A DNA stretch of 64,000 nt from Lachnospiraceae bacterium (lineage in GTDB: Bacteria; Bacillota; Clostridia; Lachnospirales; Lachnospiraceae): assembly GCA_017416465.1 (NCBI GenBank), contig JAFQCK010000025.1, positions 21,415 through 85,414 on the forward strand. The letters run 5' to 3'. A program made the position numbers and the translations under genes. Positions 1 through 64,000 of the stretch are shown here, piece by piece; positions within the stretch are counted from its first letter, which is position 1; the number at the start of each line of letters is the position of its first letter. The notes below the pieces were generated by a model. The model did not search any database and was not told the DNA's origin. It worked only from the letters and a program-made list of their open reading frames with translations.

Positions 1-135
1 ACTTTGAAAAGAATTTCAAACAATAAAATCAGAGGATTAAAATGGAATGATGTCTACATAAAGATAGGACTTTTTATTCTCTTTTTACAGTATATTTTAA
101 AATTATGTATTCCTAATCTTACAATAGGAATATAA
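1..135 (+). CDS. C-terminal end of a membrane protein, possibly DUF2752 (partial at window edge)
   Basis: Frame 1 is open from the first base to a TAA at 133-135 and encodes about 44 residues. They have a basic stretch (KRISNNKIRG), then a Trp-containing segment and a hydrophobic helix (IGLFILFLQYIL). This looks like the tail of a membrane protein whose start lies outside the window. It ends 24 bases before the DUF4190-like gene. DUF2752 proteins commonly neighbour DUF4190 proteins in this bacterial group and end in a similar basic-plus-helix tail, so that family is an inference from context. It could instead be chance open frame. Confidence 0.45.
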   Translation, partial: TLKRISNNKIRGLKWNDVYIKIGLFILFLQYILKLCIPNLTIGI

Positions 136-159
136 TTTACATATGAAAGGAAGTTAGCT

Positions 160-564
160 ATGGATAATAACTATAACAACAATAACAATTACAATAATGA
201 TGATAATTTTTATCAACAGCCTAAAGAAAACTACCAAAATCCATATGATAATTATGACAACGGTAATTATAATAATAACTATAATAATAATGGTAACAAT
301 GAACCACCTGAAGGAACAACAGCTTTTGTTTTGGGAATCTTAAGTATTGTACTTTGCTGTAGCTTTCCAACACCTATAGTTCTTTCAATAATAGCAATTA
401 TTTATGCTAATAAATGTCGCACCATAATGGGTGGCGTAGATACAAGTAAATCTTCAACAGGAAGGACCTGCGCTATTATTGGTTTGGTACTTTCAGCATT
501 AATAGCTATCGCATATCTCGCTTATTATGTACTCATAATTGTTGCATCTGTTGCATCTGTTTAA
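160..564 (+). CDS. DUF4190-like small membrane protein with Asn/Tyr-rich N-terminus
   Basis: The protein has 134 residues. The first ~45 are a low-complexity Asn/Tyr/Asp tract, presumably disordered and cytoplasmic. Two hydrophobic helices follow (about 52-80 and 103-132), separated by a short basic loop and a GRTCAIIGLVLSA segment typical of DUF4190 proteins. The start ATG is preceded by AAAGGAAG at a good distance. The function of the family is not known; these proteins often occur beside other small membrane proteins, such as the partial gene just upstream. A hairpin terminator follows at 581-633. Confidence 0.65.
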   Translation: MDNNYNNNNNYNNDDNFYQQPKENYQNPYDNYDNGNYNNNYNNNGNNEPPEGTTAFVLGILSIVLCCSFPTPIVLSIIAIIYANKCRTIMGGVDTSKSSTGRTCAIIGLVLSALIAIAYLAYYVLIIVASVASV

Positions 565-580
565 TTTTTTAAATATATTA

Positions 581-633
581 AAGTGTAATGAATTCATTTA
601 TTATGTAATCGACGAATTCATTACACTTTTTTT
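581..633 (+). terminator. Intrinsic terminator after the DUF4190-like gene
   Basis: A 15-bp perfect stem (581-595 with 614-628) is followed by a run of T. It lies 17 bases after the stop codon of the upstream gene. Confidence 0.85.
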
Positions 634-751
634 CTATTGTCAAGGTTCTCTTTTCATACGGATAACAGAAGCAATTTAATACATACAAATCAAATATAAA
701 CATTGCATTAACTTCATTAATGAACTTTTAAAAATACATAAAAAAATAAGC

Positions 752-780
752 TTGCAAATTAGTAAAAACAGTACTATTAT
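752..780 (+). promoter_or_regulatory. Sigma-A type promoter for the OFA transporter gene
   Basis: TTGCAA at 752-757 and TATTAT at 775-780 are separated by exactly 17 bases. Transcription would begin near 787, giving a leader of about 55 bases before the ATG at 842. Confidence 0.6.
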
Positions 781-841
781 GAAGTACAGTGCCTAAATCG
801 ACACGATATAATTTTTATATAATCGAAAGGTGGATAAACAA

Positions 842-2134
842 ATGAAAATTCAAAACAAATGGATTAGAGCAGCAATCCCGGCTCTTCTCTTACATTGTAG
901 TATTGGTACAGTTTATTGCTGGTCAATATTCAGTCAGGAAATTGCCGACTACATTGGATTCTCTAAAAGTGCTACAGAATGGGCTTTTAGTTTTGCGATA
1001 TTCTTTTTAGGAATGTCTGCTGCTTTCTTGGGAAATATTGTTGAAAAAGATATACATAAGTCTTCCCTTATTGCAGCTATCTGTTTCTCAGTAGGTATGG
1101 CAGGTACAGGATTCTTTATCTGGTATGGCGGAAATCATAATCACAGTATGCTTGCTTTACTTGGTATCTATCTCTGCTATGGTTTCATAATGGGTGTTGG
1201 TCTTGGAACAGGTTATTTATCTCCTGTAAAAACACTTATGTTATGGTTTGAAGATAGAAAAGGATTAGCTACAGGTCTTGCAGTTGCAGGATTCGGTGCT
1301 GCTAAAGCTATCGCAAGTCCAATTATGCAGAAGATGTTACCTGCTGTTGGTATTTGGAAGATGTTTATAATTCTTGCATGTGTTTATTTTGTAATGATGT
1401 TCATCGGACATTTACTTCTTGCTAAACCTGAAGGGTGGCATGAACCTGCTTCAAAAGAAAAAGGAGCTCGTCCAATTGACTGCATTAAAGAAAAACCGGC
1501 AGTATTCATTGGTATCTGGTTAATGTTCTATTTAAATATTACTTGTGGTCTTGCATTGATTTCACAGGAAAAAATGATTATCAAATGTATAGGTCTCGGA
1601 GCATTTGCAGGTGTTTTATCATCAATTACAGCTATTTTCAATGCAGGTGGACGTTTAGGTTTCTCTGCTTGGGCTGATAAGATGAAGAATAGAAATACTA
1701 TTTACAAACTTATGTTTATTATGTCAATTCTCGCTACAGGATTAGTAATAATCACAGGCGGTATCACAGACCAGGGTGAAAGCAAAGTATTAGTAGCTTT
1801 AGTATTAATTTTATTATTTGCAGTAAATGCAGGCTACGGCGGTGGATTCAGTAATGTTCCTACACTTTTATCTGACCACTACGGAATGAAGAGTATCAGC
1901 GCAATTCATGGTTTAGTTCTTTCTGCTTGGGCTATTGCAGGATTAACAGGTAATCAGGTTGCAACATTAATCGTTAATAACGTTGGTAAATTTGTTGATG
2001 ACGGACATGGCAATATGATTAACCCTGAAGGTTATCAGTCAGTTTTATACTTAACAATCATTTTATACGTACTTGCTTTAATCTTCAGTATATTCTTAGT
2101 TGATAGCAAGAAAAAAGAAAAGAAAAACGCTTAA
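842..2134 (+). CDS. OFA-family MFS transporter (oxalate/formate antiporter-like)
   Basis: This is a 430-residue protein with about 12 hydrophobic helices. The opening NKWIRAAIPALLLHCSIGTVYCWS matches the OFA subfamily of the major facilitator superfamily, which exchanges small carboxylates such as oxalate and formate, or takes up monocarboxylates. The glycine-rich ATGLAVAGFGAAKAI segment, usual in OFA helix 5, is present. A GTG at 830 is in frame but lies inside the Shine-Dalgarno sequence (AAAGGTGG at 826-833), so the ATG at 842 is the better start. The gene stands alone with its own promoter and a terminator at 2149-2190. The substrate cannot be read from the sequence. Confidence 0.85.
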   Translation: MKIQNKWIRAAIPALLLHCSIGTVYCWSIFSQEIADYIGFSKSATEWAFSFAIFFLGMSAAFLGNIVEKDIHKSSLIAAICFSVGMAGTGFFIWYGGNHNHSMLALLGIYLCYGFIMGVGLGTGYLSPVKTLMLWFEDRKGLATGLAVAGFGAAKAIASPIMQKMLPAVGIWKMFIILACVYFVMMFIGHLLLAKPEGWHEPASKEKGARPIDCIKEKPAVFIGIWLMFYLNITCGLALISQEKMIIKCIGLGAFAGVLSSITAIFNAGGRLGFSAWADKMKNRNTIYKLMFIMSILATGLVIITGGITDQGESKVLVALVLILLFAVNAGYGGGFSNVPTLLSDHYGMKSISAIHGLVLSAWAIAGLTGNQVATLIVNNVGKFVDDGHGNMINPEGYQSVLYLTIILYVLALIFSIFLVDSKKKEKKNA

Positions 2135-2148
2135 TTAATATAATAACC

Positions 2149-2190
2149 AAAAATGGTGCAGTCTGTTCGATAAGACTACACCATTTTTAT
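2149..2190. terminator. Intrinsic terminator, probably bidirectional
   Basis: The stem AAATGGTG-c-AGTCT pairs with AGACT-a-CACCATTT, with one internal mismatch. There is a T-run on the plus side and A-rich sequence on the other side. It sits between the convergent OFA transporter and cysteine synthase genes and can serve both. Confidence 0.8.
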
Positions 2191-2239
2191 TATTATATTT
2201 ATTTTACACCAAATTAGTATAATAATACAATTATTCACA

Positions 2240-3172
2240 CTATTCTCTAAACAAATCTGTAGAAAGATATCTGTCACCCGAATCCGGTAAAATCACAACA
2301 ATATTCTTGCCAATATTTTCTTCTCTTTTTGCCACTTCAATTGCTGCGTGAAGTGCAGCACCTGAAGAGATTCCAACCAAAACTCCTTCCTTATTTCCTA
2401 TTAATCTTGCTTTTTCAAATGCTTCTTCTTCCTTAACCTTAATTATCTCATCATAGATATTGGTGTCTAATATTTCCGGAACAAAACCTGCTCCAATTCC
2501 CTGTAAACCATGCTTTCCGGCATTTTCTCCTGAAAGAACAGCTGATGAAAACGGCTCCACAGCAACTATCTTAATATCCGGATTTTTAGATTTTAAATAT
2601 TTTCCTATACCTGTTATCGTTCCACCGGTTCCAACTCCCGCAACTAAAATATCCACTTTACCATCTGTATCAGCGTAAATTTCAGGTCCCGTAGTATCAA
2701 AATGAGCTTTAGGATTTGCAGGATTCATAAACTGTCCGGGAATAAAACTATTTGGTATCTCTTTTGCAAGCTCTTCTGCTTTATCTATTGCTCCTTGCAT
2801 TCCTTTTGCACCTTCTGTCAGCACAATCTCTGCTCCATATGCTTTTATAAGTTTTCTTCTCTCTACAGACATTGTATCAGGCATTACTATGATAGTTTTA
2901 TAGCCCTTTGCAGTTGCAACCAATGCCAAACCTATTCCTGTATTACCGGAAGTAGGTTCAATAATAACTGCACCTTTTTTAAGTTTTCCACTTTTTTCAG
3001 CATCCTCTATCATAGCCTTTGCAACTCTGTCTTTAATCGAACCTGCCGGATTTAAGTACTCAAGCTTCGCTAACAATTTCGACTTAATTCCTAATTCATC
3101 TTCAATATTACATAATTCAAGTATTGGTGTATTTCCAATTAGTTGTTCTGATGTTTTGTATATGTTTGACAT
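2240..3172 (-). CDS. cysK: Cysteine synthase A (O-acetylserine sulfhydrylase)
   Basis: This 310-residue PLP enzyme makes L-cysteine from O-acetylserine and sulfide in the cytoplasm. It shows the family signature: LIGNTPILEL near the start, the PLP-lysine motif NPAGSIKDR, the substrate loop PTSGNTGIG, the glycine-rich phosphate-binding GVGTGGTITG, and the late GISSGAA motif. The open frame extends upstream to 3310, but ATG 3172 has a perfect AAGGAGG and matches the usual family start. The upstream extension overlaps a palindromic repeat (3208-3310) that would sit in the 5' leader. No serine acetyltransferase gene is adjacent. Confidence 0.95.
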   Translation of the reverse strand: MSNIYKTSEQLIGNTPILELCNIEDELGIKSKLLAKLEYLNPAGSIKDRVAKAMIEDAEKSGKLKKGAVIIEPTSGNTGIGLALVATAKGYKTIIVMPDTMSVERRKLIKAYGAEIVLTEGAKGMQGAIDKAEELAKEIPNSFIPGQFMNPANPKAHFDTTGPEIYADTDGKVDILVAGVGTGGTITGIGKYLKSKNPDIKIVAVEPFSSAVLSGENAGKHGLQGIGAGFVPEILDTNIYDEIIKVKEEEAFEKARLIGNKEGVLVGISSGAALHAAIEVAKREENIGKNIVVILPDSGDRYLSTDLFRE

Positions 3173-3207
3173 AAAATATCCTCCTTGAAATTTTATTAAC
3201 TCTTTAT

Positions 3208-3310
3208 GCATGCTCTCACTCCGTTGTTCGTACAATTTTACTATATCTGTTCGTCTTTGACGTACATATATAGTAAAATTGTTCGCCCAAAGTCGCAATT
3301 CGCTATGCAC
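3208..3310 (-). repeat. Palindromic hairpin repeat, copy A, in the cysK leader region
   Basis: Read on the minus strand this ~103-bp unit matches copy B at 51431-51543. Both have the left flank GCGAATTGCGACT, the loop ACGTCAAAGACGA and a right flank containing CGGAGTGA-AGC. The stem arms here (ACAATTTTACTATAT with its complement) differ from those of copy B but remain self-complementary. The unit lies 27 bases upstream of the cysK Shine-Dalgarno and could form a strong hairpin in the leader RNA. Confidence 0.75.
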
Positions 3311-3361
3311 AAAGATGTTATTAAATAATTTCTCAAACCATACTTATTTTAATATAATAAT

Positions 3362-4042
3362 TTATATGTTATCTAGCACCAGTAATGGATTTTCTAACTG
3401 AATAAAGTCCGCAATTCGACTTACCGGCTGTGTTGTTCCCGATTTTAGATACCAGACAGCCTGCATGGCCTTCATTCCAAGTTTTTTAGCCGCCTCTAAT
3501 TCATTACTTCCACCATCTCCAATGTATAAACATTCCTCAGGTTTTACATTAAGAGTATTCATACATCTTATATATATTTCTTCATCAGGTTTTTGTATTC
3601 CCTGCTCATAAGAAAGATATACCGCATCAAAGTAAGGAAACAGCTCACTTTCTCTTATTACCTTAGCTTCTTCCGAAAAACAGTTACTTATTAAACCGAT
3701 TAATATACCTTTTTCTTTGAGTTTGATAAGCATAGGTATAATCTCTTCATGCATATACCTAAAGCACTCTTCTTTTACGGCAATTCTTTTCTCAACTATT
3801 TTTTTTAGCAAATCATCAGAATAGCAATTATGTTCTTTTAAAATCATTTCTATAACTTCTTCTAACCTTAATTTACCGATACTTCTTTCATATTCTGTCG
3901 GTCTCCAAAGACTTGCAAATTCGTCTTTAGGAATTCCGGCATCCAAAGCCATTTCCGCCCCAAAATATAACGGACAATTATAATGAGTAATTAAGGTTTC
4001 ATACATATCAAAAATTACTGCTTGTATTATATTATTTTTCAT
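3362..4042 (-). CDS. HAD-superfamily hydrolase (haloacid dehalogenase-like)
   Basis: The protein has 226 residues. Motif I is FDMYETL, with the nucleophilic Asp and Tyr in place of the second Asp, as is common in the FDxYGT-type HAD hydrolases. Motif II is the Ser of LISNCF, the motif III Lys is in GIQKPDEEIY, and motif IV is YIGDGGSNE. It is predicted to act on a small phosphorylated or halogenated metabolite; the substrate is not evident. ATG 4042 with an AAAGG site is chosen. An in-frame TTG at 4102 with a GGAG upstream would add 20 basic residues and remains possible. It lies on the same strand as cysK but is separated from it by the palindromic repeat. Confidence 0.8.
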   Translation of the reverse strand: MKNNIIQAVIFDMYETLITHYNCPLYFGAEMALDAGIPKDEFASLWRPTEYERSIGKLRLEEVIEMILKEHNCYSDDLLKKIVEKRIAVKEECFRYMHEEIIPMLIKLKEKGILIGLISNCFSEEAKVIRESELFPYFDAVYLSYEQGIQKPDEEIYIRCMNTLNVKPEECLYIGDGGSNELEAAKKLGMKAMQAVWYLKSGTTQPVSRIADFIQLENPLLVLDNI

Positions 4043-4164
4043 ACTATTACCTTTTCTTTTAATTTCCTTGATTATTTTACTTTCTTTTTTAGAATTATGC
4101 AATGGTAACTCCAGGTAAATAAAATTTTATGCAAGCATTACTTCACTTACAGGGCTTTTACTAC

Positions 4165-4205
4165 AAAAAAACAGAATTCTCAAATCAATGAAAATTCTGT
4201 TTTTA
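4165..4205 (-). terminator. Intrinsic terminator of the chemotaxis transducer gene
   Basis: AAAAACAGAATT (4194-4205 on the minus strand) pairs with AATTCTGTTTTT. The minus-strand RNA ends in a T-run, immediately after the stop codon at 4209. Confidence 0.8.
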
Positions 4206-4208
4206 TAA

Positions 4209-5552
4209 TTATTTTAAATCAAATATTGATATCATATCTTCCAATCCAACAGACTGTGCTGAAAGTTCTTCACTAATTGCTGACGTCTCCTCTGCTGCAG
4301 CTGAATTGTTCTGAACTACTGTTGTAATCTCTTCAATTCTATGTTCAATCTGTTTAAGCATATCCGCCTGAACTTTTGAAGCCTCTGCTGCACCTGAAGC
4401 CATCTTTGCAAATGCTTCCATATTGGCAAGTACTGTACCAATAGATTCTATTGTGTAATCTACAATTCCATTACCGGTCTCAATCTCCATAAGAGCTTTA
4501 TTAATAAGTTCTTTAGTTGTTACAACTGACTGTGCACTATCTGAAGCAAGTTTTGCTATCTCATCTGCTACTACTGCAAATCCTCTTCCTGCCTCTCCTG
4601 CTCTTGCTGCTTCAATTGAAGCATTAAGTGCTAATAGATTAGTCTGTGATGCAATATCTTCAATTGCAGCAATAATCTTTTCAATCTCTTTAGATGTTTC
4701 CGTAATTCTGTCCATTGCCAAAGTAAGCTTATTAATCTCTTCACGGCTCTTTTCTGCATCCAATGCTGCATGTTTTGCACTCTTAGCAGCTTTAACAGCA
4801 TTTACAGCACTTTCTTCTGATATATTAGTTACATTCTCTATAGTAGTATTAAGCTCATCAACAGCCTCTGCCTGACTGTTTGCACCCTCTGCCAAATCCT
4901 GTGCACTACTTGCTAACTGTTCAGAGCCAAGCATTACATGCTCAGATGATTCTCTAATCTGATGTAATGTTCCATTCATCTGACTGTTAAGCTTGTTGAT
5001 TGCTACAATTAACTTTTCAAAATCACCTACATAACTATCTTCAACTTTAGAAGCTACATTAAATTTACCATCTGCCATCTTGCCAAGCAAATATCCTGTA
5101 TCATTAACAACTGTATTAAGTTCTGAACACACTTCCTGTAAATTATGCGCTAATTCACCAAGCTCATCCTGACTTTCATATGTAATATTGATGTCAAAAC
5201 TTCCTTCTTTTAATTTCTCTAATGCACCCTGAATCTCATATATAGGCTCTGTCATAGAATATTCAAGAGTTCTTGCAACCGTCTTACATAAAATAACATC
5301 TGTTAAAGCTGATACAAGTATAAGCACACATGCTATCAATCCTCTTGTGGTTGATAATTCATATTTATGCATTGTAACACTAAGCATCGTTATACACAAA
5401 ATAGAAATCACAGCAATTAAGATAAATCCTATCTGAATGGTGGAAAACGCTGTTTTAAACTTCTTATTCATCTTAATGTTTTTGAGTCTTTTACTTCCCA
5501 TAGGCTCTTTCTGTTTTTTATCAGCTTTAACTTTCTTTTCTTCTTCGCTCAT
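4209..5552 (-). CDS. Methyl-accepting chemotaxis protein with almost no extracellular domain
   Basis: The protein has 447 residues. A basic cytoplasmic N-terminus (1-40) is followed by two membrane helices (about 41-60 and 71-89) with only ~10 residues between them. A HAMP-like region and a long signalling coiled coil follow. The kinase-control hairpin tip is clear ([20 protein letters not shown], then [13 protein letters not shown]). It should signal to CheA/CheW. With no external sensor domain it probably senses the membrane, the cytoplasm or a partner protein. The start is set at ATG 5552, which has GGAGG at the right distance. The upstream in-frame ATG at 5570 lies ahead of that site. No other chemotaxis genes are nearby. 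Confidence 0.9.
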
Positions 5553-5688
5553 CTTAATTCCTCCGGTCATTTAAATTTAATGCAATTATAATTTTTCTCT
5601 ATTACGAACCAAATCACAACAACTAAGAATATTATACCATCTATTATTTAAAATAAAAAGATAAAAATATATAAATATATCTATATAT

Positions 5689-6198
5689 CTATATTTCATA
5701 ATATAAATATTCAGACCACTCCCTTATGCCAAGAATATTTATCATCTTTTCCTGTTTATCTCCTCCTTTTTTCATCTCATCCATTATCTTATAAAAATCT
5801 TCTATCACATTATCTATATTGGATATTTCCTTATACAACTTTCTATTTTTTATATAAATATTTGTATCAAAAATTTCCCCACATTCCAAATGAAAATGTT
5901 GATATCCGCTATTTTTATCTAAAAAAGCTTTTGTTTCTTCTATACACTCATTTAAAACATTTTCATCAAAATATTCTTTACTTTTTAAATCCTCCAAAAA
6001 AGTATATAATTTTTCTACTCCCTTTTTTAAATCTCCTTGCAATGCAATTTTGAACGGACTTCTAAAAATCTTCGACTTTACTAATTTTATATTTCCACTT
6101 ACCAATATTTTATGCGAAATAGGTATATCATAATTATATTCCGAAATACCTGTTACTTCATTTCCTTTTTTCGCATATAAATAAGCTCTGTTTGCCAT
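5689..6198 (-). CDS. Hypothetical protein beginning MANRAYLY
   Basis: This soluble 169-residue protein has no signal peptide or membrane helix. It opens with MANRAYLYAKKGN, a start shared by a recurrent uncharacterised family (MANRxYLY) in many bacteria. The rest has alternating helices and short strands with many Lys and Glu. I do not recognise a catalytic motif. It stands between the chemotaxis transducer and an SGNH hydrolase, all on the minus strand but with AT-rich gaps, so an operon is doubtful. A GGAG lies 10 bases before the ATG. Base composition is even more AT-rich than the neighbours. Confidence 0.6.
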   Translation of the reverse strand: MANRAYLYAKKGNEVTGISEYNYDIPISHKILVSGNIKLVKSKIFRSPFKIALQGDLKKGVEKLYTFLEDLKSKEYFDENVLNECIEETKAFLDKNSGYQHFHLECGEIFDTNIYIKNRKLYKEISNIDNVIEDFYKIMDEMKKGGDKQEKMINILGIREWSEYLYYEI

Positions 6199-6296
6199 AT
6201 ATTTAATTCTCCATTCTAATAATTTTTTTTATAATAATTTTTACAATATATATCTCTTAATATAGTTTAATACATGATTTTACTCTATAAAATATG

Positions 6297-6929
6297 CTAT
6301 GGTATAATTATTATCCTTAACTTTTCATTAACAGCTTCGGCTAACTTTATATGATTTTCTTCATCCATATGTATGTTATCCACTAATGAAGCCTCAGCAT
6401 AATCTGCTGCATTCATAAATTCTACTTTATATTCTTCACAGACTTTTAAAATCTCTTTAGCCAAATGTTTAGACTCTCTAACACTATTTTCATCAAAACC
6501 ACCAAATACATCGCCATTTACAATAAGCTCATCCCTAATTAATACCGGCGAAATAATAAGAACTTTTGGAACTTTAAATCGTTCCCACATATTTACATCC
6601 AAAATTATTTCTAAAAATTGTCTTATTCCTTTTGCAATACCATTCGCATCATTTTCAAATACCGTCTTAAGCTCATTAGTTCCGAGCATTACGATAACAT
6701 AATCAACAGGCTTGTGTGACATTAATAACATTTTCAATCCCTTAATACCACATCTTTCCTTAAAAACAGGGTCCACACTTGTCAACGTTCTACCATTTAA
6801 CCCTTCTTCTATTATCTCATTTTCAGGCATTAATTCCGATAGTACTTTTGTCCATCTTTTCTCAAATCTCTGTCCGTTTACAGGATTATATCCCCATGTG
6901 TTACTATCGCCTATACATAAAATTCTCAT
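6297..6929 (-). CDS. SGNH/GDSL-family hydrolase (arylesterase-like)
   Basis: The protein has 210 residues and no signal peptide, so it is likely cytoplasmic. The four SGNH blocks are visible: block I GDSNTWG with the catalytic Ser, block II Gly in GLNGRT, block III Asn in GTNEL, and block V VDNIHMDEENH with the catalytic Asp and His. The family hydrolyses ester bonds of small acyl or acetyl substrates; aryl-ester and acetyl-xylooligosaccharide esterases are relatives. The physiological substrate is unknown. The start ATG opens directly into the first beta strand (MRILCIGDSN), as usual for this family. Confidence 0.88.
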   Translation of the reverse strand: MRILCIGDSNTWGYNPVNGQRFEKRWTKVLSELMPENEIIEEGLNGRTLTSVDPVFKERCGIKGLKMLLMSHKPVDYVIVMLGTNELKTVFENDANGIAKGIRQFLEIILDVNMWERFKVPKVLIISPVLIRDELIVNGDVFGGFDENSVRESKHLAKEILKVCEEYKVEFMNAADYAEASLVDNIHMDEENHIKLAEAVNEKLRIIIIP

Positions 6930-6974
6930 GTCCTAACACTACCTTTTCGTTTTCATTAAAATTTTCTTATTTAA

Positions 6975-7301
6975 CTATTTAAACAATGTCCTCATACCAT
7001 TATTAAAAACCATTCCTTTTGAAGGAACTTGCTTTGCAACCAAAATGATATTAAAAATATCTACACAGGCGCCACCTGCATTTACTATACATAACACCAA
7101 CAAATACCAATGATAAAAACCAAAAATCTTGAAAATTAAAGGGAGAACAAATGATAAAATAATTAGTGGCATAACAGACACTACAATAAACCTTGATTTT
7201 TTAATCTTTTCTTCTGAAAATACAAATCCAAAATATCCATTCAGCCCCCAAAATACTTTTTCAGAATGTATTGCATTTGGTATACTTTTTATATACTTCA
7301 A
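6975..7301 (-). CDS. Short membrane protein resembling the C-terminal half of DUF3267 putative zincins
   Basis: The protein has 108 residues with two hydrophobic helices (about 38-62 and 64-90) and then a GGACVDIFNIILVAKQVP segment. This resembles the end of DUF3267 membrane metalloprotease-like proteins (small-residue-rich turn, Asp in a helix). The N-terminal half of that family, which carries an HExxH zinc motif, is absent. In frame upstream of this ATG there is an immediate TAA stop. The ATG has a GGAG 9 bases ahead. It is either a truncated relic or a short variant; the family call is tentative. Confidence 0.5.
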   Translation of the reverse strand: MKYIKSIPNAIHSEKVFWGLNGYFGFVFSEEKIKKSRFIVVSVMPLIILSFVLPLIFKIFGFYHWYLLVLCIVNAGGACVDIFNIILVAKQVPSKGMVFNNGMRTLFK

Positions 7302-7393
7302 TAATTTATGTCTCCAAATTTAATATATATTTATTACAGATGAGTAAAATTATATCATATATTTTTTGAAATTATATAACTTATTTTTTGTCA

Positions 7394-7452
7394 TAAAAAA
7401 AATCCTCTAATACGGACCGGTTCATTTTTACCTAATCTGTATCAGAGGTTTT
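7394..7452 (-). terminator. Intrinsic terminator of the SCP2-domain gene
   Basis: On the minus strand AAACCTCTGATACAGA pairs with a nearly complementary arm ending AGAGGATTT, followed by a T-run. It lies 9 bases after the stop at 7461. Confidence 0.7.
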
Positions 7453-7460
7453 ATTTAGTA

Positions 7461-7796
7461 TTATTTCTTTTTATTGCCCTTAAGCATATCCTTTAATCTT
7501 AAAGCCTTTCCAATATCTCCTTCTAATTTAAGCTTTTTAACTGTAAATGCCAATACCGGGTCAAGCTTACCTTCCATAATTTTTATTAATGTATCTGCTG
7601 TACAAAAATAAATTACATCTCTGTCATAGTATTCGTATGGTTCAATAAATAACTGTCCATCTTTTACTTCAACATAAAATATGCCTTCGCCCTCTCCTTC
7701 AATATTAAATTGGTATGCTAAATGTTCTGTAATACTACTCACGTCTGCATCCTTGAATTTTTCTTTGATTGTACTAAAAATTTCTTCGTAAGTCAT
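7461..7796 (-). CDS. SCP2 sterol-binding-domain protein
   Basis: The protein has 111 residues and is essentially a single SCP2 domain: an amphipathic N-terminal helix, a central beta sheet (AYQFNIEGEGEGIFYVEV), a strand pair, the TADTLIKIMEGKLDP helix, and the FTVKKLKLEGDIGKALRLKDML end. The fold makes a hydrophobic tunnel that binds lipids or acyl-CoA. In bacteria it often stands alone with unknown ligand. A perfect AAGGAGG precedes the ATG. It is monocistronic, with its own terminator. Confidence 0.8.
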   Translation of the reverse strand: MTYEEIFSTIKEKFKDADVSSITEHLAYQFNIEGEGEGIFYVEVKDGQLFIEPYEYYDRDVIYFCTADTLIKIMEGKLDPVLAFTVKKLKLEGDIGKALRLKDMLKGNKKK

Positions 7797-7944
7797 AAAA
7801 TCCTCCTTGCTAGCTTATTAGACCCATATATCACTATATAAGGTTTAATATATTTTCTTTACGATATTTAGTAACACTATTATATATTATTTTTGCTAAC
7901 AAGTCACGATGTTTTTATTTCGTTACTTTTACAATATAAAATTC

Positions 7945-8478
7945 TTACCAAACCCAACTAAATATACCACCTTCATAAATCGCATTTAATAAACTTTCTA
8001 ACTCCAAATCTGTTAAATATGTAGTTTCCCCATCATCTACATTATATAAAATCACTTCTTCCCACCTAATTTTCTCTTCGTCTTTAATCATTTTCATTGT
8101 AACTTTTACTTTTTCTTCTAAATCTGTATATACATATCCATTGAAAACAACAACTTCATCATCCCCGGATTCATAAGATGACCAACTTGGCTTATAAAAA
8201 AAGTTTTCAAAAGCTTCACCTATTGTTATTTCTTCAGAATATTCCGGAAGCATAGAATCTTTTATATCACTAACAGCATCACCACTACCAATAATTATTA
8301 AAAATAATATTATCACTACAACAGCTATTGCAGCAATACCTTTCTTAGATATCTTTTTACTTTTAATTTCACTTTCTTGCAGATTACTATTTTCTACTTT
8401 TTTATTAGGCTTTCCACAAGCCGGACAAATTTTCCATTCATTTTTCAATTCATTTCCACAACTTTCACAAAACATCAT
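7945..8478 (-). CDS. Zinc-ribbon single-pass membrane protein
   Basis: The protein has 177 residues. The N-terminus is a zinc ribbon (FCESCGNELK, then CPACGKPN; CxxC plus CxxC). A Lys-rich linker follows, then one membrane helix (about 48-66), then a ~110-residue acidic external domain without a recognised motif. The topology is ribbon inside, domain outside. AAGGAG lies before the first of two adjacent ATGs. It is followed downstream by an AT-rich gap and lies 23 bases after another zinc-ribbon gene (8502-9158), so the two are probably co-transcribed. Function unknown. Confidence 0.7.
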   Translation of the reverse strand: MMFCESCGNELKNEWKICPACGKPNKKVENSNLQESEIKSKKISKKGIAAIAVVVIILFLIIIGSGDAVSDIKDSMLPEYSEEITIGEAFENFFYKPSWSSYESGDDEVVVFNGYVYTDLEEKVKVTMKMIKDEEKIRWEEVILYNVDDGETTYLTDLELESLLNAIYEGGIFSWVW

Positions 8479-8501
8479 GCTTTATCTCCTTTACAATTTT
8501 A

Positions 8502-9158
8502 TTAATAATTTTTTCTGCAGACAGATAGAAACTTATCTACTTGTGCATTTTTTCCTTCACACGGAATATTAAACTTGCTTCCATCAAGCAAGCGTATTTC
8601 TATATCTTTACCATATCCACAATACGCACAGACAATTGCAATCAAAAAAATAACCGGTTCAAAAAACCCTAATATAGTAAAAATCACAGCATAAAGCGTA
8701 TCCCAAAAATCCCAGACAATATGAACTTCAGCATTTTGTATTTCAGCTAAAAATATTTCTTTTTCAACTATTTGATTTTTTCCAATAAACCTAAACGTTT
8801 CTTGTCGAATCTTCATACTCCTCGAAAACATCTTAACATTCGTTTCCACTGTTTTATATACCAAGTAAGAAAACATTTTCTTCTTACAAAAAACAATTTC
8901 TTCGTAATTATTAGAACTGTTTATCTCACTAATTATTAATTTTTCACCTTCTTTTTGTATCTCTTCCGATTCATATCCGCATATAGGGCAGTATCTATAT
9001 TTATCTTCAAATTTGTATCCACAATTTGTACAAAACATATTTTCACTATTTTTTATTTCGCAATATACCTCTTTTAACTTAATTCCACATTTCTTACAAA
9101 AACGAATATTTCCTATATACTCTTCTTTACACATCTGACATACTTTCTTTTGTTCCAT
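8502..9158 (-). CDS. Double zinc-ribbon protein with membrane segment
   Basis: The protein has 218 residues. Two zinc ribbons come first: CQMC with CKKCG, then CTNCG with CPICG (residues 1-62). A domain of strands follows, resembling a small PH-like or membrane-associated sensor domain. A hydrophobic hairpin (about 150-182) and a short basic tail end the protein. It is probably the first gene of a two-gene unit with 7945-8478. It is divergent from the HTH gene at 9341, which may control it from the shared 180-bp intergenic region. Function unknown. Confidence 0.65.
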   Translation of the reverse strand: MEQKKVCQMCKEEYIGNIRFCKKCGIKLKEVYCEIKNSENMFCTNCGYKFEDKYRYCPICGYESEEIQKEGEKLIISEINSSNNYEEIVFCKKKMFSYLVYKTVETNVKMFSRSMKIRQETFRFIGKNQIVEKEIFLAEIQNAEVHIVWDFWDTLYAVIFTILGFFEPVIFLIAIVCAYCGYGKDIEIRLLDGSKFNIPCEGKNAQVDKFLSVCRKNY

Positions 9159-9241
9159 AACAACTTCCTCTTTTCATTTTTCAAATTACGCAAGCATCTC
9201 AAAATCATATAGTGTATTATATCACTTGGTATACGCTTTGT

Positions 9242-9284
9242 AAACCTTTTAGGTTTGTTTATTTTCTATTTTTAAACCTATAAT
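9242..9284 (+). promoter_or_regulatory. Promoter with palindromic operator upstream of the HTH gene at 9341
   Basis: The palindrome AAACCTTTTAGGTTT (9242-9256) overlaps a -35-like TTGTTT (9255-9260). An 18-base spacer leads to TATAAT (9279-9284). Further AAACCT and ACCTA half-sites follow before the gene. The arrangement suggests autoregulation by the HTH protein, which is an inference. Confidence 0.5.
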
Positions 9285-9340
9285 ATAGTTATTTTAACAC
9301 CTATTTCCACCTAAACTATACCTAGGAGGTTTATTATTCT

Positions 9341-9685
9341 ATGGAAAGTGATATTCTAATACCAATCGGCAAACGAATCAGTGAAATTCGCCGTTCTAAC
9401 AAAGTAACTCAAGAAGCATTAGCCGACATGTTAAATATCAGTCCTAAACATGTTTCACACACTGAACGTGGTGCTTCCTGCCTATCACTTAAGAACCTGA
9501 TTGAATTTTGCAATATATTTAATTGCAGTCTTGATTACATCATCTTTGGCATAAAAGAAAATAGCGTTTTATCTAAATTACCCAAAGAGATTGTAGAAAT
9601 TCTTTACACAGGCAACGACAATGAACTTGAGTTACTTAACCACTATTTACAAATATATGCCGAACTACATGCCGGTAACAAGTAG
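9341..9685 (+). CDS. XRE-family HTH transcriptional regulator
   Basis: The protein has 114 residues. The first ~65 form a Cro/CI-type helix-turn-helix: IGKRISEIRRSNKVTQEAL, then the turn ADMLNISPKHVSHTERG, then the SLDYIIFG end. The remaining 50 residues are a short helical tail, possibly for dimerisation. AGGAGG lies 11 bases before the ATG. It is divergent from the zinc-ribbon genes, and its promoter region holds a perfect 6+3+6 palindrome that is a candidate operator. Confidence 0.85.
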   Translation: MESDILIPIGKRISEIRRSNKVTQEALADMLNISPKHVSHTERGASCLSLKNLIEFCNIFNCSLDYIIFGIKENSVLSKLPKEIVEILYTGNDNELELLNHYLQIYAELHAGNK

Positions 9686-9696
9686 TTTGCATAAGA

Positions 9697-9739
9697 AAAA
9701 GTGATTACAGACTATTATAGCTTGTAATCACTTTTCTTT
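9697..9739. terminator. Bidirectional intrinsic terminator
   Basis: AAAAGTGATTACA (9697-9709) pairs perfectly with TGTAATCACTTTT (9723-9735). It lies between the convergent HTH gene and the kinase gene, with A-rich and T-rich flanks on each side. Confidence 0.85.
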
Positions 9740-9774
9740 CGTCCACATTATGTGGACTTTTTATATTGTAAATT

Positions 9775-11709
9775 TTACTTAAACTCCCTTATTACTCCTT
9801 CCAATGTATCTAACATCAATATCGAATCCTTTGTAACACACAATTTTCCTACTGAATCCGATGTATAATATTTATAATCATTTAGACAATCAAAAATCTC
9901 ACATTTCTCTCCATCAAACCTATATACATATTCTTTATCTGAAACTGACATTACAAAATACATATATTTATTATCACAATAACTATTTTCAACATTAATG
10001 CTGGATGAATTATCATTTTCAGGAATCGGATATTCTTTAATTACATTTCCCGAAAAATCTATTTCTGCAATAGAATACTTAAATATTTCTCTATTCCATT
10101 TCATTATAAACATTCTGTCATCAATTATTGCATTAATTATTGTATCTATTTTTCCCACGTCACTCCAAGCATTACTATCTGCAAACTCATATTCCAAATA
10201 ATCACAATACATTATCTTATCACTGAAAAAATGAACTTTTAGTTCATCCCACATATTGCCACCATCAACTTTTCCGTTACCTTTTGTAACCAATTCTTTT
10301 ACAGAATAATCTTTATTTACTTCATATATAGTAGTTTCGGGCTTCATATGTCTTATCTGGAATAAATATAATTTGTCAGAATAATTATCATACGCAAGCT
10401 TACAACAACTACTTTCCCTAACTTCTTTAATCGTTACTTCATTTCCTTTTGAATCTTTAATACAATAATCTACTTCACCTTCTTCCAGCCACACATATGT
10501 ATTATCATTTAAGACAACTACTGAATATATCCGAGTTGAATTATCATATAAAATGTTCATTTTTTTATTATTTTGTACACCATTTTCAGATGACTGTCCT
10601 ATTATCTGAGTTTCTTTTATATTTTCAGTTTTAGGTTCATTATCCTCATCTTTCGTACTTTGTGCATTTTTATCTGTATTTTTATCTACTACTTCATATT
10701 CTTTACTTCCCTTCAAGTCACTCGTATCCTTCTCAGCTTCACCTTCAATATCATTATTTTTCATTTCATTTTTATCATTTTCATCGACATTACTGTTATT
10801 AGTATCATTTACATTTTCACTAGCATCACTGTTGTTATTTTCATTTACATTTTCCCTAACACTACTATTGTTAATTGTATTACCAAATTTCCCCTTTACT
10901 CCCCATATCATACCTACTCCTACTACAATTACACTTAGTAGCACTAAAATTTTCAGTACTATTTTTTTCTTATCTAAAAATTTTTCCAAATCTTTTTGCA
11001 ACTTAGCTACTGAAGAATATCTTTTCTTAGGGTCAATCTGAATACACTTCTTAATTATACTCTTTAATTTTCCTGTATAAAGTATTTTATGCTCGCCATC
11101 AAGACTTTTTCCTGACAGCATCTTATGCATTGTTACACCCAATGAATAAATATCTGTTCTTGGCTCTGATTGTCCATACCCATAATGCTCAGGTGATGCA
11201 TATTCTTCTGTTCCAAACAACTCAGTATTTTTACCTGCTCCTGATTTATACGTCCTTGAAATGTCAAAATCAAACACCTTAACACTTCCATCATCACGAA
11301 TCATTATATTTGATGTATTTATATCATTATGCACTATAACCGGTTGACATTTATGTAACACTTCAAGCCCTTTGCATACATCTATAATAATCCTTGCTGT
11401 ATCTTCTTCAGAAAATACTCCATTTTCGTCAAGCAGCTCTTCTAAAGTTTTTCCGTTTATATATTCAAGAAGAATATATGTATTGTTATTGGCATAAATG
11501 TAATCATAAACAACTACAATGTTTGGATTTTTTATTTCCATCAATTTCCCATATACAGATGATAAATCTCTATTCTTACATATTCTTAAAATACAGACCG
11601 ATTGTATTCCTTCATAATAAACCAAACTTAATTTTGTCCGTTCATTCTCTTTTATATCACGTACACTTCTTATTTGAGATATAAAAAATTCGTATCTTAT
11701 ATCTGACAT
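9775..11709 (-). CDS. Membrane-anchored Ser/Thr protein kinase with extracellular beta-rich domain
   Basis: The protein has 644 residues. The kinase domain is at 1-250: catalytic loop HNDINTSN (127-134; Asp and Asn kept, Arg replaced by Asn), magnesium motif DFD (147-149, usually DFG), and activation-segment end SPEHYG with DIYSLG. The beta-3 ATP lysine is not obvious (SVCILRI in its place) and the glycine loop is weak, so activity is uncertain. One membrane helix (about 251-272) is followed by an Asn/Asp/Glu-rich linker (~275-375). A C-terminal domain of repeated strands (~380-644) resembles a propeller-like sensor. It lies 33 bases downstream of an HTH gene, probably in one operon. DFD-type kinases recur in Lachnospiraceae. 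Confidence 0.85.
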   Translation of the reverse strand: MSDIRYEFFISQIRSVRDIKENERTKLSLVYYEGIQSVCILRICKNRDLSSVYGKLMEIKNPNIVVVYDYIYANNNTYILLEYINGKTLEELLDENGVFSEEDTARIIIDVCKGLEVLHKCQPVIVHNDINTSNIMIRDDGSVKVFDFDISRTYKSGAGKNTELFGTEEYASPEHYGYGQSEPRTDIYSLGVTMHKMLSGKSLDGEHKILYTGKLKSIIKKCIQIDPKKRYSSVAKLQKDLEKFLDKKKIVLKILVLLSVIVVGVGMIWGVKGKFGNTINNSSVRENVNENNNSDASENVNDTNNSNVDENDKNEMKNNDIEGEAEKDTSDLKGSKEYEVVDKNTDKNAQSTKDEDNEPKTENIKETQIIGQSSENGVQNNKKMNILYDNSTRIYSVVVLNDNTYVWLEEGEVDYCIKDSKGNEVTIKEVRESSCCKLAYDNYSDKLYLFQIRHMKPETTIYEVNKDYSVKELVTKGNGKVDGGNMWDELKVHFFSDKIMYCDYLEYEFADSNAWSDVGKIDTIINAIIDDRMFIMKWNREIFKYSIAEIDFSGNVIKEYPIPENDNSSSINVENSYCDNKYMYFVMSVSDKEYVYRFDGEKCEIFDCLNDYKYYTSDSVGKLCVTKDSILMLDTLEGVIREFK

Positions 11710-11742
11710 ACTTATCTCCGTTTCTTAGCAATTACTTTTAAT

Positions 11743-12171
11743 TTATTGTTCTTTAATCCGTATTTTCGAACCATATTCTTTTAATAATTCATCAATTTCT
11801 ACGATATCTTTTTTATTTTTAAGACCAAATATTATAATAGCATCTTCTTTTTTCTTAGGATATAACTCTTTATGCCCCGCTAATTTTAGAAGTTCATTTA
11901 GTTCTTCTTCTGTTATCTTCATTACAAGGGCAATCTTAATAACGGTTTCTTTACTTGGCTTTCTTGTTCCATTCATTACATCATAAAACATCGTCTTTGA
12001 AACAGCTACCTCTAATTGTAACTTTGAAGGTTTTATCTGATATTTTATACATAATTGTGAAAGTCTGTCACCAAAAGTAATTTTTTCAAGTCCTCTAAGT
12101 ATATCTCCAAGTTCTTCCCAAGTATTTGCACTTTCTATTTTATTTAGTATTTCCTTCGTACTTTCTGACAT
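11743..12171 (-). CDS. HTH-domain protein co-transcribed with the kinase
   Basis: The protein has 142 residues. Residues ~30-100 form an XRE-like helix-turn-helix (FGDRLSQLCIKYQIKPSKLQ, then SKTMFYDVMNGTRKPSKETV). A C-terminal segment AIIIFGLKNKKDIVEIDELL follows. AGGAGG precedes the ATG. It lies 33 bases upstream of the Ser/Thr kinase gene on the same strand, so it may be a regulator whose activity depends on phosphorylation. That link is inferred from position only. Confidence 0.7.
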   Translation of the reverse strand: MSESTKEILNKIESANTWEELGDILRGLEKITFGDRLSQLCIKYQIKPSKLQLEVAVSKTMFYDVMNGTRKPSKETVIKIALVMKITEEELNELLKLAGHKELYPKKKEDAIIIFGLKNKKDIVEIDELLKEYGSKIRIKEQ

Positions 12172-12246
12172 AAAGCCTCCTGTTTATACATTCAAACATC
12201 TCGTCCATGATATTTTACTATTAACGATTTCAACCCTAACTTCTTC

Positions 12247-12525
12247 TCACTTTTGCTCATTAATTACCTCCTGAATAGACTTATATGGCACTTCCGTAAA
12301 TATTCTTTTAATATCTCCTACAGCATCTAAAGCAACAGCAATCCTAGTCAATGACAAAAAACTTATATTACCTGTTTCTTCAAAACGTTTAATCGATGCA
12401 TAGCTTACACCCGATAATTCACTCAAACGCTTTCTTGACATTTTTAATCTTTTTCTAAGCATTCTTGTATTTTTAGCTATAGACATATTAATTTCTTCCG
12501 GAGTTTCCCACACATATTTTTGCAT
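12247..12525 (-). CDS. HipB-like XRE transcriptional regulator
   Basis: The protein has 92 residues. A short N-terminal arm (MQKYVWETPEEI) precedes a Cro/CI-type HTH (NTRMLRKRLKMSRKRLSELS, then YASIKRFEETG). The layout matches antitoxin-type HipB regulators, but no HipA-like kinase toxin is adjacent. The reading frame extends to a TTG at 12555, but ATG 12525 has a GAGGA at suitable distance. Its promoter is perfect in form and overlaps operator-like palindromes (12564-12629), so strong autorepression is likely. It lies 75 bases upstream of the HTH-kinase pair on the same strand. Confidence 0.75.
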   Translation of the reverse strand: MQKYVWETPEEINMSIAKNTRMLRKRLKMSRKRLSELSGVSYASIKRFEETGNISFLSLTRIAVALDAVGDIKRIFTEVPYKSIQEVINEQK

Positions 12526-12563
12526 ATTTTTTCCTCGCTCTCTTACTAAATACAATATAATAT

Positions 12564-12629
12564 ATTATAGCTAATATATTAACCATTTTCAAGTATTTAA
12601 GCATAAATTAGCTAATATATTAGCTAATT
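12564..12629 (-). promoter_or_regulatory. Strong promoter with two palindromic operators for the HipB-like gene
   Basis: On the minus strand TTGAAA (12592-12587) and TATAAT (12569-12564) are separated by 17 bases. The spacer holds TAATATATTAGC, half of a larger site. Just upstream is a perfect 24-bp palindrome, 12606-12629, with core TTAGCTAATATATTAGCTAA. The paired sites suggest autorepression by the HTH protein at 12247. Confidence 0.75.
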
Positions 12630-12836
12630 CAAATCACCCATAAATTTATTACCTAAATATAACCCGTAATGTGAATTTTTAAATTCCTAAATATAACATC
12701 TAAAATATATATTTAGTACTAGTCAATTCTATCATTAGATGATAAAATCAGCTATAAGTATGTACTGTTACTCTAATATGTAACTATTTTTAGAATTTTT
12801 ACAACTTAAAAAATAAAGATAAACTTGGAGGAACCA

Positions 12837-13961
12837 ATGCAAAAATTATTAAAGATATCTCTTGCAATTTTAATAATTATTTTATTATGTTATTTTCCAC
12901 AATATCTCTCTCATAAGCAATCCGGAAATATTGATGGTAGTTCTATGCATAATTCTTCCTCATATACATCTGACTCTATAGAAAATGAGTTATCCGATAC
13001 AACTTCCGAAATTATTCCAGAAGAAATTTCTTCTGATGAATCTGCGGATAATGAATCTTTCACCCAAGAATCCACTGTTGAAGAAACTACTACCGAAGAA
13101 ATTACTACTAATGAAATAATTGTACCGAATGATATATTAATCTCAAACACTCAACATCCTGCTTCATTACAGTTTCATGATAAAAACGTTATGGTCTACG
13201 GTGACATTAATCCGAATTCAGAAGATGTTATTAAACTACAACAAACTTTACAATCTTATAATAAAAATATTTCTCTTGCTGTCTGGCGTACTGATAATGC
13301 CAAAGCATTAACTTACAACACTAATCAGACATATTTTTCAGCATGCACAATCAAAATTGCGTATGTTTTAGCTTGTTGTAAAGTAATTGATAACGGATAT
13401 GCAGATGAAAATACAATGCTGACTTATCAGGAGCGACATTACCATCAAGGTTCAGGAAAAATCAGAAAATCCGAATATGGTACAAGTTACAGTATAAAAG
13501 ACCTCATTAATCTTTCACTATCTATAAGTGATAATGTAGCATATAAGATGTTATTGGAACACTTCGGATTGCAAACATATAATTCAATAGTTAAATCACT
13601 TGGATGTAATTCTCTCATTATAAATCGTATGTGGGGTTCAAGAGTAAATGTAAATGATTACATAACACTTTGGAATGAGGTATACAATTATTTTTCATCG
13701 GGTGCTAAAATGTCCGAACATTTGAAAAATTCCTGTACAAACACTCCATTTAATTATGGTACAAAAACACTTACAAATATTGATTATTCTCATAAATCCG
13801 GGGATAATTTTGGAGAATCTGCAGTATATAATGATGCCGGTATTGTTTGGGGAGATAACCACTATATTTATGCAGTATTTACTAATTCCGAAGGAACTTC
13901 CTATGATATTCAGACAGTGAATACTGTTATGGAAATGGTTCATAAGATTATGACAAACTAA
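12837..13961 (+). CDS. Class A beta-lactamase-like exported protein with Cys at the nucleophile position
   Basis: The protein has 374 residues. An N-terminal membrane anchor or uncleaved signal (4-22) is followed by a Ser/Thr/Glu-rich linker (~30-100) and a penicillin-binding fold domain (~125-374). The usual SxxK is replaced by CTIK (Cys170, codon TGC at 13344-13346). SDN (in LSISDNVAYKML) and KSG (in SHKSGDNFG) are kept. Relatives in this group normally read S-T-I-K at this place. It would be a surface protein facing peptidoglycan; whether Cys supports catalysis is unknown. A TTG at 12825 is in frame, but the GGAGG at 12827 serves ATG 12837. Confidence 0.8.
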   Translation: MQKLLKISLAILIIILLCYFPQYLSHKQSGNIDGSSMHNSSSYTSDSIENELSDTTSEIIPEEISSDESADNESFTQESTVEETTTEEITTNEIIVPNDILISNTQHPASLQFHDKNVMVYGDINPNSEDVIKLQQTLQSYNKNISLAVWRTDNAKALTYNTNQTYFSACTIKIAYVLACCKVIDNGYADENTMLTYQERHYHQGSGKIRKSEYGTSYSIKDLINLSLSISDNVAYKMLLEHFGLQTYNSIVKSLGCNSLIINRMWGSRVNVNDYITLWNEVYNYFSSGAKMSEHLKNSCTNTPFNYGTKTLTNIDYSHKSGDNFGESAVYNDAGIVWGDNHYIYAVFTNSEGTSYDIQTVNTVMEMVHKIMTN

Positions 13962-13979
13962 ACAAAATCTTCAAAACTA

Positions 13980-14035
13980 AAAAGTAGAGACAAGTTTTTG
14001 AGATATAACCTCTCAACAAACTCTTCTCTACTTTT
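13980..14035. terminator. Bidirectional intrinsic terminator
   Basis: The outer stem AAAAGTAGAGA pairs with TCTCTACTTTT, with an inner TTGAGA/TCTCAA hairpin. It lies between convergent genes and overlaps the last bases of the acetyltransferase gene. Confidence 0.75.
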
Positions 14036-14474
14036 ATGTATCAATACGAATTATTTCAGTCAATTCTTTATTCCTATATCCTATATCTTCTCTAAGAATA
14101 AATCCTTGCTTTTCCCAAAAATCGTTTCCAACTTCATTTCTTTTAAATACTAATAATGCAACCTTGTTAATCCCTTCGTTCTTAAGTGCCTCTAAGCATT
14201 TGTTGACAAGCTTTGTTCCTATGCCCATATGCCTGTTTTCTTCTCTTACAGACATATGATAAATATAGCCTCTGCGTCCGTCATGCCCTGCCAATACGAT
14301 ACCAATTAACTCATCATTTTCCATTGCTACAAAAGATGTATTAGGATTTCTCTTAAGAAATTTCTCAATACCTTCTATTGAATCATCTAAATTATTAAAA
14401 CCCATATTCTTACAGGACATCCATAATTCATATACTTTTTCATAGTCGTAAATATTCATTGTGCGAATAAGCAT
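14034..14474 (-). CDS. GNAT-family N-acetyltransferase
   Basis: The protein has 146 residues. The acetyl-CoA site is clear: the beta-4 strand YIYHMSVREENRHMGIGTKL carries the R/Q-x-x-G-x-G/A loop (RHMGIG). The N-terminal helices and the late FWEKQGFI motif fit a RimI/PhnO-type GNAT. The acceptor is unknown. ATG 14474 is preferred over an in-frame TTG at 14483 because GGAG lies 9 bases ahead of the ATG. It is monocistronic. Confidence 0.88.
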   Translation of the reverse strand: MLIRTMNIYDYEKVYELWMSCKNMGFNNLDDSIEGIEKFLKRNPNTSFVAMENDELIGIVLAGHDGRRGYIYHMSVREENRHMGIGTKLVNKCLEALKNEGINKVALLVFKRNEVGNDFWEKQGFILREDIGYRNKELTEIIRIDT

Positions 14475-14589
14475 ATATATCAACTCCGTTTCTTATAACT
14501 ATAAATAACAAGCTCAGTATCTAACCGCCTAGCCTTAGTGCATTCCGTAAACATACACTTTAATCCTTATTTATAATATACACTAATAT

Positions 14590-14685
14590 TTAAAAACATT
14601 CAAAATTTACATTTCTTATTCCAGTATCCATTTCTCCCCATTTAACATCTATTCTTCTTAAATAATCAATAAAAAATTTTTTCAT
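14590..14685 (-). CDS. Possible 31-residue small protein
   Basis: A short frame encodes MKKFFIDYLRRIDVKW and a further ~15 residues. It has an AAGGA 7 bases before the ATG and begins 15 bases after the stop of the channel gene on the same strand. It has no recognised motif. It may be a real small gene or the front of a decayed one. Confidence 0.3.
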   Translation of the reverse strand: MKKFFIDYLRRIDVKWGEMDTGIRNVNFECF

Positions 14686-14700
14686 ATACAATCCTTAAAC

Positions 14701-15420
14701 TTAATTTTCGCTTTGTTTTTGCACCCCACTCATATATCCAGCAGTAATTATACCTGCTGGTAATGCAACAATAGCAATACCAAAAACAGATGATATCATT
14801 GTTATAATTCTACCTAGTGTTGTAATTGGATAACTATCTCCATATCCTACTGTTGTTAATGAAACTGTAGCCCAATACACCTCATTGAAAAAATAATTGA
14901 ACGATTCTAGCTCAACATTAAAAATCACTAAGTCTGATATCAAGATATACCCAACAGCTAATACACAAACCGCAACTAAAGATTCTTTTGATTTTTTTAT
15001 AACATTTCCAATAATTTCAAAACTTTTAGAATATCGCATAATTTTAAAAATGCGCAATACTTTCATAGCATGAATCATTCTTAACACCCTAGGAACTTTA
15101 AATCCACTATTAACAATAGTCAATGATGGAAGAATTGATAGTAAATTGATTATTGTCATAAATGAAATTGGATATTGTAAAAAGGAAATTGTACTATTCT
15201 TATCAAACTTATAATCAGACGTTAACCATCTCAATACATAATCTACAATAAAAATTACAACTGTCACCTTATCTATTACCATAAAAATAACATTATTCTG
15301 TTTAAATGCAAGCAGAAGTAAACTAAATATAATAATAAGCATCATAAAATAATCATATAAACTACTCTATTTATCTTCAACTTCTGGCTTTTCAATAATT
15401 TTATATATTATTTTTCTCAT
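14701..15420 (-). pseudogene. Voltage-gated potassium-channel-like gene interrupted by an in-frame TAG at codon 18
   Basis: A start ATG at 15420 with AAGGAG encodes MRKIIYKIIEKPEVEDK, then TAG (15367-15369). The same frame resumes SSLYDYFMMLIII and runs to 14701, 239 codons in all. The sequence across the stop reads like a normal channel N-terminus, so the stop looks like a nonsense change, perhaps Leu TTG to TAG. The rest is intact: helices S1-S3, the S4 voltage sensor RVLRMIHAMKVLRIFKIMR, and the pore with selectivity filter TTVGYGD. Translation could restart at ATG 15345 (214 residues), but S1 would be shortened. Protein family is sure; whether it is functional is not. Confidence 0.8.
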
Positions 15421-15462
15421 AATCATTAACTCCTTAATTCTAGTTAAACATATGTAACTGAC

Positions 15463-16956
15463 CTACAACTCCGTATATGAAACCTGATACTCAAACAATT
15501 TCATTCTTTTGTCTTTATGCACCTTATCTATTAGCTCCTGTGATGGCGAATTCAAGCAAATTATTCCATATACTTTTTTTCCTTCTGAGATTATATTTTT
15601 TTCAAACCAATCTAAGTAACCTGCCGTCTGATTATAAGCATCATCATAACCACTATCTTTTTTTAATTCAATGATATAAAGATTTCCTTTATCATCCTCA
15701 CACAGCAAATCTAATCTACCAATAGGTATTCTATATTGTCTACCATATTCCCCATGTCGACGATAAACTTTTAATTTTACACCAAAAACTTCTATTCCTG
15801 CCTCAATTCTCGCAGTCAATTCATCTTCCAATATTTTCTCACTAGAAAATTGTTCTCTCTTCACAGTTAATTTAGTTCTCGACTCAGTTTCTGATATTTC
15901 ATCTTCTTCAATATCAATAATATCCTGTTTTTTTAAGCGAGCATTATGATTATGCAACTTTTCCACTTTATCTCTTAACATTTTAGAAACTTTAAATTGT
16001 TTATCTTTAATAAAATTCTTTGCATCAACATTTCTACCAAGAGCAATTAATACTCTCACATAATTATTCGCTGAATATGGTAAATCCCTTTTATTTTTAA
16101 GACATTTATCCAAAATTTCTTTTGCCTCTAAATATCTTTTCTGTAAATATAAACAATATGCTAAATTATTCATCGCGTTAACTGCATCCGGACAAGCTTC
16201 CAAACATAATCTATAATGCTTTTCCTCATTTTGTCTATCTTTACATTTACCGTATGACCAAGCCATCATAAAATGCATATCTTCCTCTAAAAATATCATA
16301 GATGTCTCAACATTCTCGAAGCAAGCAAGAGCATTTTTCCACAAATTCATTGCATAATATGTATTTCCCAATAACTCTTGCACAGACTTAAAACCAGGAT
16401 ACTTCTGAATAAAACCACTCAATTCATCAACCAGTTCTTCGTTTGTCTTACATGAATAAAAACGACCTAATAATTTACAATACTCCACTATTCCTGGTAT
16501 TGTTATATATTTACTCACCTCAATACATATATCATTCCAAAAACCTTCATATCCTTGTTTAAATGGTTCAAAGAACCAATCAATAATTGTCATTTCATCA
16601 ACTATTGCATCTTTGGAACTAAAAACCTTATTCATCGCCTTTTTAAGATACAACATAGATTTCTTATAGTCGTTAGAAAAGTAATAAGAAACTGCTCTAA
16701 AATAGTAATTGTTATCAGGTAACTTCTCTACATTCTTTCTAAATTCTTCAACTAAAATATCTTTCTCAAAATAATCATTTCCATATGTAATAAATCCTCT
16801 TGAAATTACATACAAAATATTATCACATACTATGTGACGCAATCCCTTTTCTAACTCTTTCTCATTTATTTTGTTAATTTCTGCTACAATATCTAATAAA
16901 GGCATGTCCTCTGGATAATGTTTCTGATAATATTCCATAGCTTCTTCATACGTCAT
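15463..16956 (-). CDS. TPR protein with C-terminal NucS-like PD-(D/E)XK nuclease domain
   Basis: The protein has 497 residues. The first ~330 are helical repeats of TPR type; the clearest are around AVNAMNNLAYCLYLQKRYLE and LLGNTYYAMNLWKNALACFE. An acidic linker follows (~345-365). The C-terminal domain (~375-497) begins with an EKILEDELTARIEAG helix and contains GRLDLL (catalytic Asp) and YIIELKKD (E-x-K), then a YLDWFEKN helix. This is the pattern of NucS/DUF91-type endonucleases. It is a likely DNA-acting enzyme with a protein-binding repeat part. An AGGTGA site precedes the ATG. It sits between a broken channel gene and a broken peptidase gene, in an accessory region. Confidence 0.75.
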   Translation of the reverse strand: MTYEEAMEYYQKHYPEDMPLLDIVAEINKINEKELEKGLRHIVCDNILYVISRGFITYGNDYFEKDILVEEFRKNVEKLPDNNYYFRAVSYYFSNDYKKSMLYLKKAMNKVFSSKDAIVDEMTIIDWFFEPFKQGYEGFWNDICIEVSKYITIPGIVEYCKLLGRFYSCKTNEELVDELSGFIQKYPGFKSVQELLGNTYYAMNLWKNALACFENVETSMIFLEEDMHFMMAWSYGKCKDRQNEEKHYRLCLEACPDAVNAMNNLAYCLYLQKRYLEAKEILDKCLKNKRDLPYSANNYVRVLIALGRNVDAKNFIKDKQFKVSKMLRDKVEKLHNHNARLKKQDIIDIEEDEISETESRTKLTVKREQFSSEKILEDELTARIEAGIEVFGVKLKVYRRHGEYGRQYRIPIGRLDLLCEDDKGNLYIIELKKDSGYDDAYNQTAGYLDWFEKNIISEGKKVYGIICLNSPSQELIDKVHKDKRMKLFEYQVSYTEL

Positions 16957-17042
16957 TAAATCACCTATTTTAATATTTTCTTCTTATTATATTGTAGCAC
17001 ATATATTTCTACAACACTAATTTTGATATTTTAACTTAATAT

Positions 17043-17972
17043 TTATCTTCCATTCCAGCCTTTACCAACCAAATACCATTTCCTAATCAACAATGCATGT
17101 TCTATATATTCCCACCATTTCCATGCACCACGATTCTTCACTAAATATACTCTTCTTTCCATTAATGGATGTGCTTCCTTTTCAATATATCGCTTATAAT
17201 ACTTATATATTTTATTAGATTTCTCTATTTCATTGATTCTCAACCTATCTTCTTCTATTTTTTTCTCATTTCCCCAAATATCAATAAAGGCTCTTCTTCC
17301 ATTTTCACATTTATCTACTGCTAATCTATCAGCTTTAAGTTCAGCAATTTGTTAACAATATCTGATATCACACATCACACCACCTATACACCAACAAAAA
17401 AATACAAAAATCATATTTAGTATTTCTGGCAACAAAAATAAATTTACTACTATAGATAACCAAAATATAATACAAGACCATCTTACTCTCTTAATATATT
17501 TTTTTAAATCATCATAATATATATGCCCTAATTCATGACATATTGTCACAAGAAACATTTCTCTAATATTACCACCATTAATCTGATTAATATATATAAG
17601 AAAATTTAAAAAACCCTGAAATACTATAATTTCATAATTACCATTATCATCAATTTTTACTAAAACATTATTTATATCCTCTTTCTCAACTTTAAATTTA
17701 ATATTCCCTATCTTTAATTTTTTGCATACTTCTTTTATATCATCTTCAATTAGTGCAAAATCGACACTTTCAAAACTTATATTTTCACAATTTTTATGAT
17801 TATTACTTTTAGAATATTCTTTTAAACAAATAAACAGCAATACTGTAATACTAAAAAATTTTGCTTCTCGACTCCCTTTTATCTTTAAAGTAAAAATTAA
17901 TAAGCATTCTAAAAACAATAAAACAATTATTCCTATACATATACATACTCTTGTCTTTTTTTCCCACTTTAT
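17043..17972 (-). pseudogene. Membrane zinc metallopeptidase-like gene split by an in-frame TAA and lacking a start
   Basis: One frame runs from 17972 to 17043 with a single TAA at 17352-17354. Before the stop there are two hydrophobic segments flanking a soluble part with the zinc motif TICHELGHIYYDD (HExxH). After the stop the frame continues QIAELKADRLAV, which fits the third-ligand E-x-x-A-D motif of M48/M56-like peptidases. A Trp/Arg-rich tail ends at 17043. No ATG lies near the 5' end: the frame opens ATA AAG TGG directly beside the IS110-family element. The likely reading is one peptidase gene that lost its start at the insertion and gained a stop. The parts before and after the stop would each encode a non-functional piece. 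Confidence 0.7.
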
Positions 17973-17999
17973 TTAGTACCATAAAAGTGTAGTTGTTAG

Positions 18000-18215
18000 A
18001 GAGTAATTAACTCTGACATCTGCACTTATTTTATTATAATAAGGGGAGTAATTGGTCTGACGTAGGCTGTTTTGGGTCATCGCATCCGTCAAAAAAACTG
18101 TTAACCAACTCCTTATTATAAGCATTCGCTTAAGCAGGTAGGGATTCGCTCCCGTGTAACCAACTAAACTGGATGGTAATAAGTGTAGCTGGAACAATTA
18201 CTGATAAAAGTTATA
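18000..18215 (+). ncRNA. Candidate bridge RNA region of the IS110-family element
   Basis: This is the non-coding stretch between the element's left side and the transposase Shine-Dalgarno. It can fold strongly. TTATAATAAGG followed by GGAGT (from about 18034) pairs with ACTCCTTATTATAA (about 18105-18119), enclosing a ~55-base loop. A smaller AGAGTAATTAACTCT hairpin lies near 17999-18013, and GGGATTCGCTCCC at 18141-18153. In IS110 elements this position encodes the bridge RNA that pairs with donor and target DNA. The assignment is by position and folding only. Confidence 0.5.
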
Positions 18216-19429
18216 GGAGGTTCAAGATTATAAGTGTAGGAATTGATGTATCGAAAGGAAAAAGCACCATCTGCGTACTTAAGCCATACGGTGAAATAGT
18301 GTGTAGTCCTTTTGAAGTACAACATGTGGAGAAAGATTTGGAAGATGTCCATAGTTTTCTGAAAAAGTTAGATGGAGAAATACGTATTGTAATGGAAGCT
18401 ACTGGTATTTACCATTTACCTGTTTTGTCTTTTCTTTATGATAAGGGATATTTTGTATCTGTTATAAATCCGTATGCAATGAAGAAATATGCAAAAGATA
18501 ATAGTATTAGGGGTGCAAAGACTGACAAACTTGATTCAATAACGATTGCAAACTACGGAATTGAAAAATGGTTTAAGTTACAAAAGTATGAAGGTGATGA
18601 AGAAATTTATGCCGAACTTAAGATTTTAGGACGCAGATATCGCTATTATATGGAACTTCATGTGAAAGCGTTACAAGAATTAACACATATCTTGGATTAT
18701 GTAATGCCAGGGATTAAAAAAATGTTTAATAGTTGGAACGAAGCCAATGGTAAGGATAAACTAAGCGATTTTGTGGAAAAATTTTGGCATTTCGATTTAA
18801 TTACAGCTATGAGTATTGATGAATTTGTAAAAGAATATCTTGTTTGGGCAAAAGAAAAGAAATACCACCAAAGCAGTTCCAAGGCTGAGGCAGTCTATGA
18901 ATTAGCTTTAAATGGCATTTCCACACTGTCTTCCAGTACCCCATCGACCAAAATGCTGGTACAGGAAGCAATATCAGTACTGAGGGCTGTAGACAGCTCT
19001 CTGACTTCTATTTTAACACGAATGAAAGAACTTGCGAAGACTTTACCAGAATATAAAACATTAAGGGAAATGGGAGGCGTTGGGGATGTTCTTGCAGTTA
19101 AATTGATTGCTGAAATAGGTGATGTGAGAAGGCTGCACAACGCAAAAGCTCTTATTGCCTGGGCGGGTATTGACCCACCACCATATGAATCAGGACAATT
19201 TGTTGGTTCAAAACGAAAGATAACAAAACGGGGTTCTTCAACACTTCGAAAAGTCGGATACGAAGTGATGAGAGTACTTAAGAGCCACCCTGCTCCCAAA
19301 GATGATGTTGTATATAACTATATCCTAAAAAAGGAAGGTGAAGGTAAAGACAAAAAACACGCAAAGATTGCTGGTTTAAATAAGTTCCTGCGAATTTATT
19401 ATGCCAGAGTAATCGAAGTTTATCAGTAG
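18173..19429 (+). CDS. IS110-family transposase (DEDD/serine recombinase)
   Basis: The longest frame has 418 residues. The RuvC-like DEDD domain opens with SVGIDVSKGKS, has the Glu in VMEATGIYH and two Asp in AKTDKLDSITIA. A coiled-coil middle follows, then the Tnp_20 domain: GGVGDVLAVKLIAEIGDVRR, then WAGIDPPPYESGQFVGSKRK with the catalytic Ser region (KRGSSTLRK). The ATG at 18173 has no ribosome site. A perfect AGGAGG at 18215-18220 lies 6 bases before an in-frame ATT (18227), which matches where relatives begin. The true start is therefore probably the rare ATT 18227. The gene looks intact. Confidence 0.9.
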   Translation: MVISVAGTITDKSYRRFKIISVGIDVSKGKSTICVLKPYGEIVCSPFEVQHVEKDLEDVHSFLKKLDGEIRIVMEATGIYHLPVLSFLYDKGYFVSVINPYAMKKYAKDNSIRGAKTDKLDSITIANYGIEKWFKLQKYEGDEEIYAELKILGRRYRYYMELHVKALQELTHILDYVMPGIKKMFNSWNEANGKDKLSDFVEKFWHFDLITAMSIDEFVKEYLVWAKEKKYHQSSSKAEAVYELALNGISTLSSSTPSTKMLVQEAISVLRAVDSSLTSILTRMKELAKTLPEYKTLREMGGVGDVLAVKLIAEIGDVRRLHNAKALIAWAGIDPPPYESGQFVGSKRKITKRGSSTLRKVGYEVMRVLKSHPAPKDDVVYNYILKKEGEGKDKKHAKIAGLNKFLRIYYARVIEVYQ

Positions 19430-19514
19430 AATTTAAACTTTATATGCTCAAACAGGCTGGAATACAACGCCAGTCTTGTTGTGATACAAAAAATTAGATA
19501 ACTGGAATAATTTT

Positions 19515-19557
19515 AAAACCTGCTGAAAAGTACTTGACTTTTGTTAGCAGGTTTTTA
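19515..19557 (+). terminator. Hairpin with T-run at the right end of the IS110-family element
   Basis: AAAACCTGCT pairs with AGCAGGTTTT, followed by further T residues. It lies 86 bases after the transposase stop. It may terminate the transposase transcript. Confidence 0.65.
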
Positions 19558-19642
19558 TACAATCCTTTTCTTCCGGAATAATTAAGCTATTATTTTTTTC
19601 TAATGGAATTAGTACATTCCTTATATAAGCAATAAGTGAATT

Positions 19643-20032
19643 TTAAAAATTCTGGGTATATTTTTTCAACCCATCTATTATTATTTCCGTTATTATAACA
19701 CTGTACAAAATTATACATAAAATATTTTTTTTCAAAAAACAACTAGCAAAAATCGGTGTTAATAAATAAACCGGACAACATAATACTATCGGAACAAATA
19801 AATTTATAATATATTTCTTAACATTTTCTACATTTTTCTTTTTTTCTTCATTATATTGAACCCATCCAAATAAGTTACACATAATAATTTTCCTATTATC
19901 ATATATTAATTTTATCGTTCTTCTTATAATATTACTTTCATTAATATTATTATTTTTCAATTCACTTTTCACTATTGTTTTTAGCCAAACATATAAAATA
20001 AGCGTTTCAATAATATATCCAAATAAAAACAT
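19643..20032 (-). CDS. Small hypothetical membrane protein
   Basis: The protein has 129 residues and three or so hydrophobic helices (1-20, ~76-95, ~97-117) around a basic, Asn-rich cytoplasmic part. GAGGAAAA lies before the ATG. It is on the same strand as the broken metallopeptidase gene, and the IS110-family element sits between them. The two may once have formed one unit. No family recognised. Confidence 0.5.
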   Translation of the reverse strand: MFLFGYIIETLILYVWLKTIVKSELKNNNINESNIIRRTIKLIYDNRKIIMCNLFGWVQYNEEKKKNVENVKKYIINLFVPIVLCCPVYLLTPIFASCFLKKNILCIILYSVIITEIIIDGLKKYTQNF

Positions 20033-20109
20033 TTTTCCTCATCTAATCAAATCATCAAAATAAATATAATTATATTTAATATTTCCTTTCATTATTACAA
20101 ACAAAACAA

Positions 20110-20145
20110 AAAATGACTCTTTATCCTATAAATCCAAGAGTCATC
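20110..20145 (-). terminator. Intrinsic terminator of the prfA operon
   Basis: On the minus strand ATGACTCTT pairs with AAGAGTCAT, followed by a T-rich run. It lies about 25 bases after the prfA stop codon. Confidence 0.8.
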
Positions 20146-20168
20146 TTTGTTTATTTATAAAATTATAC

Positions 20169-21242
20169 TTAGTTTTCGTTCATCTTCGCCAACTTAGCGT
20201 TCTGGTCAGCGATAATACAAGCATCAATTATCTCCTGAATATCTCCATTCATTATCTTATCAAGCTTGTACAATGTTAAGTTAATTCTATGGTCTGTCAC
20301 ACGTCCCTGTGGGAAATTATATGTTCTAATCTTCTCAGAACGGTCACCTGTACCAATCTGGCTTCTTCTTGCTTCCGCCTCAGCATCATGTGCTTTCTGA
20401 CATTCAATATCATATAATTTAGCTCTTAATAAAGCGAAAGCTTTTGCTTTATTCTGAAGCTGTGACTTCTCTGTCTGGCTATACACAACAATTCCTGAAG
20501 GGAAGTGTGTTAAACGTACTGCCGAGTCTGTTGTGTTGACACACTGTCCACCATTACCTGACGCACGCATTACGTCAATTCTTATATCTTTTTCATCAAT
20601 CTCAACTTCTACTTCCTCAGCTTCCGGAATAACCGCAACTGTAATTGTAGATGTGTGAATTCTTCCGCCTGATTCTGTTTCAGGAACACGCTGAACTCTA
20701 TGAACTCCTGACTCATACTTAAGTACTGAGTATGCACCTGAACCTGTTACCATGAATGAAACATTTTTCATTCCACCGATACCGATTTCTTCACATTCCA
20801 CAAGTTCTACCTTCCAACGTCTAGATTCCGCATAATGGACATACATACGGTATATCTCTGCTGCAAACAATGCAGATTCATCACCACCGGCACCTGCTCT
20901 GATTTCCACGATAACGTTTTTATCATCATTAGGGTCTTTTGGTAAAAGAAGAATTTTAAGCTCTTTTTCAAGTTCTTCTATTCTGTCTTTTGCAGTATTT
21001 AATTCTTCCTTTGCAAGCTCGCGCATTTCTTCATCGCTTTCTTCATCAAGAATCATAAGACTCTCTTCCACAATTTCTTTGCACTGCTTGTACTCCTTAT
21101 ATGCTTCAACAATAGGCGCTAAATCCGACTGTTCCTTCATAAGCTTTCTAAAACGCTGCTGGTCATTAGCTACCATTGGGTCATTAAGCTCTAACATCAA
21201 TTCTTCATATCTTCTAATTAAATCTTCTAATCTATCAAACAT
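20169..21242 (-). CDS. prfA: Peptide chain release factor 1
   Basis: The protein has 357 residues, a normal length for RF1. It recognises UAA and UAG and triggers peptide release in the ribosome. The GGQ loop ([17 protein letters not shown]) is intact, and the domain order of class I factors is present (helical domain 1, codon-reading domain, GGQ domain, C-terminal helix). The Gln of GGQ is the target of PrmC, encoded just upstream, 85 bases away. The block rho-rpmE-DUF1385-prmC-prfA is a conserved order in Clostridia and is probably transcribed together in part. A terminator follows. Confidence 0.96.
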
Positions 21243-21327
21243 AGCTAAAATTAAAATTCCTTTCTAACTTCTAAACATGCAAGTTTATAATAAATTGGTT
21301 ATCTTTCCAATATTTTCTCTCTAATAC

Positions 21328-22191
21328 TTACTTTCTCTTTCCTACCACAACCCTGTCAAGGCATGCCAAATCCTGAACGACTTCAAGGTTATCATATCTT
21401 GTTCTCATAAGTTCTTTGACATCCTCTGCCTGATTCCAGCCAATCTCAAAAGCAAGATATCCACCTTTCTTAATATATGGATTACACTCATCAACTATCC
21501 TTTTATAGAAAACAAGTCCATCTTCATCGCCATCCAAGGCCATTCTAGGTTCAAAGTTCTTTACCTCTGCCATCAAAGATTCAATCTCTTTTGAACAAAT
21601 ATATGGTGGATTTGAAACTATTATGTCAAACGGTTCCTGGTCATTATACATATTAAATGCTTTAAACAAATCACTCTCAATAAAGTGTATATTTTTTACA
21701 TCATTCATTCTCGCATTTTCCCTTGCAACTACAATAGCTTCCTTTGATAAATCAACAGCTGTAACATCTACCTTATTACAAAGTTTTGCAAGTGAAATCC
21801 CTATACAACCACTTCCGGTACACATATCTAAAATCTTTATATTATCTTGATTTTTAAATTCTTCCTGAATCATATTCAGAATTTTGACTACTAATATTTC
21901 CGTATCCTGTCTTGGAATCAAAACATTTTCATTAACTTTAAACCTTAATCCCATAAAATGCCACTCTCCAAGTATATATTGAAGCGGGTAATGCGTCAAA
22001 CGCTTATCAATGGCCGCAAGATAACTGCTCACATATTCGCAAGGCACTTCGTCATGCATCTTTACGAAATAGTCAGTTCTTGAAATATTACAAATATTTT
22101 CAAGCAGAATCCATGCATCAACTCCGGCATCTCCAATTCCTGCTTTAAATAACTTTACCTGTCCTTGTTTCACCAATTCTGAATACTTCAT
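21328..22191 (-). CDS. prmC: Peptide chain release factor N5-glutamine methyltransferase
   Basis: The protein has 287 residues and uses SAM to methylate the Gln of the GGQ loop in release factors. It has the N-terminal helical substrate domain, motif I of the SAM fold (ILDMCTGSGCIGISLA), and the diagnostic NPPY motif (VSNPPYICSKEIE). Its first bases overlap the end of the DUF1385 gene by 4 (ATGA), showing translational coupling. Confidence 0.96.
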   Translation of the reverse strand: MKYSELVKQGQVKLFKAGIGDAGVDAWILLENICNISRTDYFVKMHDEVPCEYVSSYLAAIDKRLTHYPLQYILGEWHFMGLRFKVNENVLIPRQDTEILVVKILNMIQEEFKNQDNIKILDMCTGSGCIGISLAKLCNKVDVTAVDLSKEAIVVARENARMNDVKNIHFIESDLFKAFNMYNDQEPFDIIVSNPPYICSKEIESLMAEVKNFEPRMALDGDEDGLVFYKRIVDECNPYIKKGGYLAFEIGWNQAEDVKELMRTRYDNLEVVQDLACLDRVVVGKRK

Positions 22192-23165
22192 TGATTATCC
22201 TCTTTCAAAAATTCTTCCCAATCAAACACAGCTTCAACTGCCTTGATTGCAACCTCTGCCATCTGGGCATCAGGTTCCTTAGTAGTAAGTCTCTGTAATG
22301 CCATACCCGGTGCACTTATTATTTTTACAATAATTCCATCACTACGTCCTGCAAATTTAAGCACTTCATATGAAACTCCTGCTATTACAGGTATTAAAAT
22401 CAAACGAACAACAACTTTTTTTAATGGGTCCTGTACCGGAATAAGAATAAAAAATAAAATACTTATTGCCATAACAAGAAACAAAAAACTTGTTCCACAT
22501 CTCTTGTGCAGCCTTGAGCTTTTTAAAACATTTTCCACATTAAGCTCTAATCCGTTTTCTATACAATTTATGCACTTATGCTCTGCACCATGATACATAA
22601 ATGTTCTTTGTATATCCTCCATTCTTGAAATAAGAACTATATACAAAACAAATAATGTGATTCTTATAAATCCTTCTATTAATGATACAACTGCATATGT
22701 GGAAATATCCAATTTATTCTTTACAAAATCTGAAATAAGACTTGGTAAAACAATAAACAATCCCACTGCCAGGAACATAGAAAAAATCATTGTTATAGTC
22801 ATTATAACACTTTCTGTCTTATCTGTACCACTTTTATCTTCTTTTTCTGCTTCTTTTTTTTCAATTTCTTTGTTTTCTGAATTATTTTCTATTTTTTTAT
22901 CTGTCGATTTATCTTCTTCATCATCAAAAAACTGTGCAGAATACATTAAAGTAGACATTCCTAAAACCAATGAATCAATAAAATTAAATACACCTCTTAT
23001 AAAAGGAAATCCAAAAATCTTGCATTTGGAAGTCAGTCCCTTATATTCTTTAACACAAAGTTCTATCTCTTTATCAGGTTTTCTGACTGCAACGGCATAT
23101 TTATCCTTATTCTTCATCATTATACCTTCGAGGACAGCCTGTCCTCCAATGCCTGAACTTTTCAT
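22188..23165 (-). CDS. DUF1385 membrane protein (YqhQ-like)
   Basis: The protein has 325 residues. The N-terminus GIGGQAVLEGIMMKN is the family signature. A Lys/Glu-rich insert (~90-120) precedes several membrane helices (~123-185 and ~228-270). A central motif YHGAEHKCINC and SSRLHKRCGTSFL carry conserved His and Cys residues, which could bind metal. The function is not established; in Clostridia it regularly sits between rpmE and prmC, as here, and overlaps prmC by 4 bases. Confidence 0.92.
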   Translation of the reverse strand: MKSSGIGGQAVLEGIMMKNKDKYAVAVRKPDKEIELCVKEYKGLTSKCKIFGFPFIRGVFNFIDSLVLGMSTLMYSAQFFDDEEDKSTDKKIENNSENKEIEKKEAEKEDKSGTDKTESVIMTITMIFSMFLAVGLFIVLPSLISDFVKNKLDISTYAVVSLIEGFIRITLFVLYIVLISRMEDIQRTFMYHGAEHKCINCIENGLELNVENVLKSSRLHKRCGTSFLFLVMAISILFFILIPVQDPLKKVVVRLILIPVIAGVSYEVLKFAGRSDGIIVKIISAPGMALQRLTTKEPDAQMAEVAIKAVEAVFDWEEFLKEDNQ

Positions 23166-23247
23166 TCTTATCCTTCTTTCAATTACATATATAATACTTT
23201 CTATAGTAACTCTAAACTATATATAACATTTTTCCGAATATACGAAA

Positions 23248-23304
23248 TAGAGGCTGCCACAAACCGGCTCTATCCTAAAACAGAACCTAAGTGACAGCCT
23301 CTAT
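23248..23304 (-). terminator. Intrinsic terminator after rpmE
   Basis: On the minus strand TATAGAGGCTGTCAC pairs with a near-complementary GTGGCAGCCTCTAT, and weak T-rich sequence follows. It lies about 10 bases after the rpmE stop. Confidence 0.7.
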
Positions 23305-23313
23305 AATTAAGAC

Positions 23314-23523
23314 CTATTTATTATCTGCCATACCATACTTACGATTGAACTTATCAATACGTCCACGAGCAGCAGTAGCTTTCTGCTGACCTGTGTAGAA
23401 TGAATGACATTTTGAACATATTTCTACGTGAATGCCTTCCTTTGTTGAACCTGTTACGAATTCATTACCACAGTTGCAAACAACCTTTGCCTGGTAATAT
23501 GTTGGATGTATTCCTTCTCTCAT
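23314..23523 (-). CDS. rpmE: 50S ribosomal protein L31, zinc-binding type
   Basis: The protein has 69 residues. The four zinc ligands of the C+ form are present (CNCGNEF and [10 protein letters not shown]). The start [12 protein letters not shown] and end [11 protein letters not shown] are standard. It binds the 50S central protuberance and bridges the subunits. The gene lies between rho and the DUF1385 gene in the conserved order. Confidence 0.97.
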
Positions 23524-23635
23524 CTCATTTCACCTCTTTATACATTAATGATATGCTAATGGCTTACGCCTTTCATATTTCTGAAAACAGCTTTTATAGT
23601 GTAACATATAAGATTTATTAATGCAAGTGTTTTTT

Positions 23636-25024
23636 TTAATACATATTTCTCTTAACAAGCTGTATAAATTCTTTATTATTCTTTGTTCTTGCAAACATAT
23701 CTAATATCTTTTCTACAGCTTCTTCAGGCTTCAGTCCGTTAATTGCCTTTCTCATTCGATATACTGCATCCATCTCTTCCGATGATAAAAGCAAATCTTC
23801 CCTTCTTGTACCTGATTTCGGTATATCAATCGCCGGAAATACTCTCTTCTCCTGAAGCTTTCTATCAAGTACAAGTTCCATGTTACCTGTACCTTTAAAT
23901 TCTTCATATACAACATCATCCATCTTGCTACCTGTTTCTACTAATGCTGTCGCAAGAATTGTAAGACTTCCGCCTTCACGCATATTTCTTGCTGCACCGA
24001 AGAATTTCTTAGGCATATGAAGCGCTGCCGGATCAAGACCTCCTGAAAGTGTTCTTCCTGATGGTGGTATTGTCATATTATAAGCTCTCGCAAGTCTTGT
24101 AATGCTGTCCAATAAAATAATTACATCCTTCTTCATTTCAACAAGACGTTTTGCTCTTTCAATTACCATCTCTGAAACTCTCTTATGATGTTCAGGCAAC
24201 TCATCAAATGTTGAATAAATAACTTCAACATTTTCTCCTTCAATAGCCTCTTTTATGTCAGTAACTTCCTCAGGGCGTTCATCAATTAAAAGGATTATCA
24301 TATGCATATCAGGATTATTAATTGTTATTGATTTTGCCACCTGCTTTAAAAGTGTTGTTTTACCTGCCTTAGGTGGTGAAACTATCATACCTCTTTGCCC
24401 TTTACCAATAGGTGATAGCAAATCAACAATTCTCATCGCCATATTCTCATGACTTGTTTCCATTCTAAGTCTCTTATTAGGAAAAATCGGTGTCAGTTCC
24501 TCAAAATTCGGTCTTTTTACAATCTCATCTGCCGGTATTCCATTTACCATATTAAGATGAGTCATGGCCCCAAACTTCTCATTGATATTCTTCTGACGCA
24601 TATCACCATTAAGAATATCACCTGTCTTTAATCTAAATCTTCTAATCTGTGATGGTGACACATATACATCATCTTCTCCCGGTAGGAAATTCTCACATCT
24701 GATAAATCCAAATCCGTCAGGCATTACTTCAAGTATACCTTCAGCTATGAGCGGTTCTTCCTTAATTTCAGGCATAGGATTTTCCTCAATATAAAACGCC
24801 TTTTTAGGTGTCTTTTTTATTTCATCATTATTTTTAACATTCTTTGTTTCTTTGGAATCAGCCTGATTCACAACCTTTGATTCTTCTTTTTTATTTTTAC
24901 TTGTAACTTCAAGAATCTTCTCAATCATTTCGGTCTTTTTTAATTTTGTAAGATTTTTAATTCCCTGCTCCTTAGCAATTTCTCGTAACTCTGTTACCGG
25001 TAATGTTTCTAATTTTTCACGCAT
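23636..25024 (-). CDS. rho: Transcription termination factor Rho
   Basis: The protein has 462 residues. A Rho_N helical domain ([17 protein letters not shown]) is followed by a Lys/Glu-rich linker (~40-75). The RNA-binding cold-shock-type domain ([20 protein letters not shown]) and a hexameric ATPase complete it: Walker [13 protein letters not shown], Walker [17 protein letters not shown]-loop and R-loop regions ([13 protein letters not shown]). It is an RNA-dependent helicase that ends transcription. It heads the conserved block rho-rpmE-DUF1385-prmC-prfA. Confidence 0.96.
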
Positions 25025-25179
25025 AAAAAATTCTCCTACATATTATATTTTAAAAACTGGGATTATGTCTGACTAGTACCATCAGCATCTAAGATTTTAA
25101 TAACCTGTTATTATTTATCATATGATTATTAGCGAATACTTCTCATTGCTCTAAAGATTAGCTTTTTTTAGTTCATTCA

Positions 25180-26232
25180 TTATACTACATTCTTTTTAAA
25201 AATGGTAGTATAAATTTTTCTAAACACTTCAATCACAAACTTCATTACATTAACTAAAAATTCTTTAAATCTTTTCCCATTTTTATAAATATATATAATC
25301 ATTTTTATGATAAGATACAATGTTATTAGCCCTGCAAAAATCAACCACACACCTAATATTATTGCACATACATCTTCCACACCTCTACAGACATTTTCCC
25401 AATGCGGATAAACTATATCTTTTGTCTGCATAGAACGTTTACCAACATCTTTTATTACATTTATCAAAGCTTCAAACGAATATCTGTTACTACACTCAAC
25501 TATTTCACATTTACTTTTTGAAATTTCAACATTTTCCTTTACAATCTTTTTTGCATAATCTTTTGTAAGATTTGGCATTACAACTTCATATGATGTAATC
25601 GCAACATTTTCATTCAGCTTTACCAATGAATCATAAGACATATAGACAGAAGATTTTCCATTACCTGCTGCTACCTGAAACATTCCTTCATCTCTTTTAA
25701 TAACACCCGATATAATATGTAATTTCCCATTTATGTAAATTTCCATTCCTTCAATATCCGTACTTCCAAAATATCTCCATGCCATATCTTCATCTAATAC
25801 TACTAAATCTTTAGATAAATTATTATCAGAAAAATATGAACCACTAACTAATGTAGCAGGATGAAATAAAAAGAAATTACTTCCTACACCATACGCTGTT
25901 ATCTCTGTGTCTATTTCACCATCACTCAATGTAACTGTTGATTTTGCCTGGTAACAATCCGTCCATGATTGCTTTCCTTTTTTTGTAATATGAACATTAC
26001 TTTCTTTAAGCTTATTTTTTAAATTTTCACGAAATAACTTTATATCTGTAATACTAAAATTTTGGTCAGCGGATATGTATACACTGATATGAGCTGAATC
26101 ATTATCTTTTGACCATCTTTCAGATACATTATTTATTGAATGCTTATTAGTTATAATTCCTATGATACACAATGGTAAAATCAATAATATGACCACTATG
26201 CACCATTTCAAATACCATTTAACACTTTTCAC
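25180..26232 (-). CDS. MacB-like periplasmic-core-domain membrane protein
   Basis: The protein has 350 residues. A single N-terminal membrane helix (8-28) precedes an extracellular domain of about 260 residues. This contains ISGVIKRDEGMFQ and WRYFGSTDIEGMEIYING, resembling the MacB core domain found in FtsX/MacB permeases. One more strongly hydrophobic helix (~290-313) follows, then a basic amphipathic tail. It lacks the full four-helix permease core and has no ATPase partner here. It is the last gene of an operon with an HlyD-like adaptor (16 bases upstream) and sugar-ABC genes. Confidence 0.6.
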   Translation of the reverse strand: MKSVKWYLKWCIVVILLILPLCIIGIITNKHSINNVSERWSKDNDSAHISVYISADQNFSITDIKLFRENLKNKLKESNVHITKKGKQSWTDCYQAKSTVTLSDGEIDTEITAYGVGSNFFLFHPATLVSGSYFSDNNLSKDLVVLDEDMAWRYFGSTDIEGMEIYINGKLHIISGVIKRDEGMFQVAAGNGKSSVYMSYDSLVKLNENVAITSYEVVMPNLTKDYAKKIVKENVEISKSKCEIVECSNRYSFEALINVIKDVGKRSMQTKDIVYPHWENVCRGVEDVCAIILGVWLIFAGLITLYLIIKMIIYIYKNGKRFKEFLVNVMKFVIEVFRKIYTTIFKKNVV

Positions 26233-26247
26233 TGTATTTCCTCGTTT

Positions 26248-27696
26248 CTAATCTGACAATCTTACATAGTCTCCTACATTTACCATCTTATTTGCTGTAG
26301 TAATTACATATTCTCCACCTTCTATAGCACCTTTTACAGCTGTTTTTGAATCATCTGACGAAAGTATCTCTACACCAACTCTGGTTGCTATATATCGATT
26401 TCCAAGCGGACTACTTTTTTCTTTTATAACTAATATGAATTTACCATTTTTATCTTCCTTTATTGCGCTGTTTGGCACTACATTATCATACGAACGACTT
26501 TTTTCACCAACCGATAACGATATCTCTTCCCCGTCACTTATTTCTCCTGATATATCAAACACCAGAATTCTACCCTTCATCGGGTCATTTTTATCAATCT
26601 TTATATTACTTAATACTGCTTTCACGTCATCATAATACCAACTATTTGATATCTCAGCTTCATCACCTTTTTTTACTTTTGAAGCCTGTTCTTTAGTTAC
26701 ATTAATACTAACAGTATAACCCTTAGATGTATCCTGAATTGTGATTAATGGTAATTCAGGCATAGTTAAATCTTTCTTTTTAACATCAACTGACATAATT
26801 ATTCCTGATACTTCTGCTTTTATTTCATTACCAACAACATTTTCTTTCAATTTTGCAAGCGCAGTTTCACTTTCTTTAATAGCTTCATATTGAGATTTTA
26901 AATCATTTATTGTTGCAATATTTTCCAGATATTTTGCATGTGCATCGTTGGCACTTGTAAGTTCCTTATTTGCCTGTTCTAACTGAGTTGTTAATTCTTT
27001 GATTTTTTCATTTTCAACCGCATTTAATTCATTATTCTCTTTATTTTCAACATACATTATATCTTCTAAAATATTACCTTCTGTCATTTGAGCTTCCTCA
27101 AAAATATCTTCACTATCTTCATTATATTTATTATCAACATTATTACTTTGTATTTCAGATTCTTCTACACTTCTTTGAACTTCCTGTAACTGTTTCTGAA
27201 TATTTTCCACCTTTTTTTCTGCTTCTTCTTTTGCTTTACGAAGATTTTCCAATTCTTTTGAAGCAGTCTCATAATTAACTCCACCTTTTTCAGCTTTAGC
27301 CACCAAATCCGCCGGAATCTCATTTAAAAGAATCTGATTTTGATATGACTCTTTTAACGAAGCAAGCTCTTTCTCTGCCAGCACAAACTCTGTACTTTCT
27401 CCTTCTTTTAATCTAAGAAGAACGTCCCCTTCCTTAACTTCATCTCCAACTTTAACTAATACCTCTGTAATCTCTCTGCTTTCATTTACTATTACTTCCT
27501 TAATCCCTGATGATTCAACCATTCCGCTTCCTCTAACCTTTGAAGCAATCTTATCTGAAGAAACTTCATATGTAGATACTCTTGGAAGTGAATAATTCAT
27601 AATTGTATTAGAAAAAAATGTAAGCAGTAACATTATCGTAAAGAAAACTACCGCAAAACGTTTTACCCATGTGCGTCTGTTTGAATTTTCACTCAT
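26248..27696 (-). CDS. HlyD/RND-type membrane-fusion adaptor protein
   Basis: The protein has 482 residues. An N-terminal membrane anchor (12-32) is followed by the first half of a barrel-sandwich domain (VNESREITEVLVKVGDEVKE). A very long coiled coil (~100-280, rich in Glu/Lys/Leu) comes next, then the second half (VKKKDLTMPELPLITIQD), a beta-barrel and a membrane-proximal domain (GAIEGGEYVITTANKM). Such adaptors link a permease to extracellular or wall structures. It sits 25 bases after a MalG-type permease gene and 16 before a MacB-like gene, so it may join the two. Confidence 0.85.
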   Translation of the reverse strand: MSENSNRRTWVKRFAVVFFTIMLLLTFFSNTIMNYSLPRVSTYEVSSDKIASKVRGSGMVESSGIKEVIVNESREITEVLVKVGDEVKEGDVLLRLKEGESTEFVLAEKELASLKESYQNQILLNEIPADLVAKAEKGGVNYETASKELENLRKAKEEAEKKVENIQKQLQEVQRSVEESEIQSNNVDNKYNEDSEDIFEEAQMTEGNILEDIMYVENKENNELNAVENEKIKELTTQLEQANKELTSANDAHAKYLENIATINDLKSQYEAIKESETALAKLKENVVGNEIKAEVSGIIMSVDVKKKDLTMPELPLITIQDTSKGYTVSINVTKEQASKVKKGDEAEISNSWYYDDVKAVLSNIKIDKNDPMKGRILVFDISGEISDGEEISLSVGEKSRSYDNVVPNSAIKEDKNGKFILVIKEKSSPLGNRYIATRVGVEILSSDDSKTAVKGAIEGGEYVITTANKMVNVGDYVRLSD

Positions 27697-27720
27697 AATC
27701 TATACCTTACCTTTCCTATT

Positions 27721-28656
27721 TTATCCTTTTAAGCCACCTTGTGATGCAATTCCATCCACCAGATATTCTTCACCATACAAAAATACTAAAATACTTGGAA
27801 TCATATAAATAACCGCAACTGCAAAAGCAATTCCCATTTCACCTTTATTTATCTGTGATAAGAAAATTGATAACGGATATTTATCACTATCAGATAACAA
27901 TATAAGTGGCTGTTCTACCATATTCCAATAATCTATAAAAACAAGTATTCCTACAGAAAACAACGCACTTTTACACATTGGAACACAGATTTTAGTAAAT
28001 ATTTTCCATTCTCCTGCACCATCCACTTTGGCCGCTTCTATAATTCCGGGTGAAATTCTTCTCATATATTTTGTCAAAAGATATACACTGAAAGGTGAGA
28101 AAAATCCCGGCAATAAAATCGCCCATCTTGTATCTAAAATATTAAGCCAATCTGATACAAGATAGTTAGGCACTAATGTAACCTGATATGGTAACAATGT
28201 AATTATTACATATACAAAGAATAATATTTCTTTTTTTCTTCCTCTAAATCTTGCAAATCCATACGAAGCAAGTGAGGCAATAAAAAGCTGCACAAATACA
28301 ATCGGCACAACATAAAGAATTGAATTCCAAAATTTAAGCAGATACTCAGGACTCTTTAAAAGAACCGTCACATACTGACTAACTGATACTTTATCAGGTA
28401 TAAATTTAAGATTAACTTTTTCTGATATAAATTTTGTACTACCTGTTTCACCTGTTTCAAACACCTTGCCATAATTAGCTGTAATTTCAGTCTCTGTCAT
28501 AAAAGAATTACATATTGTAAGGATTGTAGGCATTATAAAAAAAATCGCAAAAATCAAAGCAATAACAAGTCTTACTCCTACTTGACTTTTTGTAAAAACT
28601 TTATTTTTTTTGTTTTTTATAAAATCTCGTTTGCTGTCTGTTCTCACTTTACTCAA
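27721..28656 (-). CDS. Sugar ABC transporter permease, MalG type
   Basis: The protein has 311 residues with six membrane helices. The cytoplasmic EAA loop EAAKVDGAGEWKIFTKICVP contacts the ATPase. A larger external segment between helices 1 and 2 is expected for this type. It overlaps the partner permease gene by 4 bases. The usual MsmK/MalK-type ATPase is absent from the operon and must come from elsewhere if this is an importer. Confidence 0.9.
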   Translation of the reverse strand: MSKVRTDSKRDFIKNKKNKVFTKSQVGVRLVIALIFAIFFIMPTILTICNSFMTETEITANYGKVFETGETGSTKFISEKVNLKFIPDKVSVSQYVTVLLKSPEYLLKFWNSILYVVPIVFVQLFIASLASYGFARFRGRKKEILFFVYVIITLLPYQVTLVPNYLVSDWLNILDTRWAILLPGFFSPFSVYLLTKYMRRISPGIIEAAKVDGAGEWKIFTKICVPMCKSALFSVGILVFIDYWNMVEQPLILLSDSDKYPLSIFLSQINKGEMGIAFAVAVIYMIPSILVFLYGEEYLVDGIASQGGLKG

Positions 28657-29555
28657 TGCTCCACATCCTTTCCATAACGATTTTCTATCACAAACAGAAT
28701 ACCAATAATTACTGCCATAACATCAAACATAATCACTGCTGCAGCAGACATTTTCTGATAATCTAATGATGCAAATGTATTATTCATAAAATGTTGAAGC
28801 ATATACAGGCTTTCATACGGATAATCTCCTGTAAGTAAATATATTTCCCTAAACACCTTAAAGGAGTTAATTATAGATAATACAGTAACAAACAAAATCG
28901 TTGGCGACAAATATCTAAGTTTTACCTTGAAAAATATTTTCAACGATGATGAACAATCCAGCTTTGCAACTTCAATAATACTTTTAGGAATATTAGCAAG
29001 TCCTGCCATAAAAAGCACCATATTATAACCTAAATTTTTCCATAAATATAAAATAACTATTATAATCGGAGCATATTCTGATTTAAACCAATCAATATTT
29101 TCAACACCAAATATACTTATAAAATCATTCACCACTCCATTGTAATGAAATAACACTTGAAAAATAAGTATTATTGAAGCAATTGGCACCATAAGTGGTG
29201 ACAAAAATATTGTCCTGAACTTACTTTTTCCCGGCATCTGTGACATCATAAGATTAGCCATCAGCAGTGATAAAATCACTGCCAATGGCACTGCTGTCAT
29301 CGTAAACTTCAAAGTATTCAAAGCTGCCATTTTAAAAGCTTCGTTATTAAATACAATTTTAAAATTTTCCAAAAAAACAAATTCTTTATTAAATATATTG
29401 TCAATAAACGAATAATAAATAACTACAAAAAACGGAATTACAAAAAAGACAAATACACCTATCACACTGGGCGTTAAAAATAGCTTTGATTTAAACTTAC
29501 TAAATCTATTCCACTTTAATTCATTATTCTTCTTTGTTTTTACTTTTTTTAACAT
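28653..29555 (-). CDS. Sugar ABC transporter permease, MalF type
   Basis: The protein has 300 residues with six membrane helices. The EAA loop is IEVAKLDCSSSLKIFFKVKLRYLSP, somewhat diverged (Cys in place of the usual Gly, which may alter ATPase docking). TPSVIGVFVFFVIPFFVVIYYS is the typical first helix. It lies 79 bases after the solute-binding-protein gene and overlaps the MalG-type gene by ATGA. Confidence 0.9.
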   Translation of the reverse strand: MLKKVKTKKNNELKWNRFSKFKSKLFLTPSVIGVFVFFVIPFFVVIYYSFIDNIFNKEFVFLENFKIVFNNEAFKMAALNTLKFTMTAVPLAVILSLLMANLMMSQMPGKSKFRTIFLSPLMVPIASIILIFQVLFHYNGVVNDFISIFGVENIDWFKSEYAPIIIVILYLWKNLGYNMVLFMAGLANIPKSIIEVAKLDCSSSLKIFFKVKLRYLSPTILFVTVLSIINSFKVFREIYLLTGDYPYESLYMLQHFMNNTFASLDYQKMSAAAVIMFDVMAVIIGILFVIENRYGKDVEH

Positions 29556-29634
29556 AAGAAGTTCTCCTATAACTAACTGATTATGAATCTATATTCACAA
29601 TCAGTTAATTTAAAATAATTACTTTTGCACAATA

Positions 29635-31968
29635 TTAACTATTTTCTTTCACATAAATTGAAACTCTGCTCTGAATAACCTCTGCTACTTCTTTTGCAGA
29701 CTTTTGTCCCTTAAAGAAAGCTTCTGCTTCTTCTGTAATAAGACTAAATACCTCTTCATCAGCATTAGCTAATGTATCAGCCGAATCTATAAGGTTCTGA
29801 ATATTTTTAACATCTTCATCTGTCATTGGTGGTATATATATAGGAACCTCATTATAGTAAGTTTCAGATATATACTTTGTTCCATCCTCTGCCACTTCTA
29901 CTTCAGAATTTTTAATTTCTTCAAATGCCTCATCCAATTTATCCTGACGAATTGAAAAACCATATATATTCATTTCATCTTGATAATCTTCTGTATAAAA
30001 TTCTCTTATAAATTCCCACGCTACATCTTTGTATTTTGATGATGAACTAATTCCTAATAAAGTACTGAATGTTTCAACCACAATCCCTGTACCTTCTTTT
30101 CCCGGATATCCTTTAATTGTCATCTCATCACCATAGATAGCCTTTTCTTCCAAATATGTATAAACACTGTCACAATAAAAATCTCTAATTGCTATTTTTT
30201 TATCTCTTATAAGCCCTACCTCATCATACTCTTCATCATCATATTCATAATCCTCGTAATATTCCTCTGAACTTTCAAAATTTCCACAATACTTTAATAG
30301 TGCAACAAATTCTTCTGTATCAAAATTACATTCACCTGTTGTCCAGTTTATGTATTCATCCATATTATAATAGAGCATGCCCATCATTACACCATCACTT
30401 GTTAAATCCTGCATTAACTGAGTTCCTTGTGGAAGGTTTTCTGCAAAATCTACGAATTCCTGCATTGTCCAAGCTGTTTCACTTCCCACAATACTTTTAT
30501 ATCCCGAGAAACCGGTTATTGTAAAATCCATAGGAATTGTATAAATCTTATCATTTACCTTATAAACATCTAAAACACTTTGTACAAATACATCTTCACT
30601 AAGCTCACTGTCTTTTTCAAGGTATGAATCAAGACTTTCCAATACACCTTTTCCTGCATATTCCTCCAAAGAAGTATAATTCAAATCAATAATATCAGGA
30701 CAATTACTTGATGTAAGAGCTGCATGAAACTTCTTTATAGCCTCTGTATAATCATCTTCATCCTCAATATCAGTTGAATAATCATCAATGATAATTTTAT
30801 ATTTATCATTTGACTTATTAAACATTATAACCTGTTGCTGAAGTGTTGAATCTAATGAAAGAGTTCCAAGATGAATCTCCTGCTTTTTCACAGTTTTGGA
30901 ATTCTCATCCTTTTTAACCAAACGATCTATTTCCGATTTATTATTATCATAATCCTGAGTTACAACAAAAAATTCATCATTCTCAAGCTCGATAACAACC
31001 ACAACGTTATCTGATATTATCTCACTATCCATAAATTTCAAAATATTTTTAGTTTTACCTGTATTAACATCCATACGTTTCAAATAACCATTTTCATTAA
31101 TTAATAAACTATTATCTAATCCTGCATATATTCCTAAAGCAAATGAATTTGTAAGTTCAACTACCTTTTCACCTAGTTCATTTGCTTCTACATCAACTTT
31201 ATACAATTCAGTTCCATTTTCTCCCCATATACTACATGCAATACTTCCATCAGCCATTCTCATCATACTATCAGCCATATCACTAATACTTATATTAGCA
31301 ATTTCGTTTTCATCTTTATCTGTAACCTTTATGAAGTATTCCTGACTTTCAGCTTCAATATTTGTACACATTGAATATACTCTTCCTTCACCATCTACTT
31401 CAACATCCATAATTATCTCATCAGTTATATCACTTCCATCTCCAGAAGACATTTTTAATTCACTTTCCTCTGTAGATATACACTCAAGCTTATCATTATA
31501 AATCAATTTAACTTGTGCATATTGATAAGCAGATTCTTCCTCATAAGTTCCATTTTCTTCATCTGTTACTGTTGTATCTGTATTAGAATTTTCAACAAGT
31601 TTCATAGCATTTACTATAATATTCTTATTACCATCAAGATAAAAATCACTTATATATACATCTTTCATATCAAGCTTTACCTGATTATTTTCTTTAGTTT
31701 CAAAATCATATACTATAAACCCCTGTTCTTCTATTTCTATATCTGATGTCTCTTTTGTATCAAAATTATAATAGCTTGCATATAGCACATTATCTAGTAC
31801 AACTGTTCTCTCAATACTACCATCAAATTCAGCTTCTATTACAGCTTCATATTGCTGAACGTCTTTCTCCTTATCTTTTTTTTCTTTCTTCCCACAACCT
31901 GTCATAGCAAAAATCATTGTCCCTGCTAAGACGATTGCAACTGCTTTTTTTACATTTTTTAATTTCAT
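29635..31968 (-). CDS. Lipoprotein: propeller-like N-terminal part fused to a family-1 solute-binding domain
   Basis: The protein has 777 residues, nearly twice the usual ~430. The lipobox MTGC places the lipid anchor at Cys25. Residues ~35-360 form repeated short strands (IVYDFETKE, RVYSMCTNIE, QEYFIKVTDKDENEI) resembling a beta-propeller sensor. Residues ~365-777 form an extracellular solute-binding domain (LQQQVIMFNKSNDKYKIII, then YTIPMDFTITGFSGYK). It heads the operon with two sugar permeases, an adaptor and a MacB-like protein. The unusual fusion suggests sensing or a wall-linked role besides transport. The ligand is unknown. Confidence 0.8.
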   Translation of the reverse strand: MKLKNVKKAVAIVLAGTMIFAMTGCGKKEKKDKEKDVQQYEAVIEAEFDGSIERTVVLDNVLYASYYNFDTKETSDIEIEEQGFIVYDFETKENNQVKLDMKDVYISDFYLDGNKNIIVNAMKLVENSNTDTTVTDEENGTYEEESAYQYAQVKLIYNDKLECISTEESELKMSSGDGSDITDEIIMDVEVDGEGRVYSMCTNIEAESQEYFIKVTDKDENEIANISISDMADSMMRMADGSIACSIWGENGTELYKVDVEANELGEKVVELTNSFALGIYAGLDNSLLINENGYLKRMDVNTGKTKNILKFMDSEIISDNVVVVIELENDEFFVVTQDYDNNKSEIDRLVKKDENSKTVKKQEIHLGTLSLDSTLQQQVIMFNKSNDKYKIIIDDYSTDIEDEDDYTEAIKKFHAALTSSNCPDIIDLNYTSLEEYAGKGVLESLDSYLEKDSELSEDVFVQSVLDVYKVNDKIYTIPMDFTITGFSGYKSIVGSETAWTMQEFVDFAENLPQGTQLMQDLTSDGVMMGMLYYNMDEYINWTTGECNFDTEEFVALLKYCGNFESSEEYYEDYEYDDEEYDEVGLIRDKKIAIRDFYCDSVYTYLEEKAIYGDEMTIKGYPGKEGTGIVVETFSTLLGISSSSKYKDVAWEFIREFYTEDYQDEMNIYGFSIRQDKLDEAFEEIKNSEVEVAEDGTKYISETYYNEVPIYIPPMTDEDVKNIQNLIDSADTLANADEEVFSLITEEAEAFFKGQKSAKEVAEVIQSRVSIYVKENS

Positions 31969-32042
31969 ATCCTTTTTACCTTTCTATCAAAGTATAATTT
32001 TATTGCAACTGCTCAAAGCGAAAATCTGAACAGCCCCATTTT

Positions 32043-32669
32043 TTATTTATTTTTAATCGGTCCTACATTTTTAAATTTATAATTTCCGATTTCAAATTTC
32101 TTTTCTGTAATCTTATCAACTAACTCCTTGATTTCCATATATTCATCATTAATTAAAACAAAATACTGTTTATCATTCTTGTTTACAAGATAAAATACAT
32201 TATTAATATTATTTATTGATTTTGCTATATCTGCTCCACTGTCAAAAACTCCTATATTAGGAAGCATTGCTGTAAACCATGTTATAGCTTCATCAACAAT
32301 TCTCTCACCTTTAGTTAATTTTTCTTCTGCTTGTAAATTACATATTTCTGCACCTTCGAATTCTTCAAATATAATTTTATTTTTAATTGAATACTTATTA
32401 AAAGCTGTAAGTTTCTTATCTGTATATGCTGATAAATCAATAGGTTTTCTTATAGTTGTAAAATCAAGTTTACTTCCATCATCTAATAAGTAATCAATAC
32501 TTATATTTAATAACTGCGATATAGCTTTAATATTACTGATATCAGGCATTCCTTTATCTGTTTCCCATTTTGTAATTGCTGAACGCGAAACTCCTAATTT
32601 GTTTGCAAGTTCCTCCTGTGAATATCCTGCACCTTTTCTTGCTTCTTTTAATTTTTCTCCAAATGTCAT
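32043..32669 (-). CDS. XRE-family regulator with C-terminal sensory-like domain
   Basis: The protein has 208 residues. The N-terminal HTH is canonical (FGEKLKEARKGAGYSQEELA, SRSAITKWETDKGMPDI, SIDYLLDD). The C-terminal ~135 residues form an alpha/beta domain of no known family (INNVFYLVNKNDKQYFVLIN). It lies just upstream of the ABC/adaptor operon on the same strand, 74 bases from it, and may control it or be its first gene. AAAGGATG precedes the ATG. Confidence 0.8.
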   Translation of the reverse strand: MTFGEKLKEARKGAGYSQEELANKLGVSRSAITKWETDKGMPDISNIKAISQLLNISIDYLLDDGSKLDFTTIRKPIDLSAYTDKKLTAFNKYSIKNKIIFEEFEGAEICNLQAEEKLTKGERIVDEAITWFTAMLPNIGVFDSGADIAKSINNINNVFYLVNKNDKQYFVLINDEYMEIKELVDKITEKKFEIGNYKFKNVGPIKNK

Positions 32670-32823
32670 AATAATTCATCCTTTCTTGCATTTAAATTTT
32701 TTAGATTATCTAATGCGACTTTAAATTCTGTAAACTCTTTAACTTATATTTTAAATTCATAAGCATATTTAGAATTCGCTGTCGCATCTTGTGACTTAAT
32801 CTTACGAAAAACTTTCTAATCGC

Positions 32824-32895
32824 GCAAGAAACGGGATGTAGCAGCTATGTTACGCTCCGTAACATCCCTTAAAAACCTCTTTATTACAAGTTTTT
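32824..32895 (+). repeat. Hairpin repeat, first copy
   Basis: A ~72-bp unit centred on the palindrome ATGTTACGCTCCGTAACAT, followed by an A-rich then T-rich tail. The second copy is at 33017-33090. This copy also has an outer GGGATGT pairing with ACATCCC. It is in a gene-poor stretch of ~620 bases between an HTH gene and the RtcB operon. Confidence 0.7.
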
Positions 32896-33016
32896 GTATT
32901 TCTGTATTAATTATTTAATACAATATAGCACCCATATTTTTTACTGTCAATCTTTTTTTTATATATTTGTAACTTAATAATTATGTGTTTATAAAAGACC
33001 TTTAATATAAAAGTTC

Positions 33017-33090
33017 AACATAAAACAGATATAACACCTATGTTACGCTCCGTAACATCTCTTGAAAACGTCTTAATTATAAGCTTTTTT
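33017..33090 (+). repeat. Hairpin repeat, second copy
   Basis: It shares the 8-3-8 hairpin core ATGTTACGCTCCGTAACAT and the tail pattern (CTT-AAAAC-TCTT-ATTA-AAG-TTTTT) with the copy at 32824, about 193 bases upstream. It ends in a run of eight T, so it may act as a terminator or encode a small hairpin RNA. Confidence 0.7.
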
Positions 33091-33295
33091 TTAATACCAG
33101 TCAAATTATGAGTCTACTAAAAAAAGTTTAAGAAAAGTTTAAGGTTTATATATTTAAAAGTTATTTTTAAAAAATCCCAAAAAATTATAATAAGCTATAA
33201 AGTCTTTTAATTCATCTGCCGATAAGTCTACCAACGTGATTAAAAATTCACACCAATAAAAGAAACTATTAACCCGATTTGAAAGGAGGATAATC

Positions 33296-33385
33296 ATGAC
33301 AACGAATACATTTAAAACAATTAACACTGACAACTTCATATTAGCTACAAAGGTTTTGGTTATCCTTATGCCGACAAATGGGTAA
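33296..33385 (+). CDS. Possible 29-residue leader peptide ahead of the RtcB operon
   Basis: A perfect AAAGGAGG (33282-33289) lies 6 bases before ATG 33296. The frame encodes MTTNTFKTINTDNF and 15 further residues, ending at TAA 33383-33385. Another frame over the second half reads YKGFGYPYADKWV, which looks more protein-like, so this may be a frameshifted remnant. Two hairpins follow before rtcB. A regulatory leader peptide is possible but unproven. Confidence 0.4.
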   Translation: MTTNTFKTINTDNFILATKVLVILMPTNG

Positions 33386-33402
33386 TCTATATTCTAATCA
33401 TA

Positions 33403-33458
33403 TGTGTAAAGTAATCAAACGGTATGTTTATAATTCCACATCTCATTACTTTCACACA
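33403..33458 (+). other. Long hairpin between the 29-codon frame and rtcB
   Basis: TGTGTAAAGTAAT pairs with ATTACTTTCACACA (one mismatch) around a 29-base loop. No T-run follows, so it may be regulatory rather than a terminator. Confidence 0.5.
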
Positions 33459-33515
33459 ATTCTCGAAATAGATTTCTCATAAGAATAATAATTAAATATA
33501 TTCCTTACGATAACC

Positions 33516-33543
33516 ACACCTTTAATCAAGGTGTTATTTTTGT
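33516..33543 (+). terminator. Terminator-like hairpin upstream of rtcB
   Basis: ACACCTT pairs with AAGGTGT around a 5-base loop, followed by TATTTTTGT. It stands 95 bases before the rtcB start and could terminate or attenuate a leader transcript. Confidence 0.6.
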
Positions 33544-33637
33544 GCCTAAAAATAATATGGAATTGTTCTGTGTTAAATTGATATGAATATTTTTTTAACT
33601 TTGAAAACAAAAACCATATCGAAAGGACAAAATTATT

Positions 33638-34786
33638 ATGAAAACTATTGAAGGAATCTATACCAGTGCAAATATTTTCGCAACTTCAAATGAATTAACA
33701 GCAATCGATAATTATGCAATCGCTCAGATACAAATGCTTTGCAACAATGAAGCTTTAAAAGACTGCCTGATTCGTGTTATGCCTGACGTTCATCCGGGCA
33801 TTGTAGGAACAATTGGACTTACTATGACAATTGGTAAAAAATTAATGCCTAATCTTATAGGCATCGATATCGGCTGTGGAATGACTTTATCAAAATTAAA
33901 ATGTAAAAAAATTGAATTTCAAAAGCTTGATGCTGTAATCAGAGAAAATGTTCCATCCGGATTTTCAATCAGAAATAAAATTCATCACCTTGCTAATGAG
34001 TTTGATTTCACAAGACTTAAATGCTACAAACACATTCGTGAAGAAAAAGCATTGCTTAGTCTTGGGACTTTGGGTGGTGGAAATCATTTTATAGAAGCAG
34101 ATAAAGATGAAGAAGGATATCTCTACGTTGTTATTCACAGTGGCAGCCGTAACCTCGGCAAAGAAGTTACTGAATATTATTTAAATGAAGGTCAAAAAGA
34201 ATTAAAAGACAAAGATATAAATATTCCTTATGAACTTACCTATCTTGAAGGTGAAATTTTAAAGGATTATTTACACGATATTCAAGTTTCTCAGGAATTT
34301 GCATCACTTAACAGAGAAATCATTCTTGCTGAATTAGTAAAAGGAATGAAATGGAAAGTAATTGAGAGCTATAAGTGTATCCATAACTATATAGACAATT
34401 CTAAAGAAACAATTGCTGCTTTCCATTCACCAATACTTAGAAAAGGTGCAATTTCTGCAAAGCTTAATGAAAAAGTTATTATTCCAATTAATATGCGTGA
34501 TGGAATAATTCTTGGCACAGGTTTGGGAAATACCAACTGGAACTGTTCTGCACCACATGGTTCAGGCAGACTTATGAAACGCGAAGATATTAAATCGAAC
34601 TACACAGTGTCTGCTTACAAATCAGAAATGAAAGGAATCTATTCATCTTGCATTAACAAGTATACTTTAGATGAAGCACCTTTTGCTTACAGACGAATAG
34701 ATGAAATTGTATCTGCGATTAAGGATACTGTAATTATTGATAACATTATTAAACCGATTTATAACTATAAAGCCGGTGGAAATTAA
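33638..34786 (+). CDS. rtcB: RtcB-family RNA ligase
   Basis: The protein has 382 residues. RtcB joins RNA 3'-phosphate or 2',3'-cyclic-phosphate ends to 5'-OH ends, using GTP and Mn2+. The metal and guanylate motifs are present: PDVHPG, IGIDIGCGM (metal Cys), GTLGGGNHFIE, HSGSRNLG, FHSPILRKGA and SAPHGSGRLM with the histidine that carries GMP. It resembles the shorter bacterial RtcB group that travels with PrfH. It is the first gene of a tight four-gene operon (gaps of 30, 19 and 28 bases) ending in prfH. AAAGGA lies 11 bases before the ATG. No RtcR-type sigma-54 activator is nearby. Confidence 0.93.
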   Translation: MKTIEGIYTSANIFATSNELTAIDNYAIAQIQMLCNNEALKDCLIRVMPDVHPGIVGTIGLTMTIGKKLMPNLIGIDIGCGMTLSKLKCKKIEFQKLDAVIRENVPSGFSIRNKIHHLANEFDFTRLKCYKHIREEKALLSLGTLGGGNHFIEADKDEEGYLYVVIHSGSRNLGKEVTEYYLNEGQKELKDKDINIPYELTYLEGEILKDYLHDIQVSQEFASLNREIILAELVKGMKWKVIESYKCIHNYIDNSKETIAAFHSPILRKGAISAKLNEKVIIPINMRDGIILGTGLGNTNWNCSAPHGSGRLMKREDIKSNYTVSAYKSEMKGIYSSCINKYTLDEAPFAYRRIDEIVSAIKDTVIIDNIIKPIYNYKAGGN

Positions 34787-34816
34787 TAGTAATATATTTT
34801 ACGAAAGGATTATTTT

Positions 34817-35878
34817 ATGAATTTACCAATTACAATAAATCAAAATGAATTATTAGATATTTTATTAAATATTGCAATGGTAAGACCTGTATTTATCTGG
34901 GGCGCACCCGGAATTGGAAAATCTGCATTAGTTGAAACATTTGCAAATGATATTGGTCTTCCATGCGTATCACTTCTTGGCAGTCAGCTTGCACCGGAAG
35001 ATATCATCGGTATTCCACAGATTAAAGATGATGTATCCGTATTTCTTCCACCTAAAATGATTGCCAGAAAAGAACCTTATGTATTATTTCTTGATGAATT
35101 AAATGCCTGTTCGCAGGAGGTTCAAAAAGCATTCTACAGTTTAATTCACGAAAGAAGAATCGGTGAATATCATCTTCCTGAAGGAAGTATTATCATTGGT
35201 GCAGGTAATCGCGCCTGCGACAGTGCAATTGTAAAAACAATGTCTTCTGCCTTAATCAACAGAATGTTTCATGTTGAGTTAAAAGCAGATTCAAGACAGT
35301 GGATTAAATGGGCAGAAGAAAACAATTTACATCCATGGGTTATCGATTACATAATCAATCGACCTGACCATTTATTTGCTGAAGCACCAAAAACTGAAGA
35401 ACCTTTTTCAACTCCCCGTTCGTGGCATATGCTTAGTGACTCATTAAAAGAATTTAATGCCGGAACAAAAGAAATAGATACTAACATTTTAAAAACACTT
35501 TGTTATGCCTGCTTAACTCCATCACACGCAGGAATGTTTATGGCATATACAAAAAACATAAAAAATAAGGATATGCTTGAAAAAATAATATCCAAAGAAG
35601 CTAAATGGCCGGATGCTCCAAAAGACAGAGATATATTATATTTTCTTGCTCAATCTTTTCGTGCCAGACTTATACAGGATTTACCAAAAAATAAACAGGA
35701 TATAAGCGGAAGTATGCTTACATTCGTATATCGTGCAAAAGCAATGATAAAAGAACTTTCTTCTATTAACTTTGAACTTGCACAGATGACCGTAGGAAGT
35801 GATAATACCGAAGCCTTGCCGGATTGGTTTATGGTTGAGATTATCAGAGACCTTCCAAGACTTGTTGAACAAAAATAA
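34817..35878 (+). CDS. MoxR-type AAA+ ATPase of the RtcB-PrfH operon
   Basis: The protein has 353 residues. Walker A is GAPGIGKS (29-36), Walker B is VLFLDELNACSQEVQKAF (about 91-108), and sensor 1 is IIGAGNRACD. MoxR-type ATPases act as chaperones or metal-insertion and remodelling factors and nearly always partner with a VWA protein, which is the next gene. It lies 30 bases after rtcB and 19 before the VWA gene. Here it is probably the energy-using half of a MoxR-VWA pair serving RNA or ribosome repair; that role is inferred from the neighbours. Confidence 0.9.
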   Translation: MNLPITINQNELLDILLNIAMVRPVFIWGAPGIGKSALVETFANDIGLPCVSLLGSQLAPEDIIGIPQIKDDVSVFLPPKMIARKEPYVLFLDELNACSQEVQKAFYSLIHERRIGEYHLPEGSIIIGAGNRACDSAIVKTMSSALINRMFHVELKADSRQWIKWAEENNLHPWVIDYIINRPDHLFAEAPKTEEPFSTPRSWHMLSDSLKEFNAGTKEIDTNILKTLCYACLTPSHAGMFMAYTKNIKNKDMLEKIISKEAKWPDAPKDRDILYFLAQSFRARLIQDLPKNKQDISGSMLTFVYRAKAMIKELSSINFELAQMTVGSDNTEALPDWFMVEIIRDLPRLVEQK

Positions 35879-35897
35879 AGGAGAGTGAATTATATAA

Positions 35898-37781
35898 ATG
35901 CCTAGATTAGAAGATAAATATTATTGGCGTGCAGATGATATTCCGCAAAAGCTACAACCTTTTTATCAAGGCTACAGTAAAGTCTCAGGACACAAGCTAT
36001 TAGGCGAACTAAGTGGAACAGTGTATATGAAATCTAATCGTGAATACGGACATTACGGCATAGCTACTGTAGATAAATATGGCAAAATTCATGTGAATCC
36101 GTATATTCAAATAACATCAGATGAGTGGGCATATGTCCTTGCACATTGCCTTCTACATCTCGCCTTCGGACATTTTGATGATGCTAAAATTCCAAAAGAT
36201 GATTTTAACAATTTTAACTCTGAACTTTGGAACAAAGCCTGTGATATTTATATTACACGCTTTTTATATGACATAGATTTTGGAACACCTTTAACAGATG
36301 ACCCAGCTGATTTTTATTCTATAAAGTTAAATGATGAAGCAAAAATATATGAACATCTTGTATATTTAAACGAAAATGTTTCAGACAACAGTGTTTTGAA
36401 TAAGAGTGATTTAAATAAAAAAAGTTCATACAGTATCTACGGAACTAACGGAGACCAGAAAGATATGCTTGGACTTGACAAACCCATTGTATATAAAAAT
36501 GGCGAACATAATCAATTTATAGAAGATTTTTCTCTAGCGATTAACCGTTCTGTATCAAACGCAGTTCACTTTGCTGGAGGATATGATAACTTCAAAGAAG
36601 ATTCTGTTATAAAAAAGGCTTCTAACTGGTTTCTTACACATTATCCCCTACTCGGTGGCCTTGCATCTTCATTTAAAATTATTGAAAATCCTGATATGTG
36701 TTACAAATATGAAATACACATCGCAGCCGTTGATATTTCTGCGGGTGAAATTTATGTAAATACTTCTGCAAATTTAACAGAAGAAGAATGGAAATTTGTT
36801 CTTGCACACGAATATCTTCATGCAGGATTAAGCCATCATAAACGCTGTCTTGGACGTAATAAATATTTATGGAATGTAGCATGTGACTATGTAATCAATG
36901 ATTGGCTAATCGAAATGCAAATCGGAAAAATGCCTGAAGAAGGACTTCTGTTTGATAAAGATTTACATGGTTACTCTGCCGAAGCAATCTATGACATTAT
37001 CATTAAAGAGATGAGAAAATCCAAAAAACATGCCACATTTCGCGGATTTGGTCATGGTGACATTATGACTGATAATGTTAAGGGTTTTGCTTCAAATATT
37101 CACGCCAAAGGAATAACCTTAGATGAATTTTTTAAAAATGCTTTAAAAGAAGGCTTGGATTTCCATAATTCAAATAATCGTGGATATCTTCCTGCTGGAT
37201 TAATTGAAGAAATCAAAGCTTTATCTACTCCACCTATACCTTGGGAAGTGGAGCTTGGAAATTGGTTTGACATAAATTTTCCACCTCTTGAAAAACACAG
37301 AACTTACGCAAGACCGAGCAGAAGACAAGGCGCAACCCCTGATATCCCAAGACCTCGTTATGTTCTGATGGAAGAAGATAAATTAAGCAGAACATTTGGT
37401 GTAGTAATTGACACCTCGGGCTCTATGTCAACAAAGCAAATAGGCTTAGCACTTGGCGCAATCGCAAGTTATGCTGTTTCGAAAGATGTTCCTTTAGTTC
37501 GTGTAGTATTTTGTGATGCAGACGCTTATGATGCCGGTTATATGACCCCTTATGATGTTGCCGGAAAAGTAAAGATTATCGGACGTGGTGGAACTATACT
37601 TCAACCTGCGATTACATTATTAGAAAAAGCAAAAGATTTTCCAAAAGATGGACCTATACTTATAATAACTGACGGATATATTGAAAACAGAATTTCAATT
37701 CATATAGAACATGCATATCTTTTACCTAAAGGAAACAAATTACCATTTAATCCTAAAGGTAAAGTATTCTATTTTAAATAA
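35898..37781 (+). CDS. VWA protein with duplicated DUF2201-type metallopeptidase domains
   Basis: The protein has 627 residues. Two related peptidase-like domains come first. In the first, AYVLAHCLLHLAFGHFDD has HxxxH but Cys where the catalytic Glu belongs. In the second (~310-340), FVLAHEYLHAGLSHH has a full HExxH zincin site. A VWA-like domain follows (~495-627), with the metal site DTSGSMS and a later TDGYIE. The family is the usual partner of MoxR ATPases. The protein probably docks to the ATPase encoded upstream and may cleave or remodel a target. The copy difference suggests one working and one structural domain. Confidence 0.88.
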   Translation: MPRLEDKYYWRADDIPQKLQPFYQGYSKVSGHKLLGELSGTVYMKSNREYGHYGIATVDKYGKIHVNPYIQITSDEWAYVLAHCLLHLAFGHFDDAKIPKDDFNNFNSELWNKACDIYITRFLYDIDFGTPLTDDPADFYSIKLNDEAKIYEHLVYLNENVSDNSVLNKSDLNKKSSYSIYGTNGDQKDMLGLDKPIVYKNGEHNQFIEDFSLAINRSVSNAVHFAGGYDNFKEDSVIKKASNWFLTHYPLLGGLASSFKIIENPDMCYKYEIHIAAVDISAGEIYVNTSANLTEEEWKFVLAHEYLHAGLSHHKRCLGRNKYLWNVACDYVINDWLIEMQIGKMPEEGLLFDKDLHGYSAEAIYDIIIKEMRKSKKHATFRGFGHGDIMTDNVKGFASNIHAKGITLDEFFKNALKEGLDFHNSNNRGYLPAGLIEEIKALSTPPIPWEVELGNWFDINFPPLEKHRTYARPSRRQGATPDIPRPRYVLMEEDKLSRTFGVVIDTSGSMSTKQIGLALGAIASYAVSKDVPLVRVVFCDADAYDAGYMTPYDVAGKVKIIGRGGTILQPAITLLEKAKDFPKDGPILIITDGYIENRISIHIEHAYLLPKGNKLPFNPKGKVFYFK

Positions 37782-37809
37782 TAATATAAATTGAGGTGAT
37801 TATTAAATT

Positions 37810-38418
37810 ATGATTATTCAGATAAGCTCAGGTCAAGGACCAGTAGAGTGCGAATTAGCAGTAAAAAAATTGTTAACATCTCTTATGGATGAATTTTCAG
37901 ATATCGAAATATTATCTAAACATGCCTCAAAAACAATGGGCTATTATACTTCTGTACTTTTTGAAACAAAGAACGATTTATCTTTCTTAGAAGGCAGTAT
38001 ACAGTGGATATGTGAAAGTCCATTAAGAAACGGACATAAAAGAAAAAACTGGTTCGTTGATGTAAGTATAATACCCGAAGTTAAAAATATCTGTAATGAA
38101 CATGATATCTGCCTGAAACAAGATGTTCGTATGGAACGTTTCCACTCAGGTGGCAAAGGTGGACAAAATGTAAATAAAGTTGAAACCGGCGTCAGACTTA
38201 TACATATTCCAACAGGCATCACAGTTACTTCAACTGCTGAGAGAAGCCAGTTACTTAACCGTAAAAATGCTTTAAATAAATTAAATATTATTCTAGAGGA
38301 ACATTCAAAAAATGCTAAACAGAAACAGATTAATTCTGCTTGGAGGGAGCATACTAAAATTGTACGTGGTAATCCTGTTAGGGTGTATAAGGGGATGAGT
38401 TTTAGGTTGGTGAAATAA
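37810..38418 (+). CDS. prfH: Peptide chain release factor homologue PrfH
   Basis: The protein has 202 residues, much shorter than RF1/RF2. It keeps the GGQ loop ([21 protein letters not shown] at 117-119) and the basic C-terminal helix, but lacks the long N-terminal helical domain and the standard codon-reading motifs. PrfH is known to occur beside RtcB, and such pairs rescue ribosomes damaged in the decoding centre: PrfH frees the stalled peptide and RtcB reseals the rRNA. The gene is last in the operon, followed by a strong terminator at 38477. Confidence 0.92.
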
Positions 38419-38476
38419 ATATTATATCTACTTTACTTGCACCATCTCTCTATATATAACAATTCTAATAAAAAAG

Positions 38477-38539
38477 ATAGTTTATATTCTTGCATAAATT
38501 TTATCTTTTTAGTAAGAATATAAACTATTTTTCTTTTTT
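38477..38539 (+). terminator. Intrinsic terminator of the RtcB-PrfH operon
   Basis: ATAGTTTATATTCTT (38477-38491) pairs perfectly with AAGAATATAAACTAT (38514-38528), followed by a long T-rich run. It lies 59 bases after the prfH stop. Confidence 0.85.
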
Positions 38540-38597
38540 ATAATCGTTATATTTTATACTGTCGATTTTATAATTATTACATTTAAATATTGTAACT

Positions 38598-39245
38598 TTA
38601 TTTTTCAAAATAAGTTCTTAACTCATCAGACAATTCATTATATAATTCTCCTAATAAGCCTTTTTTTATCTCATAAATACACTCAACATATTTCTCTTCT
38701 TTAATTTGCTTTTTAAATATAAAAATAATCGTATATTTTTCACTTATAAATTCATCAATAGTTCTTGGAATTAAAGTTACCGGAAACGACGTATCTTTAA
38801 TATTTTTAAATCCTAATGTGGCAATATTTCCATAACCATATGTAAAATCAACATACTGTGATATCTTATCTTTCAAACCAACTTTCATATATTTAGCATC
38901 TTTTAGTTTAAGAATATCTGCACAACACGAACTTTTTTCATTAACAGTACTACGGCTATGATTTCTTGAAGGCGAACAATCTTGTATAGTTATTCCATCT
39001 CCCTTGCCTTCATTATACCTTTTACATCTATTATAAAATTCATTTGCATTCAAAGTTTTACTATCAATCCCGAATAAGTGCATAAAATTTTTCTTTTCAA
39101 AACGACATTGAAACCAAAAATATTCAGAGCTTCTATTTTTAGCAACAAGCAAAAAAGAATTTTCAACTAATTTAGAATATTCAAACGCAGCTTTATATAT
39201 ATGCTTTAATAATTCCTTATCATTTAGCCTTTTATTTATAATCAT
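38598..39245 (-). CDS. Nuclease-like protein resembling PBECR4, downstream of a structured RNA
   Basis: The protein has 215 residues, soluble. The segment FEKKNFMHLFGID resembles the start of the PBECR4-type domain (phage-associated relatives of barnase, EndoU and RelE-like RNases). This is my best guess and not certain. A basic and Ser-rich middle (PSRNHSRSTVNEKSS) and a Lys-rich second half follow. The gene begins 23 bases after an intrinsic terminator that ends a ~210-nt structured transcript with its own promoter. That order (promoter, RNA, terminator, RNase-like gene) is the plan of type III toxin-antitoxin loci. It also fits an attenuated leader. Confidence 0.6.
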   Translation of the reverse strand: MIINKRLNDKELLKHIYKAAFEYSKLVENSFLLVAKNRSSEYFWFQCRFEKKNFMHLFGIDSKTLNANEFYNRCKRYNEGKGDGITIQDCSPSRNHSRSTVNEKSSCCADILKLKDAKYMKVGLKDKISQYVDFTYGYGNIATLGFKNIKDTSFPVTLIPRTIDEFISEKYTIIFIFKKQIKEEKYVECIYEIKKGLLGELYNELSDELRTYFEK

Positions 39246-39256
39246 CCTCTACTCCC

Positions 39257-39474
39257 CAAAAAAACAAAAGAGTCTTGCTCTTCGCAAGACTCTAATTCTA
39301 CTGTAAAATACTGGTTTATTTAGGTGCGTGCCACCCAATTGAAAGCCTTCCACTTTCATTCGAAATCAACTATTTCGTAGAGTAGTTGCATAGTTTTAAC
39401 GTTTCCAGTATAACGGCGATACGCTCCTTATATCGCGTGTCCATATTAATATGGAGAAGAAATTCTCTTCTGGC
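39257..39474 (-). ncRNA. Structured leader or antitoxin-like RNA with intrinsic terminator
   Basis: The minus-strand transcript would begin near 39474. It can form a series of hairpins: CCATATTAATATGG, GCGATA/TATCGC, CGAAAT/ATTTCG, GAAAG/CTTTC and GGTG/CACC. A long-range ATACTGG/CCAGTAT pairing is also possible. It ends with GAGTCTTGCGAAGAGCAAGACTC (stem 39269-39293) and a T-run. It has no coding frame and no clear tandem repeats. GGGTGGCACGCACC is faintly like a T-box core, but the other T-box motifs are missing. I do not recognise a known family. Confidence 0.6.
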
Positions 39475-39480
39475 AACTTC

Positions 39481-39509
39481 AGTATATCACTTATTTAAAC
39501 TGAATACAA
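39481..39509 (-). promoter_or_regulatory. Sigma-A type promoter of the structured RNA
   Basis: On the minus strand TTGTAT (39509-39504) and TATACT (39486-39481) are separated by 17 bases. Transcription would start near 39474, right at the structured region. Confidence 0.7.
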
Positions 39510-39646
39510 TTGGTATTTTTATCTTGCTCACTATAAAAAATCACCATCTTTAATATATCAAACATATTATAACACATTCTTAAAGGCATTACAACATTTT
39601 AATATGTTATTTCAATTTGCGATATTTAAAAGGATATTAAAAAAGA

Positions 39647-40984
39647 TTACCATCCCATCTCATGTGCCACATATTCCTTCAACCTAAATATTATATACAG
39701 AGGAATACTCCACACATGTGTCTCTCCATCCATATTATCCCCTACATTTTTTAGTGACGTTTTGATTGCCATCTTTGGGTTATATCTGTTACAAAACATA
39801 TGCAAACTTTTAGCCTTAGTATTATCCGCCGATTTTACTTCTATCGGAAGAAGTATTCCTTCATAATCTGAAATAAAATCTACTTCCGCATCTGTTTTTG
39901 TTCTCCAAAAATAGCTTTCAACCCCCATACATTTTAACTGTGTCATAATATAATTTTCTGTTAATGCTCCCTTAAAATGAATATAAGCAGTATCACCATC
40001 TAAAATTGTTCTATAATTCACATTTGATTTTCTTCTAAGAAGTCCTACATCAGACATATACACCTTAAAATAAGTATTATCCGCCATTCCCGAAAGTGGA
40101 AGTTCAGGATTTGATACCAAATTCAACTTATATGCAATCCCCGCATTAACAAGCCATTCTAACGCATCTTCCAAATCCTTTGAACGCGCCCCTTTCTTTA
40201 CGTGAGAAAATATAAATTTATTATTATCTCTAGCTATCTGTAAAGGAATTGCATCCCAAATCAATCTAACCTTTGTTGCAGTATCTGTTGTTGTATGCTT
40301 GCCAAAGTCATCCGCATAGTCCTTAAGAATTCTATCTTGAACTTCTTCCACTTCCTTATAATCATGCGTATCTACCCATGTCTGCACCGCTTCCGGCATA
40401 CCACCAACAATATAATAATTTTTCAAATACTTTTCTAAAGGAATTGTATATGTTTCCGAAAGCTCTCTTTCAAACGCAAATTTATTAATTCCATTAATAA
40501 ATTTTTCTCCTCCGTCAGCAATTACAAATTCTTCAAAACTCATTGGATACATTTCAATTCTGTCTACTTTACCTACCGGAAATGAAATACCTTCTTTTCT
40601 AAGAGCTACGCCAAGCAAGGAACCTGCTGCAATAATATGAAGCTCCGGCATATTTTCACAAAAATATTTAAGAGATTGTATCGCACGCGGACAATCTTGA
40701 ATCTCATCGAAAACAACTAATGTCTTCCCATTAACAATTTTTTTTCCATAAACAACATTAGCTAGTTCATCAATAATTCTCTCGACATCAAAATCATAAT
40801 CAAAAACAGACTTTAATCCTGTATTCCCATCAAAATTGAAATATGCAACATCTTCAAATTCTTTTTTTCCAAATTCTTTAATAAGATATGTTTTACCACA
40901 CTGACGAACCCCTGTAATCAGTAACGGTTTTCTGTTCTTTTTATCTTTCCACTTCAATAATTTACTTAGCGTTTTTCTTTCCAT
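39647..40984 (-). CDS. AAA ATPase with C-terminal DUF4143 domain
   Basis: The protein has 445 residues. Walker A is GVRQCGKTYLI (residues ~20-30), Walker B is TLVVFDEIQDCPRAI, and sensor 1 is HIIAAGSLLG. The C-terminal DUF4143 part has the nuclease-like core (FWRTKTDAEVDFIS with the Asp, then LPIEVKSAD with E-x-K), related to the PD-(D/E)XK fold. The family is widespread as a solitary gene; its role is not settled. AGAGG precedes the ATG. Three 32-bp direct repeats lie 85-180 bases upstream. Confidence 0.88.
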   Translation of the reverse strand: MERKTLSKLLKWKDKKNRKPLLITGVRQCGKTYLIKEFGKKEFEDVAYFNFDGNTGLKSVFDYDFDVERIIDELANVVYGKKIVNGKTLVVFDEIQDCPRAIQSLKYFCENMPELHIIAAGSLLGVALRKEGISFPVGKVDRIEMYPMSFEEFVIADGGEKFINGINKFAFERELSETYTIPLEKYLKNYYIVGGMPEAVQTWVDTHDYKEVEEVQDRILKDYADDFGKHTTTDTATKVRLIWDAIPLQIARDNNKFIFSHVKKGARSKDLEDALEWLVNAGIAYKLNLVSNPELPLSGMADNTYFKVYMSDVGLLRRKSNVNYRTILDGDTAYIHFKGALTENYIMTQLKCMGVESYFWRTKTDAEVDFISDYEGILLPIEVKSADNTKAKSLHMFCNRYNPKMAIKTSLKNVGDNMDGETHVWSIPLYIIFRLKEYVAHEMGW

Positions 40985-41069
40985 ATATAACCTCTTTTCA
41001 CGACACTTTATAGAGTTCTTTTAAAAAAATACTTTTAACTAAGTTTAACATATTTATACCTAAAAGTCT

Positions 41070-41165
41070 ATTTTGTTTGCGTTTTTGGCACGAATAATTG
41101 TATTTAGTCTGCGTTTTTTGGACGAATAAATGTATTTTATCTGCATTTTCGGCACGAATAATTGT
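41070..41165. repeat. Three tandem 32-bp direct repeats upstream of the DUF4143 gene
   Basis: Units are 41070-41101, 41102-41133 and 41134-41165. They share ATTT, then GC(G/A)TTTT, then GG-ACGAATAA-TGT; in the minus direction each reads ACA-TTATTCGT-CC. The exact 32-bp period and position suggest operator or protein-binding sites rather than chance. Confidence 0.75.
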
Positions 41166-41180
41166 CATCTAATATAAGTT

Positions 41181-41420
41181 CTAATATAAGTTTTCTATTA
41201 TCCTCCCCTTTTCTTCATCACCATTTATTAACTTACTGATTGTTTTTAGAACACTATTTTCAGCCTTAACATCTTCATTTACACATTCCTGTATATCTCT
41301 ATAAAAGAAAACTTCACGTATAATTTCTTTTAACAATTGCTCAAATAATTAACATTCCACCTTTCTCTCTGCGTTACTCTTTATTTCTTCTCCCATAAAA
41401 GGTGGTATAAAAGTTATCAT
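41181..41420 (-). pseudogene. Relic of a NERD-type nuclease gene with in-frame TAA
   Basis: AGAGG lies before ATG 41420. The frame reads MITFIPPFMGEEIKSNAERKVEC, then TAA at codon 24, then LFEQLLKEI and about 45 more residues to a TAG at 41181. The opening closely resembles NERD-domain proteins (IPPF, then KSNAERKVFEQL). It appears as a short, broken leftover; the rest of the domain is absent. Confidence 0.5.
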
Positions 41421-41535
41421 TACTAAGCCTCTTTTCTACAATATATTTAAAAAACCAATTATAAGATAATCACTTTAATCTATATTTCATAACGCAAATT
41501 ATATCACCTTTCAGAGCTAATGTGTATATAAACCA

Positions 41536-42780
41536 TCACTCCCAAACCTCTAACTCAACCTCAAACCCTTTCTTTCGCGCATACATTTCCAACCACTCCA
41601 TTACCTCTCTATCCGGTTCCTCATTATATTTAAGAGAAGCCTGAATTATTTTTCCTTCATATATTTCTACCGTCACATATGCTTCCTCTTTGCACTCTGC
41701 CTTACGTAAAAACATTATATCTGTATGATTATCTACATAATTATCCAAATAAAACATAAGACAATTATGTTGTACAATAGACTCTATAACAAATTCTTCA
41801 ATATTCTTAGGATATGCTATCCCATACTTTTCATCAGAAAATTCATTATCTTTATTCCTTTTCTCATTAGATTCAAGTAATTTAGAATTCCAATATTCTC
41901 TTTCTTTTATTAAAACATCGTAAATCCAAGTTACCTTATCCTCAGATATTTCTTCACTTAGCTTTTTTCCTAATTTCCATTCTACACATTCCTTTATATT
42001 AAAAAATCCAATATAGACATAATACTGTGACGCTATCCAAAAACTTTTCAGCTCCTTATAGTGCTTTCGAAATTTTCTAACAATATTTTCATACTCCTCA
42101 TTATCACAAAGTAATTTATTCATATAGGCACACATAGACTCGTTCCATCTTTTATCAAACAGCCACGAATATCTATTTTGAATAAATAATAACTTTTCAC
42201 GTTTTTCCTCTGTATCAATCAATTTCGTTCCACCCTCACAGTTAATTGCTCTTAACAGACGTATGCTTAACCCTGAAAATATTTCCGAAGGACTCGAACC
42301 AATCAAATTATAATCTTCTATATCCTCTAAATTCGCTGCAAACTCATCTAATCCTGCTTTGTATAATGTTTCCTTAACACTTCCAATTTGCATACAATGA
42401 TGTATCTGTTCAAACATTCTTAATGGCTTGTCAGTTCTAAATTTTAAATTCCATTCCGGAAATTCTAAAGAAAATCTATCATACAATTTTCTTACCTGTC
42501 TGTGATTATATGCGACACATTCTTCTTTTACAAAACTCGAAAATTTAATTTCCTCTTCATCTGTCCAATAATAGTCTTTTGCAAAAATAAATCTACCAAA
42601 TGAAGATGCTACCCACTCATTATATATAACTAACTCAAAATAGTTAGCTTCTTCAAAAATAATACATATATCCTGACCTTTAGTATGTTTAATTTTTTCT
42701 GCTTCATTATATATCATTTGTATATCCACATAATCCGGATACCAAGCGTTAGCTTCTGTGTTATTAAAAAGTCTAAACAT
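41536..42780 (-). CDS. PcfJ-like domain protein
   Basis: The protein has 414 residues, soluble. The last ~120 residues match the PcfJ pattern: IVQHNCLMFYLDNYVDN, then DIMFLRKAE, a YVTVEIYEGKIIQASLKYN strand pair, and the Glu-rich MEWLEMYARKKG end. PcfJ-like proteins occur on conjugative plasmids and in accessory regions; their function is not known. The first 290 residues are mostly helical and unrecognised. ATG 42780 is chosen because GGAG lies 8 bases ahead; the upstream ATG and GTG are too close to it. Confidence 0.65.
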   Translation of the reverse strand: MFRLFNNTEANAWYPDYVDIQMIYNEAEKIKHTKGQDICIIFEEANYFELVIYNEWVASSFGRFIFAKDYYWTDEEEIKFSSFVKEECVAYNHRQVRKLYDRFSLEFPEWNLKFRTDKPLRMFEQIHHCMQIGSVKETLYKAGLDEFAANLEDIEDYNLIGSSPSEIFSGLSIRLLRAINCEGGTKLIDTEEKREKLLFIQNRYSWLFDKRWNESMCAYMNKLLCDNEEYENIVRKFRKHYKELKSFWIASQYYVYIGFFNIKECVEWKLGKKLSEEISEDKVTWIYDVLIKEREYWNSKLLESNEKRNKDNEFSDEKYGIAYPKNIEEFVIESIVQHNCLMFYLDNYVDNHTDIMFLRKAECKEEAYVTVEIYEGKIIQASLKYNEEPDREVMEWLEMYARKKGFEVELEVWE

Positions 42781-42909
42781 AATCATCACTCCAAAATCAA
42801 GTTATACATTTAGTATAAATTTTACTGTGACAAATTATGTCATTCGTAATAAAAGGGTAATCTTCTAATAAAATTCGACCAATATTTTTCCATCATATTT
42901 TTGTGCATA

Positions 42910-42956
42910 AAAAAATAATGAAAAATCAATATCAATCGATTTTTCATTACTTTTTT
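42910..42956. terminator. Hairpin terminator near the Panacea-gene end
   Basis: AATGAAAAATC (42917-42927) pairs with GATTTTTCATT (42938-42948). T-rich sequence lies on both sides, so it can act in either direction. It follows the tail of the frameshifted Panacea-domain gene on the minus strand. Confidence 0.7.
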
Positions 42957-42964
42957 ATGTTGTA

Positions 42965-43174
42965 TTATAATTTAGGATTCAGTAGTCTTAATTCTTTCTC
43001 ATCTACATAAACCTTTTTATTTTTATCTATAATATGTTTTGCGTGATAATCCTTATATGCATCTATTAATAACTGTAATTTAACTTGACTTAATATATCC
43101 GACTGTCGCCTTAATTTAATTAAATCATCAAAATACTCTATCTCTAATTTATTATCTAAATGAACATAACCATC
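42965..43174 (-). pseudogene. Out-of-frame C-terminal tail of the Panacea-domain gene
   Basis: A 69-codon open frame starts right after an in-frame stop and has no start codon or ribosome site. It encodes DGYVHLDNKLEIEYFDDLIK and a further helical, charged stretch ending LLNPKL. It overlaps the end of the upstream frame (43156-43665) by 19 bases, shifted by one position. A single-base loss near 43175-43178 would explain it. Confidence 0.55.
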
Positions 43175-43665
43175 CTATCTAGCACTTTTATTATGTCAGC
43201 GTATTGTATTTCATACTCCTTTTTTCTTGAAAATGTATCCATTCTTTGTTCTTTTAATGTCTTACCTACACTCTTAGCAATCCATTCATTATCTTCATGG
43301 TCAATTTCTATTAATTCATCTATAGGTGCACACGAAAAAGCAACAAACATTTTAGTTAAGAAATTTTTTTCCTCTTCTGTCATATTCGTATAATCATCTA
43401 AATATTCTTGCGATATAATTCTCGAATAATTATTTTGAATTTCCGGAATAACTGCTCCGTTATCATAAGCATAAAAGTCTGCATCAATTAGAAGTGTACC
43501 TGTTTTTGCTAAATAAATATTCTGCGAAAGGTGCATTATTTTATTTAACCTTGCATTTCCCTCATAAAACGTTCTACCGTTTCTATTAATTAATTCTTTA
43601 GTAAAATACTTTTTTTCCTTATCTAGTGATAGAATATAATTTGCCACATAAAACTTATCCAACAT
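43156..43665 (-). CDS. Panacea (SocA/DUF4065-like) domain protein, C-terminus probably frameshifted
   Basis: The protein has 169 residues. The helices MLDKFYVANYILSL, then LNKIMHLSQNIYLAKTGTLL with DADFYAYDNGAVIPEIQNNY, match the Panacea domain (usual motif: GxxLFxDxFxAWxxGPV). Panacea proteins often act as antitoxins. The frame ends LDRMVMFI. A one-base-shifted frame continues for 69 sensible codons beyond it (42965-43174), so the original protein was about 235 residues. An upstream in-frame extension to 43725 exists, but GAGGTGG serves ATG 43665. No toxin gene is adjacent. Confidence 0.65.
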   Translation of the reverse strand: MLDKFYVANYILSLDKEKKYFTKELINRNGRTFYEGNARLNKIMHLSQNIYLAKTGTLLIDADFYAYDNGAVIPEIQNNYSRIISQEYLDDYTNMTEEEKNFLTKMFVAFSCAPIDELIEIDHEDNEWIAKSVGKTLKEQRMDTFSRKKEYEIQYADIIKVLDRMVMFI

Positions 43666-43936
43666 TTTTCCACCTCTTTTCAATAAATAAAAATTGACAA
43701 CATACTCACTTCCATCTAATAACAACTATATCAAAACGCCTTTATTTTGTCAACATATTATATGCAAATCATCATCTTTTTAATTTATTGCATTCAAACT
43801 CTTCTACTAAACTTTTTATCCCTACTATATTGTCTATCTATCTTCTCCAAAATTATTTCCACAAAATTAGTGAAAAAAACCAAATATTATGTTATTATAT
43901 TTACAGTTTGTATTTTTTTAGAAAGGACCCTTTACA

Positions 43937-45112
43937 ATGACAACAAATGAATTAGCTTTAGAGCTTCATGAAAAATGGAATGGTAAAATAGATACAGTAG
44001 CAAAATGTAAGATTAATTCAAGAGCGGATTTAGCAGTTGCATACACTCCGGGTGTCGCAGAACCTTGTAAGGTAATTGCTAAAGATAAAGAAGCTGCTTA
44101 TAAATATACTTTAAAATCTAACACAGTAGCCGTTATTTCTGACGGAAGTGCTGTTTTAGGTCTTGGTAATATCGGACCATATGCAGCTATGCCTGTTATG
44201 GAAGGAAAGGCAGTTTTATTTAAAGAATTTGGTGGTGTAAATGCATTTCCAATCTGTCTTGACACACAGGATACCGAAGAAATCATTAAGACAATTGTAA
44301 ATATCGCACCTGCTTTTGGTGGAATTAATCTTGAAGATATTTCAGCACCGAGATGTTTTGAAATCGAATCAAGACTTAAAGAATTACTTGATATTCCTGT
44401 ATTTCATGACGACCAGCATGGTACAGCTATTGTTGTACTTGCAGGTATTATTAATGGTCTTCGACTTACAGGTAAAGAAAAAGAAAATTGTAAGGTAGTT
44501 ATTAATGGTGCAGGTAGCGCAGGTATTGCAATCACTAAACTTCTTCTTACATATGGATTCACTAATGTAACTATGTGTGATATCAACGGAATTATCAACG
44601 AAGAGTCTCCTAACCTCAACTGGATGCAGGAATCTATGGTTAAAGTAACCAATCCGGATAAGCTTTCAGGCACACTTAAAGATGCCTTAGTCGGTGCAGA
44701 CATTTTCGTGGGTGTATCAGCACCAAATATGGTAACTCCTGAGATGGTTAAATCTATGAATGAAGATTCAATAATTTTTGCAATGGCCAACCCTATGCCT
44801 GAGATTATGCCTGATGTAGCAAAGGAAGCCGGGGCTCGAATTGTCGGAACCGGACGTTCAGATTTTCCTAACCAGGTTAATAATGTTATTGCTTTTCCGG
44901 GAATTTTTAAGGGTGCGTTGGAAGGCAGAGCTTCGCAAATTACAGAGAAGATGAAATTAGCAGCCGCTAATGCTATCGCTTATCTTGTCCCTGATGATAA
45001 GTTACGCGATGATTTTATTTTGCCTGAAGCCTTTGACCCTAATGTTAAAGATGCAGTTTCAAAAGCGGTTATAGATAATATAGAACCAAATGGGACAAAT
45101 AAACACTCTTAA
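43937..45112 (+). CDS. Malic enzyme (malate dehydrogenase, oxaloacetate-decarboxylating)
   Basis: The protein has 391 residues. It converts malate to pyruvate and CO2 with NAD(P). The family features are present: YTPGVAEPC (catalytic Tyr), ISDGSAVLGLGNIG, Lys in MEGKAVLFKEFG, the metal site INLEDISAPRCFEIE with FHDDQHGTA, and the dinucleotide loop INGAGSAGIAI. It is the short bacterial form without a phosphotransacetylase tail. AAAGGA precedes the ATG. The radical SAM gene overlaps its end by 23 bases. Confidence 0.95.
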   Translation: MTTNELALELHEKWNGKIDTVAKCKINSRADLAVAYTPGVAEPCKVIAKDKEAAYKYTLKSNTVAVISDGSAVLGLGNIGPYAAMPVMEGKAVLFKEFGGVNAFPICLDTQDTEEIIKTIVNIAPAFGGINLEDISAPRCFEIESRLKELLDIPVFHDDQHGTAIVVLAGIINGLRLTGKEKENCKVVINGAGSAGIAITKLLLTYGFTNVTMCDINGIINEESPNLNWMQESMVKVTNPDKLSGTLKDALVGADIFVGVSAPNMVTPEMVKSMNEDSIIFAMANPMPEIMPDVAKEAGARIVGTGRSDFPNQVNNVIAFPGIFKGALEGRASQITEKMKLAAANAIAYLVPDDKLRDDFILPEAFDPNVKDAVSKAVIDNIEPNGTNKHS

Positions 45113-46004
45113 TAATTATTACAAAAATACCTTTGGCTCGAAAGTTTATAAAATCTCTCTAAATGGCAATATGACTTGCCCTAATAGAGACGGTACAATC
45201 AGAACCGGAGGTTGCATATTTTGCAGCAAGGGAGGCTCAGGAGATTTTGCGGCCTCCCATTCTTTATCTATACCGGAACAGATTATCGAAGCTAAAAACC
45301 GCGTTAGTAAGAAAATCACCTCCGGTAAATATATAGCATATTTTCAGGCATTTACTAACACTTATGCGCCAGTACACTATTTAAAAAAAATTTATTACGA
45401 AGCAATTAAACCCGATGATATTGTAGGTTTATCAATAGCAACCAGACCTGACTGCATTAACGAAGAAGTCCTTTTGCTTCTTAAAGAAATTAATACAGTC
45501 AAACCTGTTTTCATAGAGCTTGGTCTTCAGTCAATTCATCAAAAAACAGCTGATTTTATCAGACGTGGCTATGATTTAGAATGTTTCAATCGTGCAGTTT
45601 ACGCTTTATCCGAAATTGGTGTCAACATTGTTGTTCATTTAATTATTGGACTTCCAAATGAAACTCTTGAAGATATTTTAGCTTCAATCAGACACCTTAA
45701 TTCTCTTCCTTTTAACGGGGTGAAGTTACAACTTTTACACGTTCTTGAAAACACAGATTTAGCAGATTACTATCTTGATAAAAGCAATAATTTTGAAACT
45801 CTTACAATGGATGAGTATATTTTTATTCTTGGTGAATGTATTGAACATTTAAGACCTGATATAATAATACACAGGATGACCGGTGACGGTGCAAAAAAAG
45901 AACTAATCGCTCCACTTTGGAGTGCCGATAAAAAGAATGTACTTAACAGTATAAACAGATATTTCAATAAAAATGATATTACGCAAGGAAAGAGGTATGT
46001 ATAA
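45090..46004 (+). CDS. TIGR01212-family radical SAM protein (YhcC-like)
   Basis: The protein has 304 residues. The iron-sulfur cluster motif is CPNRDGTIRTGGCIFC, the spaced Cys pattern of this family. SIATRPDC and FIELGLQSIHQKTADFI match Elp3/HemN-like radical SAM folds. The function is unproven; it belongs to the group near tRNA-modifying Elp3-like enzymes. It starts within the end of the malic enzyme gene (23-base overlap) and overlaps the DUF4364 gene by one base (TAATG), so the three are co-expressed. Confidence 0.92.
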   Translation: MGQINTLNNYYKNTFGSKVYKISLNGNMTCPNRDGTIRTGGCIFCSKGGSGDFAASHSLSIPEQIIEAKNRVSKKITSGKYIAYFQAFTNTYAPVHYLKKIYYEAIKPDDIVGLSIATRPDCINEEVLLLLKEINTVKPVFIELGLQSIHQKTADFIRRGYDLECFNRAVYALSEIGVNIVVHLIIGLPNETLEDILASIRHLNSLPFNGVKLQLLHVLENTDLADYYLDKSNNFETLTMDEYIFILGECIEHLRPDIIIHRMTGDGAKKELIAPLWSADKKNVLNSINRYFNKNDITQGKRYV

Positions 46005-46522
46005 TGGTTTTAGAATCAACAACACTTTATAAACTTATTATTTTATATATGCTTAACAAAGTAAATTTTCCACTTACCAACGCACAGCTTATAGAATTTT
46101 TCTCTGAAAAAAATTATGCAAGTTATTTTACTTTACAAAACGTTATTAACGAGCTATTAAATTCTCACCTTATTAGTGTAGAAAAAATCAGAAATTCTTC
46201 TTATTACCATATAACTTCCGAAGGAAGTGAAACTCTCGGTTTCTTTGTAAATAAGATTCCTGGTGCAATAGTTGATGATATGGATATTTATCTCATGAAA
46301 AATAAATATGAACTTAGAAATGAAGTAGGTACTATTGCCGATTATTATAAATCAACAAATCAGGATTATATTGTACACTGTCAGGTTAAGGAAGGTCAGG
46401 GAACCTTAATTGAAATAAATATTTCAGTCCCATCAAAAGAAGAGGCGTCCGCCATGTGTAACCAATGGAAAGACGCCAGTCAGGAAATATATAAATTCGT
46501 TATGAAATCACTGATGAAATAA
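46004..46522 (+). CDS. DUF4364 protein (winged-helix-like)
   Basis: The protein has 172 residues. The N-terminal ~80 residues look like a winged helix (LYKLIILYMLNKVNFPLTNA, then the wing SYYHITSEGSETLGFF). A C-terminal alpha/beta domain (KSTNQDYIVHCQVKEGQG) follows. DUF4364 is typical of Lachnospiraceae and related Clostridia and may be a regulator. It overlaps the convergent engB gene by 23 bases at the 3' end. Confidence 0.88.
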   Translation: MVLESTTLYKLIILYMLNKVNFPLTNAQLIEFFSEKNYASYFTLQNVINELLNSHLISVEKIRNSSYYHITSEGSETLGFFVNKIPGAIVDDMDIYLMKNKYELRNEVGTIADYYKSTNQDYIVHCQVKEGQGTLIEINISVPSKEEASAMCNQWKDASQEIYKFVMKSLMK

Positions 46523-47084
46523 CATCAAGAATTTCATCTCTACCTTGCTTTGTTTGTGAAGAAAATGGAATAACAATTGTATCGGGAAGCACGTTAAGAC
46601 CTTTTTTAATCATCTTAATGTGCTTCTGTATTTGACTTCGGTTAATCTTATCAAGCTTAGTAGCTATAATAATCGGATTATATCCGTTATAAACAATCCA
46701 CTCATACATATTCTTATCATTAGCAGATGGCTCATGTCTGATATCTATTAAAAGCATTACTGCCTTTAACTGCTTAGATGTCTGTAGATATTTTTCAATC
46801 ATATTACCCCATTTTACCTGAGTTTCTTTTGACACCTTAGCAAATCCGTATCCCGGTAAGTCTACAAAATACAATTCTTTATTAACATTATAAAAATTAA
46901 TCGTCTGTGTTTTACCGGGTTCCTGGGAAGTTCTTGCTAATGACTTTCTATTAAGAAGTCCATTAATAAGCGAAGACTTTCCAACATTAGATTTTCCGGC
47001 AAAAGCCACTTCCGGAAGTAAGTTATCCGGAAGCACACTTGTTATTCCACACACTGTTTCTAATTCAGCATTTTTTATAATCAT
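46500..47084 (-). CDS. engB: Ribosome-assembly GTPase YsxC/YihA
   Basis: The protein has 194 residues. G1 is [13 protein letters not shown], the switch I segment is [12 protein letters not shown]3 is DLPGYG, and G4 is TKLDK. It helps late 50S assembly. Its start overlaps the clpX end by 4 bases (ATGA), so it is co-translated with clpX, as in many Firmicutes. It is the last gene of the tig-clpP-clpX-engB group. Confidence 0.96.
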
Positions 47085-48355
47085 ACAAACCTCTTTTTAG
47101 CTCCATTTTTCTTAAGCTGAGCTTCATCAAGTCTTACAAGTTCTGGTTCTGCATTCTCTTCAATTACAGCCTTTGTAATTGTACACTTATCAATACTTTC
47201 ATCAGAAGGAACTGAATACATAATATCCATAAGAGCATCTTCCATAATTGAACGCAAACCTCTTGCTCCTGTTTTTCTCTCAAGTGCTTTGTCTGCTATA
47301 ACCTCAACCGCTTCATCAGTAAATTCCAAATCAACTCCATCAAGACCTAATAATGTCTTATACTGTTTAATTAACGCATTCTTAGGCTCTTTAAGAATTC
47401 TTACTAATGATGCTTTATCAAGAGATTTAAGTGAAACATTTACAGGAACTCGACCTATAAATTCAGGTATTAAACCAAATTTCACTAAATCCTGAGGCAT
47501 AACCTCACTAAATAACACATCTATAGATTCTTCTTTTCTGTCAGAAATCTCTGCACCAAATCCGATAGATTTTTTATCCATTCTTCTTTCAATGATTTTT
47601 TCCAATCCGTCGAAAGCTCCACCACAAATAAATAAAATATTTGTAGTATTAATAGGAATCATCTCCTGATTAGGATGTTTTCTTCCACCCTGTGGTGGAA
47701 CCGAAGCAACAGTTCCTTCTAAAATCTTAAGAAGTGCCTGTTGTACACCTTCACCAGAGACATCTCTTGTGATTGAAACATTTTCTGATTTCTTTGTAAT
47801 CTTATCAATCTCATCTATATAGATAATTCCATATTCAGCTTTTGCAATATCATAATCTGCTGCCTGAATAATCTTTAATAAGATATTCTCAACATCTTCT
47901 CCGACATATCCCGCTTCAGTAAGTGTTGTTGCATCTGCTATTGCAAATGGTACATTTAAAATCTTAGCTAATGTCTGAGCCAAATATGTCTTACCTGAAC
48001 CTGTAGGTCCAAGCATCAAAATATTACTTTTTTGAATCTCTACACCAAGAGTATTCTTACTTAAAACTCTCTTATAATGATTATATACAGCCACTGATAA
48101 AACTTTCTTTGCCTCTTCCTGACCTATTACATATTCATCAAGAAATTCCTTAATCTCTTTTGGTTTATAGAGATGTATATCCATATCTGTATCAATATCA
48201 GCATCATATTCAAGTTCTTCTTCTATAATATCATTACAAATATCTACACATTCATCACAGATAAATACTCCAGCTGCTCCGGCAATAAGTTTTCTTACTT
48301 TCTTCTCCGGTTTACCACAAAAGGAGCATCTGCATTCTTCAATATTTTTAGCCAT
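47081..48355 (-). CDS. clpX: ATP-dependent Clp protease ATP-binding subunit ClpX
   Basis: The protein has 424 residues. The N-terminal zinc domain (CSFCGK, then CDECVD) is followed by Walker [13 protein letters not shown], the pore loop YVGEDVEN, and Walker [11 protein letters not shown]. The ClpP-docking loop IGFGAE is seen. It unfolds substrates for ClpP. Gap to clpP is 17 bases. Confidence 0.97.
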
Positions 48356-48372
48356 AAATTCTCCAATTCCTA

Positions 48373-48954
48373 TTAACGATTTTCAATTACTTTATCAATC
48401 AAACCATATTCCATAGCCTGATATGCATCCATATAATTGTCACGTTCTGTATCAATCTCAATCATTTCTAAAGGCTTGCCTGTATTCTTAGAAAGAATCT
48501 CATTCAATTTCTTACGAGTCTTTAAAATATGTTCTGCAGCTATCTGAATCTCTGTAGCCTGACCTTTAGCTCCTCCAAGTGGCTGGTGAATCATAATTTC
48601 TGCATTAGGAAGAGCAAGTCTCTTTCCTTTTGCACCACCTGAAAGCAAGAATGCGCCCATACTTGCTGCCATACCAATACAAATTGTTGATACATCACAC
48701 TTGATGTAATTCATTGTATCATAAATAGCCATTCCTGCTGTTACTGAACCACCAGGGCTGTTAATATATAAATGAATATCTTTAGTTGGATCTTCTGATT
48801 CTAAGAATAATAACTGTGCAACAACTAAACTTGCAGTTACATCATTAACCTCTTCTCCTAAAAAGATAATTCTGTCCTTTAATAATCTCGAATAAATATC
48901 ATACTGTCTTTCACCTTTACCGGTCTGCTCTAAGACATAAGGTACTAAACTCAT
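48373..48954 (-). CDS. clpP: ATP-dependent Clp protease proteolytic subunit
   Basis: The protein has 193 residues. Ser of [11 protein letters not shown], His of [10 protein letters not shown] and the Asp of [11 protein letters not shown] form the catalytic triad. The chamber-forming head and N-terminal loop region are complete. It forms the peptidase with ClpX, encoded 17 bases downstream. Confidence 0.97.
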
Positions 48955-49071
48955 AATAATCCTCCATTCCTACGCGATTTTGTCATAAAAATCCGCTTCT
49001 CCCATTATTTCCTTTTTATGCCACATTGGGCTCGCATAAATATATGCGAACCCATATGTTTTTTCATTTTA

Positions 49072-50358
49072 TTAAACTTCTTTTGCGTTTTCTACTACAA
49101 ATTCAACGGCTTTCTTAACCTGAACATCCTGTGACATATTCTTCTTATCATCTTCTGATAATAATTCTTTTAATTTGTCAGCTTCCATCTGGTAAGCATT
49201 AGCCATAGCTGTTATCTCATTGTTGATATCTTCTTCTGTAACTTCAAAGTTCTCTTTAGCTGCAATAGCTTCAAGAACAAGTCTGCTCTTAATACGTTTT
49301 ACAGCCTGTGGCTTCATCTGCTCAATTAAAATCTCTGCTGAAAGGCCTGTATACTGGAAGTACTGCTCAATTGTAAGTCCCTGTGCACTTAATCTTCTTG
49401 AGAAATCTTCTGCCATCTGTCTAACCTGTGAATCAATCATTGGCTCCGGAATTTCCATCTTAGCATTTTCAATAATCTTTTCGATTACTGCTTCTTCTTT
49501 TGCCATTTTTGCTTCTTTAGCTTTCTTTTCTTCAAGATTCTTCTTGATACTTTCTTTGTATTCTTCAACTGTATCGAATTCTGAAACATCTTCTACGAAA
49601 TCATTATCAAATTCAGGTAATTCTTTCTTCTTAATCTCTTTAACTGTAACCTTGAACAATGCTGGTTTTCCTTTTAATTCTTCTGCATGATATTCCTCTG
49701 GGAATGTTACGTTAACTTCAACTTCTTCATTAATGTTCTTTCCTATAAGCTGCTCTTCAAATGTATCAATAAATGAATGAGAACCGATTGTAAGTGGATA
49801 ATCTGTTCCTTTTCCACCCTCAAATGCTACTCCGTCAACAAATCCTTCGAAGTCAATAATTGTCATATCGCCATCTTCTACAGCTCTGTCTTCAACAGCT
49901 ACGATTCTTGCGTTCTGTTCTCTTTCTCTGTTAACTTCTGCCATTATATCATCTTCTGTTACTTCTGTCTCAAACTTAGCAACTTCAACACCGTTGTACT
50001 CACCTAATTCAACCTCAGGCTTAACTGCAACTTCTGCTGTAAAGATGAAATCTTTTCCTGCTTCAAGCTGAACAACATCAATCTTAGGCTGTGAAACGAT
50101 ATCTAATTCACTTTCCTTTGCTGCTGTTTCATAAGCCTCAGGAATCATTATATTAGCAGCATCTTCGTAGAAAACTCCTACTCCATACATCTTTTCTACC
50201 ATTTTACGTGGTACTTTACCTTTTCTAAATCCTGGAACACTGATTTTTGATTTCTGTTTCTGATAAGCCTTCTCTATAGCTTTTTCTACCTCATCTGCTG
50301 ATACTTCAATAGTAAGTTTTGCCATGTTCTTTTCAAGTTTTTCAACCTGTAAACTCAT
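49072..50358 (-). CDS. tig: Trigger factor (ribosome-associated chaperone)
   Basis: The protein has 428 residues. The ribosome-binding motif is GFRKGKVPRKMVEKMYG, followed by the PPIase (FKBP-type) domain (GDMTIIDFEGFVDGVAFEGG) and the long helical C-terminal chaperone arms. It meets nascent chains at the exit tunnel. It heads the tig-clpP-clpX-engB cluster, a typical arrangement. AGGAAAT-type Shine-Dalgarno before the ATG. Confidence 0.96.
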   Translation of the reverse strand: MSLQVEKLEKNMAKLTIEVSADEVEKAIEKAYQKQKSKISVPGFRKGKVPRKMVEKMYGVGVFYEDAANIMIPEAYETAAKESELDIVSQPKIDVVQLEAGKDFIFTAEVAVKPEVELGEYNGVEVAKFETEVTEDDIMAEVNREREQNARIVAVEDRAVEDGDMTIIDFEGFVDGVAFEGGKGTDYPLTIGSHSFIDTFEEQLIGKNINEEVEVNVTFPEEYHAEELKGKPALFKVTVKEIKKKELPEFDNDFVEDVSEFDTVEEYKESIKKNLEEKKAKEAKMAKEEAVIEKIIENAKMEIPEPMIDSQVRQMAEDFSRRLSAQGLTIEQYFQYTGLSAEILIEQMKPQAVKRIKSRLVLEAIAAKENFEVTEEDINNEITAMANAYQMEADKLKELLSEDDKKNMSQDVQVKKAVEFVVENAKEV

Positions 50359-50491
50359 TGTATTTCCTCCATTCCGTCACTTTCGTGACTTAGCTATTTT
50401 AGCAGTATAACTGCATTAATTTCATTATTATTTTTATAAATGCCACAAAATGGCACTGTAACATCGTAGTATTATATCACAACTTCTTTTT

Positions 50492-51358
50492 TTAGTCTAT
50501 CTTTTTTTCAATAGTTTCAAGCGTTCTCTCTTCTCCTGTATTAAAGACAACCACTAATTTAGACACTGAATAATTATGACCATTCTTAATTACAACTGAT
50601 TCATCAGTTCTAGTTGCAACAATATACTTCTTTGTTGAACAACTAATCGTAACAACATCTCCTGACAAAAGCTCAATTACAGCATTCTCAAGGTTTTTAT
50701 TCTTTATTGTTGCCTTATTAGAGCCTGTAATAAGAACTCTTTCAGTTGTAGTTTCTTCGTTGTTTGGTTTCTGAGTATTCGAACTATTCGAGTTATTATT
50801 AGTCGTTTCTTTTTCAGTATTAGGAATCGTGGTAGTTTCATTATTACTTAAATTATTGTCAGGGGTACTATTCTGATTATTACTGTTTGAATTACCTACA
50901 TTAGAATTACTGCTATTCGAATTATCGACAATTACAGTTTCACCTTTATTACTACTAACAATATTCTGACTTACATCTTCTTTCTTCACTGATTCATCCT
51001 CTGTAATAGTTACCTTTACATTAGATGTTTGTGTTTTTCCATTTGATGTAACAGTATATCCAACAGTATATGTACCAGGAGTATCGTTCTTTACATTAGT
51101 AGCATTTACTTTAACTGAATAATCATCATCTTCATCCCCAACAACCTCAATTCCTGCTGTATAATCTATATCGCTTCCAACCGGTGCAATAATATTTTCA
51201 ACATCAATTTCAGCATCATCCCCTGTTAAATCAATGGTTCCGCTTGCCACACCAGGTGTATCACCATAAGTAATCTTTTTCTTTTTTCCACAACCAACTA
51301 CACAAACTGCACCCACTAAACAAACAACCAATGTCAAACACAGATATTTTTTCCTCAT
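50492..51358 (-). CDS. Surface lipoprotein with Ig-like domain and Asn/Ser/Thr-rich linker
   Basis: The protein has 288 residues. A signal peptide ends with the lipobox VVGC (Cys23). Residues ~60-120 resemble a bacterial Ig-like or DUF5011 domain (DTPGTYTVGYTVTSNGKTQT). A long low-complexity linker (Asn, Ser, Thr, Glu; ~135-205) follows, then a small beta-rich C-terminal domain (ENAVIELLSGDVVTISC). It is probably displayed on the membrane as a wall-facing structural or adhesion protein. No partner gene is obvious. Confidence 0.7.
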   Translation of the reverse strand: MRKKYLCLTLVVCLVGAVCVVGCGKKKKITYGDTPGVASGTIDLTGDDAEIDVENIIAPVGSDIDYTAGIEVVGDEDDDYSVKVNATNVKNDTPGTYTVGYTVTSNGKTQTSNVKVTITEDESVKKEDVSQNIVSSNKGETVIVDNSNSSNSNVGNSNSNNQNSTPDNNLSNNETTTIPNTEKETTNNNSNSSNTQKPNNEETTTERVLITGSNKATIKNKNLENAVIELLSGDVVTISCSTKKYIVATRTDESVVIKNGHNYSVSKLVVVFNTGEERTLETIEKKID

Positions 51359-51430
51359 AAGTTTATATCCAGTTCCTTTCTATTTTATTAAAACATAATT
51401 CATATTTTTGTAAACTTATTTTTAATAACA

Positions 51431-51543
51431 CTTTGAGCAAAGCGAATTGCGACTCCTAGCGAACAATTCGACACATTTGTACGTCAAAGACGAACAAATG
51501 TATCGTAATTGTACGATAGGCGGAGTGAAAGCTTGCTCAAAGC
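51431..51543 (+). repeat. Palindromic hairpin repeat, copy B
   Basis: This ~113-bp unit has terminal CTTTGAGCAA and TTGCTCAAAG. The GCGAATTGCGACT flank, ACGTCAAAGACGA loop and CGGAGTGA flank are shared with copy A at 3208-3310. Its stem arms are ACAATT-GACACATTTGT with ACAAATGTATCGTAATTGT. It sits in the 207-base gap between the lipoprotein gene and the DJ-1 gene. Confidence 0.75.
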
Positions 51544-51565
51544 GGTATTAATTTAAGTTTAAAAA

Positions 51566-52111
51566 CTATAACTGTATCTTTTCAGCTATATCTTTTGCCA
51601 CACTTTCATCAACTAATATTCTGACAATTTCAAGTCCTAATTCAATAGCAGCACCAAGACCTTTTGCAGTAATAATATTACCGTCTGTAACTACTTTTTC
51701 ACCTATATACTCTGCTCCTGCAAGCTTATCTTCAAATCCCGGATAACAGGTTGCCTTCTTACCATTTAACAATCCAAGTTCTCCAAGAATACTTGGTGCA
51801 GCACAAATTGCAGAAATCATTTTTCCCTGTTCATTAAACTCTTTAATTTTCTGTATTAATCCCGAATGTGCAGCAAGATTAGGTGTTCCCGGAATTCCTC
51901 CAGGTAAAAATATCATATCTGCCTTGTCAAAATCAGCTTCCTCAAACAAAAGGTCTGTTTTAATGTTAATCTCATGCGAAGTAATTACTTCCTTTGTATC
52001 TTTTACCGAAACTATCTTTGTTTCGATACCTGCTCTTTTTAATATATCAACAACTGCAAGAGCTTCAACCTCTTCTGAACCATCCGCTAAAAACGTATAA
52101 ACCAAACTCAT
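51566..52111 (-). CDS. DJ-1/PfpI-family protein
   Basis: The protein has 181 residues and is a single flavodoxin-like domain. The nucleophile elbow is AICAAPSIL with the reactive Cys (SAICAAPS), and the nearby FLADGSEEVEAL matches ThiJ/DJ-1 starts. Members act as deglycases, chaperones or redox sensors; the specific role is unknown. ATG 52111 is chosen over the upstream ATG (52120) because AAAGGA lies 9 bases ahead of it. Confidence 0.88.
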   Translation of the reverse strand: MSLVYTFLADGSEEVEALAVVDILKRAGIETKIVSVKDTKEVITSHEINIKTDLLFEEADFDKADMIFLPGGIPGTPNLAAHSGLIQKIKEFNEQGKMISAICAAPSILGELGLLNGKKATCYPGFEDKLAGAEYIGEKVVTDGNIITAKGLGAAIELGLEIVRILVDESVAKDIAEKIQL

Positions 52112-52361
52112 TTTCCACATTCCTTTCCATATCTATAAAATTAAATATTAAATCTTTATGTAGATTTATAAATTACAAATTTGCATACTTAAATATTATA
52201 ACATAGTAAGATTCTTTTTGGGAGATAATATTTACGCAATTATGTTAATTGTTTCTTTATATCTTTTTTCTTATATGATAAAATAACTATGTATGTTTAT
52301 AAATTCAGGTAATTATTCAGAATATCTTTTATTAATATATTTCAATGAAAGGACCATATCA

Positions 52362-52805
52362 ATGGAAATAGAAAGAAAATTTTTAATCAACACACTTCCT
52401 GATTTGGATAAATATAATTTTCACATTATAGAACAGGCCTATCTTTGTACCGAGCCTGTAGTCCGTATCAGAAAGGAAGACGCTAACTACTATATGACCT
52501 ATAAATCAAAAGGATTTCTTAAACGTGAAGAATACAATCTTCCACTTACACCTAACAGTTATAATCATCTGCTAGAAAAAGCCGATGGAAACATTATTAC
52601 TAAGAAAAGATATCTTATTCCTTATCTTAATCACACTATTGAATTGGATGTTTTTGAAGGTGTTTTTGATGGAACAGTTTTAGCAGAAGTAGAATTCGAT
52701 TCAACTGATGAAGCTGATAATTTCATCCCACCTGATTGGTTTGGAGAAGATGTAACATACAGTAAAGAATATCATAACAGTTATATGAGTTCAATTAAAT
52801 TATAA
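52362..52805 (+). CDS. CYTH-domain protein (triphosphate tunnel metalloenzyme)
   Basis: The protein has 147 residues. The defining EIERKFLI motif is right at the start, followed by VRIRKED, YMTYKSKG and KKRYLIPY strands that form the tunnel of charged residues. It likely hydrolyses a triphosphate with a divalent metal (inorganic tripolyphosphatase or similar). The frame opens 69 bases further upstream, but AAAGGA and the EIERKFLI position point to ATG 52362. It precedes a GH13 gene by 54 bases on the same strand. Confidence 0.92.
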   Translation: MEIERKFLINTLPDLDKYNFHIIEQAYLCTEPVVRIRKEDANYYMTYKSKGFLKREEYNLPLTPNSYNHLLEKADGNIITKKRYLIPYLNHTIELDVFEGVFDGTVLAEVEFDSTDEADNFIPPDWFGEDVTYSKEYHNSYMSSIKL

Positions 52806-52859
52806 ATAATTTATTATGGATATTGTAAAACTCTTTTATTTAAAAAACGGAGGTTTCTT

Positions 52860-54647
52860 ATGAATTTATTAGCTATATACCATCGCGCAACAGATAATTT
52901 TTGTTATTGCCTTGACGAAGACAATATAGTTATCTCAATCAAAACAGGATATGATATAAATAAAGTAACCTTATACTATTGTGACCCATTCGAAAAAGGT
53001 ATTATGGGTGGTAATCATTGTATTGTTGGTACTCCAATTGAAATGACAGAAGTAAAAAAACTAAAAAATCATTTACACTGGTCAGTTAAAATCAAACCAA
53101 AATACAAACGACTTGTGTACTATTTTTCTTTTGAAAATGACACTGAAAAATATTATATGTACGAAGACAGATTTTTAACCCCTAAGGAATTTAAAAACTT
53201 TAATCAACGCCAACAATTATTTACTTTTCCGTTTATGAATCCGGTTGATATATTCAAAACCCCTGACTGGGTAAATGATACTGTCTGGTATCAGATTTTT
53301 GTTGACAGGTTTTGTAACGGTAACCCTGAATTAAATCCTAAAGATGTGAAGCCTTGGAGTTCGCCAAACGAAAAAGTTGCTTCAAAAGATTTCTACGGTG
53401 GCGATATTCCGGGAATCACTTCTAAAATTGAATATTTAAAAGATTTAGGAATTACAGGTCTTTATCTTACTCCTATATTTGAAGCAGCAAGCAATCATAA
53501 ATATAATACAACAGATTATTCAAAGATAGATTCCTGTTTTGGAACTGATGAAGATATGATTGCTCTTGTAAATAAAGCTCATAAAAATGGAATAAAAGTA
53601 ATGTTAGATGGTGTATTTAACCATTCCGGAGAATTTTTTAAACCTTGGCAGGATGTTTTAAAGAACGGACCTTCTTCTGAATATTATGACTGGTTTATGA
53701 TAAACGAATGGCCATTCATCGAACGCGGAAAAAATGCTCACTCCGGAATATATTATGCTTTTGCTTTCTTTGATAGTATGCCAAAACTTAATACAAATAA
53801 TCCTAAGGTAAGAGAATATATAGTTAACATCCTTAAATCATGGGTTGGAAAATATGATATCGACGGTCTCAGAATGGATGTTGCCGGTGAAATTTCTCAT
53901 AAATTATGCAAAGAAATACGCTCTGCACTCAAAGAACTAAAACCTGATTTTTATATTCTGGGTGAACTATGGCATGATTCAACACCATGGCTCAGAGGTG
54001 ACGAATATGATTCAGTAATGAATTATATGTTTTCTGATTGCCTAAGTGATTTTTGGATAAATGACGAAATTACTTCCTTAGATTTTGAGCATAAAATAAA
54101 CAGATGCTATACTATGTATCCGTTACAGGTAAATAAGGTTTTATTTAATTTGCTTGATTCACACGATACAATCAGACTTGCAACTAAATTAAATGATATG
54201 GCAAAATTCTATCAGCAATTATCAGTTTTATTTACAATGCCCGGAACTGTATGTATATATTATGGAACCGAGGTAGCTCTTGAAGGAAGCTATGATCCTG
54301 ATTGCAGAAGATGTATGCCTTGGCGTGAAATTTTCAATGGTGTGTATAATGATAAAATCTCTATCATAAAACAACTTATCACTTTAAGAAAAACTTATCA
54401 GGCACTTAGAAGCAATGACTATGAATTTAACAATGCAAACACTAATTCTCGAATAATCAACTACATAAAAAAAGATGACAACGATAACAAGATTATGGTT
54501 ACATTAAATGTCTCTGATAAAGATTTTGATATAAATTCAATCCTAATAGAATCTAAATCTATTACTGTAAAAGATATATTATTCTCAAATTTATATGAAA
54601 ATAATATATTAAAACCCAATGGAACTCTTATATATACTTTTGAATAA
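52860..54647 (+). CDS. GH13 glycoside hydrolase, neopullulanase/cyclomaltodextrinase type
   Basis: The protein has 595 residues and no signal peptide, so it is intracellular. An N-terminal CBM34-like domain (~1-125) is followed by the TIM barrel: region I DGVFNHSG, region II GLRMDVAGE (nucleophile Asp), region III ILGELWHD (acid Glu) and region IV LLDSHDT. The VWYQIFVDRFCNGNP opening is typical of this subgroup. It breaks down maltodextrins or cyclodextrins. AACGGAGG lies before the ATG. A terminator shared with the next, convergent gene follows. Confidence 0.95.
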   Translation: MNLLAIYHRATDNFCYCLDEDNIVISIKTGYDINKVTLYYCDPFEKGIMGGNHCIVGTPIEMTEVKKLKNHLHWSVKIKPKYKRLVYYFSFENDTEKYYMYEDRFLTPKEFKNFNQRQQLFTFPFMNPVDIFKTPDWVNDTVWYQIFVDRFCNGNPELNPKDVKPWSSPNEKVASKDFYGGDIPGITSKIEYLKDLGITGLYLTPIFEAASNHKYNTTDYSKIDSCFGTDEDMIALVNKAHKNGIKVMLDGVFNHSGEFFKPWQDVLKNGPSSEYYDWFMINEWPFIERGKNAHSGIYYAFAFFDSMPKLNTNNPKVREYIVNILKSWVGKYDIDGLRMDVAGEISHKLCKEIRSALKELKPDFYILGELWHDSTPWLRGDEYDSVMNYMFSDCLSDFWINDEITSLDFEHKINRCYTMYPLQVNKVLFNLLDSHDTIRLATKLNDMAKFYQQLSVLFTMPGTVCIYYGTEVALEGSYDPDCRRCMPWREIFNGVYNDKISIIKQLITLRKTYQALRSNDYEFNNANTNSRIINYIKKDDNDNKIMVTLNVSDKDFDINSILIESKSITVKDILFSNLYENNILKPNGTLIYTFE

Positions 54648-54661
54648 AAGTCTTATAACTA

Positions 54662-54698
54662 TAAAAGCAAGGTATGTAAACACATACCCTGCTTTTTT
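54662..54698. terminator. Bidirectional intrinsic terminator
   Basis: AAAAGCAAGGTATGT pairs with ACATACCCTGCTTTT (one mismatch) around a 4-base loop, with T-run. It lies between the convergent GH13 and GGDEF-EAL genes. Confidence 0.85.
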
Positions 54699-56925
54699 AT
54701 AATGCACCTTTTGTTAATAATTTTTCATATTCAATCTTCGGAATTGGTTTAGAAAAATAATATCCCTGAATCTCATCACAGAAAATATCTCTTAAGAACT
54801 CAAACTGTTCCTGAGTTTCAACACCTTCTGCAACTATTTTCATATTCAACAATTGTCCAAGCGATACAATTGATGAAACAACTATATTACCTTTAGTTTC
54901 TCCAATATCATCCACAAAACTCTTATCCAACTTAAGAACATCTACCTTTACATTCTTAAGCATATTAAGTGAAGAATATCCTGTTCCAAAATCGTCCATA
55001 AGAATCTTGAATCCAATAGAATGTAAATTATCAATAATCTCATTCATAGTTGAGATTTTCGAAAAAAGTGTCGTTTCAGTAAGTTCTAACTGTACATATT
55101 CCGGAGGAATATCATATTTTTCAATAATCTCTTTGTATTCATCAATAAATCCTGAATTATATAATTGCAACTGTGAAAGGTTTACGGAAACAGGAACCAC
55201 ACTATAGCCTGCTTCTAACCAATTCTTAATATCTCTACATACATGGTCAAACATATATTTGTCAAGTATAGTTATAAAACCATTGCTTTCAAAAAGCGGA
55301 ATAAACTCATTCGGATATATCATACCTTCTTCTTCGTTATACCATCTTACAAGAGCTTCTGCTCCTGCAAGCTCACAACTATTAGAATCATACTTAGGTT
55401 GATAATAAACTTTAAATTCTTCTCTCTCAAGAGCTTTCTCCATCAAATTCTCAAGATGCTGGTCTCTTATTATCTTCTCTCGCATCTTATCATCATAAAT
55501 AGCATATAACTTACTATGTTTTCCTTTGACAGATTTTTTAGTAAGAACAGCTCTATCAATTGCAGAATCAATATTAAAGTTTTCATTATCTATCAGATAT
55601 ATACCCATAGACAAAACAATATCATAATTTTTCTCTATCTGAAATGTTCTTCCGGCTGTTCTCTCAGATAAAGCTTCAAGTCGCTTTCCAAGTTCATCAA
55701 TATCTTTATACTTCAAGAGTGCGACAAACTCATCTGCACTTCTGTGTGCATATGTCTCTCCATTTTCAACAATCTCGCCTATCTCTTTCCAGATATAACG
55801 GATTACTCTGTTTCCTTCTTCATAACCAAATATATCATTAATAAATTTAAATCTGTCAACATCAATATCAACCATTGCATAGTCATCATTCGAACCCATT
55901 ACAAGTTTCTCTACGTTCATCTTAAACTTTGTAAATGAATCACCACCTGTAATCTCATCTACATACGCAAGTCTTTCAATATTCTTTTTATTCTTTTCCT
56001 GAATAAAAATAATTAAAATAATAGTCAACAAATATACAATTAATAATATCCCTATAAAAAGATTAGAACCTAATAACGCACTATTTTTATTTTCCGACAT
56101 TTCATCAGGTGAAATAGACGAAATAATATACCAATTATTAATATTTATCCTTTCGCCATACATTATATAGTCTTCATTTTGAAACTTCACCTTAATACAT
56201 TCCGGACCATTTTCTTCAATTGCGTCTTTTATCCTCTTTGAAACTTTATTATAACCTTTATTGGTATAATAAGAATATATCGAAAAACCTTCCAAAAATT
56301 CATCTGCATACAGATTATTCGTTATAATGGTTCCCGTAGTGCCATCAACTATACAACCTCTTCCTGCTAATGTCGTATCCGGAACGTTCATCTCATCTTT
56401 TAACTCATTAACATCATCTGTAGCAAAAACATATCCTACACAATCATCATTAATATTAATCTTAAGCGTATATGCATTAATCAAGTTACCTTTATCATCT
56501 ACTATTGTATTTGACATATATCTGTCGTTTTTCACTGCTTGTTTAAAAAAATCCTCATCAGATACATCTATTACATTACCTGTAGCCATGTACAAGTTGC
56601 CTTCTAAATCGATTATTCCCATGCTACTAAACTCATTACCGGTCTTAACTGCTATTATCTTATCAATTGCTTGTTTTGCATCGAATTCTACCGTATCTTT
56701 AGTAACGAACCCTTCAATATATTGAAGATTAGTATACTGCAAATCAAGTTTCTTGTTCACCTGACCAGCCATTTGGTTAAGTTCAGTTTTTAAAAGTTCT
56801 TCTGCTTCTTCTGCATACTGATTTTCAATATATTGTAAATACCAATAACAGCCTAGTAGCATTACAACAGTCAGAATAAATATTATTACAACAGTAGAAG
56901 GTCTCTTTTTTTGTTTTACTTCCAT
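54697..56925 (-). CDS. Membrane GGDEF-EAL protein with external sensor; GGDEF site degenerate
   Basis: The protein has 742 residues. An N-terminal membrane helix (~12-32), an external Cache-like sensor (~35-275), a second helix (~280-305), a GGDEF domain and an EAL domain follow. The GGDEF site reads RSADEF, so cyclase activity is doubtful. The EAL domain keeps key residues: GAEALVRW, LDDFGTGYSS, LKLDKSF and VAEGVET. It is thus a probable c-di-GMP phosphodiesterase controlled by an outside signal. ATG 56925 with AAAGGAGAA is preferred to an in-frame start at 56952. Confidence 0.9.
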   Translation of the reverse strand: MEVKQKKRPSTVVIIFILTVVMLLGCYWYLQYIENQYAEEAEELLKTELNQMAGQVNKKLDLQYTNLQYIEGFVTKDTVEFDAKQAIDKIIAVKTGNEFSSMGIIDLEGNLYMATGNVIDVSDEDFFKQAVKNDRYMSNTIVDDKGNLINAYTLKININDDCVGYVFATDDVNELKDEMNVPDTTLAGRGCIVDGTTGTIITNNLYADEFLEGFSIYSYYTNKGYNKVSKRIKDAIEENGPECIKVKFQNEDYIMYGERININNWYIISSISPDEMSENKNSALLGSNLFIGILLIVYLLTIILIIFIQEKNKKNIERLAYVDEITGGDSFTKFKMNVEKLVMGSNDDYAMVDIDVDRFKFINDIFGYEEGNRVIRYIWKEIGEIVENGETYAHRSADEFVALLKYKDIDELGKRLEALSERTAGRTFQIEKNYDIVLSMGIYLIDNENFNIDSAIDRAVLTKKSVKGKHSKLYAIYDDKMREKIIRDQHLENLMEKALEREEFKVYYQPKYDSNSCELAGAEALVRWYNEEEGMIYPNEFIPLFESNGFITILDKYMFDHVCRDIKNWLEAGYSVVPVSVNLSQLQLYNSGFIDEYKEIIEKYDIPPEYVQLELTETTLFSKISTMNEIIDNLHSIGFKILMDDFGTGYSSLNMLKNVKVDVLKLDKSFVDDIGETKGNIVVSSIVSLGQLLNMKIVAEGVETQEQFEFLRDIFCDEIQGYYFSKPIPKIEYEKLLTKGAL

Positions 56926-56997
56926 AATAACCTTCTCCTTTTCACGAATCATACCTAGATGCCATTATACAATATTTAGTTATTTTTTTCAAGATTT

Positions 56998-57501
56998 TTA
57001 GTCCATTTTATGGGGCACTTGATTAGTTTTTATATAATTTTCCATAAGCATTGCTCCAATTCCAACCATTTTCACACATGGACGCTTTTTATAATATTCA
57101 TTTGTCCGTTTTTCAGGTACAGGTGAATCTTTTTTTACGTCAAGCCCTAACAATTCTCGACATATAATAGAACCAGTAAATTCCTTATATTGTTCAGCAA
57201 GTTCTTGAATTCTTTCATAATGCTTTGTTTTTTCTTCAAAAGCTTTAGGCGACTCATATCCATACAATACTCCGGCAACCATAAACATTCCACTTACTGC
57301 ACCACACACTTCCCTAAGACGTCCCATACCTGCACCAAATGAAGAACTCAACTTTAATGCTGTTTTTTCATCTATATCATACATATCAACAAAAGCAAGA
57401 AATACTGACTGTGCACAATTATATCCTTCTTTAAATAATTCCATTGCTTTTTTTGCATATTCACTTTTTTCTAAAAGTTCATCTAATTCTTTATCTTCCA
57501 T
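56998..57501 (-). CDS. C_GCAxxG_C_C family redox-type protein
   Basis: The protein has 167 residues. The GYNCAQSVFLAF motif, FGAGMGR and VCGAVSGMFM (CGAxxG) and a late Cys (IICRELLG) define the C_GCAxxG_C_C family. The spaced Cys residues may bind a metal or a cluster. The function is not established. The stop overlaps nothing; it is downstream of proS on the same strand, 171 bases away, past a hairpin. Confidence 0.9.
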   Translation of the reverse strand: MEDKELDELLEKSEYAKKAMELFKEGYNCAQSVFLAFVDMYDIDEKTALKLSSSFGAGMGRLREVCGAVSGMFMVAGVLYGYESPKAFEEKTKHYERIQELAEQYKEFTGSIICRELLGLDVKKDSPVPEKRTNEYYKKRPCVKMVGIGAMLMENYIKTNQVPHKMD

Positions 57502-57581
57502 TATTATATCCTTTCTTAAGCCTATCGGTTATTATTTTTTATATTATAGAAAAGTCTTAATGAAATCTTTTTCCATAAAAC

Positions 57582-57627
57582 ATAATAGCTGTCAAACGAT
57601 GCTATTCATCTATTCGACAGCTATTAT
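57582..57627 (-). terminator. Hairpin after proS
   Basis: On the minus strand AATAGCTGTC pairs perfectly with GACAGCTATT around a 22-base loop. The T-run is weak. It lies 45 bases after the proS stop and probably ends that transcript. Confidence 0.5.
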
Positions 57628-57671
57628 ATCATACAACTACTTATCAGAGAAGTATTTCTCCATATTATATT

Positions 57672-59105
57672 CTAATATGCTTTACCCCAATAAACCATCT
57701 TCACAGCAGGTTTTCCACAGCATACACAAACATCAGATAAATTCTCCTGTTCAAAAGGCATACATCTTGATGTAGCAGTTGTTTCTTCTTTAATCTTATC
57801 TTCACAAGCCTGTTCTCCACACCACATAGCCTTAATAAATCCAGGCTTATTTGCAACAGCATCTTTAAATGTCTCATAATCTGTAGCAACAGATGTATGT
57901 TCCTCTCTATGTGCTCTTGCTCTTTCTAACATTTCTTTCTGCATAATTTCAAGAATTTCGCCTACTTTTACATCTAACTCATCAATTGAAACTGTAATCT
58001 TTTCTCCAGTATCTCTTCTTGCAATTATTGCCTGATTAGCTTCGATATCCTTTGGTCCTATTTCAACTCTTACAGGAATACCTCTCATTTCCTGCTCAGA
58101 ACGTTTCCATCCCGGACTCTTATCACTGTCATCTACTTTTACTCTGAAGTTAGATAACATATCTTTAATTTCATATGCTTTATCTAATACGCCTTCCTTC
58201 TTCTGCATAATAGGAACAACACATACCTGAATTGGAGCAACCTTTGGTGGTAATACAAGTCCGCTGTTATCTCCATGAACCATAATTACAGCACCTATAA
58301 GTCTTGTTGTAACTCCCCAAGAAGTCTGATGAGCATATTTTAACTTATTATCTCTATCTGTATACTGAATACCAAAAGCTTTTGCAAATCCGTCACCAAA
58401 GTTATGGCTTGTTCCTGACTGTAAAGCTTTTCCATCATGCATTAATGCCTCAATTGTATATGTTGCTTCTGCACCTGCGAATTTTTCCTTATCAGTCTTA
58501 CGACCTTTTACTACAGGAATTGCAAGGATTTCTTCACAGAAATCTGCATATACGTTAAGCATCTGTTGTGTTCTTTCTTCTGCTTCTTCAGCTGTAGCAT
58601 GTACTGTATGGCCTTCCTGCCATAAAAATTCTCTTGAACGAAGGAATGGTCTTGTCTCTTTTTCCCATCTTACAACTGAACACCACTGATTATAGTTCTT
58701 TGGTAAGTCTCTGTATGACTGAATTTCATCTTTATAGAAATCACAGAATAATGTTTCAGAAGTTGGTCTTACACAAAGTTTTTCTGTAAGATTATTAAGA
58801 CCACCCATAGTTACCCATGCTACTTCAGGTGCAAAACCTTCTACATGGTCTTTTTCTCTCTGCAAAAGACTTTCAGGAATAAACATTGGCATATAAACAT
58901 TTTCAACACCTGTTTCCTTAAATCTTCTATCAAGTTCTTTCTGAATATTTTCCCATATTGCATAGCCTGCAGGTTTAAAAATCATACAACCTTTTACACT
59001 TGAATAAACCATAAGCTCTGCTTTTTTTACAACATCTGTGTACCACTGTGCGAAATCATCTTCCATAGCAGTAATCGCTTCAACTAATTTCTTATCTTCT
59101 GCCAT
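57672..59105 (-). CDS. proS: Prolyl-tRNA synthetase, short archaeal/eukaryotic-type
   Basis: The protein has 477 residues, the length of type-3 ProRS without the editing insertion. Class II motifs are seen: [20 protein letters not shown] near motif 1, [16 protein letters not shown] and [12 protein letters not shown] (motif 2), and the [16 protein letters not shown] region (motif 3). The C-terminal zinc-binding-like region with several Cys ([26 protein letters not shown]) is present. It charges tRNA-Pro and is controlled by the T-box leader immediately upstream. Confidence 0.95.
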
Positions 59106-59197
59106 AATATCCTATCTCTCCTTTTTTATCTTATTTTTTAATTTTGGAAAATTTAATTTTTTCCAAATCATACGGCTATTTTATAATGCAGATAAAT

Positions 59198-59508
59198 TAA
59201 AAAACGCCCTAAGCTAATTCTTACAATCAGCTTAGGACGAATATAACTCCGTGTTACCACCTAAATTCAGAAAATCTTCTGCACTCTACTGACACTGCAT
59301 AATAATTACACTAAGTGTCACTTCCCTATAACGGTGGAAATCCGTTGAAACTTACTTCAGACTAAATAGTTGTTCTCTATTACAACTTACTTAAATCTTT
59401 TTTCATTTCAAAACTCCAAGACCGGTTCAAAATTACTCAGATAAAGATTCACACCAACCATCTTCTCTCTGAAATCCTCATAAAATCTACTATTTCTCTT
59501 CATCGTCT
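59198..59508 (-). promoter_or_regulatory. T-box riboswitch of proS, specifier CCG (proline)
   Basis: On the minus strand the leader starts GACGATGAAGAGAAATAGTAG (stem I base), then AGAGAG and GGTTGGTG (stem I distal), then GAACCGG with the specifier CCG at 59425-59423. Next comes the T-box core TTTAGGTGGTAACACGGAG (59265-59247), and last the terminator with stem 59205-59215/59229-59239 and a T-run. Uncharged tRNA-Pro would pair with the specifier and stabilise the antiterminator, allowing proS expression. Confidence 0.92.
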
Positions 59509-59533
59509 TTATTTATTAAATTTATTTCTAAAT

Positions 59534-59562
59534 AAATTATCATAGGAACTTTTTAAAGTCAA
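59534..59562 (-). promoter_or_regulatory. Promoter of the proS T-box transcript
   Basis: On the minus strand TTGACT (59562-59557) and TAATTT (59539-59534) are separated by 17 bases, with the leader beginning about 25 bases downstream. Confidence 0.6.
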
Positions 59563-59622
59563 GCCCTTTATTGGTTTATAAAATTCTCAGCCGACTTATA
59601 TGTCCTTATATATTACTAAATC

Positions 59623-60603
59623 TTATAATAAATGTTTTCTTAATTCTTCACCAGACTGTGCACTTAAATATGCAGGTGCTACATCAAATACTGTCTTGCA
59701 TCCTGTAGCTCCTTCCTTAAAAAGTCTGTTTACAGCTCTTGCATAAGCAACTATTACTGATGATGTGAACTCAGGATTTGAATCCAATTTAAGACTATAT
59801 TCAATTACATGATTATTCTCACAATTCCATCCTGTAACACCGGTTCTGATTACGAATCCTCCATGTGGTATTCCGCTATGATTTGCTTTCAACTCTTCTT
59901 CTGTTATAAAGTGAACTATTGTATCATAATCTGCAAAATAATTTGGCATATTCTTAATAGTCTCTTCTATCTTAGCTAAATCTGCTCCTTCTTCCGGCAC
60001 AACAAAACATTCTCTTAAATGTTTCTGCCTTGTTGTTAACTCAGGGTTTTCGCAATTTCTTACAGCTTCTAATGCTGCCTCAACAGGAATTGTATACTGC
60101 TTTCCATCTTTTACACCTTCTACACGACGAATTGCATCAGAATGTCCCTGACTTACACCTTTTCCCCAGAATGTATAATCATTACCTTGTGGTAAAATTG
60201 CATTTGCATACAAACGGTTGAGTGAGAACATACCCGGGTCCCAACCTGCTGATATAAGTGCCACATGTCCGTTTTCTTTCGCAACTTTATCAACATTTTC
60301 AAAATGTTCAGGTATTCTTGCGTGAGTATCAAAACTATCTACTACATTAAAGTATTTAGCATATTCAGGTGTCTGTACCGGTAAATCCGTAGCACTTCCT
60401 CCACAAAGAATAAGAACATCTATATCATCTTTTTTTCTTATGATATCATCAACCGAATATACTTTAACACCTTCCGTTAAAATCTTTACACTTTCAGGAT
60501 TTCTTCTTGTAAATACTGCTACAAGTTCCATATCATCATTCTGCTTGATAGCACATTCAATACCTCTTCCGAGATTACCGTAACCTAAAATTCCTACTCT
60601 CAT
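59623..60603 (-). CDS. ddh: meso-Diaminopimelate D-dehydrogenase
   Basis: The protein has 326 residues. The NADP-binding Rossmann loop is GYGNLGRGIE. SAGWDPGMFSLNR and the substrate-binding Trp/Arg region (GVTGWNCENNHVIEYS) are typical. It makes meso-diaminopimelate from tetrahydrodipicolinate and ammonia in one step, for lysine and peptidoglycan. The open frame starts at 60621, but ATG 60603 has AAAGGTG ahead and begins directly with the Rossmann strand. No other lysine gene is adjacent. Confidence 0.93.
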   Translation of the reverse strand: MRVGILGYGNLGRGIECAIKQNDDMELVAVFTRRNPESVKILTEGVKVYSVDDIIRKKDDIDVLILCGGSATDLPVQTPEYAKYFNVVDSFDTHARIPEHFENVDKVAKENGHVALISAGWDPGMFSLNRLYANAILPQGNDYTFWGKGVSQGHSDAIRRVEGVKDGKQYTIPVEAALEAVRNCENPELTTRQKHLRECFVVPEEGADLAKIEETIKNMPNYFADYDTIVHFITEEELKANHSGIPHGGFVIRTGVTGWNCENNHVIEYSLKLDSNPEFTSSVIVAYARAVNRLFKEGATGCKTVFDVAPAYLSAQSGEELRKHLL

Positions 60604-60780
60604 CATAACACCTTTTACCACTTTGCATGGTACCTTTCTTTTATGTCTTGATTGTCAGATAACTCTAACTTATTTAAGTCAACGTTAGTATTATATCAAA
60701 ATATGTGAGATTTACAAATATTTTTTATTCTGATTTTTTTGATTATTTTTTATTTATTATTTTCAATTTTATTAAATAAC

Positions 60781-60820
60781 AAAGGAGCAGAATATCTTTA
60801 ATGATATTCCGCCCCTAAAC
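60781..60820 (-). terminator. Terminator-like hairpin after the nitroreductase gene
   Basis: On the minus strand GGGGCGGAATATC pairs with GATATTCTGCTCC (two mismatches or wobbles), with a short T-rich stretch after it. It lies 16 bases after the stop at 60836. Confidence 0.6.
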
Positions 60821-60835
60821 ACAATTCAAATTTTT

Positions 60836-61375
60836 TTAACAAAATACTGAAATATCTTCAAGTGCTTTTCTCTTTGGCATATCAGGATTCTGATTACGAT
60901 ATCCTACTGATATTACTGCTACAACTTCCTGTTCAGCAGGAATATTTAAAACTTCTCTTAATTTTTCACCATCTCTAATACCCATTACAAGTGTATCAAG
61001 ACCCAAATCTTTTGCTTTAAGTAAAAGATTCTCATTCTGAAGTCCTAAATCATAAGCACCCCACATATTTCCAAGTTCATTATCAGCTACACCTTCTCTG
61101 TTAAATCCTGCTCGATTTTTCACAAAAGTTGTAACTATCAAAACCGGAGCATCTGCACAATTATTTCTGTTAAATTCAGGTAAACATTCCTGTTTAACCT
61201 TAGTCAACTTCTCTTCAGACATTACAACATAATATCTTCCTGTCTGTGAATTCTTCCATGTTGGTGCAAGCTGTGCAGCTTTAATTAATTCTTCCACCAT
61301 CTCTTTTGAAACTTTTTCGTCCGCCTTGTATGCACGAACACTTCTTCTCTCCTTAGCTACTTCATCAAAAGTCAT
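60836..61375 (-). CDS. Nitroreductase-family flavoprotein
   Basis: The protein has 179 residues. The FMN-binding opening RRSVRAYKADEKVSKEMVEEL, the central MWGAYDLGLQNENLLLKA and the late GYRNQNPDMPKRKALEDI are typical of FMN-dependent nitroreductases. It is a cytoplasmic oxidoreductase that uses NAD(P)H; the substrate is unknown. It stands alone, with AGGAGG-type Shine-Dalgarno. Confidence 0.92.
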   Translation of the reverse strand: MTFDEVAKERRSVRAYKADEKVSKEMVEELIKAAQLAPTWKNSQTGRYYVVMSEEKLTKVKQECLPEFNRNNCADAPVLIVTTFVKNRAGFNREGVADNELGNMWGAYDLGLQNENLLLKAKDLGLDTLVMGIRDGEKLREVLNIPAEQEVVAVISVGYRNQNPDMPKRKALEDISVFC

Positions 61376-61415
61376 AATCCTTCTCCTCCTGTATATATAA
61401 TTATAATATTATAAT

Positions 61416-61557
61416 AACTGTTCCGAGCCACGCTCGAAAACACTATGTGTTTCCTCGCTGTGGCGTATCCGCCAAATAGATTTGAATAAAAAATTATTTA
61501 TGAATACAAGCATTCAACATACTTTTTTTATTCAAATCGGCTTGGCTCTGAACAGTT
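61416..61557. repeat. 142-bp palindromic element with terminal inverted repeats
   Basis: AACTGTTCCGAGCCA (61416-61430) and TGGCTCTGAACAGTT (61543-61557) match in inverted orientation at 14 of 15 bases. Inside, GATTTGAATAAAAAA pairs with TTTTTTATTCAAATC. It occupies most of the gap between nitroreductase and the NSS transporter and may terminate the transporter transcript. It looks like a small MITE- or REP-like element. Confidence 0.65.
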
Positions 61558-61562
61558 ACATT

Positions 61563-62921
61563 TTATAAACTAATTATTCCAAGAGCATTAAGGATTGAAC
61601 TTATCAAAATAAGTACAAGAAGTACAGGTGCAATATACTTAATAAGAACAACGTATAATTTTTCACTCTTAAACTTCTTAGTAGATTTCATAACTTCATC
61701 TATAATTGCTTTTGGTTTAATAATAAATCCAATAAATATACATGTAAACAATGCAACTATTGGCATTATAATACTGTTAGATACAAAATCAAACATATCA
61801 AGAATAGACATTCCATTAACACTTATATCACTCAAAACACCAAATCCTAACGAAGAAGGAATCGCCATAATAATTGTATAAATCGTTATACAAATAGTTA
61901 AGAACTTTCTACTCTTTCCTGTCTTGTCCACAAATATAGACACGATTGTTTCCATTAAAGAAATTGCAGATGTAAGAGCCGCAAAAAATACCAATATAAA
62001 GAATGCTGCTCCAATAATCTTACCTCCTGCCATAGTTGAAAACACCTTAGGAAGTATAATAAACATTAGTGTCGGTCCTGCCTTTAATACACTTTCATCT
62101 CCACCCGAAAAGATAAATACTGCCGGAACAATCATAAGACCTGCTAGGAATGCAATAAGTGTATCAAATAATTCAATATTTCTTACACTACTTTCAATAT
62201 CTTCATCTTTTGGAAGATATGAGCCATAAGTAATCATAATACCCATAGCAAGTGACATAGAATAGAATAACTGACCTGCCGCTGCAAGAAATGCATTCAC
62301 ACTAAGCTTTGAAAAATCAGGTTTTAAATAATATTCAAGACCAACTCCTGCTCCATCTCTTGTAACAACAAACACAGCTATAACTACAGACAATAGAACT
62401 AAAAGAGGCATAAGAATTTTACTCATATTCTCAATACCTTTATTTACACCCATTAAAATAATAATCATTGTCGCAACTACAAATATTGCTAACCAAACCA
62501 ATGGCTCAGTTGAGCTTGAAATAAAATCTCCAAAATATGCATCAGCATTACTTTCATTAATAGTTTTTCCTGATAAATAAACCCCTGCATATTTTACAAC
62601 CCAACCACCGATTACAGAATAATATGGCAAAATTATAATTGGTACAACACTGGCTAAAATACCGACAAATCCCCACTTTTTATCAAGTTTCTTAAACGCA
62701 TAAAGTGCACTTTTCCCAGTTTTTCTTCCGATTGCAATCTCTGATATTAATAACGCAAATCCGAATGTTACTGCTAGCACAAGATAAATTAATAAAAATG
62801 TTCCTCCACCATATTTTGCAGCAAGGTATGGAAATCTCCAAAGGTTTCCAAGTCCCACAGCTGAGCCTGCTGCAGCAAGGATAAATCCAAGCTTACCTGA
62901 AAAGCTGTTTTTCTGTTTCAT
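61563..62921 (-). CDS. NSS-family sodium-dependent transporter (SNF type)
   Basis: The protein has 452 residues and about 11-12 helices. The family start FILAAAGSAVGLGNLWRFPY, with the sodium-site residues of unwound helix 1, is intact. A later GVNKGIENMSKILMP and a central FFAALTSAISLMETIVS region fit bacterial LeuT-like transporters. It moves an amino acid or amine together with Na+. The substrate is not evident. Confidence 0.95.
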   Translation of the reverse strand: MKQKNSFSGKLGFILAAAGSAVGLGNLWRFPYLAAKYGGGTFLLIYLVLAVTFGFALLISEIAIGRKTGKSALYAFKKLDKKWGFVGILASVVPIIILPYYSVIGGWVVKYAGVYLSGKTINESNADAYFGDFISSSTEPLVWLAIFVVATMIIILMGVNKGIENMSKILMPLLVLLSVVIAVFVVTRDGAGVGLEYYLKPDFSKLSVNAFLAAAGQLFYSMSLAMGIMITYGSYLPKDEDIESSVRNIELFDTLIAFLAGLMIVPAVFIFSGGDESVLKAGPTLMFIILPKVFSTMAGGKIIGAAFFILVFFAALTSAISLMETIVSIFVDKTGKSRKFLTICITIYTIIMAIPSSLGFGVLSDISVNGMSILDMFDFVSNSIIMPIVALFTCIFIGFIIKPKAIIDEVMKSTKKFKSEKLYVVLIKYIAPVLLVLILISSILNALGIISL

Positions 62922-63108
62922 AACTTTTTCTCCTCTTTTTTTACTCGTATTTTTTAGTTTACCATATTAGAGGAATAAAATCATTCAAAATTTTAAATTT
63001 TTAATAATATTTGTCACAAATCAGAGATTCCTGTATATTTCTAATCGATTTTATCTTTTAAAATAATCTGTCTCCTTCTTAATTCATCTTATTATGTTAA
63101 TTAACTCA

Positions 63109-64000
63109 TCAGCCTTTTAAATATCCTTCTGCTTCTTTTCTACTTAACTTATATGTCTCAATTATTTCATTAACAATTGCTTCTTCCGTAGCATCATATT
63201 TTCTCAAAACATTAACTAATATTACTATATCTTTTGTTCTAGCTTCTTCCAGCATCTCCTCTGCCTTTAGTCTTTCTTCTTCCAACATTTCCTCTGCCAT
63301 CATTCTTCCTTCTTCCAACGCCGCATCTCTTATTCGTTTCGCTTCATAATCCAATACCTTTCCACCCATAACAGACTCTACTCCTTTCTTCACATCCTCA
63401 CATTTACTTGCAAGGCTCTCTACTACCTTTTTTGTAATATATTTTATGGATATTATTTCATATGTATCTATCTCTCCTACACTGTTTAAATCCTCCAAAC
63501 GTTTTACTATATCATCATATTCACATATCAACTTCCAAATCTTTTCATCACTATCATTTATATTTTCCAATTCTGCCTCATATGTAAATATATAAAACGG
63601 TATTAAAAACAGTAACTTTTTCTCAAATATTTCATCTAATGAGTATTCTTTTACTTTCAATGTTTTTATATCATAACTCACATTCCCACCTGGCGTCTCT
63701 ATATTCACTTTTAATGAATCCGGCGTGTTTTTATTGTGCCTTAAATACAAAACTGCTGATTCAGGAAATTTCAGATTCAATACATTCCCTACTTCTTCTC
63801 TATGTTTTAGTGCAATCTGCGAATCATATTCAAACATTCTTACCACCATACTACCATTCACTGTACTCTGACATTCTAAATGATAGAACTTTTTCTGTAC
63901 TTCACTAGTTATCGAAAATGATGAATCCGTTATTCTTTTTTTCATCTCTTCTTCCCGATATATGAATATCTCATTTTCTTCAAAATCTATCTTTACCTTC
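63109..64000 (-). CDS. Rpn-like PD-(D/E)XK nuclease (5' end outside window)
   Basis: The frame stays open to the right edge, so the start is not seen; ATG 63945 is internal or a fallback. About 297 residues are visible. FYHLECQS carries the E-x-Q of the Rpn/PD-(D/E)XK transposase-like nucleases, preceded by an ITDSSF segment that may supply the Asp. A helical middle (VKRLEDLNSVGEIDTYEIIS) follows. The C-terminus has two near-identical Glu/Met-rich repeats (AEEMLEEERLK, AEEMLEEARTK). Rpn nucleases promote recombination. Such genes are often repeated in genomes of this group. Confidence 0.75.
   Translation of the reverse strand, partial: KVKIDFEENEIFIYREEEMKKRITDSSFSITSEVQKKFYHLECQSTVNGSMVVRMFEYDSQIALKHREEVGNVLNLKFPESAVLYLRHNKNTPDSLKVNIETPGGNVSYDIKTLKVKEYSLDEIFEKKLLFLIPFYIFTYEAELENINDSDEKIWKLICEYDDIVKRLEDLNSVGEIDTYEIISIKYITKKVVESLASKCEDVKKGVESVMGGKVLDYEAKRIRDAALEEGRMMAEEMLEEERLKAEEMLEEARTKDIVILVNVLRKYDATEEAIVNEIIETYKLSRKEAEGYLKG

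Follow-up and report, generated by a model that had tools for sequence, protein, structure and literature searches.

RNA ligase and prfH genes occur together in one cluster as the RtcB2-PrfH operon (PMC1586002, PMC6514570, PMC9223846), and 16S rRNA cut by colicin E3 is described as being repaired after PrfH frees the ribosome (PMC9223846). The accessory genes given for these operons encode a TPR protein, a Pol-beta NTase, a zinc-ribbon protein and a charged protein (PMC6514570, section 2.4), and MoxR and vWA are absent from the main text of that paper; we found no link between RtcB and MoxR-VWA in print, an earlier mention being possible, for example in its supplementary operon list. Among MoxR-VWA pairs, the operon-encoded NorQD inserts metal into nitric oxide reductase (PMC13036017), and group 2.2 jumbo phages carry MoxR with a metallopeptidase-VWA protein, for which a role in virion assembly has been proposed (PMC7824862). 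RtcB undergoes metal cycling and oxidation in animals, Archease and PYROXD1 are helpers of RtcB, and the lack of Archease in many organisms with RtcB is termed a remaining mystery (PMC13247085).

Layout and identities of the window genes

We examined a window of 64,000 nucleotides, the whole stretch of Lachnospiraceae DNA that was analysed, in which an RNA ligase gene and prfH likewise share one cluster, but with MoxR and VWA genes between them. Its features are as follows.

33638..34786, + strand: rtcB ORF, RtcB RNA ligase, 382 aa (PF01139, 198 bits; cut-off 27)
34817..35878, + strand: MoxR-like AAA+ ATPase ORF, 353 aa (AAA_5, 48.9 bits; cut-off 22)
35898..37781, + strand: VWA/zincin protein ORF, 627 aa (DUF2201_N, 91.7 bits; cut-off 23.2)
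37810..38418, + strand: prfH ORF, 202 aa (TIGR03072, 175.2 bits; cut-off 166.65)
38454..38552 (predicted fold limits), + strand: long A+T-rich hairpin 3' of PrfH, likely operon terminator (RNA fold z -7.68)

The original prediction of four co-directional genes separated by 30, 19 and 28 bases and followed by a strong terminator agreed with the ORF coordinates and with folding of the 143 bases 3' of PrfH (-29.5 kcal/mol against a mean of -9.84, sd 2.56, in 200 shuffles). A Shine-Dalgarno-like purine run, read by eye, precedes each of the four starts. The hairpin was not among the sites of a consensus terminator scan, in which 4 other sites appeared where 2.2 were expected, and promoter-like sites numbered 33 against 27.6 expected; with counts this near expectation, the scan was uninformative on internal promoters. 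The co-directional placement of rtcB and prfH in one cluster, although with two genes between them, matches that of the RtcB-PrfH ribosome repair operon, and spacing and hairpin together predict an operon-like unit of all four genes. In PADLOC, MoxR drew only weak generic matches, and RtcB, VWA and PrfH had no match.

Pfam and NCBIfam scores bore out the four gene identities. In RtcB, assignment to the RNA ligase family by PF01139 is accompanied by D77, C80, H150, H167, H249 and H307, invariant in 66/66 aligned rows and paired partly by eye with the alignment of P. horikoshii RtcB (1uc2); we take these to be the metal and guanylylation residues. The more specific label release_rtcB did not apply, as the protein scored 114.8 bits against the curated TIGR03073 (RtcB2) cut-off of 271.8, and it also fell under that of NF007153 (PRK09588; 141.8 versus 407). 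Unlike the ligase of the RtcB2-PrfH operon, the window RtcB thus lies outside this family by its cut-off, and the RtcB tree places it on a different branch from L109, the RtcB that Phytobacter massiliensis carries with PrfH; the very long branches of L098 and L107 make placements there unsure. PrfH carries GGKGGQ at 114, matches TIGR03072 over residues 1-198, has the short form lacking the RF1/2 N-terminal domain, and finds Peptide chain release factor H (9mor) as its best PDB match (E 3.2e-33).

The ATPase contains GAPGIGKS at 29, LFLDELN at 90, GAGNR at 128, NRMF at 148 and TPRSW at 199 (alignment A4, 16 rows). Because it scored below the cut-off for PF07726 AAA_3 (23.3 bits versus 27) and above that for AAA_5, we call it MoxR-like. 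The VWA protein, perhaps a member of the DUF2201 metallopeptidase-VWA families (PF13203 and PF09967), had been described with a single zincin domain, whereas we found two zincin-like domains: a degenerate N-terminal copy with H83, C84, H87 and H92 in which the catalytic Glu is absent, and a second copy with HExxHxxxxH (H304, E305, H308, H313). The predicted tandem arrangement rests on alignment of the two copies by hhalign (probability 99.2%, 142 columns, 26% identity); in the fold comparison, VWA domains took up the matches, and the result therefore says little about the zincin parts. The C-terminal VWA domain has a complete MIDAS (D505, S507, S509, T566, D592), and MIDAS and HExxHxxxxH were both complete in 24/24 aligned copies (alignment A3, the window plus 23 of the 28 loci of a genome-contig scan, without L093, L094, L099, L101 and L102).

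Such conservation would suit a toxin-directed protease whose second zincin cleaves or pulls out an RNase toxin bound to RNA or the ribosome while RtcB mends the RNA, and a PBECR4 RNase-fold gene does stand tail-to-tail with prfH in the window. We nevertheless consider this highly improbable, since the PBECR4 gene was found in no other fetched genome stretch (tblastn, 1e-3) and proteolysis by the VWA protein is itself putative.

Adjacent AAA+ and VWA genes, Walker-type motifs and a complete MIDAS make up a MoxR/VWA pair, and MoxR lies upstream of VWA in 27/28 scan loci, one of them matched partly near a contig end; L076 retains only 22 MoxR residues. The adjacency of a MoxR-like ATPase and a VWA protein with complete MIDAS is shared with NorQ-NorD and with CbbQ-CbbO and RavA-ViaA, presumably further MoxR AAA+/VWA pairs, but the window protein differs from theirs in carrying two zincin-like domains. 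By description alone, the group 2.2 jumbo phage pair is alike in that a MoxR gene adjoins a zincin-VWA protein. Phage N4 gp24-gp25 is similar in that gp25 matches residues 216-579 of the VWA protein at 27%, but this match covers the second zincin and VWA only. A scan of viral contigs with the VWA protein gave no matches.

Distribution of MoxR-VWA relative to RtcB and PrfH

In the family sample, VWA was found in 17/397 same-family genomes, and RtcB was present in 16 of these 17 (15 from the main search and G664 from a separate search) compared with 15 of 47 VWA-less genomes from a 50-genome draw (Fisher p 8e-6, no phylogeny correction), a difference that may arise because RtcB-bearing genomes are simply richer in accessory genes. 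The exception, G743, is 99% complete with no PF01139 match, and its locus (L164) is an out-of-frame deletion remnant, so that intact MoxR-VWA occurred only in RtcB-bearing genomes of the sample.

RtcB lay within ~5 kb of MoxR-VWA at 9/17 sample loci (one a remnant, one cut by a contig end) and at 14/28 loci of the overlapping contig scan (one a remnant, two cut by contig ends), in upstream, downstream or divergent position. On the VWA tree of 37 rows, which left out L094, we counted at least 6 position changes among 17 RtcB-linked rows, and linkage itself was gained or lost 8 times; over all states there were 13 changes, with L160 scored divergent; L079 and L081 were uncounted, their contigs being too short, and L080 and L076 were scored unlinked on limited flanks. 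MoxR-VWA is also found next to very different RtcBs, with 36% identity in L095 and 25% in L098, from an Alphaproteobacterium. Named strains are among the loci, such as Eubacterium ramulus ATCC 29099 with an RtcB-MoxR-VWA locus (L084), which makes the idea of a link to RtcB testable.

MoxR-VWA was also found apart from RtcB. RtcB was not alongside in five fetched plasmid loci from outside the family or in four enterobacterial loci, and in Kosakonia and Phytobacter the pair is inserted among housekeeping genes; the Kosakonia MoxR-VWA DNA had no matches in E. coli genomes. RtcB was absent from 5/28 scan genomes as assembled; Acidobacteria G609 (8.7 Mb) and Bacillaceae G615 have intact MoxR-VWA with no RtcB found, and G595 (MoxR-VWA-PrfH), G596 and G617 also lacked an RtcB match, indicating that RtcB is not the sole client everywhere. 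Large deletions affect 4/17 MoxR-VWA copies in the family sample and RtcB remains in 3 of these genomes, so MoxR-VWA is dispensable to RtcB. E. coli RtcB is not known to need a MoxR-VWA pair. These insertions, plasmid copies and frequent deletion alleles, together with the single-zincin relatives in N4 and other phages and the loci with no RtcB alongside (14/28, some on short contigs, and 8/17), fit a mobile two-gene accessory cassette that has a separate client and a pathway unconnected to RtcB, even though it frequently inserts next to it. We regard this as unlikely in view of the tight co-directional spacing in the window, the linkage with RtcB repeated in different orders, the presence of RtcB in nearly all VWA genomes of the sample compared with under a third of the others, and the broken copy in the sole RtcB-less one.

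All four genes together, as the original prediction required, do recur in other genomes, but their orders are shuffled; five loci hold both PrfH and MoxR-VWA, the latter in one of them as remnants only. Among the 397 sample genomes, 19 carry PrfH; 16 of these were without VWA and 3 had it (one as a remnant), whereas RtcB was in the cluster at 19/19 PrfH loci; conversely, PrfH was absent from 14/17 VWA genomes at a 1e-30 limit, and a plasmid search at the same limit returned no PrfH. Among 40 genomes with a close RtcB, VWA and PrfH coincided in 3 compared with 4.25 expected (p 0.47), and in a 65-RtcB set the odds ratio for MoxR-VWA and PrfH was 0.39 (p 0.23). The dedicated four-part ribosome-repair machine of the original prediction was not upheld by these counts, as VWA and PrfH are unassociated and MoxR-VWA follows RtcB.

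A broader form of that idea is the main rival to RtcB as client: by tugging at the VWA protein, the MoxR ring would split, open or strip a damaged ribosome or RNP, or the zincin would clip a bound protein, clearing the way for RtcB and for PrfH where it is present. In its favour, a PDB sequence search with MoxR ranks the ribosome remodeller Midasin first (6or5, E 5.2e-7) and AFG2 homologues next, Rea1 is an AAA+/VWA case that remodels pre-60S ribosomes (PMC13036017), PrfH and MoxR-VWA do share those five loci, and a broader client fits the MoxR-VWA genomes in which no RtcB was found. However, the Midasin match spans ~110 residues of general AAA+ core, association with PrfH does not go beyond that through RtcB, VWA is missing from most of the sample's PrfH genomes, and the PrfH-RtcB pathway as set out in the consulted part of PMC9223846 proceeds without MoxR-VWA; on balance we judge ribosome remodelling rather unlikely.

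Proposed role of the MoxR-VWA pair

Tentatively, and somewhat short of calling it probable, we favour a modular RNA-repair operon in which MoxR-VWA serves RtcB, most likely by keeping the metal-dependent ligase active. RtcB would rejoin RNA whose cleavage has left 2',3'-cyclic phosphate and 5'-OH ends, and PrfH would free ribosomes stalled by a decoding-centre cut, making resealing of the small subunit possible. MoxR, as a ring, and the VWA/zincin protein would act as an ATP-driven remodelling pair serving RtcB. Docking on RtcB or substrate-bound RtcB would most likely involve the MIDAS and both zincin domains, and the ATPase would keep RtcB loaded and active in the manner of NorQD and nitric oxide reductase. 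Joint action of the genes, RtcB as client, and reloading or reactivation as the action are what we infer here. NorQD serves an operon-encoded metalloenzyme (PMC13036017), and the operon partner in the window is an RNA ligase.

By keeping RtcB metallated and active, MoxR-VWA would resemble Archease and PYROXD1, although their protein types are unlike MoxR-VWA. Archease was found in 0/23 genomes searched, drawn from 29 (the window's own and the 28 scan genomes), a comparison that included no VWA-less genomes.

RtcB is in use across life, and a pair that repeatedly rejoins RtcB loci and is intact only with RtcB in the family sample is a candidate RtcB helper. MoxR-VWA may thus assist RNA repair in a way that has gone unrecognised and, if this is true, the clients of MoxR-VWA extend to RNA repair.

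Companion genes of RtcB and MoxR-VWA

In RtcB operons we newly noticed a small zinc-finger-like protein of 60 aa. Its gene was present at 1/28 PrfH loci compared with 13/37 others (p 0.002, in an ascertained set), an exclusion that did not reach significance when independent pairs were compared (median p 0.25); with MoxR-VWA its odds ratio was 5.4 (p 0.012), and here too the pairs gave no significant result. A bolder version of the RtcB-helper reading, which we think doubtful, would make MoxR-VWA with its tandem zincin/pseudo-zincin a reactivase for RtcB in bacteria, acting as an ATP-driven metallo-chaperone in the Archease/PYROXD1 role, with PrfH and the 60-aa protein as alternative, largely exclusive companions giving RtcB access to damaged ribosomes.

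Calcineurin-like phosphoesterases were seen near MoxR-VWA of L151, L155 and L160 by Pfam, and further phosphoesterases in L160 and L165 by tblastn. When motifs were counted strictly, 5 genes turned up in 3/38 loci compared with none in 22 control loci; as this count missed known phosphoesterases, the link is a lead only. One of the 5 counted genes also occurs in all four enterobacterial loci.

The RtcB-MoxR-VWA-PrfH block and its recurrence

Four same-strand genes with gaps of 30, 19 and 28 bases were confirmed at 33638-38418, as first noted, and the claimed strong terminator was supported by a long A+T-rich hairpin 3' of prfH (fold z -7.68). The genome assembly comprises 3.7 Mb (completeness 89.5%, contamination 5%), and the block and its flanks are arranged as follows.

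32043-32669, divergent, upstream of rtcB: XRE-type regulator gene
33638-38418, (+), co-directional: RtcB (382 aa), MoxR-like AAA+ ATPase (353 aa), VWA protein (627 aa), PrfH (202 aa)
38598-39245, (-), downstream, tail-to-tail with prfH: PBECR4-domain protein of an RNase-fold family (PF18813, 61.9 bits)

No relatives of the PBECR4 gene were found in the other fetched loci (tblastn, 1e-3). Genes at 39647-43725 for a DUF4143/AAA_14 ATPase (PADLOC PDC-S01), a PcfJ-like protein and a Panacea (SocA-like) antitoxin perhaps form an accessory island adjoining the RtcB operon.

Scanning a contig database with a VWA alignment of two sequences yielded 28 VWA loci. Judged by record title, most came from Lachnospiraceae and their kin, four from Enterobacterales, and one each from Acidobacteria, Alphaproteobacteria, Bacillaceae and Helicobacteraceae. 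MoxR lay 5' of VWA in 27 of the 28 (one a partial match near a contig end); at L076, only an end of MoxR was left. Within about 5 kb of VWA, RtcB was found in 14/28 loci, two of these copies being truncated at contig ends and one being a remnant; PrfH was found in 3/28. Among 397 evenly drawn genomes of the window's own family, probably Lachnospiraceae, VWA, counted with fragments, occurred in 17 and PrfH in 19; RtcB was near VWA in 9 of the 17 loci, one copy being a remnant and another truncated at a contig end, and within the cluster of all 19 PrfH loci. PrfH and MoxR-VWA shared a locus in five cases, one of them the window, with varying gene order; all four genes do occur together in other genomes.

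Loci shared by PrfH and MoxR-VWA
Window: RtcB-MoxR-VWA-PrfH
L091 (genome G060): MoxR-VWA-RtcB-PrfH
L085: RtcB-PrfH-MoxR-VWA
L080: MoxR-VWA-PrfH; RtcB not found in its assembly
Genome G619: RtcB, zinc-finger-like gene, MoxR-VWA remnants, PrfH

In genome G597 (L082), MoxR-VWA was on one contig and an RtcB-PrfH pair on another. Each component of the operon is already known, and the portions of the literature searched yielded no RtcB-MoxR-VWA operon; within that scope, the gene combination, the tandem zincin and a small companion look new.

RtcB as the co-occurring partner of MoxR-VWA

In co-occurrence, the partner of MoxR-VWA is RtcB, not PrfH. RtcB was encoded by 16/17 VWA-bearing family genomes (15 detected at E 1e-30 by using the RtcB of the window as query, G664 by PF01139) versus 15/47 VWA-less genomes, the latter from a PF01139 search of a smaller 50-genome draw (RtcB in 18/50) minus its three VWA genomes (p 8e-6, in a test that, like those below, ignores phylogeny; the 17 VWA genomes represent 17 genera). 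The lone RtcB-less VWA genome, G743, is 99% complete and carries MoxR-VWA as an out-of-frame deletion remnant. A close RtcB, defined by a best E of at most 1e-90, was present in 40 genomes and overlapped VWA in 10 versus 1.7 expected (p 4e-7). Within these 40 genomes, VWA and PrfH coincided in 3 versus 4.25 expected (p 0.47), an overlap no greater than expected; a dedicated four-part machine including PrfH is not supported in the form proposed.

On the VWA tree, a quick tree with several weak forks, RtcB linkage changed at least 8 times and RtcB position relative to MoxR-VWA at least 6 times among 17 linked rows, indicating that the association was re-made, beyond inheritance alone. At L152, an RtcB remnant with an internal deletion (7146-7540) adjoins a full-length MoxR-VWA, and a second RtcB lies elsewhere in that genome.

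Candidate client and loss of MoxR-VWA

The MoxR-VWA pair NorQD drives metal insertion into an adjacently encoded enzyme (PMC13036017), RtcB is a GTP/Mn enzyme (PMC9223846), and animal RtcB, labile both at its metal sites and at its invariant Cys, needs Archease and PYROXD1, the lack of Archease elsewhere being termed a mystery (PMC13247085). Given NorQD metal insertion, the labile RtcB sites and this Archease puzzle, we favour RtcB, or RtcB bound to its substrate, as the candidate client of MoxR-VWA. Archease was found in 0/23 genomes searched, an absence of little weight because the set had no VWA-less control. Against RtcB as client stand MoxR-VWA copies that occur alone outside the family, among them intact ones from two assemblies in which RtcB was not found. 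The main rival, ribosome remodelling by MoxR-VWA, draws on Midasin as the top PDB match of MoxR.

Large, separate deletions affected 4/17 family MoxR-VWA copies (L160, L163, L164, L165): MoxR was fused in frame to VWA in G033, the deletion inside VWA was in frame in G629, and those in G619 and G743 were out of frame. These deletions, with full-length RtcB and PrfH retained in G619 despite the MoxR-VWA remnants, indicated that MoxR-VWA is accessory. It is perhaps costly; the deletions may also be misassemblies. At the enterobacterial loci, VWA appeared broken in two of four cases (L099, L101), with split or shortened reading frames.

The small companion and other genomic settings

The companion is a basic, zinc-finger-like protein with conserved Cys/His, 58-65 aa long in the six copies measured. 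Its gene adjoined RtcB or MoxR at 8 distinct MoxR-VWA loci, and at further loci it adjoined RtcB. Copies beside RtcB and/or MoxR include:

L199, 2665-2847
L083, 6745-6918
L160, 9811-9993

Searches of the window and of the rest of its genome did not detect it, and no Pfam family exceeded the cut-off for six copies; it may belong to the zinc-ribbon class in section 2.4 of PMC6514570. The companion occurred in 14/65 distinct RtcB loci, mostly without PrfH (7 without MoxR-VWA or PrfH, 6 with MoxR-VWA, 1 with both); among PrfH loci, it was present in 1/28. A single copy as query found it in 3/106 genomes.

Calcineurin-like phosphoesterase genes near MoxR-VWA in some loci:

L155, 4947-7355 and 10473-11210
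L151, 5779-6384
L160, 12985-13608

The VWA protein matched 231/50,697 phage records. Phage N4 gp24-gp25 (L229) is a MoxR and VWA pair, the VWA with one zincin; the 'HNH endonuclease' annotation of gp25 was unsupported by the VWA-protein match. L227 (MT835968.1), labelled 'UNVERIFIED: Bacteriophage sp.', carries a MoxR-VWA nearly identical to that of the Fusicatenibacter locus L087 and is perhaps bacterial DNA. In Kosakonia/Phytobacter (L096, L097, L099, L101), MoxR-VWA is flanked by a NUDIX gene resembling E. coli yfcD and a phosphate acetyltransferase gene resembling E. coli pta (Pfam assignments from L096).
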